From Rathayibacter sp. VKM Ac-2879 (GTDB taxonomy: Bacteria > Actinomycetota > Actinomycetes > Actinomycetales > Microbacteriaceae): 64,000 nt of DNA. Shown in pieces: positions 1-64,000 of the stretch (positions are counted from its first letter, which is position 1; the number at the start of each line of letters is the position of its first letter). The notes under the pieces are model-generated. The model saw only the letters and a list, made by a program, of their open reading frames with translations. It was not told the origin of the DNA and ran no database searches. The position numbers and the translations under genes were made by a program. The DNA is taken from contig NZ_JADKSO010000001.1 in the NCBI RefSeq assembly GCF_015351245.1, forward strand, positions 434,001 through 498,000, read 5' to 3'.

Positions 1-446
1 AGCCGTCGGTCGCCGATCCCACGCGCGCCCCCGAGGGCAAGCACGTCCTCTGGGCCTACACGCATGTGCCCCGCTTCTCGCCAGCGCATCAGCGCGAGGC
101 GATCACGATGCAGATCGAGCGCTTCGCGCCGGGGTTCCGCGATCGCATCCTCGCCGCCTCCTCGATGACCGCCCGCGACATGCAGGCCCACAATCCCAAC
201 TACGTGGGAGGCGACATCGCGGCCGGGGCGGCGAGCGTCGCGCAGCTTCTGGCGCGACCGGTCCTCTCGGGTGATCCCTGGCGCACTCCCGCGAAGGGGC
301 TGTACCTCTGCTCGTCGTCGACCCCGCCCGGTCCCGGCGTGCACGGCATGGCCGGCTGGCACGCCGCCCGCAGCGCCCTGCGCCACGAGTTCGGGATCCG
401 CCTCGCGCCCGAGCTCGCCCCCGAGGCGGCGCACCCCGTGTCCTGA
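1..446 (+). CDS. FAD/NAD(P)-dependent oxidoreductase, phytoene-desaturase-like (C-terminal part)
   Basis: This reading frame is open from the window edge (codons from base 3), so only the last 147 residues are seen. The end of the protein carries the segment GVHGMAGWHAARSALR, typical of the C-terminal FAD-binding part of phytoene-desaturase/CrtI-like oxidoreductases. Just inside the window is HVLWAYTHVPRFSP, which also fits this superfamily. The substrate cannot be told without the N-terminal Rossmann domain. The next gene starts 49 bases downstream on the same strand behind a clear ribosome binding site, so the two are probably co-transcribed. A carotenoid role is possible, but many non-carotenoid homologues exist. 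Confidence 0.75.
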   Translation, partial: PSVADPTRAPEGKHVLWAYTHVPRFSPAHQREAITMQIERFAPGFRDRILAASSMTARDMQAHNPNYVGGDIAAGAASVAQLLARPVLSGDPWRTPAKGLYLCSSSTPPGPGVHGMAGWHAARSALRHEFGIRLAPELAPEAAHPVS

Positions 447-495
447 CCGCCGCCGTCGACCTCACACCATCCCCTCCGACGAGAAGGAGCCCCCG

Positions 496-1095
496 ATGTC
501 TCGCAACACCCGTGTCTTCCACTGCCCGCCCGAATCCGTCTTCGCGGTCTTCGCGTCCGGTTGGCTGTTCCCCAGCTGGGTGGTGGGCGCCTCGCGGATG
601 CGGCAGGTCGACGCCGACTGGCCGCACGTGGGAGCGCAGCTGCATCACTCCTTCGGGATCTGGCCGTTCGTCATCGACGACGCGACGACGGCGCTCGAGT
701 GGAGTCCGTCCCAGCGCTTCGTGATCCAGGCGGCCGGCTGGCCGCTCGGGGAGGCGCGGGTGCGACTCGAGGTCGAGCCGCACCCGCGGGGATGCCGGGT
801 CCGGATCCACGAGAACGCCGTGAAGGGGCCGGGCACACTCCTCCCCAAGCCTCTCCTCCATGCGGGACTCTGGCTGCGCAACGTCGAGACCCTCCGCCGT
901 CTCGCGCACATGGCAGAGGCGGGAGCCGCCGGGCGCACCCTCGCGCCCGCGTCGCTCGCCTCTCCGCGCGACCGGGCGGGCGTGCAGACGCCGCGGCGGG
1001 CGTGGCCCCGAGTGCTCACGACGGTCGCGTCCGTCGTGGTCGGGTCGCTCGCGGTACGCGCGGCGCTCGCCGCGGTCAGGACGGTGCGCGACTGA
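496..1095 (+). CDS. SRPBCC (START-like/polyketide cyclase) family protein
   Basis: This is a 199-residue protein. The ATG at 496 is preceded by GAGAAGGAG and chosen over longer in-frame options. The N-terminal 140 residues have the alternating strand pattern of the SRPBCC ligand-binding fold (FHCPPESVFAVFASGWLFPSW near the start, then RVRLEVEPHPRGCRVRIHE). Such proteins bind hydrophobic ligands in an enclosed cavity. The C-terminus has a stretch of about 22 hydrophobic residues (VLTTVASVVVGSLAVRAALAAV) that could be a membrane anchor. It follows the FAD oxidoreductase in the same direction and may act with it on a lipid or isoprenoid substrate, but that is inference. Confidence 0.75.
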   Translation: MSRNTRVFHCPPESVFAVFASGWLFPSWVVGASRMRQVDADWPHVGAQLHHSFGIWPFVIDDATTALEWSPSQRFVIQAAGWPLGEARVRLEVEPHPRGCRVRIHENAVKGPGTLLPKPLLHAGLWLRNVETLRRLAHMAEAGAAGRTLAPASLASPRDRAGVQTPRRAWPRVLTTVASVVVGSLAVRAALAAVRTVRD

Positions 1096-1111
1096 AGGTG
1101 TCCCCGCGCTC

Positions 1112-1429
1112 TCAGAGGAGCGGCTCGATGAGGCGCACGTGGTGCACGGCGACCCGCTGGGGCTCGCCCGCGAACGCGGCGTCCCGCTCGGGCGAGGCGA
1201 GGTACGTCTTCTCGATCGCGGCGAACGCCTCCGCGTCGCCGGGCGTGCTGACGGCCCAGACGAACTCGTTCGCCTCCCGGTCGGCGTAGGCGAACTCGAT
1301 CCGGAAGCCGTGAGCGTGCCGGGCGGGGACGATCCGCGCCGGGAACCAGGCAAGGAAATCGTCCATGACTCCGTCCATCAGCTCATAGCGTCGAAGCTGG
1401 ATGGTCCTGGTCTCGTCTGCATCGCTCAC
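1112..1429 (-). CDS. NIPSNAP-like small protein
   Basis: This 105-residue protein has the NIPSNAP/Dabb-like pattern: IQLRRYELMDGVMDDFLAWF at the N-terminus, GFRIEFAYADREANEFVWA in the middle and a closing stretch with RYxxSPER-type residues (KTYLASPERDAAF). Proteins of this ferredoxin-like fold are small dimers, often of unknown function. It is convergent with the SRPBCC gene, 16 bases away, and lies ahead of the exopolyphosphatase gene on the same strand. Nothing in the sequence tells its substrate. Confidence 0.65.
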   Translation of the reverse strand: MSDADETRTIQLRRYELMDGVMDDFLAWFPARIVPARHAHGFRIEFAYADREANEFVWAVSTPGDAEAFAAIEKTYLASPERDAAFAGEPQRVAVHHVRLIEPLL

Positions 1430-1528
1430 CCTCCGACCGTATCGCCCGTGCGTCTCATCCGCCGCCTCCGCAGCTCTTCCCCAGAACGCCGCACCCGGCG
1501 CCTGCTCCGTGAGGCCCGCAGGAAGGCG

Positions 1529-2437
1529 TCAGCCCAGGCCGAGCGCCAGGCCGTCGAGGATGTCGTGGGAGGTGGCGGTGACCGCGGGCGCCGCCTCCCG
1601 CACGCCGCGCAGGACCTCGCCCCAGATCAGTGCGCCCGCGGCCAACACGTCCTCGCGTCCCGAGCGGACCCACGGCAGCGCCGCCGTCTCGGCGGGCGAC
1701 AGCGCGGCGAGCTCGTCGCACGCCGAGAGCACATCGGCCAGAGGCAGGGCAGCCTCCACGGCGGCGCGGTCGGTGCTGCGTAGCACGTGCGCGCTGACCG
1801 TGAGCACGGTTGCTGCGACGCCGACGACGCTCCGAGCGAGGGAGAGATCGACGGAGGAGGTTGCCAGCGCCGCGCGGACATCGGCGCGCATCGCCGCGCG
1901 CTCGGCCTCGGTCGGCGCGTCGGCACGACGATGTCGTTCGGTGAGTCGGACGCTGCCGACGTCCATCGAGTGCGCCTGCTCGGGTGCCGAGCCGCCGAGG
2001 ACCAGCTCGGTCGACCCTCCGCCGAGGTCGATCACGAGGACGGGGTGGGCCGACGTGACGGCCGAGACGGCTCCGCGGAACGAGAGTCGCGCCTCCTCGT
2101 CGCCCGTGATGGTCTCGGGCGCCACGCCCAGGAGGTGTTCGACGGCGGCCAAGAACTCGGCGCGGTCGGCGGCGTCTCGAGTGGCCGAGGTGGCGACGAA
2201 GCGGAGCCGCTCGACCCCGGCCTCGCGCGCGGTCGCCGCGTACTCGCGCGTGACGGCGAGAGTACGTTCGAGCGCTGCCGGGTCGAAGCGTCCTGTGCGG
2301 TCGACGCCGCGACCGAGTCGGACGAGTTCGGTGCGCCGCAGCACGTCGATGAGCCGGCCGTCCTCGACGTCCGCGATCAGCAGGCGGAGGGAGTTGGTGC
2401 CGCAGTCGAACGCCGCGACGCGCGTGGGGGAGGCCAT
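1529..2437 (-). CDS. Ppx/GppA family exopolyphosphatase
   Basis: A 302-residue protein starting MASPTRVAAFDCGTNSLRLL, the first phosphate-binding loop of the ASKHA fold in Ppx/GppA enzymes. The second loop, VIDLGGGSTELVLGG, lies about residue 140, and a C-terminal SHDILDGLALGLG closes the fold. The length matches the short actinobacterial Ppx type that lacks the extra C-terminal HD-like domain of E. coli Ppx. It should hydrolyse inorganic polyphosphate or pppGpp, linking it to phosphate storage or the stringent response. In related genomes a Ppx gene often sits beside eno and the septum protein DivIC; neither is here. The start at 2437 was chosen because the family begins a few residues before the first strand. 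Confidence 0.85.
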   Translation of the reverse strand: MASPTRVAAFDCGTNSLRLLIADVEDGRLIDVLRRTELVRLGRGVDRTGRFDPAALERTLAVTREYAATAREAGVERLRFVATSATRDAADRAEFLAAVEHLLGVAPETITGDEEARLSFRGAVSAVTSAHPVLVIDLGGGSTELVLGGSAPEQAHSMDVGSVRLTERHRRADAPTEAERAAMRADVRAALATSSVDLSLARSVVGVAATVLTVSAHVLRSTDRAAVEAALPLADVLSACDELAALSPAETAALPWVRSGREDVLAAGALIWGEVLRGVREAAPAVTATSHDILDGLALGLG

Positions 2438-2524
2438 GCCGTCATTCTGCCCGCCCCCGATCGAGCCGTCCGCGGCGCGGACTCGGTGCGGCGATAGCCT
2501 GAGACGGAGCCGAAGGAGTCGACC

Positions 2525-4048
2525 GTGCACGAACACCACGTCCGCGTCCACCGCAGCGAGGAGCAGCTCCCGCGCGACGGACAGCTCGCCCACGCGCTCG
2601 CCGAGGTCGCGGCCGACCCTGTCGGGATCGACGACGAGGTCACCGAGATGGTCGTCAACCGGGTGATCGACAATGCCGCGGTCGCCACCGCCTCTCTGCT
2701 GCGCCGCCCCGTCGTCGCCGCGCGCGCGCAGGCGCTCGCGCACCCCGCCTCCATCGGCGGCGAGGGCGCGGTCGTGCTCGGCGTCGATCCCGCACGCCGT
2801 GTCTCGCCGGAGTGGGCGGCGTGGGCCAACGGTGTCGCCGTCCGCGAGCTCGACTACCACGACACCTTCCTCGCGGCCGAGTACTCGCACCCGGGCGACA
2901 ACATCCCTCCGCTGATCGCCGTGGCCCAGCATGCGGGCATCGGAGGCGCGCAGTTGGTCCGCGGCATCGTCACCGGCTACGAGGTCCAGGTCGATCTCGT
3001 CCGGGCGATCAGCCTGCACCGCCACAAGATCGACCACGTCGCGCACCTCGGCCCCGCGGCAGCGGCGGGCATCGGAACGCTGCTCGGACTCGACGTCGCG
3101 ACCATCGAGCAGGCGATCGCCCAGGCGCTGCACACGACGACGGCGACGCGACAGTCGCGCAAGGGCGAGATCTCGAGCTGGAAGGCATACGCGCCCGCCT
3201 TCGCCGGGAAGATGGCGATCGAGGCCGTCGACCGGGCGATGCGCGGCGAGACCAGCCCGTCGCCGATCTACGAGGGTGAGGACGGCGTCATCGCCTGGCT
3301 GCTCGACGGGCCTGACGCGAGCTATGAGGTGCCGTTGCCCGACCGCGGCGAGGCCAAGCGTGCGATCCTCGACACGTACACGAAGGAGCACTCGGCCGAG
3401 TACCAGGCGCAGGCGTTGATCGACCTGGCGCGGCGCCTGCACCACTCGCATCCCGAGGCCGCGGACCTCGAGCGCGTCGAGCGCATCGTGATCCACACGT
3501 CGCACCATACGCATATGGTGATCGGTTCGGGAGCGAACGATCCGCAAAAATACGACCCGACCGCCTCTCGCGAGACGCTCGACCACTCGGTGCCCTACGT
3601 CTTCGCGGTGGCACTCCAGGACGGTGCCTGGCACCACGTCGACAGCTACGCTCCCGAGCGCGCGCGCCGAGCCGACACCGTCGCGCTCTGGCACCGCACG
3701 AGCACCGAGGAGGACGCGGAGTGGACGCGCCGCTACCACTCCACCGACCCCGCCGAGAAGGCGTTCGGCGCCCGTGTCGAGATCGCGTTGACGGATGGCA
3801 CGACGATCGTCGAGGAGATCGCGGTCGCGGACGCGCATCCGCTCGGCGCGCATCCCTTCAGTCGCGAGCAGTATGTGGCGAAGTTCCGTACCCTCGCGGC
3901 CGACGTGCTCGAGGAGTCCGAGATCGAGCGCTTCCTCGACCTCGCGCAGCGCCTCCCCGAGCTGACCCCGGGAGAGGTCGCTCGCCTCTCGGTGGTCGCC
4001 GCGCCCGGAGTCCTCGCCGCGATCGAGCCTCCCCGCGGCCTCTTCTGA
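2525..4048 (+). CDS. prpD: MmgE/PrpD family 2-methylcitrate dehydratase
   Basis: A 507-residue PrpD-family protein starting at a GTG with AAGGAG seven bases upstream. Family features include the N-terminal helical block with [32 protein letters not shown], and [21 protein letters not shown] in the middle. The full length matches bacterial 2-methylcitrate dehydratases, which dehydrate 2-methylcitrate to 2-methyl-cis-aconitate in propionate breakdown. The usual partners prpB and prpC are not in this window, so the gene is an orphan here and another MmgE/PrpD substrate is possible. Its 3' end meets the decayed vanX gene, with a palindromic repeat between them. Confidence 0.85.
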
Positions 4049-4052
4049 CCCC

Positions 4053-4117
4053 CGCCGCGAGAGGCCGGCCGGACGCGACACCTCGGCGGAGGTGGGCCCA
4101 CGCGGCATCTCGCGGCG
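4053..4117. repeat. Family A palindromic element, copy 1 (degenerate)
   Basis: Arms CGCCGCGAGA and TCTCGCGGCG enclose a centre containing CGCGACAC and TCGGCGG. The core (4056-4114) is 59 bp. It shares the CGCGAGA..GGCATCTCGCG ends and the CGACAC..CCGA/TCGGC centre with copies at 6555 and 11129, but its inner arms have diverged. It fills the gap between prpD and the point where vanX homology stops. Confidence 0.65.
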
Positions 4118-4145
4118 CGCGTGTGGGAATCAGCCGGCGGCGCGG

Positions 4146-4445
4146 GGGATGGAACCGCTGCTTCAGTCGCGGGCACTCCGGCTCCCTCGACCAGCGGAGG
4201 AACTGGTCGACGGCGCGCTGTGGACGGTAGGCATCCCACACGAGTAGGCCCAGCCCTCGCTCGGCGGCCCGGCGCTGCGCGGCGGCGAGGCCGTCCGCCA
4301 TCTCCTGACTCGCGAGGATCCGTTCGCGGGCGTAGCCGTCCACGGGGGCCCCGGTGAAGTTGTCCGCCGTCGCGTACACCGCCTCGCACCGGATGTCCTC
4401 GACCGCCTCGTCGAGATAGACGAAGCGCACACGCCCTGGAGTCAT
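4146..4445 (-). pseudogene. vanX: vanX-like D-Ala-D-Ala dipeptidase, truncated
   Basis: The first 100 residues match VanX closely: FVYLDEAVEDIR, YATADNFTGAPVDGYARERI, and LGLLVWDAYRPQRAVDQFLRW, including the Arg of the active site (here R74, VanX R71). Similarity then stops at RFHP. The zinc ligands and catalytic residues of the second half (the SHSRGSAIDL block with His116 and Asp123, and the EWWHY block with Glu181 and His184) are absent. The frame stays open antisense into prpD down to about 3858, giving a 195-residue product whose tail is unrelated. The start overlaps the ligase stop by four bases (ATGA), as in a working operon, so the gene was once translationally coupled. VanX normally has about 202 residues, so half is missing. 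A dipeptidase activity is not expected. Confidence 0.8.
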
Positions 4446-5473
4446 CGCTCCACCGCGAGTGCGATGCTGCGGTCGACCAGATCGGACACGCGGAGTCCGG
4501 CGGCGGCCATCATCCGCGGGTAGCGGCTGTAGGAGGTGAAGCCGGGCATCGTGTTGACCTCGTTGAGCACGATCCTCCCGTCGGCGAGGCGGAAGAGGTC
4601 GACGCGAGAGAGACCTCGGCACCCGAGCGCGCGATACACCGCCTTGGCCTGCTCCTGGATCCGCTCCCGTTCGGCGCGCGGCAGATCTGCCGGAACCGTG
4701 ACGGTCGAGTTGGCCGAGCCTTTCTCCGGCTCCGTCTCCTGGTGGATGCGGAAGAGGCCGTGGTGCACGCGGATCTCGTCGACCTCCCCGACCAGGAGGT
4801 CCGCTCCGTCGCCGAGCACCGCGCAGCCGACCTCGGTGCCCTGCACGTGCTCCTCGATCACGACCCGCTGGTCGTAGCGGCGAGCGGTGGCGACCGCTTC
4901 CGCCAGGCCCTCCGGCGACTCCACGCGGCTGACCCCGAACGAGGAGCCGGAGCGTGCGGGCTTGACGAAAACGGGGTAGCGGAAGGTCGCGGGGTCGAGC
5001 TGGTCGCCCGCGTTCAGGATCGCGAAGGTGGGAACGGCGATCCCCGCCTGCGCCGCGACCGTGTAGGCGAGCGACTTGTCCATGCACACGACGGAGCCCT
5101 GGATGTCGCAGCCGACGTAGGGGATCCCCGACAGCTCGAGGAGGCCCTGGATCGCTCCGTCCTCGCCTCCTCGACCGTGAAGAACCGGCAGGACGACATC
5201 GACCGGGACGGTGCGGAGCACGCCGGCTTCCTCGATCAGCAGCCCTCCGGTCGCCCGGTCCGGGGAGAGCACGGCAGCGGAGCCAGGTCGGGACTCCCAG
5301 TCGGGGGTAGGGCCCTCGCTGAGCCTCCACTGCCCCGAGCGGGTGATACCGATGCAGAGGTTGTCGTACCGGGTCGGATCGAGAGCCGCGAGGACTTCCC
5401 GCGCGGACTTGATCGAGACGTCGTGCTCGTCGGAGCGGCCGCCGAACAGGAGGGCGACGGTTTTCTTAGACAT
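4442..5473 (-). CDS. vanA: D-alanine--D-lactate ligase, VanA type
   Basis: A 343-residue ATP-grasp ligase, the same length as enterococcal VanA. It has LLFGGRSDEHDVSIKSA at residues 8-24, VFVKPARSGSSFGV at 168-181, the omega-loop FRIHQETEPEKGSANS at 241-256 and NEVNTMPGFTSYSRYPRMM at 304-322. His244 sits in the omega-loop at the position that favours D-lactate over D-alanine in VanA. The housekeeping D-Ala-D-Ala ligases lack this loop type. The product, D-Ala-D-Lac, lowers glycopeptide binding to cell-wall precursors. The start overlaps the end of vanH by eight bases and the stop overlaps vanX. No vanR/vanS pair is adjacent, so its control is not evident. Confidence 0.88.
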   Translation of the reverse strand: MSKKTVALLFGGRSDEHDVSIKSAREVLAALDPTRYDNLCIGITRSGQWRLSEGPTPDWESRPGSAAVLSPDRATGGLLIEEAGVLRTVPVDVVLPVLHGRGGEDGAIQGLLELSGIPYVGCDIQGSVVCMDKSLAYTVAAQAGIAVPTFAILNAGDQLDPATFRYPVFVKPARSGSSFGVSRVESPEGLAEAVATARRYDQRVVIEEHVQGTEVGCAVLGDGADLLVGEVDEIRVHHGLFRIHQETEPEKGSANSTVTVPADLPRAERERIQEQAKAVYRALGCRGLSRVDLFRLADGRIVLNEVNTMPGFTSYSRYPRMMAAAGLRVSDLVDRSIALAVER

Positions 5474-6506
5474 GGAGGGTCCTTCTCTCGAGGTCCACGC
5501 AGCGCGAGAGCGTCGTCTCGACGACCTGGTGGAGGGTGCGGGTGGTGAAGTAGGCGGCGTGCGGGGTGACGATGACGTTCGGCAGCGCGATCAGGCGGGC
5601 CAGCTCGGGATGGGGGAGGGCGCGGCCGGAGTGGTCGGAGGAGAAGCACCTCTCCTCGCCGTCGAGGACGTCGAGCGCGGCGCCGCCCAGCCGTCCGTCC
5701 TCCAGGGCATGGACCAGCGCGTCGGTGTCGACGAGTCCGCCACGCCCGGTGTTGACGAGCAGTGCGCCCGGCCTCAACAGCGCGAGCCGCTCGGCCGACA
5801 GGTAGTGCCGGGTGCGTTCGTTGAGGGGGAGGTGGAGGGTGAGGATGTCGCTCTCGGTGAGCGCCCGCTGTAGCGGGACGCTCTCCGCCCCCTCGACCTC
5901 ACGGCCGGACTCGCTGACGACGAGGATCCGGCAGCCGAACCCGCGGAGCCGAGCGACCACGGCGCGGCCGATCCGCCCGGCACCGAGCACGCCCACGGTG
6001 ACCGAGCGCAGCTCCCGGCCACGGGGAGGCGTCACGCGGAAGTCGTGGCGCTCGGTCGCGGCGAGGGTCGGCCGGGCGTGGCGCAGTGCCATCAGCATCA
6101 GCATCACGGTGTAGTCGGCGACGCCGTCGGGGTCGTAGGGGATATTGGCGACGGTGAGGCCGAGGGACGCGGCGAGCTCGAGGTCGAGGTGGTCGACGCC
6201 GATGCTCCTCGTGAGGAGGTGGCGCACCCCGTTCTCGGCGAGCGCGCGCATCGTGTCGCCGACCACCGGAGTGAGATGGTTCACGCTCACGCAGGAGGTG
6301 CCGCGGGCGAGAGCGGCGCTCTCCAGCCCGAGGGGTGCCTCCTGGATGCGGCAGCGCACGGAGCGTCGGCGCGCGATGTCCTCGATCGCGCGAGCCTCCT
6401 CGGGGTCACAGCCGAAGAAGGTGACGAGGGGCGCAGATCGGCGCGCCAGGGCCGGGGGGAACGTGTCGAGCATTCCTCCAGTGAACGCTGCGGTGGGTTG
6501 CGGCAC
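5466..6506 (-). CDS. vanH: D-lactate dehydrogenase, VanH type
   Basis: A 346-residue D-isomer 2-hydroxyacid dehydrogenase reducing pyruvate to D-lactate for the next gene. It has the VanH-typical TRSIGVDHLDLELAASLG, VADYTVMLMLMALR and RGFGCRIL, a GxGxxG NAD loop at 175-180, and the catalytic set Arg255 (NTGRG), Glu284 (DGEER) and His316 (TPHAAY). The annotated GTG start at 6506 has no good ribosome site. An ATG at 6473 has GGAGGA directly against it, which is tight, so the true start is uncertain. It is the first gene of the vanH-vanA-vanX' operon; a palindromic repeat separates it from putA. Confidence 0.87.
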   Translation of the reverse strand: MPQPTAAFTGGMLDTFPPALARRSAPLVTFFGCDPEEARAIEDIARRRSVRCRIQEAPLGLESAALARGTSCVSVNHLTPVVGDTMRALAENGVRHLLTRSIGVDHLDLELAASLGLTVANIPYDPDGVADYTVMLMLMALRHARPTLAATERHDFRVTPPRGRELRSVTVGVLGAGRIGRAVVARLRGFGCRILVVSESGREVEGAESVPLQRALTESDILTLHLPLNERTRHYLSAERLALLRPGALLVNTGRGGLVDTDALVHALEDGRLGGAALDVLDGEERCFSSDHSGRALPHPELARLIALPNVIVTPHAAYFTTRTLHQVVETTLSRCVDLERRTLHV

Positions 6507-6513
6507 CGTTCAC
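6481..6513. promoter_or_regulatory. Inverted repeat at the vanH start, possible operator
   Basis: GTGAACG (6481-6487) and CGTTCAC (6507-6513) form a perfect 7-base inverted repeat with a 19-base gap. It lies just upstream of the alternative ATG at 6473 and overlaps the GTG at 6506. This is a plausible binding site for a regulator of the operon. Its role is inference. Confidence 0.3.
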
Positions 6514-6554
6514 GTTTTCGGAGATGCTGACGAAACATCGCCTCCTCACCGCCG

Positions 6555-6642
6555 CTCCCCCTCCCGCCGCGAGATGCCACTTATGATGCGCGACACGCCG
6601 AGTGACGTGCTCATAAGTGGCATCTCGCGGCGGGAGGGGGAG
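6555..6642. repeat. Family A palindromic element, copy 2 (near-perfect)
   Basis: Two perfect 32-base arms (6555-6586 and 6611-6642), including CGCGAGATGCCACTTATGA and its complement TCATAAGTGGCATCTCGCG, surround a 24-base centre with CGCGACACGCCGAGTGACG. It lies between the vanH 5' end and the putA stop codon. The length and perfection of the arms suggest a young or selected copy. It could also act as a transcription terminator for putA. Confidence 0.8.
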
Positions 6643-6645
6643 TCG

Positions 6646-9600
6646 TCAGAGCAGCGCGTCCGTCAGGTGGTCGGGGGCGCCGAAGCGGTGGGCCGTGACC
6701 GAGACGGCCTGCTCACGCACGAACGGCAGCAGCTCCAGTCGTCCCGCCTCGGTCGCCTCGCCCGCGTAGACCGCGAGGTCCGGGCGGCCACCGGTGACCG
6801 CCGTCACGGAGGAGGTATCGGCGCCGAGCAGGCGCACCCGGCCGGCCCCGTGCGCGCGCACCCGCGCCTCCCAGGCGCCCTCGTCCTCGACGACCACGCT
6901 CGACGCCACCGCTCCGAGCGCTGCGGCGAGCTGCGGAGGCGGCGCCACTGCACTCGACAGCACGACGCGCGCCTGCGCGGTCGCCGCCGCGACGGCCACA
7001 CGCGCGAGCGAGCCCAGCGGTTCCCCGGTGGCCAGCCGCACCAAGACGGCGGAGTCGTAAGGCCGGTGCCGGAACACGTTCCGCTCGGCCTCGAGCCCCG
7101 TCACATCGCGCGCCGGAGCGATGTGCTCGGCCCACGCGACGGCGCACGAGCGGGCCGTGCGTTCGACGCCGGCCGCCTCCTCTGCCGAGAGCTCGGCGCG
7201 CGCCGCCGCGACGAGACCTGACGCGGCCTGTGCGACGGGAGCCGTCGCCTCCGCCGGCGCCGACCTCCAGGAGCCGAGACCGAGGAGATAGTCCGGCCCG
7301 CCCGCCTTCGTGCCCGGTCCGACGGCCGACTTCTTCCAGCCGCCGAACGGCTGACGCTGCACGATCGCGCCGGTGATCCCGCGGTTCACGTACAGGTTGC
7401 CGGCGTCGATCCCCTCCAGCCATAGGCCGATCTCGGCCGGGTCGAGCGCGTGCAAGCCCGAGGTGAGGCCGTAGTCGACCTCGTTCACGAGCGCGATCGC
7501 CTCGTCGAGCGTCTCGGCGGTCATGATGCCCAGGATCGGGCCGAAGTACTCGGTGCGGTGGTACTCGGAGCCGCGCCGTACGCCGTCGCGCACGCCCGGG
7601 CTCCAGAGGCGGCCGGTGTCGTCGAGCCTGCGCGGCTCGAGCAGCCAGCGCTCGCCGGGGCCGAGCGTCGTCAGGCCGTGCAGGAGCTTGCCCGAGGCCG
7701 GCTCGATCACCGGGCCCATTCGCGAGGCGGGATCGTCCGGCCAGCCGACCGTGAGCGAGGCGACCGCGTCGAGCAGTTGCGCCCGGAACCGCTTCGACCG
7801 GGCGACGGAGCCCACCAGCACGACGAGCGAGGCGGCGGAGCACTTCTGGCCCGCGTGCCCGAAAGCGCTTGCCACCACATCCTTCACCGCACCATCGACA
7901 TCGGCCGAAGGAGTGACCACGATCGCGTTCTTGCCGCTCGTCTCCGCGAGCAGCGGCAGGTCGTCCCGGAACGAACGGAACAGCTCGGCCGTCTCGTAGG
8001 CGCCAGTGAGGATCACGCGATCGACCGCCGGGTGGGCGATGAGGTCTCGGCCCAACTCCTCTTCGGGCAGGCGGAGCAGCCGCAGCGCATCGCGGGGCAC
8101 GCCCGCCGCCCAGAGAGCCTCGGCCACCACGGCCCCGCAGCGCACGGTCGGACCGGCCGGCTTGAGCACGACGGCGGAGCCGGCAGCGAGCGCCGCGAGC
8201 ACGCCGCCGGCCGGGATCGCGACCGGGAAGTTCCACGGCGGAGCGACGACGGTCAGCGCCGCAGGACGGAAGCGTGCGCCGTCGATCGCGTCGAGCTCGC
8301 GGGCGCGCTCCGCGTAGTAATGCGCGAAGTCGATCGCCTCCGAGACCTCCGGATCACCCTGATCGAGCGGCTTGCCGCCCTCGGCAGCCATCACTTCGAG
8401 CAGCTCGGACCGGCGAGCCTCCAGCTCGTCGCCCGCGCGGTGCAGGAGGCGGGCGCGCTCGTCGGCGGGCACGCCTCCCCAGCCGCTGGCATGAGTGGCG
8501 GTGAGCACTGCCTCCAGCTCGTCGCGGCTGCCGATCGTGGCCGCCTCGATCGCGTCGACGCCCGCGCGGGAACCGGGGACACGGGCGAGGATCGCCTGCG
8601 CCCATTCCCGATTCGCGGCGACGGCGGGGTCGGTGTCGGGCGTGCTGCGGAAGTCGCCGAAGCCGGGGCGTCCGGCCGCGGCGAAGCGGTCCGGCACGCG
8701 GTGCGCGGCGGGTACCGCGCCGTCGAGGGCGGCAACGGAGGCGCGGAACCGCTCCTCCTCGCGGGCGAACAGCGCGGGGTCGGCGTCGAGCTCGAAGACG
8801 GCCGACATGAAGTTGTCGCTCGACGCGCCCTCTTCGAGACGGCGGATCAGGTAGGCGATCGCCACGTCGAACTCGGCCGGAGCGACCACCGGCGTATAGA
8901 GCAGGAGCGAGCCGACGCTTCGGCGCACCGCCTCCGCTTGCCCCTGTGCCATGCCGAGGAGCATCTCGTACTCGATGCCTTCGCGGACGCCGCGCTCGCC
9001 CGCGAGCAGCCAGGAGTAGGCGATGTCGAAGAGGTTGTGTCCTGCGATGCCGAGCCGGACGGCGCGGATGCGGTCGGGGTGCAGCGCGTAGTCGAGCACG
9101 CGCTTGTAGTTCGTGTCGGAGTCCTGTTTCGTGCTCCAGGTCGCGAGCGGCCAGCCGTGCACCGAGGCCTCGACCTGTTCCATGGGGAGGTTCGCGCCCT
9201 TCACCAAGCGCACCTTGATCGCGGCGCCGCCGCGCTCGTGTCGCGTTGCGCTCCACTCCTGCAGCCGGATCATCGCCGAGAGGGCGTCAGGAAGGTAGGC
9301 CTGCAGCACGATGCCTGCTTCGAGGCCGAGGAACTCGGGGCGGTCGAGGAGGCGCGTGAAGACCGTGATGGTGAGATCGAGGTCCTTGTACTCCTCCATG
9401 TCGAGGTTGATGAACTTGTGCGGCGAGAAGCCGGCCGCGCGGGCGAACAGTGGTGTCAGCTCCGCCACGATGTCCTCCACGGCGGCGTCGAACGCCCACG
9501 GGTTGTGCGGCGCGACGGTCGACGAGACCTTGATCGAGACGTAGTCGACGTCATCGCGGTCGAGGAGGCGATGGGTGCCCTCGAGTCGGCGCTGCGCCTC

Positions 9601-10098
9601 CGCCCGGCCGAGCACGGCCTCGCCGAGCAAGTTCATGTTCAGGCGCACGCCGTCGCGGCGGATCCTGGCGATGGCAGGACCGAGCCGCGAGTCGCTCGCG
9701 TCGATGATGAGGTGGCCGACCATCCTCCGCAGCATCCGGCGGGCGATCGGCACCACGATGCCCGGCAGGAGCGGCGCCACGATGCCGCCCAGCGCGACGG
9801 CCGCGCGCAGGGGGGCGGGGAGGAACCGGGGCACGCCGCCCGCGATCGAGCGCAGCGCGGAGGCGGCCACGCGGGTGTCTTCCGGGCGGACGACGCCGTC
9901 GACGAAGCCGACGGTGAAGTCGAGGCCGGACGGGTCCTTCAGGACCCCGGCCAGCTGGGCGCCGGAGGCATCGGTCGGAACCTCAGCGGCCTCTCGCAGC
10001 CAACGGCGCACCAGGGCGACGCTGTCGTCGACCAGGCGCGGGTCGACGGAGTCGGGGGAGGGCCCGGTGGGGCGAGGGGAGTCGACGAGATCCGTCAT
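6646..10098 (-). CDS. putA: Bifunctional proline dehydrogenase / glutamate-semialdehyde dehydrogenase PutA
   Basis: A 1150-residue two-domain protein. The N-terminal half is a proline dehydrogenase barrel (DVDYVSIKVSS near residue 180, then KFINLDMEEYKDLDLT, and YEMLLGMAQGQ). The C-terminal half is an aldehyde dehydrogenase with PPWNFPVAIPAGG, LAETSGKNAIVV and the active-site Cys753 in GHAGQKCSAAS. Together they oxidise proline to glutamate through P5C. It lacks the N-terminal ribbon-helix-helix domain that makes some PutA proteins self-regulating, so control in trans by the divergent LysR gene is likely. The last 150 residues are a variable C-terminal extension. Confidence 0.93.
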   Translation of the reverse strand: MTDLVDSPRPTGPSPDSVDPRLVDDSVALVRRWLREAAEVPTDASGAQLAGVLKDPSGLDFTVGFVDGVVRPEDTRVAASALRSIAGGVPRFLPAPLRAAVALGGIVAPLLPGIVVPIARRMLRRMVGHLIIDASDSRLGPAIARIRRDGVRLNMNLLGEAVLGRAEAQRRLEGTHRLLDRDDVDYVSIKVSSTVAPHNPWAFDAAVEDIVAELTPLFARAAGFSPHKFINLDMEEYKDLDLTITVFTRLLDRPEFLGLEAGIVLQAYLPDALSAMIRLQEWSATRHERGGAAIKVRLVKGANLPMEQVEASVHGWPLATWSTKQDSDTNYKRVLDYALHPDRIRAVRLGIAGHNLFDIAYSWLLAGERGVREGIEYEMLLGMAQGQAEAVRRSVGSLLLYTPVVAPAEFDVAIAYLIRRLEEGASSDNFMSAVFELDADPALFAREEERFRASVAALDGAVPAAHRVPDRFAAAGRPGFGDFRSTPDTDPAVAANREWAQAILARVPGSRAGVDAIEAATIGSRDELEAVLTATHASGWGGVPADERARLLHRAGDELEARRSELLEVMAAEGGKPLDQGDPEVSEAIDFAHYYAERARELDAIDGARFRPAALTVVAPPWNFPVAIPAGGVLAALAAGSAVVLKPAGPTVRCGAVVAEALWAAGVPRDALRLLRLPEEELGRDLIAHPAVDRVILTGAYETAELFRSFRDDLPLLAETSGKNAIVVTPSADVDGAVKDVVASAFGHAGQKCSAASLVVLVGSVARSKRFRAQLLDAVASLTVGWPDDPASRMGPVIEPASGKLLHGLTTLGPGERWLLEPRRLDDTGRLWSPGVRDGVRRGSEYHRTEYFGPILGIMTAETLDEAIALVNEVDYGLTSGLHALDPAEIGLWLEGIDAGNLYVNRGITGAIVQRQPFGGWKKSAVGPGTKAGGPDYLLGLGSWRSAPAEATAPVAQAASGLVAAARAELSAEEAAGVERTARSCAVAWAEHIAPARDVTGLEAERNVFRHRPYDSAVLVRLATGEPLGSLARVAVAAATAQARVVLSSAVAPPPQLAAALGAVASSVVVEDEGAWEARVRAHGAGRVRLLGADTSSVTAVTGGRPDLAVYAGEATEAGRLELLPFVREQAVSVTAHRFGAPDHLTDALL

Positions 10099-10175
10099 GA
10101 TGCGGTCCTTCTGCTGCGAGGGTCGGTGTCCTCAGTATTCGGGCGAGTACCGTTGAGCAGAAGCGACCGTTTCTT

Positions 10176-10187
10176 ACCGATATCGGT
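10176..10187. promoter_or_regulatory. Palindrome in the putA/LysR divergent region
   Basis: ACCGATATCGGT is a perfect 12-base palindrome in the 104-base gap between divergent putA and the LysR gene, 16 bases ahead of the LysR ATG. A GACCG half-site lies 11 bases before it. This fits a LysR-type operator that represses the regulator and activates putA. The role is inferred from position. Confidence 0.5.
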
Positions 10188-10202
10188 CAACTAATCTGAT
10201 GA

Positions 10203-11105
10203 ATGGAGCGTGCCGTGCTCGATGTCCGCCGGCTGGTCCTGCTCCGGGAGGTCGCTATCCGCGGCACCCTCGCCGCCGCCGCCGAGGCGCTGGCCTACAG
10301 TCCCTCTGCCGTGTCGCAGCAGCTCACCGTGCTCGAGCGTGAGACCGGGGTCGAATTGCTGCGCAAGGTCGGCCGGCGCGTGCAGCTCACTCCGCAGGCC
10401 GAGATCTTGGTCGCGGCGGCGGGTGAGGTGCTCGCGCTGCTCGAGCGCGCGGAGGCGGCGCTCGCCGCGTCCGGCGAGTCGGTCACGGGCCGCGTCCGAG
10501 TCGCGGTGTTCCAGTCGGCGGCGCTCGCGCTGATGCCGGGAGCGCTGCGGGCGGTCGCCGAGCGCTTCCCCGAGGTGCGGGTCGAGATGGTGCAGCGCGA
10601 GCCGGAGGGTGCGCTGCACGAGACGTCGTGGGCGCGAGAGTTCGACCTCGTGGTGGCCGAGCAGTATCCCGGGCACTCGACCTCGTGGCTGCCCGGTCTG
10701 GTGCGCAGCGACCTCACGACCGATGCGATCCGTCTCGCGGTGAGCCGCGACTCCGCGATCGCCTCGTTGGCCGACGCCCGGGACGAGCCGTGGGTGATGG
10801 AGCCGCGAGGCACGGCGAGCCGCCACTTCGCCGAGCAGAGTTGCCGCCTCGCCGGTTTCGAGCCGGACGTGCGCTTCGAGACCGCCGATCTACAGGCGCA
10901 GATCCGCCTGGCCGCCTCGGGCAACGCCGTCGCGCTGATGCCCGATCTGGTCTGGGCGGGCGCGGAGCCCGACTGCCGCCTCCTCGACCTGCCGCGTCGC
11001 CCCCGCCGCACGATTTTCACGGCCCAGCGGGAGGCGGGCCTTGCCTCGCCCGCCGTCCGCGTCTTCCGCGACTGCCTCGCCGAGGTCGCTGCGGCCCACG
11101 TCTGA
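10203..11105 (+). CDS. LysR family transcriptional regulator, probable putA regulator
   Basis: A 300-residue LysR-type protein. The winged helix-turn-helix spans about residues 8-65 (GTLAAAAEALAYSPSAVSQQLTVLERETGVELL), followed by a linker helix and a two-lobed effector domain (GRVRVAVFQSAALALMPGAL to the C-terminus). It is transcribed away from putA across a short gap with a palindrome. By the usual rule for divergent LysR genes it likely controls putA in response to proline or P5C. The start could also be the GTG at 10215, giving a more family-like MLDVRRL start. Its 3' end meets a family A palindrome shared with the next gene. Confidence 0.88.
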   Translation: MERAVLDVRRLVLLREVAIRGTLAAAAEALAYSPSAVSQQLTVLERETGVELLRKVGRRVQLTPQAEILVAAAGEVLALLERAEAALAASGESVTGRVRVAVFQSAALALMPGALRAVAERFPEVRVEMVQREPEGALHETSWAREFDLVVAEQYPGHSTSWLPGLVRSDLTTDAIRLAVSRDSAIASLADARDEPWVMEPRGTASRHFAEQSCRLAGFEPDVRFETADLQAQIRLAASGNAVALMPDLVWAGAEPDCRLLDLPRRPRRTIFTAQREAGLASPAVRVFRDCLAEVAAAHV

Positions 11106-11128
11106 CCCGCCCCGCCCCCGCCCCTCCC

Positions 11129-11197
11129 CTCCCGCGAGATGCCACTTATGACGACGACACGCCGACGGATTACCGCAGAGGTGGCATCTCGCGGGAG
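11129..11197. repeat. Family A palindromic element, copy 3
   Basis: Arms CTCCCGCGAGATGCCAC (11129-11145) and GTGGCATCTCGCGGGAG (11181-11197) are perfect 17-base complements. The centre has CGACACGCCGACGG, like copy 2. It lies between convergent genes. The last codons of the membrane acyltransferase gene, ending REMPPLR and the stop, are read from this element, so it has become part of that gene's 3' end. Confidence 0.75.
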
Positions 11198-12432
11198 CGG
11201 GAGCGGGAGCGGGCGGGCGCGAGCGCGCCGCCGGGCAGGCGATCAGCCACGGCGTGGACGCGGCGGCTGATGAACGCCTCCAGGGGTCCGCGCCGCCCCG
11301 TGCGGAGGAGGTAGGCGCCGACCGCCAGGGCCGCTGCGGTATGGATCGCAATGGCGCCGGGGCCGAACGACCACCAGGGTGCCCCCTTCGTCGGGACGAG
11401 AATAGTCAGCAAGATCAGTGCGTCGATGCCGAAGAAGTGGGCGACATAGAGCGTCAGCGGCGCCGATCCAGCCCGGGCGACGACAGCGAGCGGGAGCGGC
11501 AGCGGAGAGCGCAGGAGGGGCACGAGGAGGAGGAGGACGGCGAGCACGAAGAGCGCGACTCCGCCCGTTCGCAGAATATCGGCGGTCGTCCCGGTGTGCG
11601 GCGCGGCGCTGAGCACCGCGATCCAGCCGCCGCCCAACGGCGTCCCGAATCCTTGAGCGGTGGTCAGCTCGCGGGCCTTGTCTGCGGTCTGCCCGGTTGC
11701 GATCAGTGCGGCGGTCACCAGTGGTCGGCTGAGGAGGTCGGCGGTGGCGCCGGCGGCGGCCATGACGGCTCCCGAGAGCAGAAGGGTCAGTGCAGCGCGC
11801 CGGGGTCGCGCCGCTCGGACGAGGAGGCGACCGGCGCAGACCCCGAAAAGGAGGAACGTGATCCAGGTCACGCCCGGGTAGAAGCCGGTGAACAGGACTG
11901 TCTGAAGGAAGTCGAGCGGAGAAGCGAGCGAGGGAAAGGGGATCGCCCCCGTGGGCCCCGTGCTCCTCGCCCACAGGATCAGATGCGGGCTCGCGAGGGT
12001 CAGGGTCGCTGCGAGGGTGAGCAGCGCGCCGGTCGGTAGCCAGATCAGGCAGGCGACGACGATCAAGGCGACGCCGTAGTAGGAGAGCACCATCACGATG
12101 AACGACGGAACTGCACCGAGGGCCAGCCCGATCAGCGCGAGGAGGACGCCGCGGACCGCGACGGACACGCACGCGGCGAGAGTCCTCCCCTCCTCGAGGA
12201 GGCGCCGGGTCGACACGACGACGCTGACTCCTCCGAGGACCGCGAACAGAGTGGAGGGGAAGCCCGTCACGACGGCCAGGACCGGCCCGGGTGCTTTGCC
12301 GAGCAACAGGTGCTCGCTGAACATCCCCAGCAGCGCGAGGAATCGGGCGAGGTCGAGAGCGACGATCCTGTCAGGCTGCCAGGGTGTGGCCGCCGGCCGG
12401 AGGAGGGCCGAGAGACGGGTGGCGAGGCGCAT
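11170..12432 (-). CDS. HGSNAT/DUF418-like membrane protein (putative acyltransferase)
   Basis: A 420-residue integral membrane protein with about ten hydrophobic segments. The N-terminal RIVALDLARFLALLGMFSEHLL is the entry motif of the heparan-alpha-glucosaminide N-acetyltransferase catalytic-domain family, and SAPLTLYVAHFFGIDALI near residue 345 is the matching C-terminal motif. In bacteria these proteins may acylate cell-surface sugars, with unknown substrate. The ATG at 12432 was chosen because AAAGGA lies eight bases upstream; a longer frame starts at 12459. The final residues RSREMPPLR are coded by a palindromic repeat, suggesting that the original stop codon was replaced when the element arrived. 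Confidence 0.75.
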   Translation of the reverse strand: MRLATRLSALLRPAATPWQPDRIVALDLARFLALLGMFSEHLLLGKAPGPVLAVVTGFPSTLFAVLGGVSVVVSTRRLLEEGRTLAACVSVAVRGVLLALIGLALGAVPSFIVMVLSYYGVALIVVACLIWLPTGALLTLAATLTLASPHLILWARSTGPTGAIPFPSLASPLDFLQTVLFTGFYPGVTWITFLLFGVCAGRLLVRAARPRRAALTLLLSGAVMAAAGATADLLSRPLVTAALIATGQTADKARELTTAQGFGTPLGGGWIAVLSAAPHTGTTADILRTGGVALFVLAVLLLLVPLLRSPLPLPLAVVARAGSAPLTLYVAHFFGIDALILLTILVPTKGAPWWSFGPGAIAIHTAAALAVGAYLLRTGRRGPLEAFISRRVHAVADRLPGGALAPARSRSRSREMPPLR

Positions 12433-12580
12433 GGTGAGAGTCCTTTCGACGTAAGGCACCAGACTGCGGGGGTGAGCCAGGCGAGCGCATCGACCGCCAA
12501 GATGAGGTGGGCTCGCCGAAGGATGACGTCTGAAGGGCGGCGTCGAAGCGGTCGGGACAGGACGACGCAGGCGAGGCGCG

Positions 12581-13189
12581 TCAGCCGAGCGCGAGCGATG
12601 CCGCTAGCGCCAGCATCAGCACCGCGACTGCCGCATCCAGTGCCCGCCACGCCACGCGACTCCGGAACAGCGGCCGCAACACCCGCGCGCCGAACCCGAG
12701 CGCGGTGAACCAGAGCACGCTGCCGCACGCCGCTCCCGCACCGAACCACCAGCGCTCGTCGCCGTGCGTGTTCGCGACCGAGCCCAGCAGCACCACAGTG
12801 TCGAGGTAGACGTGCGGATTGAGCAGCGTCAGCGCGAGGCAGGTGCCCACCGCCGTCCGCAGCGACGTGGAGGCGCCCGCCGGGTCGCCGTCGAGGGTTC
12901 CGGGTCGCACTGCCCGCCGCGCGGCGAGTGCCGCGTACGCCAGGAGGAAGAGGATGCCGCCCCAGCGGATCACGACGAGCAGCCCCGGCGCCGAGTCGAG
13001 CATCGCGCCGATTCCCGCGATGCCGAGGACGATCAGCCCCGCATCGGCCGCGGCGCAGATCGCGACGACGGCGGGCACGTGCTCGCGACGCAGACCCTGG
13101 CGCAGCACGAAGGCGTTCTGCGCACCGATCGCGACGATGAGCGAGAGGCCGAAGCCGAGGCCTGACAGTGCGGCGAGGAGAGGGGTCAC
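12581..13189 (-). CDS. LysE/ArgO family amino-acid exporter
   Basis: A 202-residue membrane protein with six predicted helices. Family marks are GLSLIVAIGAQNAFVLRQGLRREHV at residues 14-38 and LALTLLNPHVYLDTVVLLG near the middle. LysE/ArgO proteins export lysine or arginine when internal pools rise. The gene is divergent from an ArgP/LysG-like regulator 68 bases away, the classical pairing, so the effector is most likely lysine or arginine. Confidence 0.9.
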   Translation of the reverse strand: MTPLLAALSGLGFGLSLIVAIGAQNAFVLRQGLRREHVPAVVAICAAADAGLIVLGIAGIGAMLDSAPGLLVVIRWGGILFLLAYAALAARRAVRPGTLDGDPAGASTSLRTAVGTCLALTLLNPHVYLDTVVLLGSVANTHGDERWWFGAGAACGSVLWFTALGFGARVLRPLFRSRVAWRALDAAVAVLMLALAASLALG

Positions 13190-13257
13190 GGGTCGACGCT
13201 AGAGCGAGTCCGTCCTGTAGACCAGCTCACGCGTCTTCAGTATCGTAAGCAGAACTG

Positions 13258-14145
13258 ATGTTGTCCGACGACCTCGACCTCCCGCGGCTGCGCGCCCTCG
13301 CCGCCGCAGTCCGCCACGGCTCCTTCGACTCCGCCGCCCGCGCCCTGCACATCACCCCGTCGGCGCTCAGCCAGCGGATCAAGGCGCTCGAGTCGGCGGC
13401 TGGACGCGTGCTGCTCGTGCGCGCACGTCCGGTCGTGGCGACGGAGGCGGGCGCCGGCCTCCTCCGCCTCGCGCGGCAGATCGAGCTGCTCGCCGACGAC
13501 GCCGTGCTAGCCCTCGGCACCGATGTCGGGGAGGCGGGTCGCGCCGGGCCCGTCGTCGTCCCGCTCGCGGTGAACGCCGACTCCCTCGCCACCTGGACGC
13601 TGCCTGCGCTCGCCTCCGTGCCCGACGTGGTGGTCGAGCTGCACCGTGAGGACCAGGAGCACACTGCCGCGTTCCTCCGCGACGGCACCGTGTTGGCCGC
13701 CGTCACGGCGGAGGCGGAGGCGGTGCTCGGCTGCACCGTCGAACGGCTCGGAGCCATGCGATACCACGCGGTGGCGGCTCCGGTCTTCGCCGAGCGCTGG
13801 TTCCCCGGGGGCGACCTCAGGGCGCTCGCCGAGGCTCCGCTCGTCGTCTTCGACGAGAAGGACCGCCTGCAGGAGCGGTTCCTCCGCTCGGCCGGCGTCG
13901 AGGGGCGGCCGCCGCAGCACCGAGTGCCGGGCTCCGCCGATTTCGAACGCGCCGTGCGGCTCGGTCTGGGCTGGGGGATGCTGCCCGAGTTGCAGGCTCC
14001 CCCCGGAGGTGCGGGCCTCGTCGCCCTCGGCGGCGCGCCGGTCGACGTCCCCCTCTACTGGCAGCGGTGGTCGCTGCACACGCCGAGTCTGGACGCCGTG
14101 ACCGCGGCCGTCACCTCGGCGGCCCGCGCCGCCCTGCGTCCCTGA
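13258..14145 (+). CDS. LysR family regulator, ArgP/LysG type
   Basis: A 295-residue LysR-type regulator. The helix-turn-helix GSFDSAARALHITPSALSQRIKALESAAG (residues 22-50) is strongly ArgP-like, as is the later sequence DEKDRLQERFLRS. It is transcribed away from the LysE/ArgO exporter gene, and by family knowledge would activate it when basic amino acids accumulate. The ATG at 13258 lies close to the exporter start, leaving a 68-base shared control region. Confidence 0.9.
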   Translation: MLSDDLDLPRLRALAAAVRHGSFDSAARALHITPSALSQRIKALESAAGRVLLVRARPVVATEAGAGLLRLARQIELLADDAVLALGTDVGEAGRAGPVVVPLAVNADSLATWTLPALASVPDVVVELHREDQEHTAAFLRDGTVLAAVTAEAEAVLGCTVERLGAMRYHAVAAPVFAERWFPGGDLRALAEAPLVVFDEKDRLQERFLRSAGVEGRPPQHRVPGSADFERAVRLGLGWGMLPELQAPPGGAGLVALGGAPVDVPLYWQRWSLHTPSLDAVTAAVTSAARAALRP

Positions 14146-14151
14146 CCCCCG

Positions 14152-14973
14152 TCAGACGGCGAAGACGTCGCGGAGGGTCACCGTCTCGAGGGAGCGCTCG
14201 TGCAGGATGTCGACGAGCTTCGCGTAGACCGTCGTCACCGGGGTGAAGTTGGCGTGGCCGATGACGATGTGCTGCGGCAGGAACCACTGGTTCGCGAATC
14301 CCACGATCTGCTCGGGCGTGATGAGCCCGGAGTCGGACAGCGAGCCGTACCAGAGCGTGGGTGCCGTGTAGCCGATCGCTGCCGCTGCCGCCCGGCTCCG
14401 CTCGTCGGTGTATCCGTACGGCGGCCGGTAGAACGGTGCCGCCTCGACCCCATAGGTCGAGCGGATGAAGTCGCCGTTGCGGCCCAGCTCCTCCTGGATG
14501 CCGCTCGTCGAGAGGCTCGTGAGGTCGGCGTGCGAGTAGGTGTGGTTGGCGAGCTGCACCTGCCCGGAGGCGACCAGCGGCGCCAGCGTGGGCGCGTTCG
14601 TCGTCCAGGAGTCGTACTTGCCGTTGAGGAAGAAGGTCAGTCGCGTTCCGCTGTCTTTCGCGAACTGCGCATAGGCGGCGACGACGTCGGAGTCGGCGCC
14701 GTCGTCGACCGTCCATGCGATCAGCTTCCCGTCGCCCGGCAGCTCCGAGATGACGCCGCCCGGCAGCGGCACCCGGGCACGGACGGGCGAGGGCGCCGCC
14801 GTGACGCTCGGGACCGGGCGGGGAGGAGGGGGCGGGGCCGCGGAGGCGACCACTGCCGGGGCCACGCCGCTCGGGGCGGCCGAGAGCGGGGGGCGTTCGG
14901 GGGTGCACGCGGTGAGTCCGACCGCGGAGGCGGCGATCGCGACGAGCAGTGCGCGGCGTCTGACCGAATCCAC
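14152..14973 (-). CDS. Polysaccharide deacetylase lipoprotein
   Basis: A 273-residue NodB-type deacetylase. The GTG start at 14973 has GAGAGGGG just upstream. The N-terminus RRRALLVAIAASAVGLTAC is a lipoprotein signal with Cys23 as the lipid site, followed by a Pro/Ala-rich linker. Catalytic motifs are visible: WTVDDGADSD (first Asp pair), NHTYSH (zinc histidines) and FYRPPYGYTDER. The family deacetylates N-acetyl sugars in peptidoglycan, chitin or exopolysaccharide. Here it would act outside the membrane, anchored by lipid. The first motif reads VDDG where TFDDG is usual. Confidence 0.85.
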   Translation of the reverse strand: MDSVRRRALLVAIAASAVGLTACTPERPPLSAAPSGVAPAVVASAAPPPPPRPVPSVTAAPSPVRARVPLPGGVISELPGDGKLIAWTVDDGADSDVVAAYAQFAKDSGTRLTFFLNGKYDSWTTNAPTLAPLVASGQVQLANHTYSHADLTSLSTSGIQEELGRNGDFIRSTYGVEAAPFYRPPYGYTDERSRAAAAAIGYTAPTLWYGSLSDSGLITPEQIVGFANQWFLPQHIVIGHANFTPVTTVYAKLVDILHERSLETVTLRDVFAV

Positions 14974-15120
14974 GATCCCCTCTCGTGGCGGCCGATCCCG
15001 GCGCCTCCGCGACCGTAGCTGCCGCTCGGACCGCCGCGCAACATCGCGCCAGGCCGGAGGTGGCCCCACTTCGCGTGCCGCATCCCGATCGGCGCTCCTG
15101 CGGCATCCGCCCTCCCGCCC

Positions 15121-15150
15121 TTGCGGCGTCGGAGCGGGCTCGCGTAAGCT
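15121..15150 (+). promoter_or_regulatory. Possible promoter of rpmB-rpmG-rpsN
   Basis: TTGCGG and TAAGCT, spaced by 18 bases, form a sigma-70-like promoter about 165 bases before rpmB. No clear Zur-box was seen in the leader between this site and the gene. The rest of the 338-base gap from 14974 holds nothing else I recognise. Confidence 0.35.
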
Positions 15151-15311
15151 GTTCAGGTTGCGTGCGTCTGCACGCGCTTGCGCGCTGCCCGCCGGGCGGA
15201 GGCTTCGGCCTTCACCGATCGGACGGGCGGTGTGCCGACAAGTGACCTTGGGTGGGTCGGGCGGGGCCTCGTGCCGCGCGTGGCCCACGGTAACCACACA
15301 TGGAGGAAACC

Positions 15312-15548
15312 ATGGCAGCAGTCTGCCAGGTGACCGGAGCCGTCCCCGGCTTCGGGCACGCCATCTCGCACTCGCACCGGCGCACGAAGCGCCGCTTCGA
15401 CCCGAACGTGCAGAAGAAGACGTACTACGTCCCGTCGCTTCGCCGTAACGTCACCCTGACCCTCTCGGCCAAGGGCATCAAGGTCATCGACGCCCGTGGC
15501 ATCGAGTCCGTCGTCAAGGACATTCTCGCTCGTGGGGTGAAGATCTAA
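15312..15548 (+). CDS. rpmB: 50S ribosomal protein L28
   Basis: A 78-residue L28: [20 protein letters not shown] at the start, then the basic [12 protein letters not shown] and a C-terminal [13 protein letters not shown]. The ATG at 15312 follows GGAGGAAAC. It lacks the CxxC pair of zinc-type L28 (only one Cys is seen), so it is the zinc-free form. It is the first gene of a tight rpmB-rpmG-rpsN operon. Confidence 0.97.
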
Positions 15549-15715
15549 TGGCAAAGCAGCAGGACGTCCGTCCCATCATCAAGCTCCGTTCGACGGCCGG
15601 CACGGGGTACACCTACGTGACCAAGAAGAACCGCCGCAACGACCCCGACCGTCTCGTGCTCAAGAAGTACGACCCCGTAGTGCGCAAGCACGTCGACTTC
15701 CGCGAGGAGCGCTAA
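15548..15715 (+). CDS. rpmG: 50S ribosomal protein L33 (zinc-free type)
   Basis: A 55-residue protein reading [18 protein letters not shown], then [19 protein letters not shown] and ending VDFREER. The ATG overlaps the TAA of rpmB by one base. There are no CxxC zinc-ribbon motifs, so this is the C-minus form of L33. It lies two bases ahead of rpsN. Confidence 0.95.
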
Positions 15716-15717
15716 GA

Positions 15718-16023
15718 ATGGCCAAGAAGAGCAAGATCGCCCGCAACGAGCAGCGCAAGGTGATCGTGGATCGCTACGCTGCCAAGCGCCTCGAGCTGAA
15801 GAAGGCCCTCGTCGACCCCGCGGGGACCGACGAGTCCCGCGAGGCCGCTCGCGTCGGCCTCCAGAAGCTCCCCCGCAACGCCTCGCCCGTCCGCGTCCGT
15901 TCGCGCGACGCCGTCGACGGTCGTCCCCGCGGCAACCTCACGAAGTTCGGCATCTCGCGTGTCCGCTTCCGTGACATGGCTCACCGTGGTGAGCTCCCGG
16001 GCATCACCAAGTCGAGCTGGTAG
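15718..16023 (+). CDS. rpsN: 30S ribosomal protein S14 (long, zinc-free type)
   Basis: A 101-residue S14 of the long type: [14 protein letters not shown] at the start, [14 protein letters not shown] in the middle, and the conserved [22 protein letters not shown]. The zinc-binding CxxC motif of the short form is absent. Together with zinc-free L28 and L33, this gives a cluster like the Zur-controlled alternative set in other actinobacteria. It may equally be the only copy here. A strong hairpin follows 16 bases after the stop. Confidence 0.96.
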
Positions 16024-16038
16024 AGCGTCAGACCCGGC

Positions 16039-16072
16039 GAAGGCCCCGCGATCCGATGATCGCGGGGCCTTC
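16039..16072 (+). terminator. Rho-independent-type hairpin after rpsN
   Basis: GAAGGCCCCGCGATC (16039-16053) pairs perfectly with GATCGCGGGGCCTTC (16058-16072) around a CGAT loop. It has no long T-run, which is common for actinobacterial terminators. Confidence 0.8.
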
Positions 16073-16189
16073 GTGCGTTCTCGGCGCGGGCGGTGCGGCC
16101 TCCGGGTGGCCCGCGCGCCTTCTCCCGCACGTACCCGCGCGCGTCGGCTGGAGGGGGTTCCCCGCAGGCCCGACGAATACAATGGCGCG

Positions 16190-16915
16190 ATGTCCGAGAG
16201 CAGCCTGCCCAGCGTCGCCGAGATCGCGGCGCTCATCGACCACGCGATCCTCAAGCCCGAGCTCACCCGAGCGGAGGTCGATGCCCAGTTCGACGAGGCG
16301 CGGCAGCACGGCGTCTTCAGCGTCTGCGTCCGCCCGTCCGACATCGCTCACGCGGTGCGCCGCCTCGAGGGCTCGGGAGTCGCCGTCGGCACCGTCATCG
16401 GGTTCCCGCACGGCACCACGTCGACCACGGCGAAGGTCGCCGAGGCCCGGCAGGCCCTCGCCGACGGCGCCGTCGAGCTCGACATGGTCGTCAACATCGG
16501 CCGGCTGCGCAGCGGCCTGCTCGATGATGTCGAGGCCGATGTCCGCGCGGTGGTCGAGGCGGCGGGCGGGCACGTCGTCAAGGTCATCCTCGAGACCAGT
16601 CTGCTCGACGACGCGCAGATCGTCGCCGGGAGCGAAGCCTCCGAGCGTGCGGGAGCCGACTTCGTGAAGACCGCGACGGGCTTCGCGGGCGGCGGCGCCA
16701 ACGAGCACGATCTTCGTCTGATGCGCGGGGCCGTCTCGCACGCCGTCCAGGTCAAGGCCTCGGGAGGCGTGCGCGACCTCGACACGCTCCTCGCCTTCCG
16801 GGCGCTCGGCGTCTCGCGCTTCGGGACGAGCGGCTCGGCCACGATCCTCGGCGACCTCACCGCGCGGCTCGCCGGCGACTCCTCCGCCGCGCGGGTGGAC
16901 GCCTCCTCCTACTGA
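16190..16915 (+). CDS. deoC: Deoxyribose-phosphate aldolase
   Basis: A 241-residue class I aldolase. The ATG at 16190 starts MSESSLPSVAEIAALIDHA. Conserved parts are DHAILKPELT, ELDMVVNIG, and the Schiff-base lysine K160 in DFVKTATGF; VQVKASGGVRD holds the second active-site lysine. It cleaves 2-deoxyribose-5-phosphate to acetaldehyde and glyceraldehyde-3-phosphate in deoxynucleoside catabolism. No other deo genes are adjacent. Confidence 0.95.
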   Translation: MSESSLPSVAEIAALIDHAILKPELTRAEVDAQFDEARQHGVFSVCVRPSDIAHAVRRLEGSGVAVGTVIGFPHGTTSTTAKVAEARQALADGAVELDMVVNIGRLRSGLLDDVEADVRAVVEAAGGHVVKVILETSLLDDAQIVAGSEASERAGADFVKTATGFAGGGANEHDLRLMRGAVSHAVQVKASGGVRDLDTLLAFRALGVSRFGTSGSATILGDLTARLAGDSSAARVDASSY

Positions 16916-17041
16916 CGCGCGTCGCGACCCGGGCGGGGAACGCCCCCTCGCCGAAGCGGGAGTGCGGCTCGGCAGGCGAGACCTGCTCGCCGCGCTCGTC
17001 TTCGCGCGGCCGGAGTCGTCTCGCCGCGCCCGGGGCATCGC

Positions 17042-17290
17042 TCAGATCTCGCGCGGCCCCGGGCGCGGTTCGCCGTCGTCGACGTCGATCCCCTCGATGA
17101 CCTCGCGCCCCAGGAGGTGCGCGCCGTTCCAGGTCTCGACGACGCAGCGGGGGAATCCCTCCCGCGTCGGGTCGTGCAACCAGCTCGCGGCCGCCTCCCG
17201 CGCCCACGCCGCGGAAGCGTAGACGCCGATGATGTCGGTGCGATCGTCCCACGGAGTCGCGGTCGAGAGCACGAAATGATCCCGGCTCAT
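17042..17290 (-). CDS. Hypothetical protein, 82 residues
   Basis: The ATG at 17290 has GAGGAGGCGG just upstream. The protein starts MSRDHFVLSTATPWDDRTDI and contains a pair of Trp residues in AWAREAAASWLHD. It is soluble and acidic toward the C-terminus. No family is recognised. It stands alone between deoC and the Asp23 gene. Confidence 0.6.
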   Translation of the reverse strand: MSRDHFVLSTATPWDDRTDIIGVYASAAWAREAAASWLHDPTREGFPRCVVETWNGAHLLGREVIEGIDVDDGEPRPGPREI

Positions 17291-17504
17291 CGTCCGCCTC
17301 CTCTTCTTCGCATCGAGCCCACAGCTCACCCGGCCTCCTGTTCGTCGCAGCCCCGGGTGGCACACGGACTCCCGGCAGGACGCTACCGGACGTGGCGCGT
17401 CCACGTGTCGCTCACGGCGCGGCGTGATAAGCGCGTGGCAGCGCTCCTCGCCTGATCGTCCCACTCCGGCGGCCGAAAGGGGTGCACGGATCGTCACGTG
17501 ACGT

Positions 17505-17526
17505 TTTCCTGAAAATTTTCGGGAAA
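17505..17526. promoter_or_regulatory. AT-rich palindrome
   Basis: A 22-base imperfect palindrome, TTTCCTGAAAATTTTCGGGAAA, has one mismatched pair. It is the most AT-rich patch in the surrounding 10 kb. It lies in the 329-base gap between the 82-residue gene and the Asp23 gene and may be an operator. The rest of that gap holds only the hairpin at 17556. Confidence 0.4.
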
Positions 17527-17555
17527 GCCCGACGGGGCGAAGGGCCCGCACACGA

Positions 17556-17602
17556 ACGACGACGCCCCCGGGAGCCCGCAGGCTCCTCGGAGGCGTCGTC
17601 GT
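17556..17602. terminator. Terminator hairpin after the Asp23 gene
   Basis: ACGACGACGCC (17556-17566) pairs with GGCGTCGTCGT (17592-17602), with a second inner pairing of GGAGCC and GGCTCC. The hairpin lies 18 bases past the stop of the Asp23 gene in its reading direction. Confidence 0.75.
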
Positions 17603-17619
17603 CGGTTCGAGGCGTGGGG

Positions 17620-18048
17620 TCAGGCGACGCGCGGCTCGGCCTCAGTCGCGTCGTCCTCGGGGATGTGGACGTCCTGGATGGTCACGTTGATCTCGGCGAC
17701 CTCCATGCCGACGATCTGGGTGATCGCGTGGGCGACGGCGGAGCGGACGCCCTCGGCCACCTCCTGCAGCGGCACGGGGTACTCGGCGACGATCGTGACA
17801 TCCGCTGCCACCTGGCGCTCGCCGACCTCGACCTTGACGCCCTGGGCGCGATCGTCGTTGCCGATCGCGCTGCGGAGGGCGCCGATCGCGCGGGCCGCGC
17901 CTCCGCCCAGGGCGTGCACGCCGAGGACCTCGCGCGCCGCGATGCCGGCGACCTTGGCGACGACGCCGTCGTCGATGACGGTGCGACCGGCCCCGGTGCT
18001 CGTTCCGGTGGTGGTCGACGGGCTGGTGGTCGGGGTGCTCTGGGCCAT
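17620..18048 (-). CDS. Asp23/Gls24 family envelope stress protein
   Basis: A 142-residue protein; the ATG at 18048 has AGGAG upstream. After a Ser/Thr-rich start comes the Asp23 core: RTVIDDGVVAKVAGIAAREV, GVKVEVGERQVAADVTIVAEY and ITQIVGMEVAEINVTIQDVHI. In Staphylococcus the family is a membrane-associated alkaline shock protein; in actinobacteria it is commonly linked to cell-envelope stress. It is divergent from the TauE gene. Confidence 0.88.
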   Translation of the reverse strand: MAQSTPTTSPSTTTGTSTGAGRTVIDDGVVAKVAGIAAREVLGVHALGGGAARAIGALRSAIGNDDRAQGVKVEVGERQVAADVTIVAEYPVPLQEVAEGVRSAVAHAITQIVGMEVAEINVTIQDVHIPEDDATEAEPRVA

Positions 18049-18212
18049 GGTCTCCTCTTTCGCTCGGTGCCGGTCGGTCGACCGGAGGTTCTCCAGCTCA
18101 GACGCCCGCGGCGCAGGCGGTCTCACGGTCGGATCGAGAGTCCGCAGGCGACTCCCAGCAACGGAGGCTCTGTGCGTCGTCACGTGCCCGTCCGCTGTGG
18201 TCCCATGGTCGG

Positions 18213-19058
18213 GTGAGCGACGAGGTGACTCCGCAGACCGGTGCTGACGCGCAGGCCGCCGTGCACACGCGGGACGGTGCGTCGTCGACCGGCGCGCGGG
18301 CTCTTCTCCTCTTCACGCTGATCGGCGCGACCGGCGGGGTGCTCTCGGGCGCGTTCGGCGTCGGCGGAGGCATCGTGATGGTGCCGATGCTCATCGCGTG
18401 GGCCGGCATGGACCAGCGCCGCGCCTCCGCGACCTCGCTGCTGGCCATCGCACCGACCTCGATCGCCGGTGCGTTCGCGTACACGCTCGCGGGTCAGGTC
18501 GCCTGGCTGCCGGCAGCGGTGATTGCGGTCGCGGCAATGCTGGGGGCCGTCGCGGGGTCCTGGCTGCTCGCGCGCCTCCCGCTCGGTGTGCTGCGCTGGC
18601 TGTTCGTCGTGCTGCTGCTCGCGGCGGCCGTGCGGATGGGCGTGGTCGGCTCGAACGAGACCGGGGAGGTCGCGGAGGGCTGGGGAGTGTGGCCCGGCTT
18701 CGCGGGGCTCGGCGTCGTCATGGGGGCCGCGTCCGGCCTGTTCGGGATCGGTGGCGGAGCGGTCGCAGTGCCCGTCCTGGTCGGCGCCTTCGGGCTCGCC
18801 GACCTGTTGGCCAAGGGCACCTCGCTCGCGGCGATGATCCCCACGGCGCTGACGGGCTCGATCGCGAACGCTCGGCGGGGACTGCTCGACGTGCGGGCCG
18901 GTCTCGTGGTGGGGCTCTCGGCGACGGCGTTCTCGTTCGCCGGGGTCGCGCTCTCGTTCCTCCTGCCCGCACGGCTCTCGGGGATCCTCTTCGCTGCGCT
19001 GCTGCTGCTCGCCGCAGTGCAGCTCGCGGTGCGAGGGTGCCGGCGGCCCGTGGGCTGA
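18213..19058 (+). CDS. TauE/SafE family sulfite/anion exporter
   Basis: A 281-residue membrane protein with about eight helices and the two-fold repeat of TauE/SafE: GGVLSGAFGVGGGIVMVPML near residue 45 and GAASGLFGIGGGAVAVPVLV near residue 175. The family exports sulfite, sulfoacetate or other organic anions. The GTG start at 18213 is the first in frame. Substrate is unknown. Confidence 0.88.
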   Translation: MSDEVTPQTGADAQAAVHTRDGASSTGARALLLFTLIGATGGVLSGAFGVGGGIVMVPMLIAWAGMDQRRASATSLLAIAPTSIAGAFAYTLAGQVAWLPAAVIAVAAMLGAVAGSWLLARLPLGVLRWLFVVLLLAAAVRMGVVGSNETGEVAEGWGVWPGFAGLGVVMGAASGLFGIGGGAVAVPVLVGAFGLADLLAKGTSLAAMIPTALTGSIANARRGLLDVRAGLVVGLSATAFSFAGVALSFLLPARLSGILFAALLLLAAVQLAVRGCRRPVG

Positions 19059-19153
19059 TCGCTGCGTCCTGACGCAGACGCGCGCCCGTGTCGAGGACCG
19101 TGCCCGAGGCGCGGCTCTCATGGCAGCATCGACGGGATGACCTCCGGTACCGC

Positions 19154-20314
19154 ATGAGCGCGTTCAGCTACCAGGCCGCGTCGATCCCCCTCCGTCTCGC
19201 GAGCGCGGGCATGATCGTCGCCCTCCCGGTCCTCGCCGTCGACCGGCTCGACGACGTCGCGCTGGGCGGCGCGTTGACGGGAGCCGCGCTGTTCCCGAGC
19301 GTGATCGCCGCGCCGCTCGTCGGCACGGTGCTCGACCGCGTGCGACACCCGCGCCGGCTGCTGGTCGCCTCCGCCCTGGTCACCGCCGTCTCGTTCACGC
19401 TCGCCGCATTCCTCGGCGAGGTGCCGACTCCGCTCATCGCCGCACTGCTCGTGGCTGCGGGACTCGCGACGCCGGTCTACATGGGCGGCATGTCGAGTTT
19501 TGTGACGAGCGCGATCCGCGACCCCCGTCGCGCCTACGCGCAGGACTCGCTCTCGTACACGGTCGCGTCGATCGGCGGGCCGTCGATCGTCGGCCTCGCG
19601 ATCGCCGTCGGCGGGGCGCGGGCGGCGATGCTCGCGATGGCGGTCCTCGCGTTCGTGGGCGTGTTCGGCTCGCTCGGCCTGGCGATGGAGGCGCGTCCGG
19701 CGCCGACTGTGGGCGTGCTGCGCACGATCGTGGCGGGAGTCCGGCATCTGGCCACGCACCGCCCGCTCGCGGTGGTCACCTCGGCCGGCACGCTGAGTCA
19801 GGTGGCGGCCGGTGCGGCCGGTGTCGCCGCGATCGGCCTCTCGGTCGAGCGGCTCGGCAGCACCGATGCCGCGGCGTGGATCCTGACCGCCTCCGCGGTC
19901 GGCGGCCTCCTCGGCGCCATCCTCGTGACCGCGCGCCGCGGCCGGAGGCGACCCTCCTGGGTGATGGGAGCCTCCTACGTCGCGACCGGTGCGGCCCTCC
20001 TCGTGGCGGTGCCCGATCTCGGGATCGTCGTGGCCGTCGTCGCCTTCGCCGTGGCGGGAGTGTTCACCGCGCCCTCGAATGCGGCGATGCTCTTCCTCCG
20101 CGACCAGGAGAGCCCGGCGCAGGTGCGCTCTCAGGTGTTCACGATCGGCGCGGGGCTGCGCTCCGCCGCCGCGGCAGTGGGCGCGGTGCTCGCGGGCGCG
20201 GTCGCCGGGATCGGCGCCTCCTGGCTCGTGGCGGGGATCGCGGTCGTGTGGATCGGCTCCGGGCTCCTGCTGCGAGCCTTCCCGCGGACGGCCGAAGAGG
20301 GCCGCCTCGCTTGA
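19154..20314 (+). CDS. MFS transporter
   Basis: A protein of about 386 residues with 11-12 hydrophobic helices and the MFS loop VLDRVRHPRRLLVASAL after the second helix. The pattern is that of a drug/metabolite proton antiporter. The start is uncertain: the ATG at 19154 was chosen because the first helix follows soon after, but a frame from 19088 (408 residues) is open and neither has a strong ribosome site. Convergent with the lipoprotein gene that follows. Confidence 0.82.
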   Translation: MSAFSYQAASIPLRLASAGMIVALPVLAVDRLDDVALGGALTGAALFPSVIAAPLVGTVLDRVRHPRRLLVASALVTAVSFTLAAFLGEVPTPLIAALLVAAGLATPVYMGGMSSFVTSAIRDPRRAYAQDSLSYTVASIGGPSIVGLAIAVGGARAAMLAMAVLAFVGVFGSLGLAMEARPAPTVGVLRTIVAGVRHLATHRPLAVVTSAGTLSQVAAGAAGVAAIGLSVERLGSTDAAAWILTASAVGGLLGAILVTARRGRRRPSWVMGASYVATGAALLVAVPDLGIVVAVVAFAVAGVFTAPSNAAMLFLRDQESPAQVRSQVFTIGAGLRSAAAAVGAVLAGAVAGIGASWLVAGIAVVWIGSGLLLRAFPRTAEEGRLA

Positions 20315-20321
20315 TCCGCGC

Positions 20322-20825
20322 TCAGCTGGCGGAGCCGGCGAGACTGCCCGCGGTGAGCCCGCTCGGATCGGTGGCGAGGCAGTTGATCGTGCGGTCGCCG
20401 CTGTCCCAGCTCTCCTGGGTGGGGTAGTAGTAGCTGAAGTCGAGGTCCGACTCCTCGGGGGAGGCGCCCACGAACGACTCGAAGGCGGCACCGCAGTCGG
20501 TCTCGGCCTGCTGGGTCGTGGCGTCACTCCCGGGGTAGTCGTCGGCGTCGGTCATCGTCACGTTCTGGAACACCTCGTAGGCATGCGGCTCGCTGCACGG
20601 CACGGTCGGCACGTCGGTGACCTCGGTCGCGGTCTCGGTGAGCTCGTCGTTGAGGCAGTCACCGACGCGCAACTGGAAGACATCGGTCGTGCCGCCCTCG
20701 GTGATCTCGCCGGTCTGCTCGTCGCGCGTCTCGCCGCCGAGGAGGCTGGCGATCCCCGAGCATCCCGTGAGGCCGAGGACGAGTGCCGCACCCACGGCGA
20801 GGACGACGGGACGGCGGCGGTTCAT
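20322..20825 (-). CDS. Septum-formation-type lipoprotein
   Basis: A 167-residue lipoprotein; VVLAVGAALVLGLTGC gives a lipobox with Cys22. The mature part begins near VFQLRVGDCLNDE and continues VPTVPCSEPHAYEVFQ and ETDCGAAFESFVG, the conserved four-cysteine pattern of the actinobacterial septum-formation domain. The role is probably at the cell surface, perhaps in division, but is not established. Confidence 0.75.
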   Translation of the reverse strand: MNRRRPVVLAVGAALVLGLTGCSGIASLLGGETRDEQTGEITEGGTTDVFQLRVGDCLNDELTETATEVTDVPTVPCSEPHAYEVFQNVTMTDADDYPGSDATTQQAETDCGAAFESFVGASPEESDLDFSYYYPTQESWDSGDRTINCLATDPSGLTAGSLAGSAS

Positions 20826-20961
20826 CGGAGCTCCAAGTGTCGACGGACAGGTTCTGACCAGGCTAGAGCGCCGACGCGGCGGGCGAGTCCGTCGCGGGGA
20901 GGATCCGGACTCCCTGCTGCGGAGGCTGGCGCGTACCCCGCGCGGGTAGTCGAATAGGGGA

Positions 20962-22713
20962 ATGGCTCAGAAGACGGTCGCAGACCAGCTCATCGCCCAG
21001 CTCATCGACGCCGGCGTCTCCCGGATCTACGGGATCGTCGGCGACTCGCTCAACCCGATCGTCGATGCGGTGCGCCGCAGCGGCGGTGCGGCCAAGGGAG
21101 GCATCGACTGGATCCACGTGCGCAACGAAGAGGCTGCCGCGTTCGCCGCGGGCGCCGAGGCGCAGCTCACGGGCAGGCTCGCGGTCTGCGCGGGCAGCTG
21201 CGGACCGGGCAACCTGCACCTCATCAACGGACTGTACGACGCCCACCGCTCCTCCGCGCCCGTGCTCGCCATCGCCAGCCACATCCCGAGCAGCGAGATC
21301 GGTTCCTCCTACTTCCAAGAGACGCACCCCGACCGCCTCTTCGTCGAGTGCTCGAACTACCGCGAGCTGGTGTCCACCGCGGCGCAGGCTCCGCGAGTCG
21401 TCAACGCCGCGATGCGCAGCGCCGTGGCCCTGCGCGGGGTGGCCGTGGTGACCCTTCCCGGCGATGTCGCCGAGCTCGACGCGGTGGGCGAGTTCCCCGC
21501 CTTTGTGCTCCCCGCCGCACCGGTGCTCGTGCCAGCCGAGAGCGACGTCCGCGCCCTGGCCGCCGCGATCGAGGAGGCGAAGACCGTCGCGATCTTCGCC
21601 GGGGCCGGGGTGCAGAACGCACACGACGAGGTCGTGACGTTCGCCGAGCTCGTCGGTGCCCCGATCGGGCACAGTTTGCGCGGCAAGGAGTGGATCCAGT
21701 ACGACAACCCCTACGACGTGGGCATGACGGGTCTGCTCGGCTACGGCGCCGCCCACGCGGGCATCCACGACGCCGATCTGCTGATCCTGCTGGGAACGGA
21801 CTTCCCCTACGAGCAGTTCCTGCCCGACGCATCGAAAGTGGTGATCGCGCAGGTCGACTCCGACGCCTCCAAGCTGGGCCGCCGCGTCAGCGTGGCGCAC
21901 CCCGTGCACGGCGACGTCGCGGCGACCCTCGCCGCCCTCACCCCGCTGGTGTCGCGCAAGAGCCACCGTTTCCTCGACAAGACGCTGAAGAAGCACGAGA
22001 AGCTCGTGACCGGAGTCGTGGGCACCTACACCGAGGTCACCACGCGACGCCCCATCCATCCCGAGCTGGTCGCGTCCACCCTCGACGGCCTGCTGTCCGA
22101 CGACGCGATCGTCACCGCCGACACCGGCATGGGCAACGTCTGGCAGGCCCGCTACATCACCCCCAACGGCCGGAGGCGCCTCGTGGGCTCCTACCTGCAC
22201 GGTTCCATGGCCAATGCACTCCCGCAGGCGGTCGGCGCGCAGCTCTCGCACCCCGGCCGCCAGGTCGTGTCGCTGAGCGGAGACGGCGGCCTCTCGATGC
22301 TGATGGGCGAGCTGGTGACCGTCGCCGCCTACCGGCTGCCCGTCACGATCGTCGTGTTCAACAACTCCACCCTCGGTCTCGTGAAGGTGGAGATGCTGGT
22401 CGACGGCTTCCCCGACTTCGGAGTGGACGTGCCGATGGTCGACTACGCGCAGGTGGCGCAGGCGATCGGGATTCGGGGCATCCGGGTCGAGGACCCCCGG
22501 GAGGTCGAGGGGGCACTGCGGGAGGCGCTCGCCGAGGACGGGCCGGTCCTCGTCGACGTGGTGACGGATCCGCTCGCGCTCTCGCTGCCTCCGACGATCA
22601 CCGGCACCCAGGTGAAGGGCTTCGCTCTGGCGATCTCGAAGATCGTGATGAACGGAGGAGCGGGCGAGGCCGTCGCCCTCGCCCGCTCGAACATCGGGCA
22701 CGCGTTGCCCTGA
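20962..22713 (+). CDS. poxB: Pyruvate dehydrogenase (quinone)
   Basis: A 583-residue thiamine-diphosphate enzyme. The N-terminal domain has VRNEEAAAFAAGAEAQLTG with the catalytic Glu near residue 56, and CAGSCGPGNLHLINGLYDAH. The C-terminal domain has the diphosphate motif SLSGDGGLSMLMGELVT and ending FNN. PoxB oxidises pyruvate to acetate and CO2, passing electrons to membrane quinones through FAD. The length and motifs match E. coli PoxB more than acetolactate synthases. Convergent with the MFS gene that follows, four bases away. Confidence 0.92.
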   Translation: MAQKTVADQLIAQLIDAGVSRIYGIVGDSLNPIVDAVRRSGGAAKGGIDWIHVRNEEAAAFAAGAEAQLTGRLAVCAGSCGPGNLHLINGLYDAHRSSAPVLAIASHIPSSEIGSSYFQETHPDRLFVECSNYRELVSTAAQAPRVVNAAMRSAVALRGVAVVTLPGDVAELDAVGEFPAFVLPAAPVLVPAESDVRALAAAIEEAKTVAIFAGAGVQNAHDEVVTFAELVGAPIGHSLRGKEWIQYDNPYDVGMTGLLGYGAAHAGIHDADLLILLGTDFPYEQFLPDASKVVIAQVDSDASKLGRRVSVAHPVHGDVAATLAALTPLVSRKSHRFLDKTLKKHEKLVTGVVGTYTEVTTRRPIHPELVASTLDGLLSDDAIVTADTGMGNVWQARYITPNGRRRLVGSYLHGSMANALPQAVGAQLSHPGRQVVSLSGDGGLSMLMGELVTVAAYRLPVTIVVFNNSTLGLVKVEMLVDGFPDFGVDVPMVDYAQVAQAIGIRGIRVEDPREVEGALREALAEDGPVLVDVVTDPLALSLPPTITGTQVKGFALAISKIVMNGGAGEAVALARSNIGHALP

Positions 22714-22717
22714 GGCG

Positions 22718-24049
22718 CTACCGCACCGACTTGATCGGCAGGATCGCGATCGCGCCGAGGAGCGCCAGGGCGGCGCAGAGCGAGAACCACAGGCCGTAGT
22801 TGTTGCCGGTCGGGTCGCCGACGTACACCAGGATCCCGCCGAGGAGAGGGGCCACGGTCTGCGGCAGTGCGTTGGCGATGTTGAACACGCCGAGATCCTT
22901 GCCCGCATCCTCGGGGTTGGGCAGCACGTCGACCACGAGCGCGAGATCGACGCCCACGTAGATGCCATAGGCAAGTCCGAGAATCGCCTCGAGGAGGTAG
23001 AACGAGCCGACGTCGTGCACGGCGACGAGCGCGAGCGTGCCGATCGCGTAGAGGGCGGTCGAGCCCATGACGAACACTTTGCGCCGGCGGAGCCTGTCCG
23101 AGAGCCAGCCCGCGGCGAAGCTCGAACCGATCAGCGCCACGGTGTAAACGAGCACGCTGATGGTGATGACGCCCGGGATCTCGTCCTCGGGCACTCCGAC
23201 ATGGGTGAGCAGGTAGAAGAAGCGGAAGGTCGAGAAGCCGAAGCCCGCGAAGGTGATGAGGAAGCGCGACCACCAGGCCAGTGCGTAGTCGGGGTGCCGC
23301 ACGGGGCTGACCCAGAAGGTGCCGATCCAGTCGCGGAGGGTGGCGCGGGGTGGTCGGGTCGGCAGTGGCCGGTCGGGCAACACGATCGCGAACACGACCA
23401 TCGTCGCGACCGACAGCACTGCGGGAGCGACGAACATCACGAGGAGCTGACCCGCGAACGCCTGTGCCACGGCGGTGCCGCCGAGGACCCCGACGTTCTG
23501 CGCGATGCCGAGCGCCGCCGTGATCGTGCCGCGCTGGAACGTCGGCACCTGGTCGGCGATCGTCGCCAGGAACGGGGCGAACGCCATGTTCGCCCCGAGC
23601 TGCGCGAGCGACCAGCCCACGGTCGCCGTCGGCAGATCCGGGGCGACCGCCATGACGACGAACGCGAGCGTCATCAGGACAGTGCCCGCGACGATCCAGA
23701 CGCGGCGTCGCCCGAACCTGCTCGTGGTGCGGTCGGAGAGCCTCCCGAAGGCGACGTTGGCCACCGTCGCGAAGATCGCGCCGAAGCCGCCGAGCATCGA
23801 GGCCGCGCCGGTCGCTCCGTCCTGCGGGATCACTCCCGCCTGCACGAACGACTGGATCTTGAGTCCGATGCCGACGATGGCGGGGCCGAGGAGGGCGACG
23901 AAGAAGACCAGTTGCGCCACGAGCAGCGCCGCCACGAAACTCCTTCGTGCTGGCTCGGTGGGCTCGGGGAGCCCGTGGTTCCTCGCCGTCGCCGTCGCCG
24001 TCGTCATGCCCGAGGGCATCCCCGCGGCTGATCCGCTCGCTGTCGTCAT
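22718..24049 (-). CDS. MFS transporter (sugar-type), glucosidase locus
   Basis: A 443-residue MFS protein with twelve helices. LSDRTTSRFGRRRVWIVAG carries the loop motif of the sugar-cation symporter (GPH/SLC45-like) branch, repeated as LSDRLRRRKVFVMGS in the second half. The ATG at 24049 has GGAGAGGA upstream. It is on the same strand as the TetR gene and opposite to the GH3 gene, so it likely imports the glucoside or disaccharide the enzyme splits. Confidence 0.85.
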   Translation of the reverse strand: MTTASGSAAGMPSGMTTATATARNHGLPEPTEPARRSFVAALLVAQLVFFVALLGPAIVGIGLKIQSFVQAGVIPQDGATGAASMLGGFGAIFATVANVAFGRLSDRTTSRFGRRRVWIVAGTVLMTLAFVVMAVAPDLPTATVGWSLAQLGANMAFAPFLATIADQVPTFQRGTITAALGIAQNVGVLGGTAVAQAFAGQLLVMFVAPAVLSVATMVVFAIVLPDRPLPTRPPRATLRDWIGTFWVSPVRHPDYALAWWSRFLITFAGFGFSTFRFFYLLTHVGVPEDEIPGVITISVLVYTVALIGSSFAAGWLSDRLRRRKVFVMGSTALYAIGTLALVAVHDVGSFYLLEAILGLAYGIYVGVDLALVVDVLPNPEDAGKDLGVFNIANALPQTVAPLLGGILVYVGDPTGNNYGLWFSLCAALALLGAIAILPIKSVR

Positions 24050-24150
24050 GATCGTCCTCTCCCCATTGAGCGTCGAAGCATCGATGGAGCGGTTCGCGAA
24101 AACCGTTCATCGTGCGGGGATGAGTATGTGGGCGCAGTCGAGACGATGCA

Positions 24151-24160
24151 ATACCTGTAT
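24151..24160. promoter_or_regulatory. Possible TetR operator upstream of the MFS gene
   Basis: ATACCTGTAT is a 4-2-4 palindrome in the 120-base gap between the TetR stop and the MFS start. The flanking sequence CTCATACAGGTATTGC (minus strand) resembles CTCATTGTATGGTTTTGC ahead of the GH3 gene, as expected if TetR binds both. Inference only. Confidence 0.3.
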
Positions 24161-24169
24161 GAGGAAAAG

Positions 24170-24739
24170 TCAGTAAGCGAGGAGGCGCCAGAGGCTCTCG
24201 ATGTCGTCGCCCATATCGATCGAACGGTCCAGTGCCCACTGGATCTGGATGCCGTCGGCGGCGGCGATGAGCAGTCGCGCGACGAGTTCGGGGTCGAGGT
24301 CGGCGCGCGCCATTCCCCTCTCGATCCGCGCCCGGATGGCGTCGGCGAGGTCCGAGCGGATCGAGGCGAGGCGTGCCATGAAGTGCGCGTGCGCGGGGTG
24401 CGCCGGATCCTCCGCCGCCGCGGCGAGCGTCAGGTGCAGCTGCACCAGGCCCGGCACATCGCGGTTGTGCCGCATCACGGCGATCAGGCCATCGATGATG
24501 TCGGTCGCCGAATCGAGGGGCTCGGAGTCGATCTCGTCGCGCTTCTGCAGGATCGCGGTGAGCAGGTGCTCCTTCGACTCGAAGTAGTGCATCAGCCCCG
24601 GGAGGCTCATCTCGCAGCGCCGCGCCACCTCTCGCAGCGAGGTGCCCCGGTAGCCCTCGCGGGCGAAGACGTCGAGGGCGACCCGGAGGATCTCCTGACG
24701 GCGGGCGATCCCTCGCGCGTACGACCCTCGCTCCGGCAT
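24170..24739 (-). CDS. TetR family transcriptional regulator
   Basis: A 189-residue TetR-type repressor. The helix-turn-helix is at residues 12-58: RRQEILRVALDVFAREGYRG, then SLREVARRCEMSLPGLMHYFESKEHLL. The C-terminal domain is of the common type for small-molecule binding (WALDRSIDMGDD near the end). It sits between the MFS and GH3 genes and most likely represses both in the absence of the sugar. The ATG at 24739 is taken; the long open frame above it is an antisense shadow of the GH3 gene. Confidence 0.88.
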   Translation of the reverse strand: MPERGSYARGIARRQEILRVALDVFAREGYRGTSLREVARRCEMSLPGLMHYFESKEHLLTAILQKRDEIDSEPLDSATDIIDGLIAVMRHNRDVPGLVQLHLTLAAAAEDPAHPAHAHFMARLASIRSDLADAIRARIERGMARADLDPELVARLLIAAADGIQIQWALDRSIDMGDDIESLWRLLAY

Positions 24740-24844
24740 GGTCCGATCGTAGGGCAGCGCTTCTCTCACTCTGGTGTGGTCAAAGCCGCTCATTGTATGG
24801 TTTTGCTGCCGCGGCGCAGGAGCCCGGCCGATCGGAGAGCAGCC

Positions 24845-27082
24845 ATGACCCACGCCGACCAGCTCGACGCCCTCACCCTCGACGAGAAGGCGTCGCTGAC
24901 CAGCGGCGACGGCCTCTGGTCGACCACGCCCGTCGCTCGGTTGGGAGTGCCCTCGATCGTCCTCACCGACGGCCCGCACGGCGTGCGCCTCCAGAGGTCG
25001 AGCGCCGACCACCTCGGCCTGGCCGACAGCGTGCCCGCGACGTGCTTCCCGCCCGCCGTCACTCTCGGCTCCACCTGGGACGTCCACCTCGCCCGTCGGG
25101 TCGGCATCGCGCTCGGCCAGGAGGCGCGAGCACTGGGAGTCGGGGTCCTGCTCGGCCCGGGCATCAACATCAAGCGTTCTCCGCTGTGCGGGCGCAACTT
25201 CGAGTACCTCTCGGAGGATCCGCTCATCAGCGGCGTCCTCGGCGCGGCGCTCGTCGGTGGCCTGCAGAGCCAGGGCGTCGGCGCCTCGCTCAAGCACTTC
25301 GCGGCCAACAACCAAGAGACGGACCGCCTCCGCGTCAGCGCCGACATCGACGAGCGCCCCCTGCGCGAGATCTACCTGCGCGCCTTCCAGAGGGTCGTCA
25401 CCGAGCAGCAGCCGTGGACGGTGATGTGCTCGTACAACCGGATCAACGGCGTGTACGCCTCCGAGAACCCGTGGCTGCTCACCACGGTGCTGCGCGAGGA
25501 GTGGGGCTTCGACGGGCTCGTCGTCTCGGACTGGGGCGCGGTCGACGACCGTGTCGCCGCTCTCGCCGCAGGGCTCGACCTCGAGATGCCCTCGAGCGGC
25601 GGCCGCAGCGACGCCCGGCTCATCGAGGCGGTGCATGCCGGAGAGCTCGCCGAGACGCACCTGACGACGGCCGCCCGCCGCCTCCTCGAACTGCTCGAAC
25701 GCGTCGCCGAGGGCGCCGACCCGAAGGCCGTCTACGATGCGGACGCCCACCACGCGCTCGCCAGGGAGGCTGCCTCCCGTGGCATCGTGCTGCTCAAGAA
25801 CGATGGCGGAGTGCTCCCGATCAACCCCTCGACCGTGGACAGCGTCGCCGTGATCGGCGAGCTCGCCCGCACCCCGCGCTACCAGGGCGCGGGCAGTTCC
25901 CTCATCACGCCGACCCGTCTCGACTCCGCCCTCGACGCGCTGCGGGAGGCGCTCGGCGAGCGGCTCTCCTTCTCGCCCGGTCACACGCTCGACGGCTCGG
26001 GAGACGCGGAGGCACTGCGGTCGGAGGCCGTCGGGGCGGCCGCGGCGGCCGAGGTCGTGGTGCTCTTCCTCGGCCTGCCCGCGACGGAGGAGTCGGAGGG
26101 ATTCGACCGCCGGCACCTCGAGCTGCCCGCCGAGCAGATCCGCCTGCTCGAGGCGATCGTCTCGGCGAACCCGCGCACCGTCGTCGTGCTCTCCAACGGC
26201 GGAGTCGTCCGTACCTCCGGGTGGCAGGACGACGTGCCGGCCCTCGTCGAGGGCTGGCTGCTCGGCCAGGCGGGCGGAGGCGCGGTCGCCGATGTCCTCC
26301 TCGGCGTCGTCAACCCCTCGGGACGCCTCGCCGAGACGATCCCGCTGCGACTCGAGGACAGCCCCGCTCACCTCGACTTTCCGGGCGGATTCGGGCACGT
26401 CCGCTACGGCGAGGGTCTCTTCGTCGGCTACCGCGGCTACGACGCCCGGGCGAGCGAGGTCGCCTTCCCCTTCGGCCACGGTCTCTCTTACACCCGGTTC
26501 GTGTACCGAGACCTCGTCGTCCTGGCCCACGAGGGCGGCCTGAGCGTCCGGCTGACCGTCGCGAACACCGGTGCCCGCGACGGACGCGAGGTCGTGCAGG
26601 CGTATGTCGGTGTGCCGGGATCCGCCGTGCCGAGGGCTCTCCGCGAGCTGCGCGGCTTCGCAGTCGTCGACCTCGCCGCCGGATCCGAGGAGGCCGTGAC
26701 GATCGAGATCGCTCGCGACGACCTCGCCTACTTCGACCCGCAGGCCGGCCGCTGGTGTGTGGAGGGCGGCGAGTACCGCGTCGAGGTGGGTGCCTCGAGC
26801 CGTGACCTGCGGGTGAGTGCCACCGTCGCGGTGGTGGGCGATGACGTGGCGCGTCCGCTCACGGCGGCGTCGACGCTCGCCGAATGGCTCGCGCGCCCCC
26901 GCGCCGGGGCGCTGCTGCGCGAGGCGCTCGCCTCCGGGGGCGGGATGCTCGCGTCGGCGGCGGAGGATCCGGCTGCGCTGGCATTGCTCGGCTCGATGCC
27001 TCTGAGCCGGCTGGCCGTGTTCCCCGGGAGCCCACTCGACGAGGCGACCCTCGCGAGCCTCCTCGAGGCCGAACGCTCCTGA
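24845..27082 (+). CDS. Glycoside hydrolase family 3 beta-glucosidase
   Basis: A 745-residue GH3 enzyme without a signal peptide, so cytoplasmic. The N-terminal barrel has LTDGPHGVR, GRNFEYLSEDP and SLKHFAANNQET; the nucleophile is Asp229 in GLVVSDWGAV. The second domain has the GNGGVVRTSGW-like stretch around VVLSNGG, and the C-terminal fibronectin-III-like domain ends VEVGASSRDLRV. It should hydrolyse beta-glucosides brought in by the neighbouring MFS transporter. The ATG at 24845 lies right after GGAGAGCAGCC. Confidence 0.93.
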   Translation: MTHADQLDALTLDEKASLTSGDGLWSTTPVARLGVPSIVLTDGPHGVRLQRSSADHLGLADSVPATCFPPAVTLGSTWDVHLARRVGIALGQEARALGVGVLLGPGINIKRSPLCGRNFEYLSEDPLISGVLGAALVGGLQSQGVGASLKHFAANNQETDRLRVSADIDERPLREIYLRAFQRVVTEQQPWTVMCSYNRINGVYASENPWLLTTVLREEWGFDGLVVSDWGAVDDRVAALAAGLDLEMPSSGGRSDARLIEAVHAGELAETHLTTAARRLLELLERVAEGADPKAVYDADAHHALAREAASRGIVLLKNDGGVLPINPSTVDSVAVIGELARTPRYQGAGSSLITPTRLDSALDALREALGERLSFSPGHTLDGSGDAEALRSEAVGAAAAAEVVVLFLGLPATEESEGFDRRHLELPAEQIRLLEAIVSANPRTVVVLSNGGVVRTSGWQDDVPALVEGWLLGQAGGGAVADVLLGVVNPSGRLAETIPLRLEDSPAHLDFPGGFGHVRYGEGLFVGYRGYDARASEVAFPFGHGLSYTRFVYRDLVVLAHEGGLSVRLTVANTGARDGREVVQAYVGVPGSAVPRALRELRGFAVVDLAAGSEEAVTIEIARDDLAYFDPQAGRWCVEGGEYRVEVGASSRDLRVSATVAVVGDDVARPLTAASTLAEWLARPRAGALLREALASGGGMLASAAEDPAALALLGSMPLSRLAVFPGSPLDEATLASLLEAERS

Positions 27083-27099
27083 GGGGCGGCCCCGGTCGA

Positions 27100-27167
27100 C
27101 ACAACGTCAGCCGTGACGCGTTCTCGCGCACCATCGTGGCTGAGACCTCGTCGTGGCTGACGTTGTG
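27100..27167. repeat. Family B 68-bp palindromic element, copy 1
   Basis: Arms CACAACGTCAGCC (27100-27112) and GGCTGACGTTGTG (27155-27167) are perfect complements. The centre contains CGCGCACCATCGTGGCTGAG, identical to copy 2 and in the same orientation. It lies between the GH3 gene and the MFS gene. Four copies in this window have the same length to the base. Confidence 0.85.
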
Positions 27168-27174
27168 CGCGAGT

Positions 27175-28401
27175 TCACTCGCCGAACGTGATGGCCTGCG
27201 CCTCGACGAGCTCGGGCTCTGCCTCGTGTGCGTCCGCGCGCACCAGCGTGTGGCGTCCGAGCAGCACGATCAGGGCGGCGACGGCCACGGCTCCAGCGGC
27301 CGCAAACATCGGGAAGGCCGGAGAGATCGCCGCGGCGAGGGCGGAGGCGGCTGGCGGAGCGATCGCGCCGCCGAGGAAGCGCACTCCCGAGTAGGCGGAG
27401 GAGGCGACGGAACGCGGCAGCTCGGTGGCCTCCATCACGCACTCGGTCAGCACCGTGTTGACGACACCCAGCAGCAGGCCGCCGACGATGATGCAGACGA
27501 TGAGGCCGACCCGCGATGAGATCGCCAGCCCGCCGGCGATCAGGTCGAGCGCCAGCAGCACGAGCACCGAGCGCAGCACGACGGTCCGCGGGAGGCGCGC
27601 GGTCAACAGCGGGGCGACGAACACCGAGGTGATCGCGACGCTCAGGCCCCAGCCGAAGAACGTGAAGCCGAGTCCCATCTCGTCGAGTCGCAGCGGATAG
27701 GGGGTGTAGGCCAGCAGGACGAAGAAGCCGATGTTGTAGAAGAGCGCGGCGGCCGCGAGGGTGCGGATGGCGGGCACCTTGAGGGCGGCGAAGGGCGCCG
27801 AGAGCGGCGTCGGCGTGGGCTTCGGGCCGTCCTCGCGCAGGAGGGTCGCGATGGCGATGAAGCCCACTGCCATCAGCACGGCGGTGCCGAAGAAGGGTCC
27901 GCGCCAGGACACGCTGCCGAGGAGGCCGCCCAGCAGCGGCCCGACCGCGATGCCGACACCCAGCGCGGCCTCGTAGAGCACGATTGCGGCCGAGGAGCCT
28001 CCGCTGGCCGCCCCGACGATCGTCGAGAGCGCGGTCGAGATGAAGAGCGCGTTGCCGAATCCCCAGCCCGCTCGGAAGCCGATGACGCCTTCGACGCTGC
28101 CGGCCGAGCCGGCGAGGGCGGCGAAGACCACGATCAGCACCAGGCCGATCATCAGCGTCTTCTTTGCGCCGATGCGGCTCGACAGCCAGCTGGTGAAGAA
28201 CATCACCACGCCGGTGATGACGAGGTAGCTCGTGAACAGCAGCGACGTCTCGGTCGGGGTCGCGCGGAGGCTCTCGGCGATCGCCGGGAGGATCGGGTCG
28301 ACGAGTCCGATGCCCATGAAGGCGATGACCGCCGCGAAGGCGACGGCCCAGACTGCGAGCGGCTGCTTGAGGATCGAACCCTGGGAGGGGGAGGTGGTCA
28401 C
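27175..28401 (-). CDS. MFS transporter (drug/metabolite efflux type)
   Basis: A 408-residue MFS protein with twelve helices. SSRIGAKKTLMIGLVLIVV holds the motif A loop, and EAALGVGIAVGPLLGGLLG the motif C of proton-driven exporters. The gene's start overlaps the stop of a MarR regulator by four bases (ATGA), the typical arrangement of a drug-response efflux pump. Its stop is eight bases from a family B repeat. Confidence 0.87.
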   Translation of the reverse strand: MTTSPSQGSILKQPLAVWAVAFAAVIAFMGIGLVDPILPAIAESLRATPTETSLLFTSYLVITGVVMFFTSWLSSRIGAKKTLMIGLVLIVVFAALAGSAGSVEGVIGFRAGWGFGNALFISTALSTIVGAASGGSSAAIVLYEAALGVGIAVGPLLGGLLGSVSWRGPFFGTAVLMAVGFIAIATLLREDGPKPTPTPLSAPFAALKVPAIRTLAAAALFYNIGFFVLLAYTPYPLRLDEMGLGFTFFGWGLSVAITSVFVAPLLTARLPRTVVLRSVLVLLALDLIAGGLAISSRVGLIVCIIVGGLLLGVVNTVLTECVMEATELPRSVASSAYSGVRFLGGAIAPPAASALAAAISPAFPMFAAAGAVAVAALIVLLGRHTLVRADAHEAEPELVEAQAITFGE

Positions 28402-28877
28402 GACTGGCCTTTCTGGGGAGAGGTGGGGGAGGTGCCTGTGATGCGCGCGACGCGGGCCTCGACGATCGCGGCGGCCCGCTCGATGGTCTGGTGCTCGTCG
28501 TCGTCGAGGTCGTCGAACAGGGGTGCGAGCGCGCTCTCGAGGCGGAGGCGGTGCTCGCCGAGGGCGGTGAAGCCCGCGGCGGTGCCCTCGATCAGCCAGG
28601 CGCGACCGTCGTTCTCGTCGTGCACCCGGCGGATCCAGCCGGCCTCGTCGAGGCGGGCGATGATTCCGGTCATCGTCGGCTGGGTGACCCGCACACGCTC
28701 GGCCAGCTCACCGAGGCGGGCCGGGGAGGAGGTGCGCAGCTCGGCGAGGGTGGTCCAGACCGCGCCGGCTTGGGCGCCGAGCCCTGTGGCGCCACTGGAG
28801 CGACCTGCGAACCGCGTGAGAGCGGTGGCGGCGGAGGCGAGCCGCACGGGAGCGCTGGAATCGGGCACGAGGAACAA
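28398..28877 (-). CDS. MarR family transcriptional regulator
   Basis: A 159-residue winged helix regulator: [45 protein letters not shown] is the MarR recognition helix and wing (residues 53-100). It is translationally coupled to the MFS exporter and probably represses both from the operator beside its start. The inducing compound cannot be told. Confidence 0.88.
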   Translation of the reverse strand: MFLVPDSSAPVRLASAATALTRFAGRSSGATGLGAQAGAVWTTLAELRTSSPARLGELAERVRVTQPTMTGIIARLDEAGWIRRVHDENDGRAWLIEGTAAGFTALGEHRLRLESALAPLFDDLDDDEHQTIERAAAIVEARVARITGTSPTSPQKGQS

Positions 28878-28886
28878 TATAGCACT

Positions 28887-28898
28887 CCTATGTATAGG
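28887..28898. promoter_or_regulatory. Probable MarR operator
   Basis: CCTATGTATAGG, two perfect 5-base arms with a 2-base gap, lies nine bases beyond the marR start codon within an AT-rich patch (CAATATAGCACT precedes it). Such sites are the usual autoregulatory operators of MarR proteins. It also lies upstream of the divergent amine oxidase gene. Confidence 0.5.
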
Positions 28899-29006
28899 GG
28901 ATGCGCGCGGGTCCTCGTAGGGGCACTGCCCTTTTCGTCTGCCCGTGTGTCAAAATGGTTCGAGATCCTTCGCCATGAGCCCGGGCCACCGACGGAACGA
29001 GAAGTG

Positions 29007-30407
29007 ATGTCCTCTATCGAGCGCGATGTCGTCGTGATCGGAGCCGGCGCCACCGGCCTCACCGCGGCACTCCGACTACACGAGGCCGGCTATGACGTCG
29101 TCGTGGTTGAGGCGCGAGAGCGGGTCGGCGGACGCCTCGAAACCCGCGTGGTCGAGGGACAACTGCTCGAACTCGGCGGTCAGTGGGTCTCGCCCGACCA
29201 GACCGCGCTGCTCCAGACGCTCGACGAGCTGGGCTTGCGCACCTACTCCCGCTACCGCGCCGGCGAGAGCGTCTACCTCGGCGCCGACGCCTCCGCACGC
29301 CGCTTCACCGGCGAGATCTTCCCCGGACCCGAACGCACCGAGGCCGAGGTCGCCCGACTCATCGCCGACCTCGACCGTCTCTCGGCCGAGACCGATCCTG
29401 CCGCACCGTGGGAGCATCCGCTCGCCCACGCCTACGACCGCATCACCTTCGCGGCGTGGCTCGACCAGCAGAGCGACGATGCGGAGGCGCGCGCGACCAT
29501 CGCGCTGTTCCTCGCCGGCGCGATGCTCACCAAGCCCGCCCACGCGTTCTCCCTCCTTCAGGCGCTGCTCATGGCGGCGAGCGCGGGCGGCTTCCGGCAT
29601 CTGGTCGACGCCGACTTCATCCTCGACAGGCGCGTCATCGGGGGCCTGCAGCAGGTGCCGGAGCGGCTGGCCGAGCGACTCGGCGGCGAGCGGGTCCTGC
29701 TCGGGCAGCCGGCGCGGTCGCTGCGGTGGAGTCGCGAGGGCGTCGAGGTCCGCACCGACGCGCTGAGCATCCGCGCCCGCCATGCGATCGTCGCCGTGCC
29801 GCCGAACCTCGTCGGCCGCATCGCCTTCGAGCCGCCGCTCCCGCGTCTTCGTCAGCAGGCGCTCCAGCATCAGTCCCTGGGGCTGGTGATCAAGGTGCAC
29901 GCGAGCTACCCCACGCCGTTCTGGCGCGCCGACGGCCTCTCGGGCACCGCCTTCAGCCCGCACGCCCTCGTGCACGAGGCTTACGACAACTCCAACCACG
30001 GCGAGGAGCGCGGGACGCTCGTCGGCTTCGTCTCAGACGAGAAGGCCGATCGCCTGCTCGCGCTGCCCGACGCCGAGCGCAAGGCGGCGGTCCTCAGCTC
30101 TCTCGCCGCCTACTTCGGACCGGCCGCTCTCGATCCGCTCGTCTACTACGAGAGTGATTGGGCGTCGGAGGAGTGGACGCAGGGTGCCTACGCTGCGAGC
30201 TTCGACCTCGGCGGTCTCACCCGCTACGGCGCGATGCAGCTCGAGCCGGTGGGTCCCGTCCGCTTCGGCTCGAGCGATCTCGCCGCCGAGGGGTACCAGC
30301 ACGTGGACGGCGCGATCCGTGTCGGATGGCGCCTGGCACAGGAGATCATCGACGAGGACGGCGCGACCGCGTCGTCGCCCGAGCGCGAAGGAGCACTGCC
30401 CGTATGA
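29007..30407 (+). CDS. Flavin-containing amine oxidase (putrescine oxidase-like)
   Basis: A 466-residue FAD amine oxidase. The dinucleotide loop DVVVIGAGATGLTAALRLHEAG is followed by VVEARERVGGRLETR and LELGGQWVSP, and the C-terminal FAD-site sequence GYQHVDGAIRVGWRLAQEI. This set fits putrescine/monoamine oxidases of actinobacteria (Rhodococcus, Kocuria), producing an aminoaldehyde and H2O2. The next gene, an aldehyde dehydrogenase, overlaps by four bases and would oxidise the aldehyde. The ATG at 29007 was chosen because the Rossmann fold begins directly after. Confidence 0.88.
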   Translation: MSSIERDVVVIGAGATGLTAALRLHEAGYDVVVVEARERVGGRLETRVVEGQLLELGGQWVSPDQTALLQTLDELGLRTYSRYRAGESVYLGADASARRFTGEIFPGPERTEAEVARLIADLDRLSAETDPAAPWEHPLAHAYDRITFAAWLDQQSDDAEARATIALFLAGAMLTKPAHAFSLLQALLMAASAGGFRHLVDADFILDRRVIGGLQQVPERLAERLGGERVLLGQPARSLRWSREGVEVRTDALSIRARHAIVAVPPNLVGRIAFEPPLPRLRQQALQHQSLGLVIKVHASYPTPFWRADGLSGTAFSPHALVHEAYDNSNHGEERGTLVGFVSDEKADRLLALPDAERKAAVLSSLAAYFGPAALDPLVYYESDWASEEWTQGAYAASFDLGGLTRYGAMQLEPVGPVRFGSSDLAAEGYQHVDGAIRVGWRLAQEIIDEDGATASSPEREGALPV

Positions 30408-31786
30408 GCATCCAGTACGCCGTCACCGACCCGGCCTCCGGCGAGACCCTGCGCGAGTACCCGACGATCGACGACGAGGCCCTCGGGCGGGCGATCAGTG
30501 CCGCGCACGACGCCTACTCCGCCTGGTCGCGCACCGTGCCGGTCGCGACGAGGGCAGCGCTGATCGCCCGAGTGGCCGAACTGCACACCGAGCGCGCCGA
30601 CGAGCTGGCCGCGATCGTCGTGCGCGAGATGGGCAAGCCGCTCGACCAGGCGCAGGGCGAGGTCGGCTTCGCGGCCGACATCTACCGCTACTACGCCGAA
30701 AACGGTGCGGCCTTCCTCGCCGACGAGCCGATCGAGCTCGCCGAAGGCACCGGCACTGCCGTGATCCGCCGCGCGGGGCTGGGCGTGCTGCTGGGCATCA
30801 TGCCGTGGAACTTCCCCTACTACCAGGTGGCGCGTTTCGCGGGCCCCAACATCGTTGCGGGCAACACGATCCTGCTCAAGCACGCCCCCCAGTGCCCGGA
30901 GTCGGCGGCCGCCATCGCCGAGATCTTCCGCACCGCGGCCGAGGAGCTGGGCGCCCCTGCCGGCGTCTACGTGAACCTGTACGCCTCGAACGAGCAGGCC
31001 GCCACCGTCATCGCCGACCCGCGCGTGCAGGGAGTCTCGGTCACCGGCTCCGAGCGCGCGGGAGCGGCGGTCGCCGAGCTCGCCGGACGCCACCTCAAGA
31101 AGGTCGTGCTCGAGCTCGGCGGATCCGATCCCTTCGTGCTGCTCTCGACGGACGACCTCGACAAGGCCGTCGAGGACGCGGTCGCCGCCCGTCTCGACAA
31201 CAACGGGCAGTCGTGCAACGCCGCCAAGCGCTTCATCGTCGTCGACGAGCTGTACGACGCCTTCGCCGAGAAGTTCACGGAGGCGTTCACCCGTGCCCAG
31301 CCCGCCGATCCGTTCGCGGAGGGGACCCTGCTCGGCCCGCTCTCCTCGTCGGCTGCGACTGAGCGGCTGAAGGACCAGCTCGCCCGGGCCGTCGAGCAGG
31401 GCGCAACCGTGCGCGCGAGCGGCGAGGTGACCGGCAACTTCTTCCCGCCGGCCGTGCTCGAAGACGTCACTCCCGCAATGGACGCCTACCGCGAGGAGTT
31501 CTTCGGACCCGTTGCCGCGCTCTACCGCGTGCGCGACGAAGACGAGGCCATCGTCATCGCGAACGACACCCCGTACGGGCTCGGCTCCTACCTCTATACG
31601 ACCGACCACGAGCAGGCGTTGCGCCTGGCCGATCGCATCGACGCGGGCATGGTCTGGGTCAATCTCGTTCTCGGCGACGCGGCCGAGTTGCCTTTCGGCG
31701 GCGTGAAGCGCTCGGGTACTGGCCGCGAGATGGGCCGCCCTGCGCTGGAGGAGTTCGTGAACAAGAAGCTGATTCGCATCGCTTAA
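30404..31786 (+). CDS. NAD(P)-dependent aldehyde dehydrogenase (aminobutanal/succinate-semialdehyde type)
   Basis: A 460-residue aldehyde dehydrogenase. It has MPWNFPYYQVARFAGPN, VVLELGGSDPFVLL with the catalytic Glu, and NNGQSCNAAKRFIV with the catalytic Cys. The closest pattern is succinate-semialdehyde dehydrogenase (GabD-like). It overlaps the amine oxidase gene (ATGA), so both form an operon that would turn putrescine or another monoamine into a carboxylic acid. The specific substrate is inferred from the pairing. Confidence 0.9.
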   Translation: MSIQYAVTDPASGETLREYPTIDDEALGRAISAAHDAYSAWSRTVPVATRAALIARVAELHTERADELAAIVVREMGKPLDQAQGEVGFAADIYRYYAENGAAFLADEPIELAEGTGTAVIRRAGLGVLLGIMPWNFPYYQVARFAGPNIVAGNTILLKHAPQCPESAAAIAEIFRTAAEELGAPAGVYVNLYASNEQAATVIADPRVQGVSVTGSERAGAAVAELAGRHLKKVVLELGGSDPFVLLSTDDLDKAVEDAVAARLDNNGQSCNAAKRFIVVDELYDAFAEKFTEAFTRAQPADPFAEGTLLGPLSSSAATERLKDQLARAVEQGATVRASGEVTGNFFPPAVLEDVTPAMDAYREEFFGPVAALYRVRDEDEAIVIANDTPYGLGSYLYTTDHEQALRLADRIDAGMVWVNLVLGDAAELPFGGVKRSGTGREMGRPALEEFVNKKLIRIA

Positions 31787-31808
31787 GCCGCGTGGGCAGT
31801 CCCGGCAA

Positions 31809-31876
31809 CACAACGTCAGCTGAGACGCTGTCGCGCGCACCATCGTGGCTGAGGCGGCGTCTCAGCTGACGTTGTG
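31809..31876. repeat. Family B 68-bp palindromic element, copy 2
   Basis: Perfect 20-base arms: CACAACGTCAGCTGAGACGC (31809-31828) and its complement at 31857-31876. The centre has CGCGCACCATCGTGGCTGAG, identical to copy 1. It lies between the aldehyde dehydrogenase gene and the first tandem-repeat protein gene. Confidence 0.85.
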
Positions 31877-31920
31877 CCGTGCCCGTTCCCTTGCCGCCTG
31901 ACGGGCGGTGGCCACGGGAC

Positions 31921-31968
31921 GACGGAAGGAGGGGTGTCGAGCTGATCGCCCGGCACCCCTCCTCCCGT
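31921..31968. terminator. Hairpin after the first tandem-repeat gene
   Basis: GACGGAAGGAGGGGTG (31921-31936) pairs with CACCCCTCCTCCCGTC at the far side with one mismatch, around a 16-17 base loop. It lies about 70 bases past the stop of the minus-strand gene at 32036 and could also end transcription from the plus-strand operon before it. Confidence 0.65.
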
Positions 31969-32035
31969 CATCGCGGAGATCCTGCGGAGAGACGACCAAC
32001 GCCGCCTCTCAGAAAGGATCCGGCAGCCGGACTAG

Positions 32036-33151
32036 TCAGCTGCAGGTGGGATCGACCACATAGGTGGCGATGTCGGCATTGGTCGAGTCGACGTGCTCGC
32101 CGACGGCGGAGGAGACGTTGGAAGCGACGGGGGTGGTGCGGATCTTCCACCAGAGTTCGCCGTTGACGAGGAAGAAGCCGTAGCCGACGGCGGTGGCGTT
32201 GGCGGGGATCTGGTCGTAGGTGTCAAACCGTCCGTTTGAGTTCCATTGGTAGCTTTTTCCGTTGGCCTCGAAGGTGGCGACGTCGGCATTCAGCGAGTCG
32301 ACGTGTTGTCCGACGGCGGAGGTGACTCCGGTGATGACGGGGGTGGTGCGGCCCTTCCACCAGAGTTCGCCGTTGACGAGGAAGAAGCCGTAGCCGACGG
32401 CGGTGGCGTTGGCGGGAATGTTCGGGTAGGTGTTGAGCTGTCCGTTTGAGTTCCATTGGTAGCTGGTTCCGTTGGCCTCGACGGTGGCGACGTCGGCATT
32501 CAGCGAGTCGACGTGTTGTCCGACGGCGGAGGTGACTCCGGTGATGACGGGGGTGGTGCGGCCCTTCCACCAGAGTTCGCCGTTGACGAGGAAGAAACCG
32601 TAGCCGACCGCCTTCGCGCCGGACGGAATATTCGAATAGGTCTCGAGCTGTCCGGTCGAGCGCCACTGATAGTTGCCCCCACCTGGCGCCGCTGTTGCGG
32701 AGACGGGTGCGGTGGTGCCGAGCGAGTCGGAGGCGGCGGCGAAGGTGCTGGTGCCGCCCTTCGCGGGGACGCTGATGGCGGGGAGGGTGATGAGTCCGTT
32801 GGAGTCTGTTGTCGCTGAGTGGCTGGTGGAGCCGTCGGAGAAGGTGTAGCCGTCGGTGAGGGTGACGGTGATGGTTTTTCCGGGGTCGGGTGTGGTGCCG
32901 TCGGTGGTGCGTCGTACTTGGACGCCGGTGATGGTGCTGCAGCCTTGGCCGGTGTAGGAGTTTTGGGTGAATCTGAGGGTGGGTGTGCCAGAGGCTGCGG
33001 CGGCAGGGGTGGCGGTGGCGACGGCGACGGCGGGGAGGGTCCAGGCGACGCCTTTCACCAGGGTGCGGCGATGGACGCCGTCCTCGGCGGGAATGCTCCA
33101 GCCGGTGAGCGGAGCCGCGCTGTCGCGGGATTCGGAGGGGTTCTTGGTCAT
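32036..33151 (-). CDS. Tat-exported tandem-repeat protein 1
   Basis: A 371-residue secreted protein. The N-terminus has a twin-arginine signal (HRRTLVKGVAW, Arg28-Arg29) ending in ATPAAAA near residue 53. Residues 55-150 look like a beta-sandwich (bacterial Ig-like) domain: TITGVQVRRTTDGTTPDPGK, then DGYTFSDGSTSHSATTDSNG. Three repeats of exactly 70 residues follow (161-230, 231-300, 301-370), each with AVGYGFFLVNGELWWK and SAVGQHVDSLNADVAT. Cys71 and Cys370 are the only cysteines I see, and the paralogue at 35759 has them in the same places, which suggests a disulfide joining the first and last domains. No wall-sorting motif or membrane anchor was seen. The function is unknown; a divergent AraC gene lies upstream. 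Confidence 0.8.
   Translation of the reverse strand: MTKNPSESRDSAAPLTGWSIPAEDGVHRRTLVKGVAWTLPAVAVATATPAAAASGTPTLRFTQNSYTGQGCSTITGVQVRRTTDGTTPDPGKTITVTLTDGYTFSDGSTSHSATTDSNGLITLPAISVPAKGGTSTFAAASDSLGTTAPVSATAAPGGGNYQWRSTGQLETYSNIPSGAKAVGYGFFLVNGELWWKGRTTPVITGVTSAVGQHVDSLNADVATVEANGTSYQWNSNGQLNTYPNIPANATAVGYGFFLVNGELWWKGRTTPVITGVTSAVGQHVDSLNADVATFEANGKSYQWNSNGRFDTYDQIPANATAVGYGFFLVNGELWWKIRTTPVASNVSSAVGEHVDSTNADIATYVVDPTCS
32042..32671 (-). repeat. Three 210-bp in-gene repeats
   Basis: The coding repeats are 210 bp each (32462-32671, 32252-32461, 32042-32251). More than 100 bases around 32281-32385 are identical to those 210 bases further on, while other parts have diverged. The landmark CGTTGACGAGGAAGAA recurs at 32161, 32371 and 32581. 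Such similarity at DNA level points to recent duplication or gene conversion. Confidence 0.9.
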
Positions 33152-33763
33152 GTGCTCGAACTTTCATCATGGAGAAGGGGGGCAGGGGAATCATCGCCAG
33201 CTCCCGCCTCCGCACGCCCTCGTCTGACCGTTATTTGATTGCTCGTTGCCGGAAAGAGCCGCCGTGCCGTGGCTGTGGCGGTATCGATGAGGAGGCGGGG
33301 GCTCGGTGTCACGAGAATGTGGCGGAGTTCTCTGGAGTGGAGGAACCGGCGGCGATGCCGGCCACTATTGCCAGCGGCGCGTCGCTCTCGAGGCGAGAAG
33401 GGCGACTTTGTGAGGCTCAGTGCAATAAGACACACCGAGTGGGGCGTATAGACACATGAATGTGCGGGTCTTCTCGAGGAGGCGGGCGGTCGTGGCCGAG
33501 CTGTCGACAGCGCGGCATCGAGCGTCGTCCGTCTGAAAATGACCCCTGTTTGGGGGTTGTTACTACGGGCTGAGGGGCTGAACTGCGCCCACCGGCTCCC
33601 TCCTTGAGTGCTTTTAGCGGCCGCTTATTGCACACCGTTCGCCGGAAAGTGTGGCCGACTATCGCGTCCGAGGTGCTGTGGTCAGAATCGAGCGGGTGCC
33701 CCCACGCCCTCCGAGGGCCCATTTCTGCCTTGTGCCGACTATTGAGGGATATCTGAAAGGCGT
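33152..33763. promoter_or_regulatory. Long divergent control region with inverted repeat
   Basis: This 612-base region separates repeat protein 1 from its AraC gene; the paralogous gap at 37154 is only 158 bases. GTGCAATAAG (33420-33429) and CTTATTGCAC (33624-33633) are a perfect inverted repeat 194 bases apart, possibly two regulator half-sites. The leader GAAAGTTCGAGCACATG (minus strand) before the repeat-protein start is the same as in the second module. No convincing gene was seen. Confidence 0.4.
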
Positions 33764-34711
33764 ATGTCAATGCGGATGGCTCGCCAAAAATACTCGCTCC
33801 AGGGTGACGCTGCACAGGAATGGCTCGTCGAACGTCACTTTCTCGGTGATGTCGGTCCGGGTTTCAGACTCGTCTCCGACGAGATTGAATTCCCTGAATA
33901 TCGCGCGACGAGGGTGTGGCATACCGAAGGTCGATACCTTATCGAGCGCTCGTCTCCTTCTGCCCTGATTCTCCTGCAGATCGAGGGGCGGTCGACGCTC
34001 GCGTCGCCGCAGTGGGAGGAGACCAAGCAGCTCGGGCCCGGCGACGTCGCTGTCCTCCCGGCGGCCTCCGCCTCGTACTCCTTCTCCGCCCAGGGACCAG
34101 TCGCGCGGTATCAAATCGAATGCAGCCTCGCCGGGCTTCCCCTCGTCGCGCGCTCCGACATCATGTCCGGGAGGATCTACTCAGGACTCTCGAAAGAATA
34201 TCGGGATGCCGTGGTAGCGGCGGCGAATATCGCACTGAATTCGACGATGAGCCGGGGCGAGGCGGGTTTCGCGGACTTTGGAATGGGACTGAGGCATCTC
34301 ACGGCGGCCCTTCTTCAGCACGCCTTCGACACGTCGGCCCCTGTGGGCCCGAACGCCGTGAGCCCCCTGCACCACGCCGCTCTTCGCGTCATCGCCACAC
34401 GGGCCACGGATGCCGATTTCGATGTCACGATGCTCGCCGACGCCGTCGGGACCTCGCCGCGTAACCTCCGCCACGTCTTCGCCCAGGCGGGCAGCTGGGC
34501 CAAGGTCGAGCTGACCGCCGAACGCGTACGACGCGCTCGCGCCTATCTCGCGCAGTCGGTCGGCAACCCCCAGTTCACCCCGGCCGAGATCGCTCGGCTC
34601 TCGGGATTCCGCGATGTCCGTGCCCTGACCCGCGCGCTGGCCAAGCATGACGGTGAGGCCCCGCCCCCGCGAGGAGGTCGGCAGCGGCGGGACGATACGA
34701 CCCGGACCTGA
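33764..34711 (+). CDS. AraC family regulator of module 1
   Basis: A 315-residue AraC-type regulator. The N-terminal cupin-like effector domain has FRLVSDEIEF, TRVWHTEGRYLIERSS and GPGDVAVLPAASASYSF, as in the AraC_binding_2 type. The C-terminal DNA-binding domain has FDVTMLADAVGTSPRNLRHVFAQAGSWAK and a second helix-turn-helix PAEIARLSGFRDVRALTRALAK. It is divergent from repeat protein 1 and closely similar to the regulator at 37312, which is divergent from repeat protein 2. It probably controls the neighbouring repeat protein. The ATG at 33764 may be replaced by the next one at 33770. Confidence 0.85.
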   Translation: MSMRMARQKYSLQGDAAQEWLVERHFLGDVGPGFRLVSDEIEFPEYRATRVWHTEGRYLIERSSPSALILLQIEGRSTLASPQWEETKQLGPGDVAVLPAASASYSFSAQGPVARYQIECSLAGLPLVARSDIMSGRIYSGLSKEYRDAVVAAANIALNSTMSRGEAGFADFGMGLRHLTAALLQHAFDTSAPVGPNAVSPLHHAALRVIATRATDADFDVTMLADAVGTSPRNLRHVFAQAGSWAKVELTAERVRRARAYLAQSVGNPQFTPAEIARLSGFRDVRALTRALAKHDGEAPPPRGGRQRRDDTTRT

Positions 34712-34760
34712 GTCAGAGCCCGCGCTCGATCGAGGACGTCGCTGTGCGAGCCGGCACCGA

Positions 34761-34828
34761 CACGACGTCAGCTGAGACGTCGACTCGCGCGCCATCGTGC
34801 GCGAGAGAGCGTCTCAGCTGACGTTCTG
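34761..34828. repeat. Family B 68-bp palindromic element, copy 3
   Basis: CACGACGTCAGCTGAGACG and CGTCTCAGCTGACGTTCTG end the element with one mismatched pair. The centre has CGCGCGCCATCGTGCGCGAG, in the same orientation as copies 1 and 2. It lies between the AraC gene and the HVA1-like gene; in the paralogous module these two stops are only two bases apart, so this element is an insertion. Confidence 0.82.
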
Positions 34829-34839
34829 CGCTCGGGCCG

Positions 34840-35037
34840 TCACCTCGTCGTCAGCGACGACTCCTTGTGTGCCGCCCTCGCGCCGGTCTTTTCGCTCTGC
34901 ACGATCCGGTACGGTTCGTCGTCGGAGGCGGTGGACTTCTGCCCGTCGAACCGGAACTCCTTCGTCTTGTTCTCGATCAGCTCGCCGTGGGTTTCGCCCT
35001 GCGAGGTGTTCCAGCTGACCGCATCGCCTTTCTTCAC
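34840..35037 (-). CDS. HVA1/TUDOR-type small protein, copy 1
   Basis: A 65-residue protein starting at a GTG with AGGAAG upstream: MKKGDAVSWNTSQGETHGEL, then ENKTKEFRFDGQK and DDEPYRIVQSEKT. This is the small hypervirulence-associated (DUF2945) SH3/TUDOR-like fold. Its biochemical role is unknown in bacteria. It is a close paralogue of the gene at 38216, but without that gene's upstream partner. Confidence 0.8.
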   Translation of the reverse strand: MKKGDAVSWNTSQGETHGELIENKTKEFRFDGQKSTASDDEPYRIVQSEKTGARAAHKESSLTTR

Positions 35038-35067
35038 GAGGTGCTTCCTCTCTCTCGCTCCGGCGTT

Positions 35068-35341
35068 TGATGTTGCGGCTCTGGCGGCGACGCAGAGCAT
35101 GACTCCGCGCTGGCTCCAGATGGCGTTCGCCGAGCGGGGGCTGACGCCGCGTCGGGCGATTCGTCTTGAGCGCACTCGTGCGGCGCACGGGGTCCTCGAG
35201 GCGGACCGTGGTCTCACCCTCGACGAGGTGGCGCGGCGTACCGGTTTCCCGTCGGCGCGTGCGCTGAGGCAGGCTTTGCGCACGTTCGGCGAGACGGGTG
35301 ACCTCGGTTTGCTGGCGACGAACGACCCCGGAAGGGCCTGA
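35068..35341 (+). pseudogene. AraC-type DNA-binding domain fragment
   Basis: The segment ALAATQSMTPRWLQMAFAER, followed by GLTLDEVARRTGFPSARALRQAL, is the two-helix-turn-helix end of an AraC regulator. No effector domain precedes it: upstream, on the other strand, is the HVA1 gene. It is unlike the DNA-binding ends of the two intact AraC genes here, so it comes from a different regulator. It appears to be a remnant at the junction of the duplicated modules. Confidence 0.6.
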
Positions 35342-35515
35342 ACGTCCAAGGAGCCTCCTGCCTGGACGACACGCTGCTCTGCGTCTTCGACCCTGTGCCG
35401 GGCGCACGCCACAACCGGGCCGCGATCACGCTCTGCGGCTGGGAGTCGATCCTGGACGCAACCGCCTGGATCGAGGTTTTTGAGGCTCCGAGCGAGCTGT
35501 CTTTCTCGATGCAAA

Positions 35516-35556
35516 AAGTGTGGGGGTGCCGGACCGAGTCCGGCACCCCCACACTT
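35516..35556 (-). terminator. Strong intrinsic terminator
   Basis: AAGTGTGGGGGTGCCGGA (35516-35533) and TCCGGCACCCCCACACTT (35539-35556) pair perfectly around CCGAG. On the minus strand the stem runs into TTTTT, so it stops minus-strand transcription from the repeat protein 2 gene at 35759 and the short frame at 35563. Confidence 0.88.
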
Positions 35557-35562
35557 CTGAGG

Positions 35563-35718
35563 TTAGTACTGCCGCTGATCGACTGCGAGCGGGGGCTTCT
35601 TATAGCCGATCATGTTGGTGCTGTTCTGCTGGGAATTGGGGATAAACCCGCGCTGGAGGTGTCCACCCCGGTCTCGGTTCCCTTCAATGGGCGACTCTCT
35701 CGCCTTCTGAAGTGAGAA
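35563..35718 (-). other. Short open frame or gene remnant before the terminator
   Basis: An open minus-strand frame of 51 codons ends GYKKPPLAVDQRQY, seven bases before a strong terminator. It has no ATG, GTG or TTG start before an internal ATG, so it may be the tail of a lost gene. Its base use is less GC-rich than nearby genes. I do not recognise it. The rest of the 35342-35515 stretch holds no visible gene. Confidence 0.35.
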
Positions 35719-35758
35719 CTACATCACTCGCGTGAACTTCTGAAGACGCGTGAGGCGA

Positions 35759-37153
35759 TCAGCAGCTGGAGTTGCTCGACGTCACGTAGTCCATGTAGAA
35801 GCCGTTCGTCGAGTCGTACGCGATCTGCGAGGCAGAGGTGACGTTGCTGTCCACGAGCTGGCCGCCATTATACAGCTTTCCGTCCGAGGTCAGGAACATT
35901 CGGTCTCCGAGTGCCGTGGCGCCGGTGAAACCAGAGGCCTGCTTGGTGACTGTTCCGGTCGCGTCGCCGGACTTCCGGTAGTACGTGTAGACGTCTCCGG
36001 TGGTCGTGACATAGTCCATGTAAACGCCGTTTTGACTGTCATACTCGACCTGAGACGCTGATGCGACACCCGTCGCTATGCTCGTCGTCCCCGTTTTGAG
36101 TTCGCCTGAAGACGTCAGGTAAAGGGTGTCGCCAAGAGCCGTGGCTCCCGTCTGGCCGGTGGTGATGGCGCTGCTCGAGCCGGTTGTCTGGTCAGACTGC
36201 TTGTAGAACTGACGTACTTCCCCGGTCTTGGTGACGTAGTCGATATAGATGTTATTAGCGCTGTCGTAATTCACCTGCGAGACAGACGCGACATCAGTTC
36301 CGATAGCCTGCGAATCGAAGAACAGGGATCCACCGGACGTCAGGTAGATGCCGTCTCCGTATGCGGTGGCATCGGTCTGGCCGGATGTAATCAGGCTGCT
36401 CGACCCCGTGTTGCTAGTCCCATCCTTCTTGAAGATGCGGACGTCGCCGCTCTTCGTGACGTAGTTCAGGAACAGATTGTTCTTCGAGTCATATTCGATC
36501 TGCGAGACGGAGGTGACGTTCGAGTCAATCAACTGGGGGGCGCCGGTAGGAGCGCCGTTGTAAAGCATGCCGTCCGACGTGAGGAAGATCGCGTCGCCGT
36601 AGACGGTCGCATCCTTGTAGCCGGCGCGAATGAGGCTGCTGGAGCCCGTCGATGAATTCGCTGGCTTGTGGAAGCCTCGAACGGCGTAGGCCGTTGAGGT
36701 GACCGGCGCCGAGGCCGCGAGCGTATCCGACGTCGCGTTGAACATGGTCGACTTCTCGCCGGTCGGAACGTTGATGTTCGGGAGGGTGATGAGCCCCGAG
36801 CTGTTTGTGGTCGCGGAATAGGTCGTGGTGCCGTCAGCGAAGGTGAAACCATCCTTCAGCGTCACGGTCACAACCTTGCCCGCGTCGGGCGTGGTGCCGT
36901 CTGTCGTGCGCTTGACCTGCACGCCGGTGATGGTCTCGCATCCGTTACCGGTGTAAGAGCCCTGCGTGAACTCCAGCTTCGGCGTCGCCGACGCCGCAGC
37001 GGCCGGCGTCGCGACCGCGACGGCGACAACGGGGATGGTCCAGGCGGCGCCCTTGACGATGGTGCGGCGGTGGACGCCGTCCTCGGCGGGGATGGTCCAC
37101 TCGGAGAGGGGTGACCCGACGTCGCGGAACTTGTCGAAGGAATTTTTTGTCAT
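35759..37153 (-). CDS. Tat-exported tandem-repeat protein 2
   Basis: A 464-residue secreted paralogue of the gene at 32036. The ATG at 37153 starts MTKNSFDKFRDVGSPLSEW; the Tat signal is HRRTIVKGAAW (Arg29-Arg30) with a cut near ATPAAAA. The Ig-like domain (TITGVQVKRTTDGTTPDAGK) is closely alike in both proteins. Four repeats of about 75-80 residues begin near 170, 250, 325 and 400, each with GDxxYLTSxGxL, then VASVSQVNYDS and YxDYVTxTG. These align with the repeats of protein 1 (for example VTSAVGQHVDS), so the repeat fold is shared though diverged. The cysteines are Cys72 and the last residue Cys464. The function is unknown. The gene is visibly less GC-rich than its surroundings. Confidence 0.8.
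   Translation of the reverse strand: MTKNSFDKFRDVGSPLSEWTIPAEDGVHRRTIVKGAAWTIPVVAVAVATPAAAASATPKLEFTQGSYTGNGCETITGVQVKRTTDGTTPDAGKVVTVTLKDGFTFADGTTTYSATTNSSGLITLPNINVPTGEKSTMFNATSDTLAASAPVTSTAYAVRGFHKPANSSTGSSSLIRAGYKDATVYGDAIFLTSDGMLYNGAPTGAPQLIDSNVTSVSQIEYDSKNNLFLNYVTKSGDVRIFKKDGTSNTGSSSLITSGQTDATAYGDGIYLTSGGSLFFDSQAIGTDVASVSQVNYDSANNIYIDYVTKTGEVRQFYKQSDQTTGSSSAITTGQTGATALGDTLYLTSSGELKTGTTSIATGVASASQVEYDSQNGVYMDYVTTTGDVYTYYRKSGDATGTVTKQASGFTGATALGDRMFLTSDGKLYNGGQLVDSNVTSASQIAYDSTNGFYMDYVTSSNSSC
35762..36646 (-). repeat. Four diverged coding repeats of repeat protein 2
   Basis: Each unit is 75-80 residues and begins with a TGSSS-like segment (less clear in the fourth) and ends after a DYVT strand. 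At DNA level they are much more diverged than the 210-bp repeats of protein 1, so this array is older. Confidence 0.75.
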
Positions 37154-37311
37154 GTGCTCGAACTTTCGTCTGTGATGAGGGGGACAGACGAAGCATTGCC
37201 AGGTCAGCGAGGCACACGACCCGCTGGGCCGCAAATGGTTCTGTCGGGGCCGGAAATTGCGATCACGGTAGCCCCTGGGCGATACCTGCGCAGACGATTA
37301 CTCTTGGGCTT

Positions 37312-38214
37312 ATGGCCCCCGATTCACTACGCCGTAAATTCTCTCTGCAAGGCGACGATGCCCAGCAATGGCTAGCCGAGAGAGACTTTTTTGGAGAATT
37401 CGATACGACTTTCCGGCTTGTGTCGGACGAGATCAGCTTCGAGGGTTTCGGAGCCGCCCGCGTGTGGCACAGCGAGGGGTCATACGAGATTGACCGCCGC
37501 TCACCCACGGCCCTCTTGATCGTGCAGATCGAGGGCGAGTCGACCCTCCAGGTGCAGACCTGGGGTGAGGCGGCGAGGGTCATCAGCCCGGGCGACGTTG
37601 CGGTCCTCCCTGGTGGGGGGGCACCGTTCCAGTTCGCTGCTACCCGCCCGGTCGCGAGATACCAGATCGAGTTCGATCTGGCCGGACTTCCTGCCCAAAC
37701 ACGCCTCGAACTCGAGCTCGGGATGGTGTTCGCTCAACCCGTGAAGACGTATCGCGACGCCGTCGCGGCGACCGCGAACATCGCGCTCAATTCCGCGATG
37801 GTCGACAAGGAGGCGGGGTTCGCCGACTTCGGGTTGGGGCTCCGACATCTTACGACGGCGCTTCTGCTGCACGCTCTCGCGGCCACGGCGCCGGAGCACT
37901 CGGAAGACACCGAAAGTCTGCACCGCGCGGCGCTCAGGGTGATCGCGATGCGGGCGACCGACCCCGATTTCACGGTAGAAGCGCTCGCTCGGGCGATCGG
38001 CAGGTCGCCACGTAACCTGCGGCACATTTTCGCTCAGGCCGGCTCCTCTGCAAAGACCGCGCTCACTGAGGAGCGGGTTCGGCGGGCACGCAGCCATTTC
38101 GGCATAACGGAAAACGGACAGCTTTTCACCGCACCAGAGATCGCCCAACTGGCCGGTTTCCGGGATGTGCGGGCACTGCGCCGCGCCCTCGCGAAGGACG
38201 AGGATGCCGAATAG
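37312..38214 (+). CDS. AraC family regulator of module 2
   Basis: A 300-residue AraC-type regulator, close paralogue of the one at 33764. The effector domain has FRLVSDEISFEGFGAARVWHSEG and SPGDVAVLPGGGAPFQF; the DNA-binding end has FTVEALARAIGRSPRNLRHIFAQAGSSAK and APEIAQLAGFRDVRALRRALAK. It is divergent from repeat protein 2 across 158 bases and ends two bases from the HVA1-like gene. It most likely controls the divergent gene. Confidence 0.87.
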   Translation: MAPDSLRRKFSLQGDDAQQWLAERDFFGEFDTTFRLVSDEISFEGFGAARVWHSEGSYEIDRRSPTALLIVQIEGESTLQVQTWGEAARVISPGDVAVLPGGGAPFQFAATRPVARYQIEFDLAGLPAQTRLELELGMVFAQPVKTYRDAVAATANIALNSAMVDKEAGFADFGLGLRHLTTALLLHALAATAPEHSEDTESLHRAALRVIAMRATDPDFTVEALARAIGRSPRNLRHIFAQAGSSAKTALTEERVRRARSHFGITENGQLFTAPEIAQLAGFRDVRALRRALAKDEDAE

Positions 38215-38215
38215 G

Positions 38216-38413
38216 TTACTTCTTCGTCAGCGACGACTCTTTGTGCGCGGCCTTCGCTTCCGTCTTATCGCTCTGCACGATCCAGTACGGTTCGTCCTCC
38301 GAGGCGTTGAATTTCTGCCCCTCGAAGTGGAACTCTTTCGTCTTCTTTTCCACGAGCTCCCCGTGAGTCTCGCCCTGCGAGGTGTTCCAGGTGATCTTGT
38401 CGCCCTTCTTCAC
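38216..38413 (-). CDS. HVA1/TUDOR-type small protein, copy 2
   Basis: A 65-residue protein: MKKGDKITWNTSQGETHGEL, EKKTKEFHFEGQK and EDEPYWIVQSDKT. It belongs to the small hypervirulence-associated (DUF2945) SH3/TUDOR-like fold and closely matches the copy at 34840. Its GTG start overlaps the stop of the 222-residue gene upstream (GTGA), so it is translated as the last gene of a glgX operon. This is probably the original location of the gene. Confidence 0.82.
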   Translation of the reverse strand: MKKGDKITWNTSQGETHGELVEKKTKEFHFEGQKFNASEDEPYWIVQSDKTEAKAAHKESSLTKK

Positions 38414-39077
38414 GAGGCGCTTCCTCTCTCTCGGTCGCGCAGACGCGCGGTGTTCCCCTCGTGCGGCAGCACAATGGTGGTCGTGACGTCGACGATCGCC
38501 GGAGCAGCGGGGGCCGACGAGAAGCCGAAGCGCACGGGAGGCGAGAGCGGCCGCAGCGGGCCGAGGTCCGCCTCCGCGAAGGTCGCCTCGACGCCCTCGA
38601 TGCGGCGGATCGCCCGCACGCCGTAGTACTCCCGCCGCCCGTGCCCCGCCGAGCCGGCAGTGCTGACGCCGCGCACGAGCAGCGACGCGACCGGCGAGAT
38701 CGCGGTCAGCCACGCGGGATGCTCGGCCACCGGCCCCGGCACCGCCCGCAGCAGGCGCCCGAGCGGAGTGAGCCCGCCGAGTCGCAGCCTCACCCGCAGG
38801 GGACCGGCCGCAAGAGAGAGACCGCCGGCGCTCCTTCGCCATTCCACGGGTGCCACCACGACCTCGTCGAAGGCATAGGTCGACCCGATGAGGTCGGCGA
38901 TCTCATGGGTCGGCGCGATCAGAAGTCGGTGGCCATCTCCCGTCTCGATCATCGCGTCGGCGAAGGCCCCGAACGGCGTCTGCTCCCAGAGCCCGAGCAC
39001 GATCCGCGTGCCCGAGCTCGTGCCGAACCCTGCGATGCGCCCGCCGAAGCGGAGCCGCCGCGGAGCTCGGCCGGGCA

Positions 39078-39078
<1 letters not shown>
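38410..39078 (-). CDS. Hypothetical protein, 222 residues
   Basis: It starts MPGRAPRRLRFGGRIAGFGT and has hydrophobic and Gly-rich stretches (GLWEQTPFGAFADAMIE, ATFAEADLGPLRPLSPPVRFGFS) but no clear membrane segments. The start overlaps the glgX stop by one base and the stop overlaps the HVA1-like gene, so three genes form one operon. I do not recognise the family. A linked role in carbohydrate metabolism is only a guess from position. Confidence 0.65.
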
Positions 39079-41123
<2,045 letters not shown>

Positions 41124-41251
41124 GCGACCATCCTGACCGGCGCCGCCCGGGTGCATCGCCTGCTTGTCCGCGCGCTCGGTGCCCGCTAGCCTTGCGGCGC
41201 CTCCGACGCCAGAAGATCGCGCGGCCGGCCCGCGTTCGTCGTTGGCGCGAC

Positions 41252-42214
41252 TCAGTTCAGCGCGGCCGAGCCGTCGCTCGTGAAGACGATCTTGCCGAGG
41301 GCGCCGTCGCCGCCTGCCGCCCGCCGCGTGAGCACGTCGACGATCTCGCCGAGCGGATACACGGCGCCGGGCTCGGGCCGTAGCTCGCCGGAGGAGGCGA
41401 GGGACACCGCGCGCCCGATCCGCTCCGCCGTCGCCACCACGATGAGGTTGCGCACTCGAGGCCGGTCGCGGCGCACGACTCCGAGCGCCTCCGCGCCCAG
41501 CGCCGGGCCATTGGGCACGAGCGTGGCGATGCGCCCGCCGTCGGCGAGCAGGATCGCAGCGTCGGCGACGGGGAGGTGTCCTGAGACGTCGACCACGAGG
41601 TCGAAGCGGCCCGCGAGCACACCGAGGTCGAGCGCCCGATAGTCGTGCGGCTCGGCTCCCAGACCCCGCAGCAGCTCGGCGGAGGCGGCGGAACCGGTCG
41701 CCGCGACCGCGCAGCCCGCGCGCACCAGCAGCTGGATCGTCAGGTTCCCGATCGCTCCGGAGCCGCCTCCGACGAAGACCCGCTCGCCGGCTCGCACGTG
41801 CAGCGCGTCGACGAGGCCGACCGCGGTGCCTCCCGACATCGCCAGAGTCACGGCCTGCACGTCGTCGAGGGAGTCGGGGATCGGCACGAGCGAGCGGCTG
41901 CGCGCGATCGAGGCGTCCGCGAACGCGTCGCCGTCGCGAGTCATCCCCACGACGCGGTCGCCGATGGCGAAGCCCTGCACGCCGGGGCCGAGTGCCTCCA
42001 CGGTGCCTGCGATGTCGAGCCCGAAGCCGTAGGGCCGGCGCCGGCCGACGGCCATGATGCGCGCGCTGCCCGAGAGGATCTTCTCGTCGGTGGCATTGAC
42101 GCTCGCGGCACGCGTGCGCACGAGGAGCTCGCCGCGACCCGGCATCGGCACGGGTGCGTCCCGCCACGAGAGCAGGTCGGGACCGCCAAAGCGGTCATAG
42201 CCGAGTCGTCTCAT
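41252..42214 (-). CDS. NADPH:quinone oxidoreductase-like (MDR family)
   Basis: A 320-residue zinc-free medium-chain dehydrogenase. The N-terminal GroES-like domain has GYDRFGGPDLLSWRDAPVP and GLDIAGTVEALGPGVQGFAIGDRVVG; the Rossmann domain has ERVFVGGGSGAIGNLTIQLL. No structural zinc cysteines are visible. The substrate is unknown. Confidence 0.85.
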   Translation of the reverse strand: MRRLGYDRFGGPDLLSWRDAPVPMPGRGELLVRTRAASVNATDEKILSGSARIMAVGRRRPYGFGLDIAGTVEALGPGVQGFAIGDRVVGMTRDGDAFADASIARSRSLVPIPDSLDDVQAVTLAMSGGTAVGLVDALHVRAGERVFVGGGSGAIGNLTIQLLVRAGCAVAATGSAASAELLRGLGAEPHDYRALDLGVLAGRFDLVVDVSGHLPVADAAILLADGGRIATLVPNGPALGAEALGVVRRDRPRVRNLIVVATAERIGRAVSLASSGELRPEPGAVYPLGEIVDVLTRRAAGGDGALGKIVFTSDGSAALN

Positions 42215-42333
42215 CTCGCTCCCGTCCGAGACGTCGACGCGTCTCCGCCACGAGCCTAGGCGGTGCTCGAGCGGGGTTCTGGTCGGAGGGAAGCCCCCTC
42301 GAGGCGCACGGGCGCGGTGCTACCGTGGCCGCC

Positions 42334-42720
42334 ATGAGTGCAGACCAGAGCCCCGAGTTCGCCGGCTTCGAGGGCACGCCCTCGGTCGAGGTCGGGCGGG
42401 CCGACGACGTCGGCCCGTCCGACGTCGAGGTCGAAGAGAACACGGGAGCCGACGAGAGCCGCGACCCGGATCACGGCTACGACCCGCGTGCCGAGAGCGG
42501 CACCGAGAACACCGCAACAGACGAGGTCTCCTCCTCGGAGGACGAGGACAGCCTCCTCCCTCCGGGCAGCACAGCGGAGGGGGCAGGCACCTCGATGGGT
42601 GCTGTCCCCGCCGAGGCGCGCCGCGAGGCGGCCCCTCTGGGCGATCCCGCCGACTCCGCCGCCTCGTCGCAGCTCGCCGACGAGCGCTGGCGCACGAACG
42701 GCGTCGACCCGCTCGCCTGA
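42334..42720 (+). CDS. Acidic low-complexity protein
   Basis: A 128-residue protein very rich in Asp, Glu, Ser and Ala, with no hydrophobic core (for example DVEVEENTGADESRDPDHGY). The coding frame is supported by base composition and an ATG after a purine-poor leader. Such disordered proteins occur often in Microbacteriaceae, and several are in this window. The function is unknown. Confidence 0.55.
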   Translation: MSADQSPEFAGFEGTPSVEVGRADDVGPSDVEVEENTGADESRDPDHGYDPRAESGTENTATDEVSSSEDEDSLLPPGSTAEGAGTSMGAVPAEARREAAPLGDPADSAASSQLADERWRTNGVDPLA

Positions 42721-42867
42721 CGTCGCGCCCCGGAGCGAGGTGTGAGGCGCGACAGGGCGAGAGGCGGGATGTCCAGCAACTACTCCGGTCGCTCGGAGGG
42801 GGAGCGGGGGTAGGGGCCGTAGTTTCTCCAGAGCGCGACACGCCGGTCGCGCGGACGGGGAGTCCTG

Positions 42868-43563
42868 ATGTCGTTGTTCCTGAGCCGCACGCGCGAGATC
42901 AGCTGGAGCGCCGACGAGCGCCGGGCGCTCGCCGAGGCAGTGGCCGAGGACCGAGCCGAGATGTGGCGGGCCGTGGGAGCGCTCGACCGCACCGTGGTCG
43001 TCTCGACCGAGGACCCCGGCACCCGGGGAGGCGCCCGCTGGCCCACCGACCATCGCGCGTTCCTCCGGATCGAGCGCGCGGACTCCGTCGTGCTCGCCAC
43101 CGACGGCCTGAGCGACCCCTTCGACCGCCTCGCCCGCCCCGGAACGGGTCTGGGCCTCGAGCTCTGCCTCGAATCCTCTGCCCTGTGCGGCGTGCCCGCC
43201 GCCGATCTCTGGAACCACTGGCACTTCCGCGTGCTCTACGAGGCCGCGCGCCGCGCCGCCCTGCAGGGCGTGTGCTGTCGCACCGGACTCGACACCGCGA
43301 GGCTCGCAGGCACCTCGGCGCCCGCCTCCTGGCTCGACGCCGACGGGTGCGTCGGGGTGCTGCTGGGGTTGCGGAGTCCGCGGCTCCCCGAACACATCGA
43401 GCTCGCGACCGGCGAGGCGGAGCTGGTCACGCTCACCCCGCTGCGCCCCCAGGAGTATGCGTGGGCCGCGGTCGACGCGACGGCGCGCGCCGAGATCGGC
43501 GACCGCCTCCGCCGTCTGCCGCATGACGAGCTCGTGCACACCGCCCGCCCGCTGGTGGTCTGA
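42868..43563 (+). CDS. Suppressor-of-fused-like protein (tentative)
   Basis: A 231-residue protein. DGLSDPFDRLARPGTGLGLELCLE and later VGVLLGLRSPRLPEHIELATG with ELVTLTPLRPQEY resemble the SUFU-like fold found in bacterial immunity or toxin-associated and lone proteins. The match is by pattern only. No toxin or partner gene is next to it. Confidence 0.5.
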   Translation: MSLFLSRTREISWSADERRALAEAVAEDRAEMWRAVGALDRTVVVSTEDPGTRGGARWPTDHRAFLRIERADSVVLATDGLSDPFDRLARPGTGLGLELCLESSALCGVPAADLWNHWHFRVLYEAARRAALQGVCCRTGLDTARLAGTSAPASWLDADGCVGVLLGLRSPRLPEHIELATGEAELVTLTPLRPQEYAWAAVDATARAEIGDRLRRLPHDELVHTARPLVV

Positions 43564-43598
43564 GGCCCTCGTCGTGCCAGCCTCTCGTGGCCCGAGGG

Positions 43599-43904
43599 TC
43601 AGGCCTCCTCGGGCTCCGGGACCACCGTCATCTCGCCCGTGTTGTTGGCGCCCGCGATGAACTGCTCGATCCAGGCGCGGTTGAGCGATGGCCGCTTGCT
43701 GCCGTAGAAGCGGAAGTGCAGGGGAGTGGTGGGGTGCACCCAGACGGAGCTGCGGCCGTAGCCGCTCGTCTCGGGCTCGGACCACGACAAACTGAACGAT
43801 TCGTTGCGCCGCATCTTGGCGAACATCGCGACCTTGAGGTGGGCGAGCAGCCGATCCTCGAAGTCGATCTCGAGTGATTGCGGTCCGTAGATCAGTCGTC
43901 CCAT
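43599..43904 (-). CDS. DUF7882-like protein
   Basis: A 101-residue protein starting MGRLIYGPQSLEIDFEDRLL, with SVWVHPTTPLHFRFYGSKRPSLNRAWIEQFI. This small family is common in Microbacteriaceae and often mislabelled as DNA ligase; no ligase motif is present. Function unknown. Confidence 0.75.
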   Translation of the reverse strand: MGRLIYGPQSLEIDFEDRLLAHLKVAMFAKMRRNESFSLSWSEPETSGYGRSSVWVHPTTPLHFRFYGSKRPSLNRAWIEQFIAGANNTGEMTVVPEPEEA

Positions 43905-44107
43905 TGTCTCCGCCTCGATGGTCGTCCCGACGTCGCAGAGAGCCCGGGCGTCGTGGGCTCCGTGAGAGGGGAGCCGCCACCACAGGAGGATACCGACGAG
44001 GGCGCTCGAAGGGGGACACGCCGCGGGAACGACGAGCGCCCCGCCAGCCGGATCATACGATCACGGCCGACGGGGCGCTCGGGGTTCAGAGAACCGGGGT
44101 TCGGTGA

Positions 44108-44317
44108 CTACTCGCCGACGCCGCGGATGTTCGCGGCCTGCGGGCCCTTGCGGCCCTGCTCGACGTCGTACTCGACGTGCTGGTTCTCGACGAGCTCGCG
44201 GTAGCCCTGCTTCGCGATGGCGGAGAAGTGCGCGAACACGTCGGCGCCTCCGTCGTCGGGAGCGATGAAGCCGAAGCCCTTTTCGGAGTTGAACCACTTA
44301 ACGGTGCCAGTAGGCAT
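44108..44317 (-). CDS. Cold-shock protein
   Basis: A 69-residue CspA-type OB-fold protein: [19 protein letters not shown] holds RNP1 (KGFGFI) and DVFAHFSAI holds RNP2. It binds single-stranded nucleic acids. The ATG is preceded by TAAGGAAAAGAA. Confidence 0.96.
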
Positions 44318-44927
44318 TTCTTTTCCTTACGTGATGGTGACGCCGGCCGAGGCCTGCGTCGTCAGATTCCGCACGAGTGTGCGGTACCCGCTCGACTCCT
44401 CCTCCGCGCGGATGAAACACGCGTCAGCCGGGAGTCGCTCGGGTCGTCTAGGGGGTGCGAGGGCCGCCTCCACGGGGGAGGGCGCCTCTGCGAGGGAGAA
44501 CGTCCCGCGCACCGAACGAATCGGCGGGGCGGGGGTCGAACGAGGAACGTCGCGGCTTCCGCGGCGTCCTGTGAAGGGCGGTACCCGCGGGTGAGGCGGG
44601 CGTTCGAACCGGGAGATCGAGGTCGGAGCCGTCGATCGGAACGGTTTCTATCAGGGGCTGAGTCTCTTCGTCGTGGTGCGACTTCTCAGCCGTGGAATTC
44701 GGGCGATCGCCCAGGAGATGTCTTGACTCTACGCGATGGGTGCCCTCGAGCGCGACCGTCCGTCGCATGATGTCGTCGACGCGCCTCCTTTCGTCGGCTC
44801 CTCCTCCCCGTCGGCGAACCCCGATGCGTGTGGCACGATGCAAGCCAGGGTGCGGTCCGCGCATCCCCACCCGCCCCGTCCGTCGCCACCTCGAGGCGCG
44901 CCGGACCCCGTGTGCACGAGGTTCACG
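44318..44927. promoter_or_regulatory. Divergent intergenic region, csp to histidine kinase
   Basis: A 610-base gap holding the leaders of the divergent cold-shock and histidine kinase genes. A TTGACT (minus-35-like) lies at about 44723. The upstream part of the gap could contain a longer N-terminus of the kinase (a frame is open from 44736). I see no other gene. Confidence 0.3.
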
Positions 44928-46091
44928 ATGCCGGTCCCGAACCCCCCTGGCGATGCCGCCGAGCTGCGTCGCGAGCAGGAGGACGTCGGCATCTCCTGCG
45001 CACGGACGGCCGGCGGGATCTTCACCGCCGCCTCCGCCCTGCACTTCGTCGCCCTCTCGCCTCCCGAGCTGCTCCCTGTGCTGCCGAGCCTGTTGCTCCT
45101 CGTCGTCGGTGCGGCCGTGCAGCTCTCGTCACGGCGGGCCGGGCCGAGCGGCGCGCGCGCGGTCATCACAGGCCTCCTGCTCAACGTCGCGGCGCTCGCC
45201 GCATTCCTCGGGCCGGGAGTCGACGACCGCCTGCGCGCGCTCCTCGGTGCGATAACGATGCTCACCTCCATGGCCGTGCCGAGCGGACTCTTCGCGATCG
45301 GCGCCCGCCCACGGATGCGGCTCGTCGCGGTGATCGCGATCCTCCCGACGATGGCGCTCGGCGCGGCCGCGACGTGGGAGTCGGGACGGGCCGCGTTCGT
45401 GCTGCTCTCGATCGTGGTGTGCTGGACGCTCGCCTTCAGTGGCTCACGCTGGCTGGCGTCGAGCGTCGAGCGGGCCTTCGTGGGCACGGCCGCACTGCGC
45501 ACCGCGCACGACGCCGAGCGCCGATCGAGCGAGAGCGAGGCGCGCCGCCGCTCCGACGCCCGACTGATGCACGACACGATCCTCTCGACGCTCACTCTCG
45601 TCGCCCACCGCGGCGAAGGGGTCGCGCCCGAGACGCTGCGCGCTCAGGCCGCCGCCGACCTGGGGCTGCTGCGAGGCCTCGAGGCGGGACCGGAGCTGGG
45701 GCGGGGCGGGGCGCTGCGGCTCCCGGGGCCCCTTCTCGAGGCTGGACGTCGCGCCGAGGCGCGCGGTCTCGACATCCGCTGGCATGTTGCCTCCGAGGTG
45801 CGTCTCGCCGCCTCGACGCTCGACGCGCTTGCGCGGGCCGTCGGCGAGTGCCTCGAGAACGTGCGGAGGCACTCAGGTGCCTCGGCCGCGCACCTCACGG
45901 TCGTCGAGGAGGCGGGCGAGATCCGCATCGCGGTCTCGGACGACGGGTGCGGCTTCGACCCCGCCGCGGTGCCCGCGGGCCGGCTGGGGCTGGCGCAGTC
46001 GGTCGTGGGGCGTCTCGAGGCGGTGGGTGGAGCGGTGCGTGTCTTCTCGGCGCCCGGCTCCGGCACCACCGTTCTGTTGAGCGTGTCTTAA
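44928..46091 (+). CDS. Sensor histidine kinase (NarL-system type)
   Basis: A 387-residue protein with about five membrane helices in the first 175 residues. The dimerisation segment RRSDARLMHDTILSTL has the phospho-acceptor His215, and the ATPase domain has GECLENVRRHSG (N-box) and VSDDGCGFDP (G1), GRLGLAQSV. All catalytic boxes are intact. The stop overlaps the next gene's start by one base. With the response regulator at 47293 it forms a two-component system of the NarX/DesK type. The start at 44928 is favoured by a weak ACGAGG site; a frame from 44736 is open. Confidence 0.87.
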   Translation: MPVPNPPGDAAELRREQEDVGISCARTAGGIFTAASALHFVALSPPELLPVLPSLLLLVVGAAVQLSSRRAGPSGARAVITGLLLNVAALAAFLGPGVDDRLRALLGAITMLTSMAVPSGLFAIGARPRMRLVAVIAILPTMALGAAATWESGRAAFVLLSIVVCWTLAFSGSRWLASSVERAFVGTAALRTAHDAERRSSESEARRRSDARLMHDTILSTLTLVAHRGEGVAPETLRAQAAADLGLLRGLEAGPELGRGGALRLPGPLLEAGRRAEARGLDIRWHVASEVRLAASTLDALARAVGECLENVRRHSGASAAHLTVVEEAGEIRIAVSDDGCGFDPAAVPAGRLGLAQSVVGRLEAVGGAVRVFSAPGSGTTVLLSVS

Positions 46092-47296
46092 TGACCGCCC
46101 CCGACGACGAGGGAACGCTCCTCGAGCTCGTGCGTGCCGCCGAGAGCGGGCCGCGGACACTCGGCTCCGTGCGCGAGCGGATCCGCCGCACCCACCGCCT
46201 GAGCGCGAGCTACCTCGGCCTGGGGTTCATCACCATGGCGACGCTGCTCATCGTTCGCGGGGTCGTCTCCTACCTGTGGGCGCTCGACGAGCGGTCGGCG
46301 ACCTGGTGGAGTGGAGTCGCGTGGTTGCTCGTGATCGGCGCGCTCGCCTGCGCCGTCGTGGTGGCGCTCGCGCGGCACGGCGAGCTGCCCCGGGCGGCCT
46401 TCGTGGCCGTGCTCGCGGTCGACGTGCTCGCCCTCGGGCTCGAGTTCGCCGACTACGCCCTGCCGGAGCCCTCCGCGGTCTACTACCCGTCGGTGTGCGT
46501 CGGAGTCGGCGCCACGGTGCTCGCTGTGCTCAGCTACCAGCCGCTTTCGCGTTCCTTCGCGGCTCTCGGCCTGCTGGTGGGCCTCAGCGCGCTCGGGCTG
46601 CTCGGTCACACCCTTCTCGGCGGATCGAGCGCCGCGCTCGCCGTCAGCAATGTTCTGCTGGCCGTCGCGCCGACCGCGGTGTGCGCCGCGCTGCTGACCA
46701 CGCTCGACCGCCACGTGCACCGCAAGCTCGACCGCACGCTGGCCGAGAGCGTCGTCGATGGGCCGAGCGTGCGACCGGGCAGCCTGGCCGCCTCCGAGCT
46801 CTCGCACGTGGACGCACGGGTCGAGGAGCTGCTGGAACAGGTGACGCGGCGCTCGCCCCGCGCGGCGCTCGACGAGCGACTCGGTGAGCGTGCGCGCGTC
46901 CTCGGGGACGAGCTCCGGGAGGCGCTCGCGCGCAGCCACGACGAGACCTGGCTGAGGATCGCGGTGGCGGAGTCGGCCGTGCTCTCGACCGCGGTCTCGG
47001 TCAGCGACCCCGAGGGGCGGGCGGCGCGCCTGCTCCCGCCCGACCGATCGAGGCTGCTCTCGGTGCTGTGGCTTCTCACCGCTCCCACGACGCGCCCCTC
47101 GATCGAGCTGGCCCTGACCGGAGGCGCGGACGGCGCGCTCTCGATCGGCGTGACAGCGGTCGGTCTTCGCGCTCGCGACCTCGATCCCGCGGTCTGGGGA
47201 ATCCTGAGCGAGCTGGGCGAGCACCGTGTGGGCGCTGAGGGCCATTCGACGACGGTCCGCCTCGTGCACCTGCCCGGACGGAGGGCAGGCGAGTGA
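46091..47296 (+). CDS. Membrane protein with degenerate kinase-like tail, middle gene of a two-component operon
   Basis: A 401-residue protein with six or so hydrophobic segments between residues 38 and 215, then a soluble tail. The tail resembles a worn histidine kinase: ALARSHDETWLRIAVAESAVL occupies the place of the DHp region, and RSRLLSVLWLLTAPTTRPSIELAL that of the ATPase core, but no N- or G-boxes are visible. It lies between the intact kinase and the regulator with start/stop overlaps on both sides (TAATG and GTGA). It may be a signal partner or modulator of the kinase. It is not recognised as a known family. Confidence 0.65.
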   Translation: MTAPDDEGTLLELVRAAESGPRTLGSVRERIRRTHRLSASYLGLGFITMATLLIVRGVVSYLWALDERSATWWSGVAWLLVIGALACAVVVALARHGELPRAAFVAVLAVDVLALGLEFADYALPEPSAVYYPSVCVGVGATVLAVLSYQPLSRSFAALGLLVGLSALGLLGHTLLGGSSAALAVSNVLLAVAPTAVCAALLTTLDRHVHRKLDRTLAESVVDGPSVRPGSLAASELSHVDARVEELLEQVTRRSPRAALDERLGERARVLGDELREALARSHDETWLRIAVAESAVLSTAVSVSDPEGRAARLLPPDRSRLLSVLWLLTAPTTRPSIELALTGGADGALSIGVTAVGLRARDLDPAVWGILSELGEHRVGAEGHSTTVRLVHLPGRRAGE

Positions 47297-47931
47297 GTGC
47301 CTCGATCGCCCTCGCGATCCTCGACGACCACCCGATCCTGCTCTCGGCGCTGGGGGAGTGGATCCGCCGCGCCGGCTCCGAGGTGGAGGTGGTCGCGACT
47401 GTCGGCAGCTGGACGGATCTGCTCGCGCATCCCCGTTTCCCGAGCGACGTCGTACTGCTGGACGTCGACCTGGGCGACGACCTCGACCTCTCGATGAAGA
47501 TCCGCACCATCGCGGCGGCTGGGGCGGCGACCGTCGTCATCAGCACCCATTCCGACCGAGAGACGATCGCTCGGGCGCTCGACGCGGGCGCCAGCGGCTA
47601 CGTGGTGAAGAGCGAGCCCACACCGATCCTCCTCGAGGCGATCCGCGCCGCGGCGCGCGGCGAGGGCTTCCTCACCCCGCAGACCCGCGCGCTGCTCTCC
47701 CCTGGTCCTGCCGGCGCTCTCTCGCACCGCGAGCGGAGGATCGTCGGGCTCTTCGCCGAGGGGATGCCGCTCAAGCAGGTCGCGACAGCCCTCGGCATCA
47801 CTCAGGACGCGGCGAGGAGCGGCTTGCGCAACGCCCGCTCCAAGTACCGCGACGCGGGCGTGAACGTCAGCACCACGATCGCCCTACGGCGGCAGGCGTT
47901 GCGGGACGGCATCATCCAGCGCCAGCCGTAG
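47293..47931 (+). CDS. Response regulator, NarL/LuxR type
   Basis: A 212-residue regulator. The receiver domain starts IALAILDDHPILLSALGEWI and has the phospho-acceptor Asp57 in VVLLDVDLGDD, and Lys in GYVVKSEPTP. The C-terminal helix-turn-helix is GALSHRERRIVGLFAEGMPLKQVATAL. The GTG start overlaps the upstream gene's stop. Last gene of a three-gene operon. Confidence 0.92.
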   Translation: MSASIALAILDDHPILLSALGEWIRRAGSEVEVVATVGSWTDLLAHPRFPSDVVLLDVDLGDDLDLSMKIRTIAAAGAATVVISTHSDRETIARALDAGASGYVVKSEPTPILLEAIRAAARGEGFLTPQTRALLSPGPAGALSHRERRIVGLFAEGMPLKQVATALGITQDAARSGLRNARSKYRDAGVNVSTTIALRRQALRDGIIQRQP

Positions 47932-47938
47932 TGGTGCC

Positions 47939-49063
47939 TCACACGGTCTCGGGTCGCTTCTGCCGCGCGGGCTCCGCCGGTCGATCGGGCCCGTTCCAGA
48001 CCGAGATGATCCCCCAGACGACGGCCGCGATCGGCACGGCCAGCACGGCCCCGACGATCCCGGCGAGCACCGTCCCGACGGTCAGCGCGATGAGCACGAT
48101 CAACGGGTGCAGCTTGAGTGAACGGGCCATCACGACGGGCTGGAGGAAGTTGCCCTCGAGCTGGTTGACCCCGATGACCACGAGGACGACGACCAGGGCC
48201 GCGAGGGGCCCGTTGGCCACGAGCGCGACGAGTGCGGCGAGGATCCCCGCGGCAGTCGCTCCGACGATCGGGATGAAGGCGGTGAGGAACACGACCACCG
48301 CGAGCGGCAGAGCCAGGGGCACCTGGATGATCGCGAGGGCCACTCCGATGCCGACCGCGTCGACTGCCGCCACGGTCGCCGTGCCGCGCACGTAGCCGCC
48401 CAGCACGTCGACCGTCTTGGCTCCCGCCCGCTGGGCGCGCTCGTAGCCCGTGCCGGTCAAGGGACGCAGCAGGAACTCCCAGATTCTGGGTCCGTCCTTC
48501 ATGAAGAAGAAGAGCACCACCACCATCAGCGCGAGGCCGGTGGCGAAGTTGGCGGCAGCCGAGACGCCGGCCAGGGCTCCCGTGCCGAAGGAGCTCGAGG
48601 TGAGGAACCCCACCACCGACTGGCGCGCGCTCTCGATCTGCTCCGGCGTGATCTGGAACGGCAGGTGCTGCGCGTAGTCCTGCAGGGAGGCGATGCCGTC
48701 GGAGGCGCGGTCCGACAGTTCGCTCCACTGGTTGCGTACCGCGACGGTGATCAGCCACGCCACCGCGGAGAGGACCGCGAGCAGCCCGATCAGGGCGAGC
48801 CAGGTGGCGGCGATCGACGGCACGCCCTTGCGGCGCAACCACGACAGCACAGGGTGGATCGCGGACGCGAGGATCAGCGCGATGATCACGGGGATCAGCA
48901 CGAGGGTGAGCTGCGTCATCACGAAGACGAGCACGGCCGCGAGGGCGAGGACGATGATCGCCTGCAGGCAGCGGAAGGCGAAGCGTCCGAAGCCGTCGCT
49001 CCACACCTGATGGCGCTGTCCGGGTTCGAGGGTCGAAGGGTCGTTGCGGTCGAAGAAGCCCAT
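47939..49063 (-). CDS. AI-2E family transporter, copy 1
   Basis: A 374-residue permease with about eight helices and the family pattern: VLIPVIIALILASAIHPVLSWL in the N-half, FFMKDGPRIWEFL, and GNFLQPVVMARSLKLHPL near the C-terminus. Homologues are called AI-2 exporters (TqsA/PerM), but most are uncharacterised; some are Na+/H+ antiporters. The ATG at 49063 was taken. A similar gene is at 61462. Confidence 0.87.
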   Translation of the reverse strand: MGFFDRNDPSTLEPGQRHQVWSDGFGRFAFRCLQAIIVLALAAVLVFVMTQLTLVLIPVIIALILASAIHPVLSWLRRKGVPSIAATWLALIGLLAVLSAVAWLITVAVRNQWSELSDRASDGIASLQDYAQHLPFQITPEQIESARQSVVGFLTSSSFGTGALAGVSAAANFATGLALMVVVLFFFMKDGPRIWEFLLRPLTGTGYERAQRAGAKTVDVLGGYVRGTATVAAVDAVGIGVALAIIQVPLALPLAVVVFLTAFIPIVGATAAGILAALVALVANGPLAALVVVLVVIGVNQLEGNFLQPVVMARSLKLHPLIVLIALTVGTVLAGIVGAVLAVPIAAVVWGIISVWNGPDRPAEPARQKRPETV

Positions 49064-49591
49064 GGTGGCACCGTACGCGAGCGGAGGATCGCTCGGCCCC
49101 CGCTTGACGGCGGGCCCCGCGTGCCGGTGCATGCGGCTTCCGCGCTCGGCGGAAAGGGGAGAAGAAAGTCCCCCCTTTCTGGTGTGCCTCGAAAGAGTGT
49201 CGAAAAGAGAAGAAGGATGAGAAAAGGGCGCCTCCCCCTCGTTGGGGTGTGACCCGAACGAGTGCGGAATCAGTCGTGAGTGGCACTGATATCACGGCAA
49301 AAGTACCCATCCTTCGAGGAATACCAGGAATATCAATTGCTGGGACGACGGAATTCGCACTAGAGTCGCCATGTTCATGCAGCTGCATGTACTGCGGCAC
49401 CCGAAGCCGCGCTGCAGGTCGTATGAGCCGCAGCACCCTCTCTCCTTCCGGGGTGGAACCCGAATCTCCACCCCGGACGGAGCGGTCCCGTCACCGTCGT
49501 GGATTCGCAGGCACTGCCGTGCGTCCACGCCGACGCTGGACCGAGCCCCCCGCACACCCGCCCCCGCACACCCGCCCTGGAGCCCTTTCGC
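49064..49591. promoter_or_regulatory. Intergenic region upstream of Tat-exported protein 3
   Basis: A 528-base gap. It holds a perfect 14-base palindrome CATGCAGCTGCATG (49376-49389) and an AT-richer stretch near 49300-49370 that may hold the promoter. No gene was seen. Confidence 0.35.
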
Positions 49592-50266
49592 ATGTCCGCA
49601 CTCCCTCAGGGGGGTGACTCCGGCGCGCTCACGCGCGTCACGGAGCACTCCACCGTGCCCTCGACCACCACGACCACCGGACGCCGGACGCTCATGCGGG
49701 CCGCCCTCTGGAGCGCGCCCGTCGTCGCCGTCGCGCTCGCCACTCCGGCCGCCGCCGCATCAGGGGGCGGATCGAGCAAGCCGACCCCCACCCCCACTCC
49801 CTCGGCTCCGCCCGTGCCCGTGGGATCGACCTCGACCCTCCTCTTCGACACCTGGCAGAGCAACGCCCACTGGGACAACGCGGGGCATCGCACGGGGATC
49901 GACACCCTCATCCAGATCCAGAACAGCTACTGGACGGGTCACGGCAAGAACACAGTGATCGGCGCGCCCGTGCCCATCCTCTCTGTCTCGGTGCTCTACC
50001 CCGCCTCCTGCCGCGTCACCGGCGCGCCGACGGCACTCACCGGCTCGGGCTGGAGCTTCACGACGATCGCCGCCCGTGGCGAGGGCGCGGTCGAGTACAT
50101 CTTCACGTGGTCGGGACCGGCGCTCCAGCCTTCGAAGTCGACCCCCCAGCTGAGCTACACGGTTGCCGCGACGCTGCCGCGCGGGCAGGCCCAGCTCACG
50201 GCCGACGCCTCCGCCCCTAACGCGGACAAGGTCAAGGCACCCGCATACGGCAACACGCTGTACTGA
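49592..50266 (+). CDS. Tat-exported protein 3
   Basis: A 224-residue secreted protein. Its Tat signal GRRTLMRAALWSAPVVAVALATPAAAAS (only ends quoted: GRRTLMRAALW and ATPAAAAS; Arg31-Arg32) is of the same special type as those at 32036 and 35759. A Pro/Thr linker follows, then a beta-rich domain (STLLFDTWQSNAHWDNAG, ending ADKVKAPAYGNTLY). There are no tandem repeats. It shares the export signal but not the body of the repeat proteins. Function unknown. Confidence 0.72.
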   Translation: MSALPQGGDSGALTRVTEHSTVPSTTTTTGRRTLMRAALWSAPVVAVALATPAAAASGGGSSKPTPTPTPSAPPVPVGSTSTLLFDTWQSNAHWDNAGHRTGIDTLIQIQNSYWTGHGKNTVIGAPVPILSVSVLYPASCRVTGAPTALTGSGWSFTTIAARGEGAVEYIFTWSGPALQPSKSTPQLSYTVAATLPRGQAQLTADASAPNADKVKAPAYGNTLY

Positions 50267-50273
50267 GCGGGAG

Positions 50274-51239
50274 TCAGGCCGGGACCCTCACGGTGAGCCC
50301 TCCGGGCTCGATCCACGTGCGGAAGGCGGACGTCGTTCCGAACGGATCGCCGTCGAGCTCGATCTCCTGCGGGCTCTCGAGGCGCACGGTGAGGTCCCGG
50401 CCCTTCACATAGCGCAAGGCCGCCACCTCCTTGGTGAGGCCCATTAGCTTGGCGCCGACCGCACCGGCGCGACGGAGCACGCCGTTCTCCCAGATCACTT
50501 TCACGATGATCTGCACCCAGCCGAAGAATCCCTCCGGTCGCAGCAGGACGATGTCGAACTCGCCGTCATCGACCGCCGCATCGGGCAAGAGGAGGATGTT
50601 CGCGGGCAGAGAGCCGCAATTGCCGACAATGATCGTATGTGCCCGCACATGGCGGGTCTTCGAGCCGTCGAGGCGATAGCGGAAGTCGAGCTGGTTCTTG
50701 TCGAGCAGTGCCGTGCGCAGCGCATCGACATAGGCGAGCCAACCGGCGCGCTTCTTCAGCTCGTCGTTCGTGTTCGCGAGCATCTTCGCGTCGATCCCGA
50801 GCCCGGCCATGACGACGTAGGCGTGACGGTCGCGGCCGGTCGCGGTCTCGATATCGATCATCCCGACATCGATGGCACGGTCGCGACCCGTGAAGGCGAC
50901 GGAAAGCGCGTTGTCGACGTCGTCGAGAGTGAGGTCGAGGTTGCGGGCGAGCAGGTTGCCGGTGCCGGACGGCAGCAGGGCGAGTGAGGCTCGGGAGCCG
51001 CGCAGCTCCTCCGCTACCACGCGGACAGTCCCGTCGCCGCCCGCCGCGATCACCATGTCGGCCCCGGCGGCGAGCGCCTGCTGGGTCTGACCGGCGCCCG
51101 GGTCCTCGACCGACGTCTCGAACCAGAGCGTCTCCTCCCACCCCGCCGCCGCCTCAGCGCGCGCGACGGCGGCCTTCACGGCGTCGAGCTCGACCTTGAC
51201 GGGGTTGTAGACCAGGGCGGCGCGGCGCCGCTCAGGCAT
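50274..51239 (-). CDS. Diacylglycerol kinase family lipid kinase
   Basis: A 321-residue protein. MVIAAGGDGTVRVVAEEL is the nucleotide-binding GGDGT loop and LLPSGTGNLLARNLDL the second conserved site. The C-terminal half has IELDGDPFG, the DGKc family end. It should phosphorylate diacylglycerol or a sphingoid-like lipid. The start overlaps the previous small gene by eight bases. Confidence 0.9.
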   Translation of the reverse strand: MPERRRAALVYNPVKVELDAVKAAVARAEAAAGWEETLWFETSVEDPGAGQTQQALAAGADMVIAAGGDGTVRVVAEELRGSRASLALLPSGTGNLLARNLDLTLDDVDNALSVAFTGRDRAIDVGMIDIETATGRDRHAYVVMAGLGIDAKMLANTNDELKKRAGWLAYVDALRTALLDKNQLDFRYRLDGSKTRHVRAHTIIVGNCGSLPANILLLPDAAVDDGEFDIVLLRPEGFFGWVQIIVKVIWENGVLRRAGAVGAKLMGLTKEVAALRYVKGRDLTVRLESPQEIELDGDPFGTTSAFRTWIEPGGLTVRVPA

Positions 51240-51429
51240 CGGGACCCTCGGTGGCGGTGCCGTCCTCGTCGACACGGCCAGGCCGTACGGCCGCGTCCTC
51301 GCGGATGTCGATCCGCGTGTCGCCCGCGGCGGTCGTCGAGACGTCGATGCGGGGTGCAGCATCGGCTTCCGTCGCGTTCGGGGCGCTGGTCAGCTGGTCG
51401 CGGCGATCATCCGCGGTGTGGTCGCTCAT
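51232..51429 (-). CDS. Hypothetical acidic protein, 65 residues
   Basis: The frame starts MSDHTADDRRDQLTSAPNAT and ends GTATEGPDA, overlapping the lipid kinase start by eight bases, so it is probably its upstream operon partner. It is Asp/Thr/Ala-rich and probably disordered. No family is recognised. Confidence 0.5.
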   Translation of the reverse strand: MSDHTADDRRDQLTSAPNATEADAAPRIDVSTTAAGDTRIDIREDAAVRPGRVDEDGTATEGPDA

Positions 51430-51480
51430 GGCTGGACGCTAGCAGCGGCGCGAAACCGCCGCGCGGGGTTGCGGTGGCCG

Positions 51481-51548
51481 CACAACGTCAGCTGAGACGG
51501 CCGCTCAGCGACGATCGTGTGCGAGGGGCCGTCTCAACTGACGTTGTG
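51481..51548. repeat. Family B 68-bp palindromic element, copy 4
   Basis: CACAACGTCAGCTGAGACGG (51481-51500) and CCGTCTCAACTGACGTTGTG (51529-51548) pair with one mismatch. The centre CAGCGACGATCGTGTGCGAG keeps the ATCGTG core in the same orientation as the others. It lies between the acidic protein gene and the DoxX-like gene. Confidence 0.82.
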
Positions 51549-51570
51549 TCGTCGTCGGCGGCGCCGCCGC

Positions 51571-51939
51571 TCAGCGCGACCGCGCCGCCTGGAGCCCCCA
51601 GAGCACGAGCGGAATCTGCAGGGGCAGACGCGCGACCGCAATGGCCCGCGCCCTCGGCCGCCGCGCATCCCGCGCCATCTGCACATTGCCGGGGAACACC
51701 GCCACCATCAGCGCCGCCGAAGCGGTCCCGCCGATCGCGCGCGTCGACGGCCAGAGTGTCGCCGCCGCGCACGCCAGCTCGGCCAGGCCGGAGGCGAGCA
51801 CCCAGCCGCGCGCAGAACCCGGCATGCCGCGCGGCACGACCCCGTCGAAGGTGCTCGGATGCACGAGATGCACCACTCCCGACGCGGCCATCGCCGAGAT
51901 GAGCACGAGCGGGCCGGCGCCCAGACGTCGACGCGTCAC
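51571..51939 (-). CDS. DoxX-like membrane protein
   Basis: A 122-residue protein with four hydrophobic segments: LGAGPLVLISAMAASGVVHL, WVLASGLAELACAAATLW, then TASAALMVAVFPGNVQMA, in the DoxX family order. The GTG start overlaps the stop of the hydrolase gene (GTGA). Its function in the membrane is not known. Confidence 0.75.
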   Translation of the reverse strand: MTRRRLGAGPLVLISAMAASGVVHLVHPSTFDGVVPRGMPGSARGWVLASGLAELACAAATLWPSTRAIGGTASAALMVAVFPGNVQMARDARRPRARAIAVARLPLQIPLVLWGLQAARSR

Positions 51940-52826
51940 CGGCTCTGCGCCCCACGCTCGAGCGGGGCGACGTGGTCGAGGATCCGCCGCCATTCGCGCA
52001 CCAGCGCGAGGCGGCCGGTGCCCTCGACGGTCGCGGTGCGCGCATCCGCGAGACGATCGCGGTACCAGCGGCCGTCCTCCGCGCTCGCCACCGGGTCGAG
52101 GTCGCCGTGCACGAGGAGCGTCTGTGCGCTCACCCGGTCGAGCTCGTCGGCCCAGGAGCCGTCGCGCAGCGCCGCGAGATCGGTCGCGGCTCCGCCCGGG
52201 CCCTGCCGCCACCCCTCGCCGAGCATCCGCTCGAGTCGATGGCGCAGACCGCCGTGGCTCGCGAGCACCGGGTCGTCGTCCTCGATGCCGAGGGCATCGA
52301 GGCCCGGCTGTGTCGGCGGGAGGGAGTCGGCGATCCCGTGGGCGTCCTCCCCGGGCAGAGTCTCCCGTCGCTCCCATGCACGAGTGGGCCGCACGAGGAC
52401 GCCGGCCTGCGGCGGTGCTGGCGTGCCGACGATCGCGAGGCGGTCGACGAGGTCCGGGTGGCGGGCGGCGAGGGAGAGCGCGAAGACGCCTCCCGAGCCC
52501 CACCCGACGACGCCGACGCTGCCAAACCGCGCGCCCTCGACCATGCGGGCGGTGCGCTCCGAGCGGCGGAGGTACTCCGCCAGGTCGTCTGCGCGATCCT
52601 GCACCCGGCCGTCGGCGGCGTCGACCGGATCGGATGCGCCGTATCCCGGGCGGTCGAGGATCAGCAGGTGCAGCCCCCAGGGCCCGGTGACCAGGGGATC
52701 GGGGTCGAAGCCTCCCGCGCCGGGGGTCGGATGGCAGAACACCACCAGCCGGTCGGCGATCGGGTCGCCCGCCGCCGAGACGCCGATGCCGCGGCCCGAC
52801 CGCAGCTCGAAACGGTGATTCGCCAT
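51936..52826 (-). CDS. Alpha/beta hydrolase
   Basis: A 296-residue alpha/beta hydrolase. LVVFCHPTPGAGGFDPDPL is the oxyanion region. The nucleophile elbow GVVGWGSGGVFALSLAARHP has the GxGxGG pattern with Gly-Trp-Gly-Ser-Gly, and HGDLDPVASAEDG holds the acid residue. The ATG at 52826 has GGGGAGG upstream. The substrate is unknown; it is translationally coupled to the DoxX-like gene. Confidence 0.87.
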   Translation of the reverse strand: MANHRFELRSGRGIGVSAAGDPIADRLVVFCHPTPGAGGFDPDPLVTGPWGLHLLILDRPGYGASDPVDAADGRVQDRADDLAEYLRRSERTARMVEGARFGSVGVVGWGSGGVFALSLAARHPDLVDRLAIVGTPAPPQAGVLVRPTRAWERRETLPGEDAHGIADSLPPTQPGLDALGIEDDDPVLASHGGLRHRLERMLGEGWRQGPGGAATDLAALRDGSWADELDRVSAQTLLVHGDLDPVASAEDGRWYRDRLADARTATVEGTGRLALVREWRRILDHVAPLERGAQSR

Positions 52827-53247
52827 GTCGCCTCCCCAGTGGCGCCGACGATCGGCGCTGTGCACTCAGTCAACCGGAGGGACCCGGCCGTCCGCTGGGC
52901 CTTGCCTCGACAGGCGGGCAGACGGCAGGAGCGGTTGGCGACGGCGGGCGAGTTGGTCGAGCCGCTGAGGCCCGTCACCGTGCTCCTCCGCGCGACGCGC
53001 AGGGCGAACGGGCGGGCGCTCCGCCCCGAAGACTGGCATGCTGGAGCAGACGGTCGGAGCGCACGCGCACCGCTCGGTCGACGTGCTCCCGCCACCTGCG
53101 GCGCGTCGGCCCCGTCCCGCACACCTCCACCCGCTCCCGGCCGTGCACGATCCCGCCGGGGCGACACATCACCGCGGCCCGTCCGGGCGCGCGGTCGGAC
53201 GCCGAGCGCACAGCGCGCGTCCGAGCCACTCCTTCCGGAAAGCACCT
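52827..53247. promoter_or_regulatory. Intergenic region upstream of rnj
   Basis: A 421-base gap containing the divergent leaders of the hydrolase and RNase J genes. The dapA gene often found before rnj in actinobacteria is absent. No other gene or clear signal was seen. Confidence 0.35.
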
Positions 53248-54954
53248 ATGAGAAACACGAGATCCGCCAAGCCCGCGCGCCATCACCTCGAGCTCCCGCG
53301 CCCCAAGCCGCTCGAGAAGGGCGGGATGCGTATCACTCCGCTCGGCGGCCTGGGCGAGATCGGCCGCAACATGACCGTCTTCGAGCACCAGGGCAAGCTG
53401 CTCATCGTCGACTGCGGCGTCCTCTTCCCCGAGGAGAACCAGCCCGGCATCGACGTCATCCTCCCCGACTTCGCCGCGATCCGTTCGCGCCTGAAGGACA
53501 TCGAGGCAATCGTGCTCACCCACGGTCACGAGGACCACATCGGCGGCGTGCCGTACCTCCTCAAGGAGCGTGGCGACATCCCGATCATCGCCTCGACCTT
53601 CACGCTCGCGCTCATCACCGCGAAGCTCACCGAGCACCGCATCGTTCCGCGCACCCGCCCGGTCAAGGAGGGCGACCGGATCGACGCGGGCGTCTTCGAC
53701 CTCGAGTTCCTCGCCGTGAACCACTCGATCCCGGATGGTCTGGCCGTGGCGATCCGGACCGAGGCCGGCCTCGTGCTGCACACGGGCGACTTCAAGATGG
53801 ACCAGTTCCCTCTCGATGGCCGCACCACCGACCTCCCCGGCTTCGCTCGCCTCGGCGACGAGGGAGTCGACCTGTTCCTCGTCGACTCCACCAACGCCGA
53901 CGTGCCCGGCTTCGCGATCTCGGAGGGGGACCTCGCCCCCGCGATCGACCAGGTGTTCCGCACCGCCCCTCGCCGCATCGTCGTCTCGAGCTTCGCGAGC
54001 CACGTGCACCGCATCCAGCAGGTCCTCGACGCGGCGCACCGCCACGGCCGCAAGGTCGCCTTCGTCGGCCGCTCGATGGTGCGCAACATGGGAATCGCTG
54101 CCGAGCTGGGCTACCTCAAGATCCCTGCGGGCCTCGTCGTCGACATGAAGGTGCTCGAGAAGCTCCCCGCGACGGAGATCGTGATGATCTGCACCGGTTC
54201 GCAGGGCGAGCCCATGGCGGCGCTCTCGCGGATGGCGAACAAGGACCACATCATCGATATCGGACCGGGCGACACCGTCCTGCTCGCGAGTTCGCTGATC
54301 CCGGGCAACGAGAACGCGATCTACCGCATCATCAACGCGTTCACTCGCTGGGGTGCGACCGTCGTGCACAAGGGCAACGCGAAGGTGCACGTCTCGGGTC
54401 ACGCCAGCGCGGGTGAGCTCGCGTACTGCTACAACATCCTCCGCCCGACGGCCGTGCTGCCGGTGCACGGGGAATGGCGCCACCTGACGGCGAACGCGGC
54501 CATCGCGACCCGCACCGGGATCGACGAGAAGAACGTCTTCGTGATCGAGGACGGCGTCTCGATCGACTTGGTGAAGGGCCGCGCGCGCATGAGCGGGCGC
54601 ATCGAGGCCGATCACATCCTGGTCGACGGCACCACGATGGGAGTCGCGACCGAGGACGCCATGATCGACCGCCGTGTCCTCGCCGAGGAGGGGACGATCA
54701 CCGTCCTCGCCATCGTCGACATCGAGCGCGGCACGCTGGGCGAGCCCGTCGAGTTCTTCACTCGCGGGTTCGTCGAGGAGCCGGGCTGGAAGGCCAACGC
54801 GAGCAAGGCGATCGACGACGCGGTGCTCCAGGCCGCCGGTCAGCCGACCGACCGCGACGCGATGGAGAGGCTCATCACGCGCACTCTGGGCCGCTGGCTC
54901 ACCCGCCGTCACCGTCGCAACCCCGTGATCACCACGATCGTCGTCGAGGAGTAA
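53248..54954 (+). CDS. rnj: Ribonuclease J
   Basis: A 568-residue metallo-beta-lactamase-fold nuclease. It begins MRNTRSAKPARHHLELPRPK, then RITPLGGLGEIGRNMTVFEH; the zinc motif is LTHGHEDHIGG, and the C-terminal VHVSGHASAGEL and HGEWRHL are beta-CASP motifs. RNase J has 5'-exo- and endonuclease roles in rRNA and mRNA processing. The ATG at 53248 is favoured by length. Confidence 0.96.
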   Translation: MRNTRSAKPARHHLELPRPKPLEKGGMRITPLGGLGEIGRNMTVFEHQGKLLIVDCGVLFPEENQPGIDVILPDFAAIRSRLKDIEAIVLTHGHEDHIGGVPYLLKERGDIPIIASTFTLALITAKLTEHRIVPRTRPVKEGDRIDAGVFDLEFLAVNHSIPDGLAVAIRTEAGLVLHTGDFKMDQFPLDGRTTDLPGFARLGDEGVDLFLVDSTNADVPGFAISEGDLAPAIDQVFRTAPRRIVVSSFASHVHRIQQVLDAAHRHGRKVAFVGRSMVRNMGIAAELGYLKIPAGLVVDMKVLEKLPATEIVMICTGSQGEPMAALSRMANKDHIIDIGPGDTVLLASSLIPGNENAIYRIINAFTRWGATVVHKGNAKVHVSGHASAGELAYCYNILRPTAVLPVHGEWRHLTANAAIATRTGIDEKNVFVIEDGVSIDLVKGRARMSGRIEADHILVDGTTMGVATEDAMIDRRVLAEEGTITVLAIVDIERGTLGEPVEFFTRGFVEEPGWKANASKAIDDAVLQAAGQPTDRDAMERLITRTLGRWLTRRHRRNPVITTIVVEE

Positions 54955-55071
54955 GGGGCGCGGGCCGGCGCTTGTCACGCCGTGTCGCGCCTCCGCTACC
55001 CCCTGCACCGGACGGCGGGCCCGGAGCAGAGTGGGAGGGTCGGCACGGCGTCGACGCGAAGGGAGAGCACC

Positions 55072-55209
55072 ATGAGCACCGAGCGCACCACGGTCGAGGG
55101 CGGCGAGTCCGCCGAGGACCTCCCCGACGGCACCGGTACGGACACCTCCACGGGCGGCGGCGACACCGACACGGTGTCGGGCGGCGAGCCGGAGGAGCCT
55201 TCGAAGTAG
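55072..55209 (+). CDS. Small acidic protein, 45 residues
   Basis: The frame reads MSTERTTVEGGESAEDLPDG, then Gly/Asp/Thr-rich sequence ending GEPEEPSK. The ATG has GGGAGAGC upstream, and a terminator follows seven bases after the stop. It is probably disordered. No function can be given. Confidence 0.5.
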   Translation: MSTERTTVEGGESAEDLPDGTGTDTSTGGGDTDTVSGGEPEEPSK

Positions 55210-55215
55210 GACGTC

Positions 55216-55257
55216 CGACGAAGGGGCGGGACCGATTGTGGTCCCGCCCCTTCGTCG
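55216..55257. terminator. Intrinsic terminator
   Basis: CGACGAAGGGGCGGGACC (55216-55233) pairs perfectly with GGTCCCGCCCCTTCGTCG (55240-55257) around GATTGT. It can serve both strands. Confidence 0.88.
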
Positions 55258-55321
55258 TGTGGTGCCCAGCCTGTTCGGGGCCCCGTTGCTCGGTGTCTCC
55301 CGTCCAGACGAGGCCCTCCGC

Positions 55322-55579
55322 TCAGACGAGCGGGCCGTCGCTCTCGCTCGTGCGACGGGTGACCTGCTCGCCGCTGGCGGGATCGACGGCCGAACGGGTG
55401 GTCGACACCGCCTGGCGCCGACGCGTCATCAGGACGAGCCCGAGGATCAGGCCGACGGCTCCAGCGGCCATCAGGATGTACCCGACCAGGTGCAGGTCGA
55501 GTCCGGACACCTGCAGGTCAACTGCGAACGCGAGGACCGCGCCGACGACGAGGAGGAAGATCCCTGCTCCGATGCTCAT
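55322..55579 (-). CDS. DUF6458-like membrane protein
   Basis: An 85-residue protein with two membrane helices (GAGIFLLVVGAVLAFAV and LVGYILMAAGAVGLILGLVL) and a hydrophilic tail. MSIGAGIFLLVVGAVLAFAV is the family start. It is common in actinobacteria; function unknown. Confidence 0.75.
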   Translation of the reverse strand: MSIGAGIFLLVVGAVLAFAVDLQVSGLDLHLVGYILMAAGAVGLILGLVLMTRRRQAVSTTRSAVDPASGEQVTRRTSESDGPLV

Positions 55580-55709
55580 TTCGTGCTCCTTCGGGTGTCA
55601 CCGATGTGCGCGGGAGGCGCAGGAGCATCGGCGACCGGCTCACTGTAGACCCGCCTCCCCCCGGACCGGTAAGCCCTTCCGATGGCGCCTCGACAAGTGT
55701 AGGGAGGCG

Positions 55710-56108
55710 TCAGCGGTCAGCGAGTCGCAGCATCACGCGGGTGCGGTCGGCGCGCGTCGCCAGCCGTTCAATGAGGAGGAAGACGCGGTACTCGAGGCGG
55801 TACTTCCTTCGGAACACCTCGCCGAGCCTCTCGACGGTCTCCGCATCCGAGACGATGCGGGCCGCGGCGTCCACGACCTCCGCTCCCTCCTGCACGCGCC
55901 CGCGTCGATCGCAGACCACGAGGGTGGCCCGCGGGTCGTGGCGCAACCGCTTCACCTTGCCGCTGCGTCGCGGAGTCGTGACGATCAGCTCCTCGCCGTC
56001 CCGGGCGATCCAGACCGGTGTCGAGACTCCGACGCCGCTCTTGCGGAAGGTGGTGAGGGAGACGAAGGAGGCATCGGCGAGCGCCGCGAGGGCGGGGGAG
56101 AGGGTCAT
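55710..56108 (-). CDS. PPOX-class (F420- or FMN-binding) protein
   Basis: A 132-residue split-barrel protein: SFVSLTTFRKSGVGVSTPVWIARDG and LIVTTPRRSGKVKRLRHDPRATLVVCDRRGR are the family motifs. Such proteins in actinobacteria reduce substrates with F420H2 or FMN. Substrate unknown. Divergent from the EEP gene at 56186. Confidence 0.85.
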   Translation of the reverse strand: MTLSPALAALADASFVSLTTFRKSGVGVSTPVWIARDGEELIVTTPRRSGKVKRLRHDPRATLVVCDRRGRVQEGAEVVDAAARIVSDAETVERLGEVFRRKYRLEYRVFLLIERLATRADRTRVMLRLADR

Positions 56109-56185
56109 CCCCGAAGCGTAGGACTGCGCGGGGCTGTCTCCGCAAGTCTCCCGAGCGCTCCGCGGGCCACCCGTAGGCTGGCGGG

Positions 56186-57016
56186 ATGACCGACCCGACA
56201 CCTGTGATCGGCCACACCGAGGCACCCGAGCTGCACGTGATGACCTACAACATCCGACGTCGTATGCCGCGCCTCACGTCGCGCGCCGTCGACCAGTGGG
56301 AGCGTCGCGCACCCCTCGTGCGCCGAGTGCTGCGGAGCGAACGGCCATCGATCCTCGCCGTGCAGGAGGCGCTGCCCGATCAGGCGGCGTTCGTCCACGA
56401 GTCTCTCGGTGCCTCCTTCGAGGCGATGGGCTTCGGCCGCGATCCCGACCGGGGAGGCGAGCGAGTGATGCTCTTCGTCGACCGCAGCCGGTTCGCGGTG
56501 CGGCACTGGACACAGATCGCCCTCTCGGACACTCCCGACATCGCGGGTTCGCGGAGCTGGGGCAACCGCATTCCGCGTACCGCGGTGATAGCGGAGCTCA
56601 CCGATCACGGGACCGGACGCGAGCTCACCGCGATCGCGACGCACTTCGACCACCTCTCGCACCGCTCCCGGTTGCGCTCGGCCGAGCTGCTCGCTCGCCG
56701 GGTCCGAGAGCTCGGCAGCCCGGCGATCGTCATGGGCGATATGAACACGGACGCGGGTACTGCCCCGTACCGCGTGCTGCTCGACGAGGCCGCGCTCGCC
56801 GACTCCTGGGTCGTGGCGGGACGTCATCTCAGCCGCAGCTGGAGCACCTTCTCGAACTATCGCGCGCCGAGGCCGGGCAAGCGCATCGACTGGCTCGCCG
56901 TCACCGCTGGCGCCTTCGAGGTCGTCTCGACGGCGATCAACGCGATCCGGTACGACGGCGCGGCGCCCTCCGACCACGAGCCGGTGCAGGCTGTGCTCCG
57001 CTTCACCCGGCCGTGA
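56186..57016 (+). CDS. Endonuclease/exonuclease/phosphatase family protein
   Basis: A 276-residue EEP-fold enzyme. LHVMTYNIRRRM, SILAVQEALPDQ (metal Glu), ATHFDHLSHRSRL, VMGDMNTDAG (Asp and Asn) and SDHEPVQAVL (catalytic His pair) are all seen. Homologues act on phosphodiesters, sugars or lipids. No signal peptide. It overlaps the next gene by four bases (GTGA). Confidence 0.88.
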   Translation: MTDPTPVIGHTEAPELHVMTYNIRRRMPRLTSRAVDQWERRAPLVRRVLRSERPSILAVQEALPDQAAFVHESLGASFEAMGFGRDPDRGGERVMLFVDRSRFAVRHWTQIALSDTPDIAGSRSWGNRIPRTAVIAELTDHGTGRELTAIATHFDHLSHRSRLRSAELLARRVRELGSPAIVMGDMNTDAGTAPYRVLLDEAALADSWVVAGRHLSRSWSTFSNYRAPRPGKRIDWLAVTAGAFEVVSTAINAIRYDGAAPSDHEPVQAVLRFTRP

Positions 57017-57615
57017 GCGGCTCCGTCCTCGTCGCGACGTTCCTGCAGCCTCCGCGCACTCGAGGGGAGTGGTTCGCGGACGCCGTACGGATGGCGGGTG
57101 CGCTGAGCATCGTCGCTGCCGCCCTGGGCTGGGGCCTGGTCGACGTCGCGGTGTTCGGGCTCGCTGCGATCGGGCTCGTCCTGCCGCGGTTTCTCGGGAT
57201 CCGAGCGGCGCTGGATGCGGCGTTCGGGATCGCGCTGCTGGTCGCCTCCTGGAGCAGTGTGCTCGATCTCTACGCAGCGTGGACGACGTGGGACCTCGTG
57301 GTGCACGGCGTGCTCAATGGTCTCGTCGCCGTCGTGGCCTTCCTCCTCGCCGCCCGTGCCGGAGTGGTGCCGCCGGTCGCGGGTCAGGGCGGTCCGCTCG
57401 CCCCGGCCGTCGTGCTCTGCGTCTGCTTCGGCATCACGGCCGGCGTGCTGTGGGAGTGGGGCGAGTGGGCGGGCCATCGCTTCATCGACTCCTCGATCTT
57501 CGTCGGCTATGACGACACGCTCGGCGACCTCGCCGCGGGGGCTCTCGGCTCGCTGCTCGCCGGCTCCCTGATGCGCTACTGGTCCGCGACGTCGCGAGTC
57601 GGGCGCGCGGCATAG
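57013..57615 (+). CDS. Hypothetical membrane protein, coupled to the EEP gene
   Basis: A 200-residue protein with about six hydrophobic segments, starting at a GTG within the EEP stop codon. WEWGEWAGHRF and FVGYDDTLGDLAAGALGSLLAG resemble the conserved end of the DUF2238/YjdF-like membrane family. Function unknown. Confidence 0.6.
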   Translation: MSGSVLVATFLQPPRTRGEWFADAVRMAGALSIVAAALGWGLVDVAVFGLAAIGLVLPRFLGIRAALDAAFGIALLVASWSSVLDLYAAWTTWDLVVHGVLNGLVAVVAFLLAARAGVVPPVAGQGGPLAPAVVLCVCFGITAGVLWEWGEWAGHRFIDSSIFVGYDDTLGDLAAGALGSLLAGSLMRYWSATSRVGRAA

Positions 57616-57667
57616 GCGAGCAACGGACGTCAGAGAGGAGAGAGGGCGCAGCAGCGCCTCGGGCGGG

Positions 57668-57997
57668 CTACGCGGTACCGGCGTGTCCCGGGAAGGGCTT
57701 GCCGTTCAGCGACACCTCGTCGGGGTCGACCTCGACGTCACCGACATCGTCCGGGCCGCCCGTGCCGGGAACGGCCTTCACCTCGGCCGAGCCGGACACC
57801 TCGGTGCGGCTCGCGGCCGGGTCCTCGTCCTGCTTCGCCTCCGTCTCGCGCTCGCTGCCCGGAGACTCGGAGCGGTCTTTCTCGATCGTCTCGCTCTCGG
57901 ACGAGGTGGGCGAGGCCGCCCCTGCCGGTGTCCCGATCGTCGAGCCCAGGTCGTCGTCTCTCGAGCCGTGCTCGTGCTCGGTGCCGTGGTGGTCCAT
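57668..57997 (-). CDS. Acidic low-complexity protein, 109 residues
   Basis: Asp/Glu/Ser-rich protein ending DEVSLNGKPFPGHAGTA. It starts with a His-rich MDHHGTEHEHGSRDDD. It is similar in style to the other acidic small proteins in the window. Function unknown. Confidence 0.5.
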   Translation of the reverse strand: MDHHGTEHEHGSRDDDLGSTIGTPAGAASPTSSESETIEKDRSESPGSERETEAKQDEDPAASRTEVSGSAEVKAVPGTGGPDDVGDVEVDPDEVSLNGKPFPGHAGTA

Positions 57998-58160
57998 GTC
58001 GCCGCCTTTCGTCGGTGGATCCCGACGCTACGTGCGCCCGTCGGAGGAGGCACCGGCTTGACACCGCTCCGTCCCACGCCCGCGGTGCCGGACGTACTAC
58101 CCTGGATCGAGGGTCGCACCGGGGGCACGGCACCCGCCGCAGCACCCGCGAGGAGGATCC

Positions 58161-59426
58161 GTGGCATCTCACCGGACAGGCGAGACCCCGGTCGTGGGGA
58201 CGACCATCGGTCGGCGGTACACCATCGAGGAGTTCATCGGCCGCGGAGGCATGGCCACCGTCTATCGGGCGCGCGACGAGATCCTCGGCCGCTCGGTCGC
58301 GCTCAAGATGTTCGCCGCGGGAATCGACGACGCGCAGGATTTGCAACGCAAGGCCTCGGAGATCCGCCTTCTGGCTGCGCTCAATCACCCCGCCCTGGTC
58401 ACCCTTTATGACGCCCACGACGGAGGGGACGACACCAACGGCCAGGCGTACATGGTCATGGAGCTGGCCGAAGGGCCGAGCCTCGCGGAGCGCCTCGCCA
58501 CCGGCCCCGTCGCCCCGAACGACGTCGCCGCGATGGCCGCCGACCTGGGTGAGGCGCTGCACACGGTGCACGAGGCCGGAGTCGTCCACCGCGACGTCAA
58601 GCCGTCGAACGTCCTGCTCGTGCCGAGTCCGCTGACGAGCCGCGAGTTCCGGCCCAAGCTCGCCGACTTCGGCATCGCGTCCCTTATCGACGCGACGAGG
58701 ATCACCGCACCCGGCACCCTGATCGGGACGGCCGCCTACCTCAGCCCCGAACAGGCGCAGGGCGATCAGGCGACCGCGGCGACCGACATCTATTCGCTCG
58801 GACTCGTGCTCCTGGAGTCCCTCACCGGGCGTCGGCCCTTCACCGGCTCGGCGATCGAGATGACCCTCGCCCGCCTCCTCCGCGACCCCGAGATCTCGGC
58901 GTCGCTCGGTGGCGGCTGGTCGTCGCTCCTGACCGCGATGACGCAGCGCGAACCAGCTGAGCGGCCCACGGCGATCGCGGTCGCGGAGGTGGCGCGCCGA
59001 CTCATCGATCCCCGTCGCGATAGCCCGCCCGCCGCGATCGTCGTGCCCGATGTTCCTCCGCACCGAGACGAGACCGTCCCGATGCCCGCGGTGACGCGAC
59101 CGATCGCCCCGAACGACTCCGCCCCTGAGACCGAGGTGATCGCTCCGACGCGGCTCGTGCCGGAGGCGGCCCCGCGCACCGAGATGATGCCCGCGGCCTC
59201 GCTTGCGCCTCCGGCCACTCGCGCCGACGCCCGTGTACCGGTGCCCAATGCCTCCGCTCGTCGACGCGGCCCGAACCCCTGGCTGCTCGTCTTGGTGCTC
59301 GCGCTCGTCGCGGTCGCCGTCGGCCTCGCGATCATCCTCGTGGGCGGCCAGGAGGCTCCGCTCCCCGCGGTCGGTGGCGAACTCGGCGACCATCTCCGTC
59401 AGCTGCGCGAGAGCATCCGCTCGTGA
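58161..59426 (+). CDS. Serine/threonine protein kinase
   Basis: A 421-residue PknB-like kinase. The glycine loop GRGGMATVYRARD is at 28-39, the ATP-lysine is Lys49, HRDVKPSN has catalytic Asp145, DFG Asp169 and the activation segment GTAAYLSPEQ. A Thr/Pro-rich linker (about 290-365) and one membrane helix (PWLLVLVLALVAVAVGLAII) follow, ending in a short outside tail. Its stop overlaps the GTG of a lipoprotein gene, suggesting that the two act together at the envelope. Confidence 0.92.
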   Translation: MASHRTGETPVVGTTIGRRYTIEEFIGRGGMATVYRARDEILGRSVALKMFAAGIDDAQDLQRKASEIRLLAALNHPALVTLYDAHDGGDDTNGQAYMVMELAEGPSLAERLATGPVAPNDVAAMAADLGEALHTVHEAGVVHRDVKPSNVLLVPSPLTSREFRPKLADFGIASLIDATRITAPGTLIGTAAYLSPEQAQGDQATAATDIYSLGLVLLESLTGRRPFTGSAIEMTLARLLRDPEISASLGGGWSSLLTAMTQREPAERPTAIAVAEVARRLIDPRRDSPPAAIVVPDVPPHRDETVPMPAVTRPIAPNDSAPETEVIAPTRLVPEAAPRTEMMPAASLAPPATRADARVPVPNASARRRGPNPWLLVLVLALVAVAVGLAIILVGGQEAPLPAVGGELGDHLRQLRESIRS

Positions 59427-60028
59427 AGCGCGCGCGAGTCGCGGCCGTTCTGGTCTCGGCGCTGATGCTTGCGGGATGCTCCGCCTCCGACCCGTCGATT
59501 CAGGCGGGCACGGCGCAGACGCTCGACGACGCGGTCGTGGCCGTCGCCGAGCGGGCAGCCGCCGACGACTACACGGGGGCGCTGAGAGAGCTGGACTCCC
59601 TGCAGTCGGCGCTCGATCAGGCGGTGGCGGCCGCGACGATCAGCGCTGAGCGCGCCTCGCTCGTCCAGGCCCGAGTCGACACCGTCCGCGCCGACCTCGA
59701 GGGCGCGATCGGCGCGACCCCCGGTCCGTCGCCGTCGCCGACGTCGAGCGAGGAGCCGAACGGCGAGCAGGAGACATCCTCCGAGACCCCGGTCGCGTCG
59801 GCTCCCCAACCCGAGGAGACGGACGACGATGCGCCCGCGCCGACTCCCGAGGACACCGAGCCCGTCGACACGCCGGAGCCGTCGACAGCGCCGGGCAACA
59901 GCGGCGAGGCGCCCGGCAACGGCGGAGACGCGCCGGGCAACAGCGGAGACGCGCCGGGCAACAGCGGGAACGCGCCGGGCAACAGCGGAGACGCGCCCGG
60001 CAACGGCAAGGGCCCCGGCGCACGCTGA
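59423..60028 (+). CDS. Repeat-bearing lipoprotein
   Basis: A 201-residue lipoprotein with lipobox LMLAGC (Cys19). A helical region (TLDDAVVAVAERAAADDYTGA) is followed by a Pro/Glu/Asp-rich stretch and six seven-residue APGNSGD-like repeats near the C-terminus. It is translationally coupled to the Ser/Thr kinase gene. It may be an extracytoplasmic sensor or partner of that kinase, but this is inference. Confidence 0.75.
   Translation: MKRARVAAVLVSALMLAGCSASDPSIQAGTAQTLDDAVVAVAERAAADDYTGALRELDSLQSALDQAVAAATISAERASLVQARVDTVRADLEGAIGATPGPSPSPTSSEEPNGEQETSSETPVASAPQPEETDDDAPAPTPEDTEPVDTPEPSTAPGNSGEAPGNGGDAPGNSGDAPGNSGNAPGNSGDAPGNGKGPGAR
59888..60013 (+). repeat. Six 21-bp coding repeats
   Basis: Six consecutive 21-base units code for APGNSGE, APGNGGD, APGNSGD, APGNSGN, APGNSGD and APGNGKG. 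The DNA is nearly identical between units. Such short in-frame repeats allow length variation by slippage. Confidence 0.9.
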
Positions 60029-60041
60029 GCGCCCGCCGCCG

Positions 60042-60311
60042 CTACTCGTCGCGGTCGGTGTACTCGCCGTCGGGCTCGGACTCGGTGCCCGCCGCGTCCG
60101 TGTCGACGTAGCCGCCCTTGACCGAGCTGTCCTCCTCGTTGGTGGACGTGTCGACGTAGCTGCGCTCCTCCTCGCTCGCCGTGTGCGAGACGCCGTCCGT
60201 CGAGGTGTACTCGCCGCTCGGCTCGGTGCCGTCGGCACGATGACGGCCCTGCCGGGTGTCCGCGTCGGAGGCGCTCTCGTGCACCTCGTGGTTCTCGTCG
60301 TGGTGGGTCAT
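60042..60311 (-). CDS. Acidic low-complexity protein, 89 residues
   Basis: Starts MTHHDENHEVHESASDADTR and carries repeated GEYT/YVDT blocks rich in Thr, Ser, Asp and Glu. It is probably disordered and exported or surface-exposed only if it has a partner, as no signal is present. Function unknown. The gap to 60604 holds nothing clear. Confidence 0.5.
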   Translation of the reverse strand: MTHHDENHEVHESASDADTRQGRHRADGTEPSGEYTSTDGVSHTASEEERSYVDTSTNEEDSSVKGGYVDTDAAGTESEPDGEYTDRDE

Positions 60312-60604
60312 GCCGGGCTCCTCGCTCCATCGCGTCGGATCTGCGCGAACCGAGTGCCCGCGCCATTCCGACCCTCGTCCATCCCCTCCACACGTGCAAG
60401 TCGTTGCGCCTGCACATCCGTGCCATCACGCCCCACACACCGGCGGATCGGACATGCCCGTTCACGGTGTACGCCGAGCGATCGTCGCGTGTCCGGGTGC
60501 TGCCGCGCCCGATCGTTCGCGAGACACCGACCAAGCAGTGCGATGTGCGGAGTCACGCGCGGCGGTCGTCGATCAGGAACGGCGAGGCGAAGCGCACTGA
60601 ACGG

Positions 60605-61465
60605 TCACTCGCGCACAAATCTCGACACCGTCACGGCGATGGTGACGGCTGTCTTCTCTCCGTGGGCGTCGAGTGCCGCGTCGAGGGCGGATGGATCGAT
60701 GTGGTGCGCGCTCGGCCCCATCAGAGCCTCCGCGCGCAGTTCCGCGCGCGACATGAGGGCGACGTAGTCGAGTTCGTCGCGGCGCGCGAGCGAGAAGCCG
60801 CGCAACTGCTCGTCGAGCCGTTCGGCCTTGCCTGCGTCGATGCCGAGCATTCCGAGCTCGGTGCGGATCTCGTGCAGGTGCCGCTCGCGAGGGGTCACGA
60901 CGACGGCCGAGCCGCCCTGGCGCAGCACGCGGTGCATCTCGGCCGGAGTGCGCGGGGCGAAGACGCTCAGCAGGGCGTCGGCGGTCCCGTCGCCGAGGGG
61001 GAGGGGCTGCCACAGGTCCGCGGTCGCGACCGCGGCGCGGGGGTGCGCTCGCGCCGCTCGGCGGGCAGCGGCGGCCGAGAGGTCCAGACCCAGTCCGTCG
61101 CTCTCCGGATGCGCATCGAGCACGGTGGCGAGGTAGGCGGCGGTGCCGCAGCCGAGGTCGACCACCAACCGGACGCTGGCGGGAACGGCCTCGGCGACCG
61201 CCTCGCGGATCGGCGAGAAGTGGCCGGAGTCCAGCAGCACCTCCCTGGCGTGAACCATCGCCGCCGTGTCGCCCGAGGTCGCGTGGCGGCCGCGTAGCAG
61301 CGAGACGTATCCCTGTCGCGCGAGGTCGGCGCTGTGACCGAGCTCGCAGCGCAGGGTGGAGGGGCGCGGCACGGCATCGGGCGCGAGTGCGCGAGCGCAG
61401 ACGGGGCATGCTAGCGCCGGCAGCACGGTCGAGCCAGGCCGCGTCTCCGGGTCGAAGGCGTTCAC
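60605..61465 (-). CDS. rlmA: 23S rRNA (guanine-N1) methyltransferase, RlmA/TlrB type
   Basis: A 286-residue SAM-dependent methyltransferase. The N-terminal zinc ribbon has Cys20, Cys23, Cys40 and His44 (LACPVCARAL and CELGHSADLARQGYVSLL), typical of RlmA(I)/RlmA(II). The SAM loop is VVDLGCGTAAYLATVL. It should methylate G745 or G748 of 23S rRNA; the TlrB type confers resistance to tylosin. The GTG start at 61465 overlaps the stop of the permease gene. Confidence 0.87.
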   Translation of the reverse strand: MNAFDPETRPGSTVLPALACPVCARALAPDAVPRPSTLRCELGHSADLARQGYVSLLRGRHATSGDTAAMVHAREVLLDSGHFSPIREAVAEAVPASVRLVVDLGCGTAAYLATVLDAHPESDGLGLDLSAAAARRAARAHPRAAVATADLWQPLPLGDGTADALLSVFAPRTPAEMHRVLRQGGSAVVVTPRERHLHEIRTELGMLGIDAGKAERLDEQLRGFSLARRDELDYVALMSRAELRAEALMGPSAHHIDPSALDAALDAHGEKTAVTIAVTVSRFVRE

Positions 61466-62613
61466 TCCCGCTCGGACCGCATCGCGGTGATCGCCGCGTT
61501 GAGCGTCGCGATGGTGGGAACGGCGAAGAGGGCGCCGGCGAGGCCGGCGACCTCGAGTCCTGTCGCGACGCCGAGGACGACGGCCAGCGGATGCACTTTC
61601 ACCGCACTGCCCAGGATCAGCGGTTGCAGTACGTGCCCTTCGAGGAGGTGCACGAGCACGACGATGCCGACCATCACCAGGGCGGCCACGGGGCCGCTGA
61701 ACAACAGGGCGACGAGGGCTGCGAGCGCGCCCGTCATGATCGCACCGAGGATCGGCACGAAGGACCCGAGGAACACGACGATCGCGATCGGCATGACGAG
61801 CGGGAGCTGCAGCGCGAGCGCCCCGATCCCGATGCCCACCGCGTTGATCCCAGCGACTCCGAGCTGGGCCCGCACGAACAGGCTGAGCGTGCGCCAGCCC
61901 GCCGCGCCTCCGCGATCGAGCGAGGGCCGGGCGCGCTGCGGCAGCAGGCGGAGCAGCCAGCCCCAGATCCGGCGCCCGTCGAGCATCAGGAAGATGAGCG
62001 AGAAGAGAGTGAGCAGCGTGCCGGCGAACACCTGGGCGAGCTGCGAGCCGACGGCGAGGGCTCCCGAGGCGATCGTGGCGGCCCGCGTGTCCGCCCAGGT
62101 GATCGCGCGCTGGGCGTAGTCGCCCAGCTGCACGTCACTCAACGAGAACGGCGGCCCTTGCAGCCACGTCTCGATGTCGCGACTGGCCGAGAGCGCGCGC
62201 TCCCCGACTCCGCTGAACCCCGAGCGCGACTGCACGATCACGAGCGCGACGAGACCCGACAGCACGAGCAGCATCGCCAGGATCGACACCAGCACCGCGA
62301 GCGGACGGGGCCAGTGCAGACGTTCCAGCGCGTCGCGCAGCGGTGAGAGCAGCGCCGTCAACAGGAGGGCGACGAGCACCGGCACCACGATGACGGGCAG
62401 GAGCGAGACGAGTCGCACCACGAGGTACAGCACGGCGGCCACGGCGAGGAACCGCCAGCCCCACGCCGCGGCTATGCGCATCCCGGGAGAGACGTCCGCG
62501 GAGCGATCGAGCGTGGAGTCGGCCGGCAGGAGGGCCTGTGCGCCCCGAACCGCAGAGGCGGGAGGCGTCACCGCGTGCCCGTGTCGCCCGGTGCGCCGTG
62601 GGCGTTCTCGCAT
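61462..62613 (-). CDS. AI-2E family transporter, copy 2
   Basis: A 383-residue permease of the same family as that at 47939. Marks are VVPVLVALLLTALLSPLRDAL, LIFLMLDGRRIWGWLLRLL and LEGHVLQPLILGSAVKVHPL. The two differ clearly in sequence. The ATG at 62613 has GGAGGGG upstream. It overlaps the RlmA gene by four bases. Confidence 0.87.
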   Translation of the reverse strand: MRERPRRTGRHGHAVTPPASAVRGAQALLPADSTLDRSADVSPGMRIAAAWGWRFLAVAAVLYLVVRLVSLLPVIVVPVLVALLLTALLSPLRDALERLHWPRPLAVLVSILAMLLVLSGLVALVIVQSRSGFSGVGERALSASRDIETWLQGPPFSLSDVQLGDYAQRAITWADTRAATIASGALAVGSQLAQVFAGTLLTLFSLIFLMLDGRRIWGWLLRLLPQRARPSLDRGGAAGWRTLSLFVRAQLGVAGINAVGIGIGALALQLPLVMPIAIVVFLGSFVPILGAIMTGALAALVALLFSGPVAALVMVGIVVLVHLLEGHVLQPLILGSAVKVHPLAVVLGVATGLEVAGLAGALFAVPTIATLNAAITAMRSERE

Positions 62614-62788
62614 GTCCCCTCCGATCTCCTCGCAGTGTACGGCGCGGTGACCTCTCGGAACCCCGAGAGTGGCGGGAGACGCTCCGGCGCTCGACGAGGC
62701 GCGGCTCGCGCCGGGCCGCGCCCCGCTCGGAGACGCGGACAGTGGCGAACGCTGCCAGGCTGGGCAGGCGACCGAGCTCCTCGTCGTG

Positions 62789-62985
62789 ATGGTGACCGCG
62801 CTGGTGGTCATCGCCGCCGCGGCCCTCGTGGGCCTGCGGCTGGGCGTCGCCTCTCCTCTCGTCCTCGTGGCGATCGGCGTGGCCGCCAGTTTCCTGCCGA
62901 GGCTCGGCTCCCTGTCGCACGTCGCACAAGCAGGCACTGATCGCTCTCGCCCGCCGCCGCATCAACGGCCTGATGAGCGCGGGTC
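62789..62985 (+). pseudogene. Decayed cation/proton antiporter (N- and C-terminal scraps)
   Basis: From 62789 a frame reads MVTALVVIAAAALVGLRLGV, then ASPLVLVAIGVAASFLPRLG, which resembles the first helices of CPA1-type Na+/H+ antiporters. It then shifts frame to KQALIALARRRINGLMSAG near 62930, like a cytoplasmic C-terminal tail. The middle of the protein is gone. The flanks of the 62614-63022 gap hold nothing else. Confidence 0.45.
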
Positions 62986-63022
62986 CTTGCGCGGCGGTGA
63001 CAGCATCATCGTTCCGCGATGG

Positions 63023-63538
63023 TCACCGCCCGGATGCGGGAGACGGTGTCGAGCTGTCCTCGGACGTGGACCAGACGGCTTGCGCTCCGGTGTCGCCTAT
63101 CTGGACGACGTTCGCAGTCGCTCCCACGGCGACGACGATCGCGACGGCAGCGAGGATCAACGAGGGGACAGAGCGAGCGCGCCGTGCCCGTGCGACGGCG
63201 GGGTACTTCCCGCGCGCGCGGAACCAGAGCCAGTGCGCGACGCAGAGGACGAAGAGTCCGGCCGCCCAGGGCAGCAGGTGATCGCCGAGCTCTGCGTGGC
63301 GTTCGAGTGCCGCGGAAGGGTCGACCTGGCGTTCGAGCGCTTCGCCGGCCTGGGTAGCGAGGGGGACTCCGAGGAGTGCGACGAGGGCGGTGATCGGAGT
63401 GATCACGCCGAGGCGTCGTCGGGCGGCCGGCCAGATGCTGCCGAAGACGAGCATCAGGGCGGCGAGGGGGAGTAGGACGACGACGAAGTGGACGAGGAGG
63501 GGGTGGAGGGGAAGGCCGTTGATCTGCCAGTCGGTCAT
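63023..63538 (-). CDS. DUF2231 membrane protein
   Basis: A 171-residue protein with four helices: INGLPLHPLLVHFVVVLLPLAAL is the DUF2231 start, followed by LRVITPITALVALLGVPLAT-like and LPWAAGLFVLCVAHWLWF segments. The family is a predicted membrane redox or sensing module. It lies 57 bases before the partial secreted gene. Confidence 0.8.
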   Translation of the reverse strand: MTDWQINGLPLHPLLVHFVVVLLPLAALMLVFGSIWPAARRRLGVITPITALVALLGVPLATQAGEALERQVDPSAALERHAELGDHLLPWAAGLFVLCVAHWLWFRARGKYPAVARARRARSVPSLILAAVAIVVAVGATANVVQIGDTGAQAVWSTSEDSSTPSPASGR

Positions 63539-63595
63539 CGTGGTTCACGCTTTCGGTTGGAGGGTCATTGCGGCGTGCTGCGCATCGTCGTCGAG

Positions 63596-64000
63596 TCAGG
63601 GTCCGGTGAGAGTGGTCAGCAGCTCCTGAATGCTCTTCGTCTCGGCGGCCGGGTCGGAGCTGCCGGCGCGGACGGAGGAGAGGACGGGGTCGATCTGCTG
63701 GTCGACGTAGGTCCAGGTCTGGCAGTTCGCTGCGCTCAGCGCGGGCTCGGCGTCGTCCCAGGCCGTCTCGAGGTCGGTGGCGCGGGCTTTCGCGCCGGCC
63801 TGGTCGCCGCTAGTGACGAGGGCGAGGGTGTCGGAGGTGATGGTCTGGAAGTTCTGCACGTCGCCAGTCGGGAAGTCCGCCTGCACTGACTCCTGCGCGT
63901 CGGCTGCGGAGAAGGTCCCTGATGCGTCGCAGGCCGGGGCCGCGCCTTCCGGTGCCGGGGTGGTGTGCGGCTGGCTGTTGGTGAACGCGAGCAGACCGAC
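63596..64000 (-). CDS. Secreted protein of unknown function (partial)
   Basis: The frame is open to the right edge of the window, so the N-terminus is missing. The first visible residues VGLLAFTNSQPHTTPAPEGA look like the end of a signal or anchor and a Pro-rich linker. The rest is alpha-helical (LETAWDDAEPALSAANCQTW, YVDQQIDPVLSSVRAG). An internal GTG at 63886 is not the real start. It shares the strand with the DUF2231 gene, so the pair may be an operon. Confidence 0.6.
   Translation of the reverse strand, partial: VGLLAFTNSQPHTTPAPEGAAPACDASGTFSAADAQESVQADFPTGDVQNFQTITSDTLALVTSGDQAGAKARATDLETAWDDAEPALSAANCQTWTYVDQQIDPVLSSVRAGSSDPAAETKSIQELLTTLTGP

Follow-up and report, generated by a model that had tools for sequence, protein, structure and literature searches.

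AraC-paired, Tat-leader proteins with predicted beta-propellers form a diversified family with mosaic loci in Rathayibacter

Rathayibacter is a plant-associated genus that includes nematode-carried plant bacteria. The DNA analysed here, a stretch of 64,000 nucleotides from Rathayibacter sp. VKM Ac-2879 referred to as the window, carries two copies of a gene pair in which a protein with a twin-arginine (Tat) leader lies head-to-head with an AraC-type regulator, and this pair is well supported as the conserved unit of a family that recurs in the genus. The cassettes share a common anatomy and are present in several copies in many genomes, while their products diverge unequally along their length and some of their loci are mosaics of others. 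Each copy is best read as an AraC regulator with an exported propeller, and it appears rather probable that the cassettes together form a repertoire of AraC-controlled, secreted and diversified binding proteins, whose ligands may lie on plant, nematode or competitor surfaces.

Two copies of the gene pair in one locus

The genes and flanking elements of the locus, in window coordinates, are as follows.

31813..31872, no strand: 60-nt palindromic element, downstream of cassette 1
32036..33151, minus strand: copy 1 exported protein, 371 aa, with a Tat leader (residues 1-54), an invasin-like immunoglobulin (Ig) domain (~56-155) and a probably six-bladed propeller (~156-371)
32062..32691, minus strand: copy 1 repeat block, three 210-nt (70-aa) two-blade units
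33152..33763, no strand: copy 1 divergent intergenic region, where promoters and operators are expected
33764..34711, plus strand: copy 1 AraC-family regulator, 315 aa, with a weak cupin-like N-terminal match and a C-terminal HTH_18
34765..34824, no strand: second copy of the 60-nt palindromic element, the other bracket of cassette 1
34840..35037, minus strand: copy 1 Hva1_TUDOR gene, 65 aa, the extra copy
35081..35284, plus strand: AraC helix-turn-helix remnant between the copies, HTH_18 E 2e-7, below the Pfam cut-off
35759..37153, minus strand: copy 2 exported protein, 464 aa, with a Tat leader, an Ig domain and a predicted eight-bladed propeller
36689..37153, minus strand: copy 2 leader and Ig-domain coding region, over which similarity to R. 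iranicus drops from 95% identity to background
37154..37311, no strand: copy 2 divergent intergenic region
37312..38214, plus strand: copy 2 AraC-family regulator, 300 aa, sharing 94% identity with its counterpart at this locus in R. iranicus
38216..38413, minus strand: copy 2 Hva1_TUDOR gene, at a position common to R. iranicus and genome G004

The original prediction described two paralogous copies of three genes, and the positions, order and strands it gave for all six are borne out. The exported repeat proteins share 43% identity over 393 columns in a pairwise protein comparison (E 3e-60), the AraC proteins 59% (E 2e-108) and the Hva1 proteins 75% (E 6e-37). Within the repeat proteins, the first 155 residues are 68% identical, and the propeller regions reach about 31%, far below the leaders and N-domains. 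One window regulator, P0003, matches HTH_18 above the cut-off (E 1.6e-8), and the other, P0006, does so below it (E 1.1e-5; 26.0 against 33.6 bits). Two 60-nt palindromic elements enclose the exported-protein and AraC genes of copy 1, in a window with a G+C content of 70.6%. Rathayibacter iranicus has the same gene neighbourhood, and its glycogen-debranching flank is 82-94% identical to that of the window in DNA per 100 nt.

Distribution of the pair and the place of the Hva1 gene

Pairing was assessed in 47 genes with a near-complete N-domain, drawn from 36 sources (33 stretches round stronger hits, L001, L002 and the window), and a head-to-head pair was defined by an AraC-family gene within -150 to 1500 nt. 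Such a gene stands beside 34 of the 47, against a chance expectation of about 0.2 pairs, or 0.6 at three times the HTH_18 density, an estimate that derives from 296 HTH_18 matches in 61 Mb (15 genomes) and in which tandem copies are not independent. The intergenic span exceeds 600 nt in six of the 34 pairs, partly since only a piece of the AraC gene aligned, and the partners in L054 lie 1328 nt apart with another AraC frame in between. The 13 genes lacking a head-to-head AraC include a 124-residue remnant, one protein with another type of passenger and four similar RCC1-like proteins (G008, G010, G012 and G013). Shorter proteins that lack repeats also follow a similar leader with a head-to-head AraC match, at 2873540 in G004 and at 9846-10673 in L064.

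Besides the window, 10 of the 15 genus-set genomes carry paired cassettes. A profile of the leader plus N-domain finds matches in all 15, as does the mature N-domain alone, with 1 to 12 matches per genome and two or more in 13 genomes, counts to which a small number of weak matches to larger proteins of a different kind contribute. Wider searches, which scored the best 12 candidates per genome and probably missed some, gave N-domain matches at E 1e-5 in at least 19 of 398 Microbacteriaceae genomes, nine of them outside the genus set, and at 1e-6 in at least 5 of 396 genomes of the order, G004 included. Head-to-head cassettes are also present in G322 (L102) and G701 (L142). A search of 72,556 plasmid records with the exported protein P0002 gave no match at E 1e-8, and 29 pattern matches in viral contigs yielded no confirmed member. 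A role in anti-phage defence was considered and set aside, PADLOC having returned one weak match only (Csx19 on P0002, E 0.0087).

The AraC protein probably controls its divergent neighbour. Several members' regulators give weak cupin or AraC-binding matches; the intergenic regions yielded no common operator motif, k-mer counts giving GC-rich words and a pre-start-codon stretch.

The third gene of the originally proposed module behaves differently from the other two. Both small genes of the window match Hva1_TUDOR (PF11160; E 3e-16 and 4e-18) and are members of that family, but outside the recurrent cassette: whereas the exported protein and AraC do co-occur in other genomes, Hva1 is single-copy in each of the 15 related genomes and adjoins a cassette in two of them, G001 (R. 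iranicus) and G004. In each of the remaining 13, the closest N-domain match is on a different contig or no less than 190 kb away from Hva1, although in draft genomes genes on separate contigs could still be neighbours. Among the 36 sources it was seen in the window, L001 and L039 only. All three genes are present in both window copies, as one functional three-gene module would have them, and yet this reading is scarcely credible because Hva1 stands beside a cassette in so few genomes. The gene is better judged a neighbour that was duplicated along in the window, a passenger of the duplication.

Export leader, cysteines and predicted fold

Tat export, as originally predicted, is upheld as regards the signal. 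Both repeat proteins have clear twin-arginine leaders (HRRTLVK and HRRTIVK), followed by a hydrophobic stretch and AAAAS, and thus the leader and cleavage site of Tat substrates; both arginines are invariant in 28 aligned members, and the family proteins are probably exported by this route. Exactly two cysteines are found in 39 of 45 members (a short remnant and a gene cut by a contig end being left out of the 47), one in the N-domain and one within the last three residues, and the six exceptions are four RCC1-like proteins, a protein with a different type of passenger and a frame whose end is extended. The two cysteines, Cys71 and Cys370 in copy 1 and Cys72 and Cys464 in copy 2, are probably joined, which would clamp the end of the propeller to the Ig domain.

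The repeat proteins had been described as unlike any nameable family. At the level of profiles this stands, since neither window protein reaches the cut-off of any Pfam or NCBIfam family, but the structure prediction that had been proposed as a check gave an interpretable result, an invasin-like Ig domain followed by a beta-propeller, six-bladed in copy 1 and eight-bladed in copy 2. This is a good prediction: in the models, radial four-stranded blades close into a ring, the N-domain forms an Ig-like sandwich of about 95 residues, and the final blade of copy 2 needs strands from the beginning of the domain to be complete. Confidence is lower for the copy 1 model (pTM 0.58; residues 157-169 below pLDDT 50). 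Foldseek superpositions are poor overall, with TM-scores of at most 0.39 by query length among the matches listed, the top one being a yeast tRNA methyltransferase complex protein. The Big_1 profile matches 2 of 28 members (best E 8e-5) and neither window protein; the other scattered Pfam and NCBIfam matches, each in one or two members, were taken as chance.

Unequal divergence and blade amplification

Sequence entropy climbs along the protein, from 0.76 bits in the leader through 1.5-1.6 in the Ig domain to 2.5 in the propeller (28 aligned members). Mean identity within genomes falls accordingly from 77% in the leader core to 52% in the N-domain and 30% in the propeller (40 genes, 95 pairs), and propellers across the family average 29-30%. 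Recent homogenisation of the leader DNA is not supported, codon agreement in the leader being 0.555 against a baseline of about 0.52.

The propellers are built of repeat units of 68-90 residues (28 cassettes). Copy 1 has three repeats of 210 nt, at 86% and 73% to the reference, and copy 2 has a spacing of 225 nt, a period of 75 residues. About four units are found in 24 of the 28 cassettes, four of which have hardly any internal identity, and about three in window copy 1, L053 and L059, with one further gene being cut. Since each unit would supply two blades, numbers near four or three correspond to eight or six blades.

In 18 of 28 cassettes the repeats of a gene are closer to one another than to the best propeller of any other gene. 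Among the 22 genes with repeats more than 40% identical, the same residue is encoded by the same codon between repeats at frequencies ranging from 43% to 99% (142 of 143 in L053, 94 of 107 in window copy 1, 43 of 100 in window copy 2), compared with about 50% between genes. The agreement in copy 1 suggests that its repeats were amplified fairly recently, and the likeness within genes together with the varied codon agreement indicates that amplification of units took place separately in different genes and not all at one time, a history also described for other highly repetitive propellers (PMC9218822, section 12). None of 15 genomes offered a close donor of the copy 1 propeller, the matches in eight of them lying at 23-40% identity.

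Mosaic loci and probable exchange of passengers between regulators

At the copy 2 locus, the regulators of the window and R. iranicus are 94% identical in protein, whereas the propellers are 28% identical. In DNA, the two agree at 87-95% across the bulk of the regulator and at 95-97% across the leader, past which identity drops via 79, 71 and 58% to 27-42% in the propeller. Comparison with G004 gives the reverse pattern, in which the regulator is 68-82% identical and the intergenic region about 50%, while the leader reaches 91-92% and the stretch from Ig domain to propeller 64-87%.

Two arrays of G015 and G003 show similar mosaics. In G015, the regulator and leader start of the cassette in L061 match the second cassette of G003 (78.6% over 1559 nt), its leader and N-domain match the first (87.8%, 329 nt) and the third (82.6%, 351 nt), and its propeller has no blastn match in the G003 array, although the cassette adjoins a 4.8-kb flank 90.6% identical to G003. 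The second array is flanked by syntenic DNA, 89-93% identical at one end and 83-85% at the opposite one; there, the first G015 regulator matches the first of G003 (80.8% over 1232 nt), and what few matches the first G015 passenger has past the leader fall on the second and fifth of G003 (69-83%, 66-327 nt). Additionally, short leader matches (about 80-155 nt, 75-92%) recur among otherwise unalike cassettes.

To judge from these alignments, the mosaics would be the expected products of homologous exchange, equal or unequal, within the leader and N-domain. This interpretation is well supported with a caveat of assembly: the contigs carrying the G003 and G004 loci measure 3.9 and 3.1 Mb, and R. 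iranicus and G015 are multi-contig records in which misassembly at repeats is possible. Across the 28 cassettes whose regulator is near-complete, identity between regulators tracks that between N-domains (Mantel r 0.29, p 0.0005) but not detectably that between propellers (r 0.05, p 0.21), while N-domain and propeller identity give r 0.13 (p 0.056). The missing correlation between regulator and propeller is weak evidence by itself because most propeller pairs lie near background identity, and it is the mosaic loci that carry the argument for re-pairing.

Comparison with known systems and alternative explanations

By analogy, the closest described logic, though not the closest parts, is that of the UmbA lectin arms of Streptomyces umbrella toxins, in which, according to PMC13274773, the target of the toxin depends on variable lectin domains, as little as 20-30% identical, that are borne on a conserved domain. 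In both cases secreted actinobacterial proteins combine a conserved N-terminal domain with a diversified C-terminal one, often a propeller, and occur as several paralogs in many genomes with an exchangeable passenger. This shared logic, and a mean propeller identity in Rathayibacter that falls in the range of the UmbA lectins, would suit proteins that direct an antagonism particle to its target and attach to another of its components through the Ig domain. Such a role nevertheless seems quite unlikely, as the models place an Ig domain before the propeller where UmbA has a trypsin-like domain; the Rathayibacter family further differs in its Tat leader, in the tendency of its genes to face their own AraC and in the natural re-pairing of regulator and passenger.

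The predicted fold, the secretion and the highly repetitive members also recall the RCC1 and BLIP-II beta-propellers (PMC9218822, section 12; 3qhy), and RCC1 repeats exceed the Pfam cut-off in 5 of the 10 relatives of identical Tat-Ig architecture that were scanned, although the Rathayibacter proteins have an AraC partner. The RCC1 profile finds no match in P0001 or P0002 up to E 1 and is absent from the 25 of 71 families listed for 28 members. Alignment of 34 family sequences to 11 RCC1-like ones by hhalign gave 71% (E 3.6e-5, 56 columns), against at most 0.1% for shuffled and 1% for reversed controls, but the two clearest RCC1 proteins gave 1.2% only, and the window propellers alone gave 0.7% and 0.4% against RCC1-like relatives. 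The propellers might be secreted protein inhibitors like BLIP-II, each tuned to one host or competitor enzyme, rather than lectins. This is unlikely, for the structure matches within one Z unit mix lectins, a lyase and WD40 domains, no credible relative among solved PDB chains was found by sequence (best E 0.075 and 0.18), and the near-identical symmetric units of many members would better suit a repeated ligand such as a glycan. No sequence relation was found between the window proteins and the PLL, RSL and Aleuria propeller lectins, from which copy 2 also differs in its alternation of predicted blades of about 28 and 44 residues, and in contrast to invasin and intimin, there is here one Ig-like domain only, in a protein with a Tat leader. 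Finally, the cassettes could be mostly decaying or drifting duplicates that lack selected diversity, exchange being a by-product of tandem repeats. The AraC remnant in the window, the 124-residue passenger remnant and a G004 regulator read in two frames are what decay would leave, but the retention of the two-cysteine pattern in most members and of unit numbers near three or four, which give whole propellers, makes this explanation improbable.

Proposed mechanism and significance

On the preferred reading, that of AraC-controlled cassettes encoding secreted binders, the AraC protein would sense a small molecule through its weakly cupin-like ligand domain and drive its divergent neighbour, whose folded product would leave by Tat through the strongly conserved leader. 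An Ig-like stalk would then hold the six- or eight-bladed propeller, which may bind a surface glycan or protein through a surface that differs from paralog to paralog; the secreted or surface-binding role originally suggested fits the predicted fold to this extent. New specificities could arise by amplification of the two-blade unit inside the gene, or by homologous exchange at or near the leader and Ig domain, which would put a new passenger behind an existing regulator. As several cassettes with separate regulators are kept per genome, conditional use of different binders is suggested. A broader and more doubtful proposal, which we put forward tentatively, is that Rathayibacter possesses a diversification system for secreted recognition proteins, in which a Tat-leader/Ig recombination joint moves passengers, mostly propellers but also other folds, behind the sensors of AraC-gated cassettes and blade amplification renews the surfaces, so that 'signal in, binder out' pairs would be re-wired.

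Adhesion to nematodes or plants would be an attractive setting for these cassettes (PMC5552033, PMC6965331). Attachment of Rathayibacter toxicus to the cuticle of compatible nematodes is reported in an account whose relevant part leaves the adhesin unnamed (PMC5552033). The pair of AraC gene and Tat-leader protein gene is real, recurrent and structurally interpretable, and was not found among the open-licence PMC papers listed for Rathayibacter, for AraC and Tat in Microbacteriaceae, for divergent AraC with beta-propellers, and for RCC1/BLIP-II and repetitive propellers. If the proposed reading is true, Rathayibacter would hold a repertoire of individually regulated, fast-diversifying secreted binders, and the family would provide candidates for surface recognition in the genus, a natural test-bed for the birth of propellers by blade amplification, and a case in which recombination close to the export leader parts an effector from its regulator.

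Palindromic elements around cassette 1

Cassette 1, the exported-protein gene and divergent AraC-type regulator gene of copy 1, is flanked on both sides by a 60-nt palindromic element with ACGTCAGCTGAGACG arms, which occurs at three places in the window:

31813-31872, palindromic element, on one side of cassette 1
34765-34824, palindromic element, on the other side of cassette 1
51485-51544, palindromic element, third copy

The arm motif ACGTCAGCTGAGACG has seven matches in the window at ≤2 mismatches, well above the 0.3 expected by chance, and an exact palindrome was not found in 15 related genomes.

Regulators and contig ends

At the copy 2 locus of the related genome G004 (L039), the propeller gene is intact and the regulator (12913-13837) is split over two overlapping frames, and therefore looks disrupted. 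The same genome carries three further AraC genes similar to the cassette regulators, one of which is very close to those of the window (E 4e-108):

G004:C1 2855861, AraC gene
G004:C1 2719231, AraC gene
G004:C1 2895680, AraC gene

No Tat-leader gene was found before any of the three. R. iranicus has a second regulator (L001 12108-12944), which lies close to a contig end. A number of family genes, which share the Tat leader and N-domain of the two window exported proteins, are likewise located at such ends or near them; it may be that assemblies break at the repeats of these genes.

Passenger variation

A third window gene (49427-50263, +) has the same type of Tat leader as the two cassette exported proteins; its passenger differs from their propellers and is without their repeats. 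In the stretch L065, the protein encoded at 5801-6790 begins with a leader and N-domain resembling those of the family, but its C-terminal part is of another kind: it has cysteines of its own and, judged by eye, is not a propeller.
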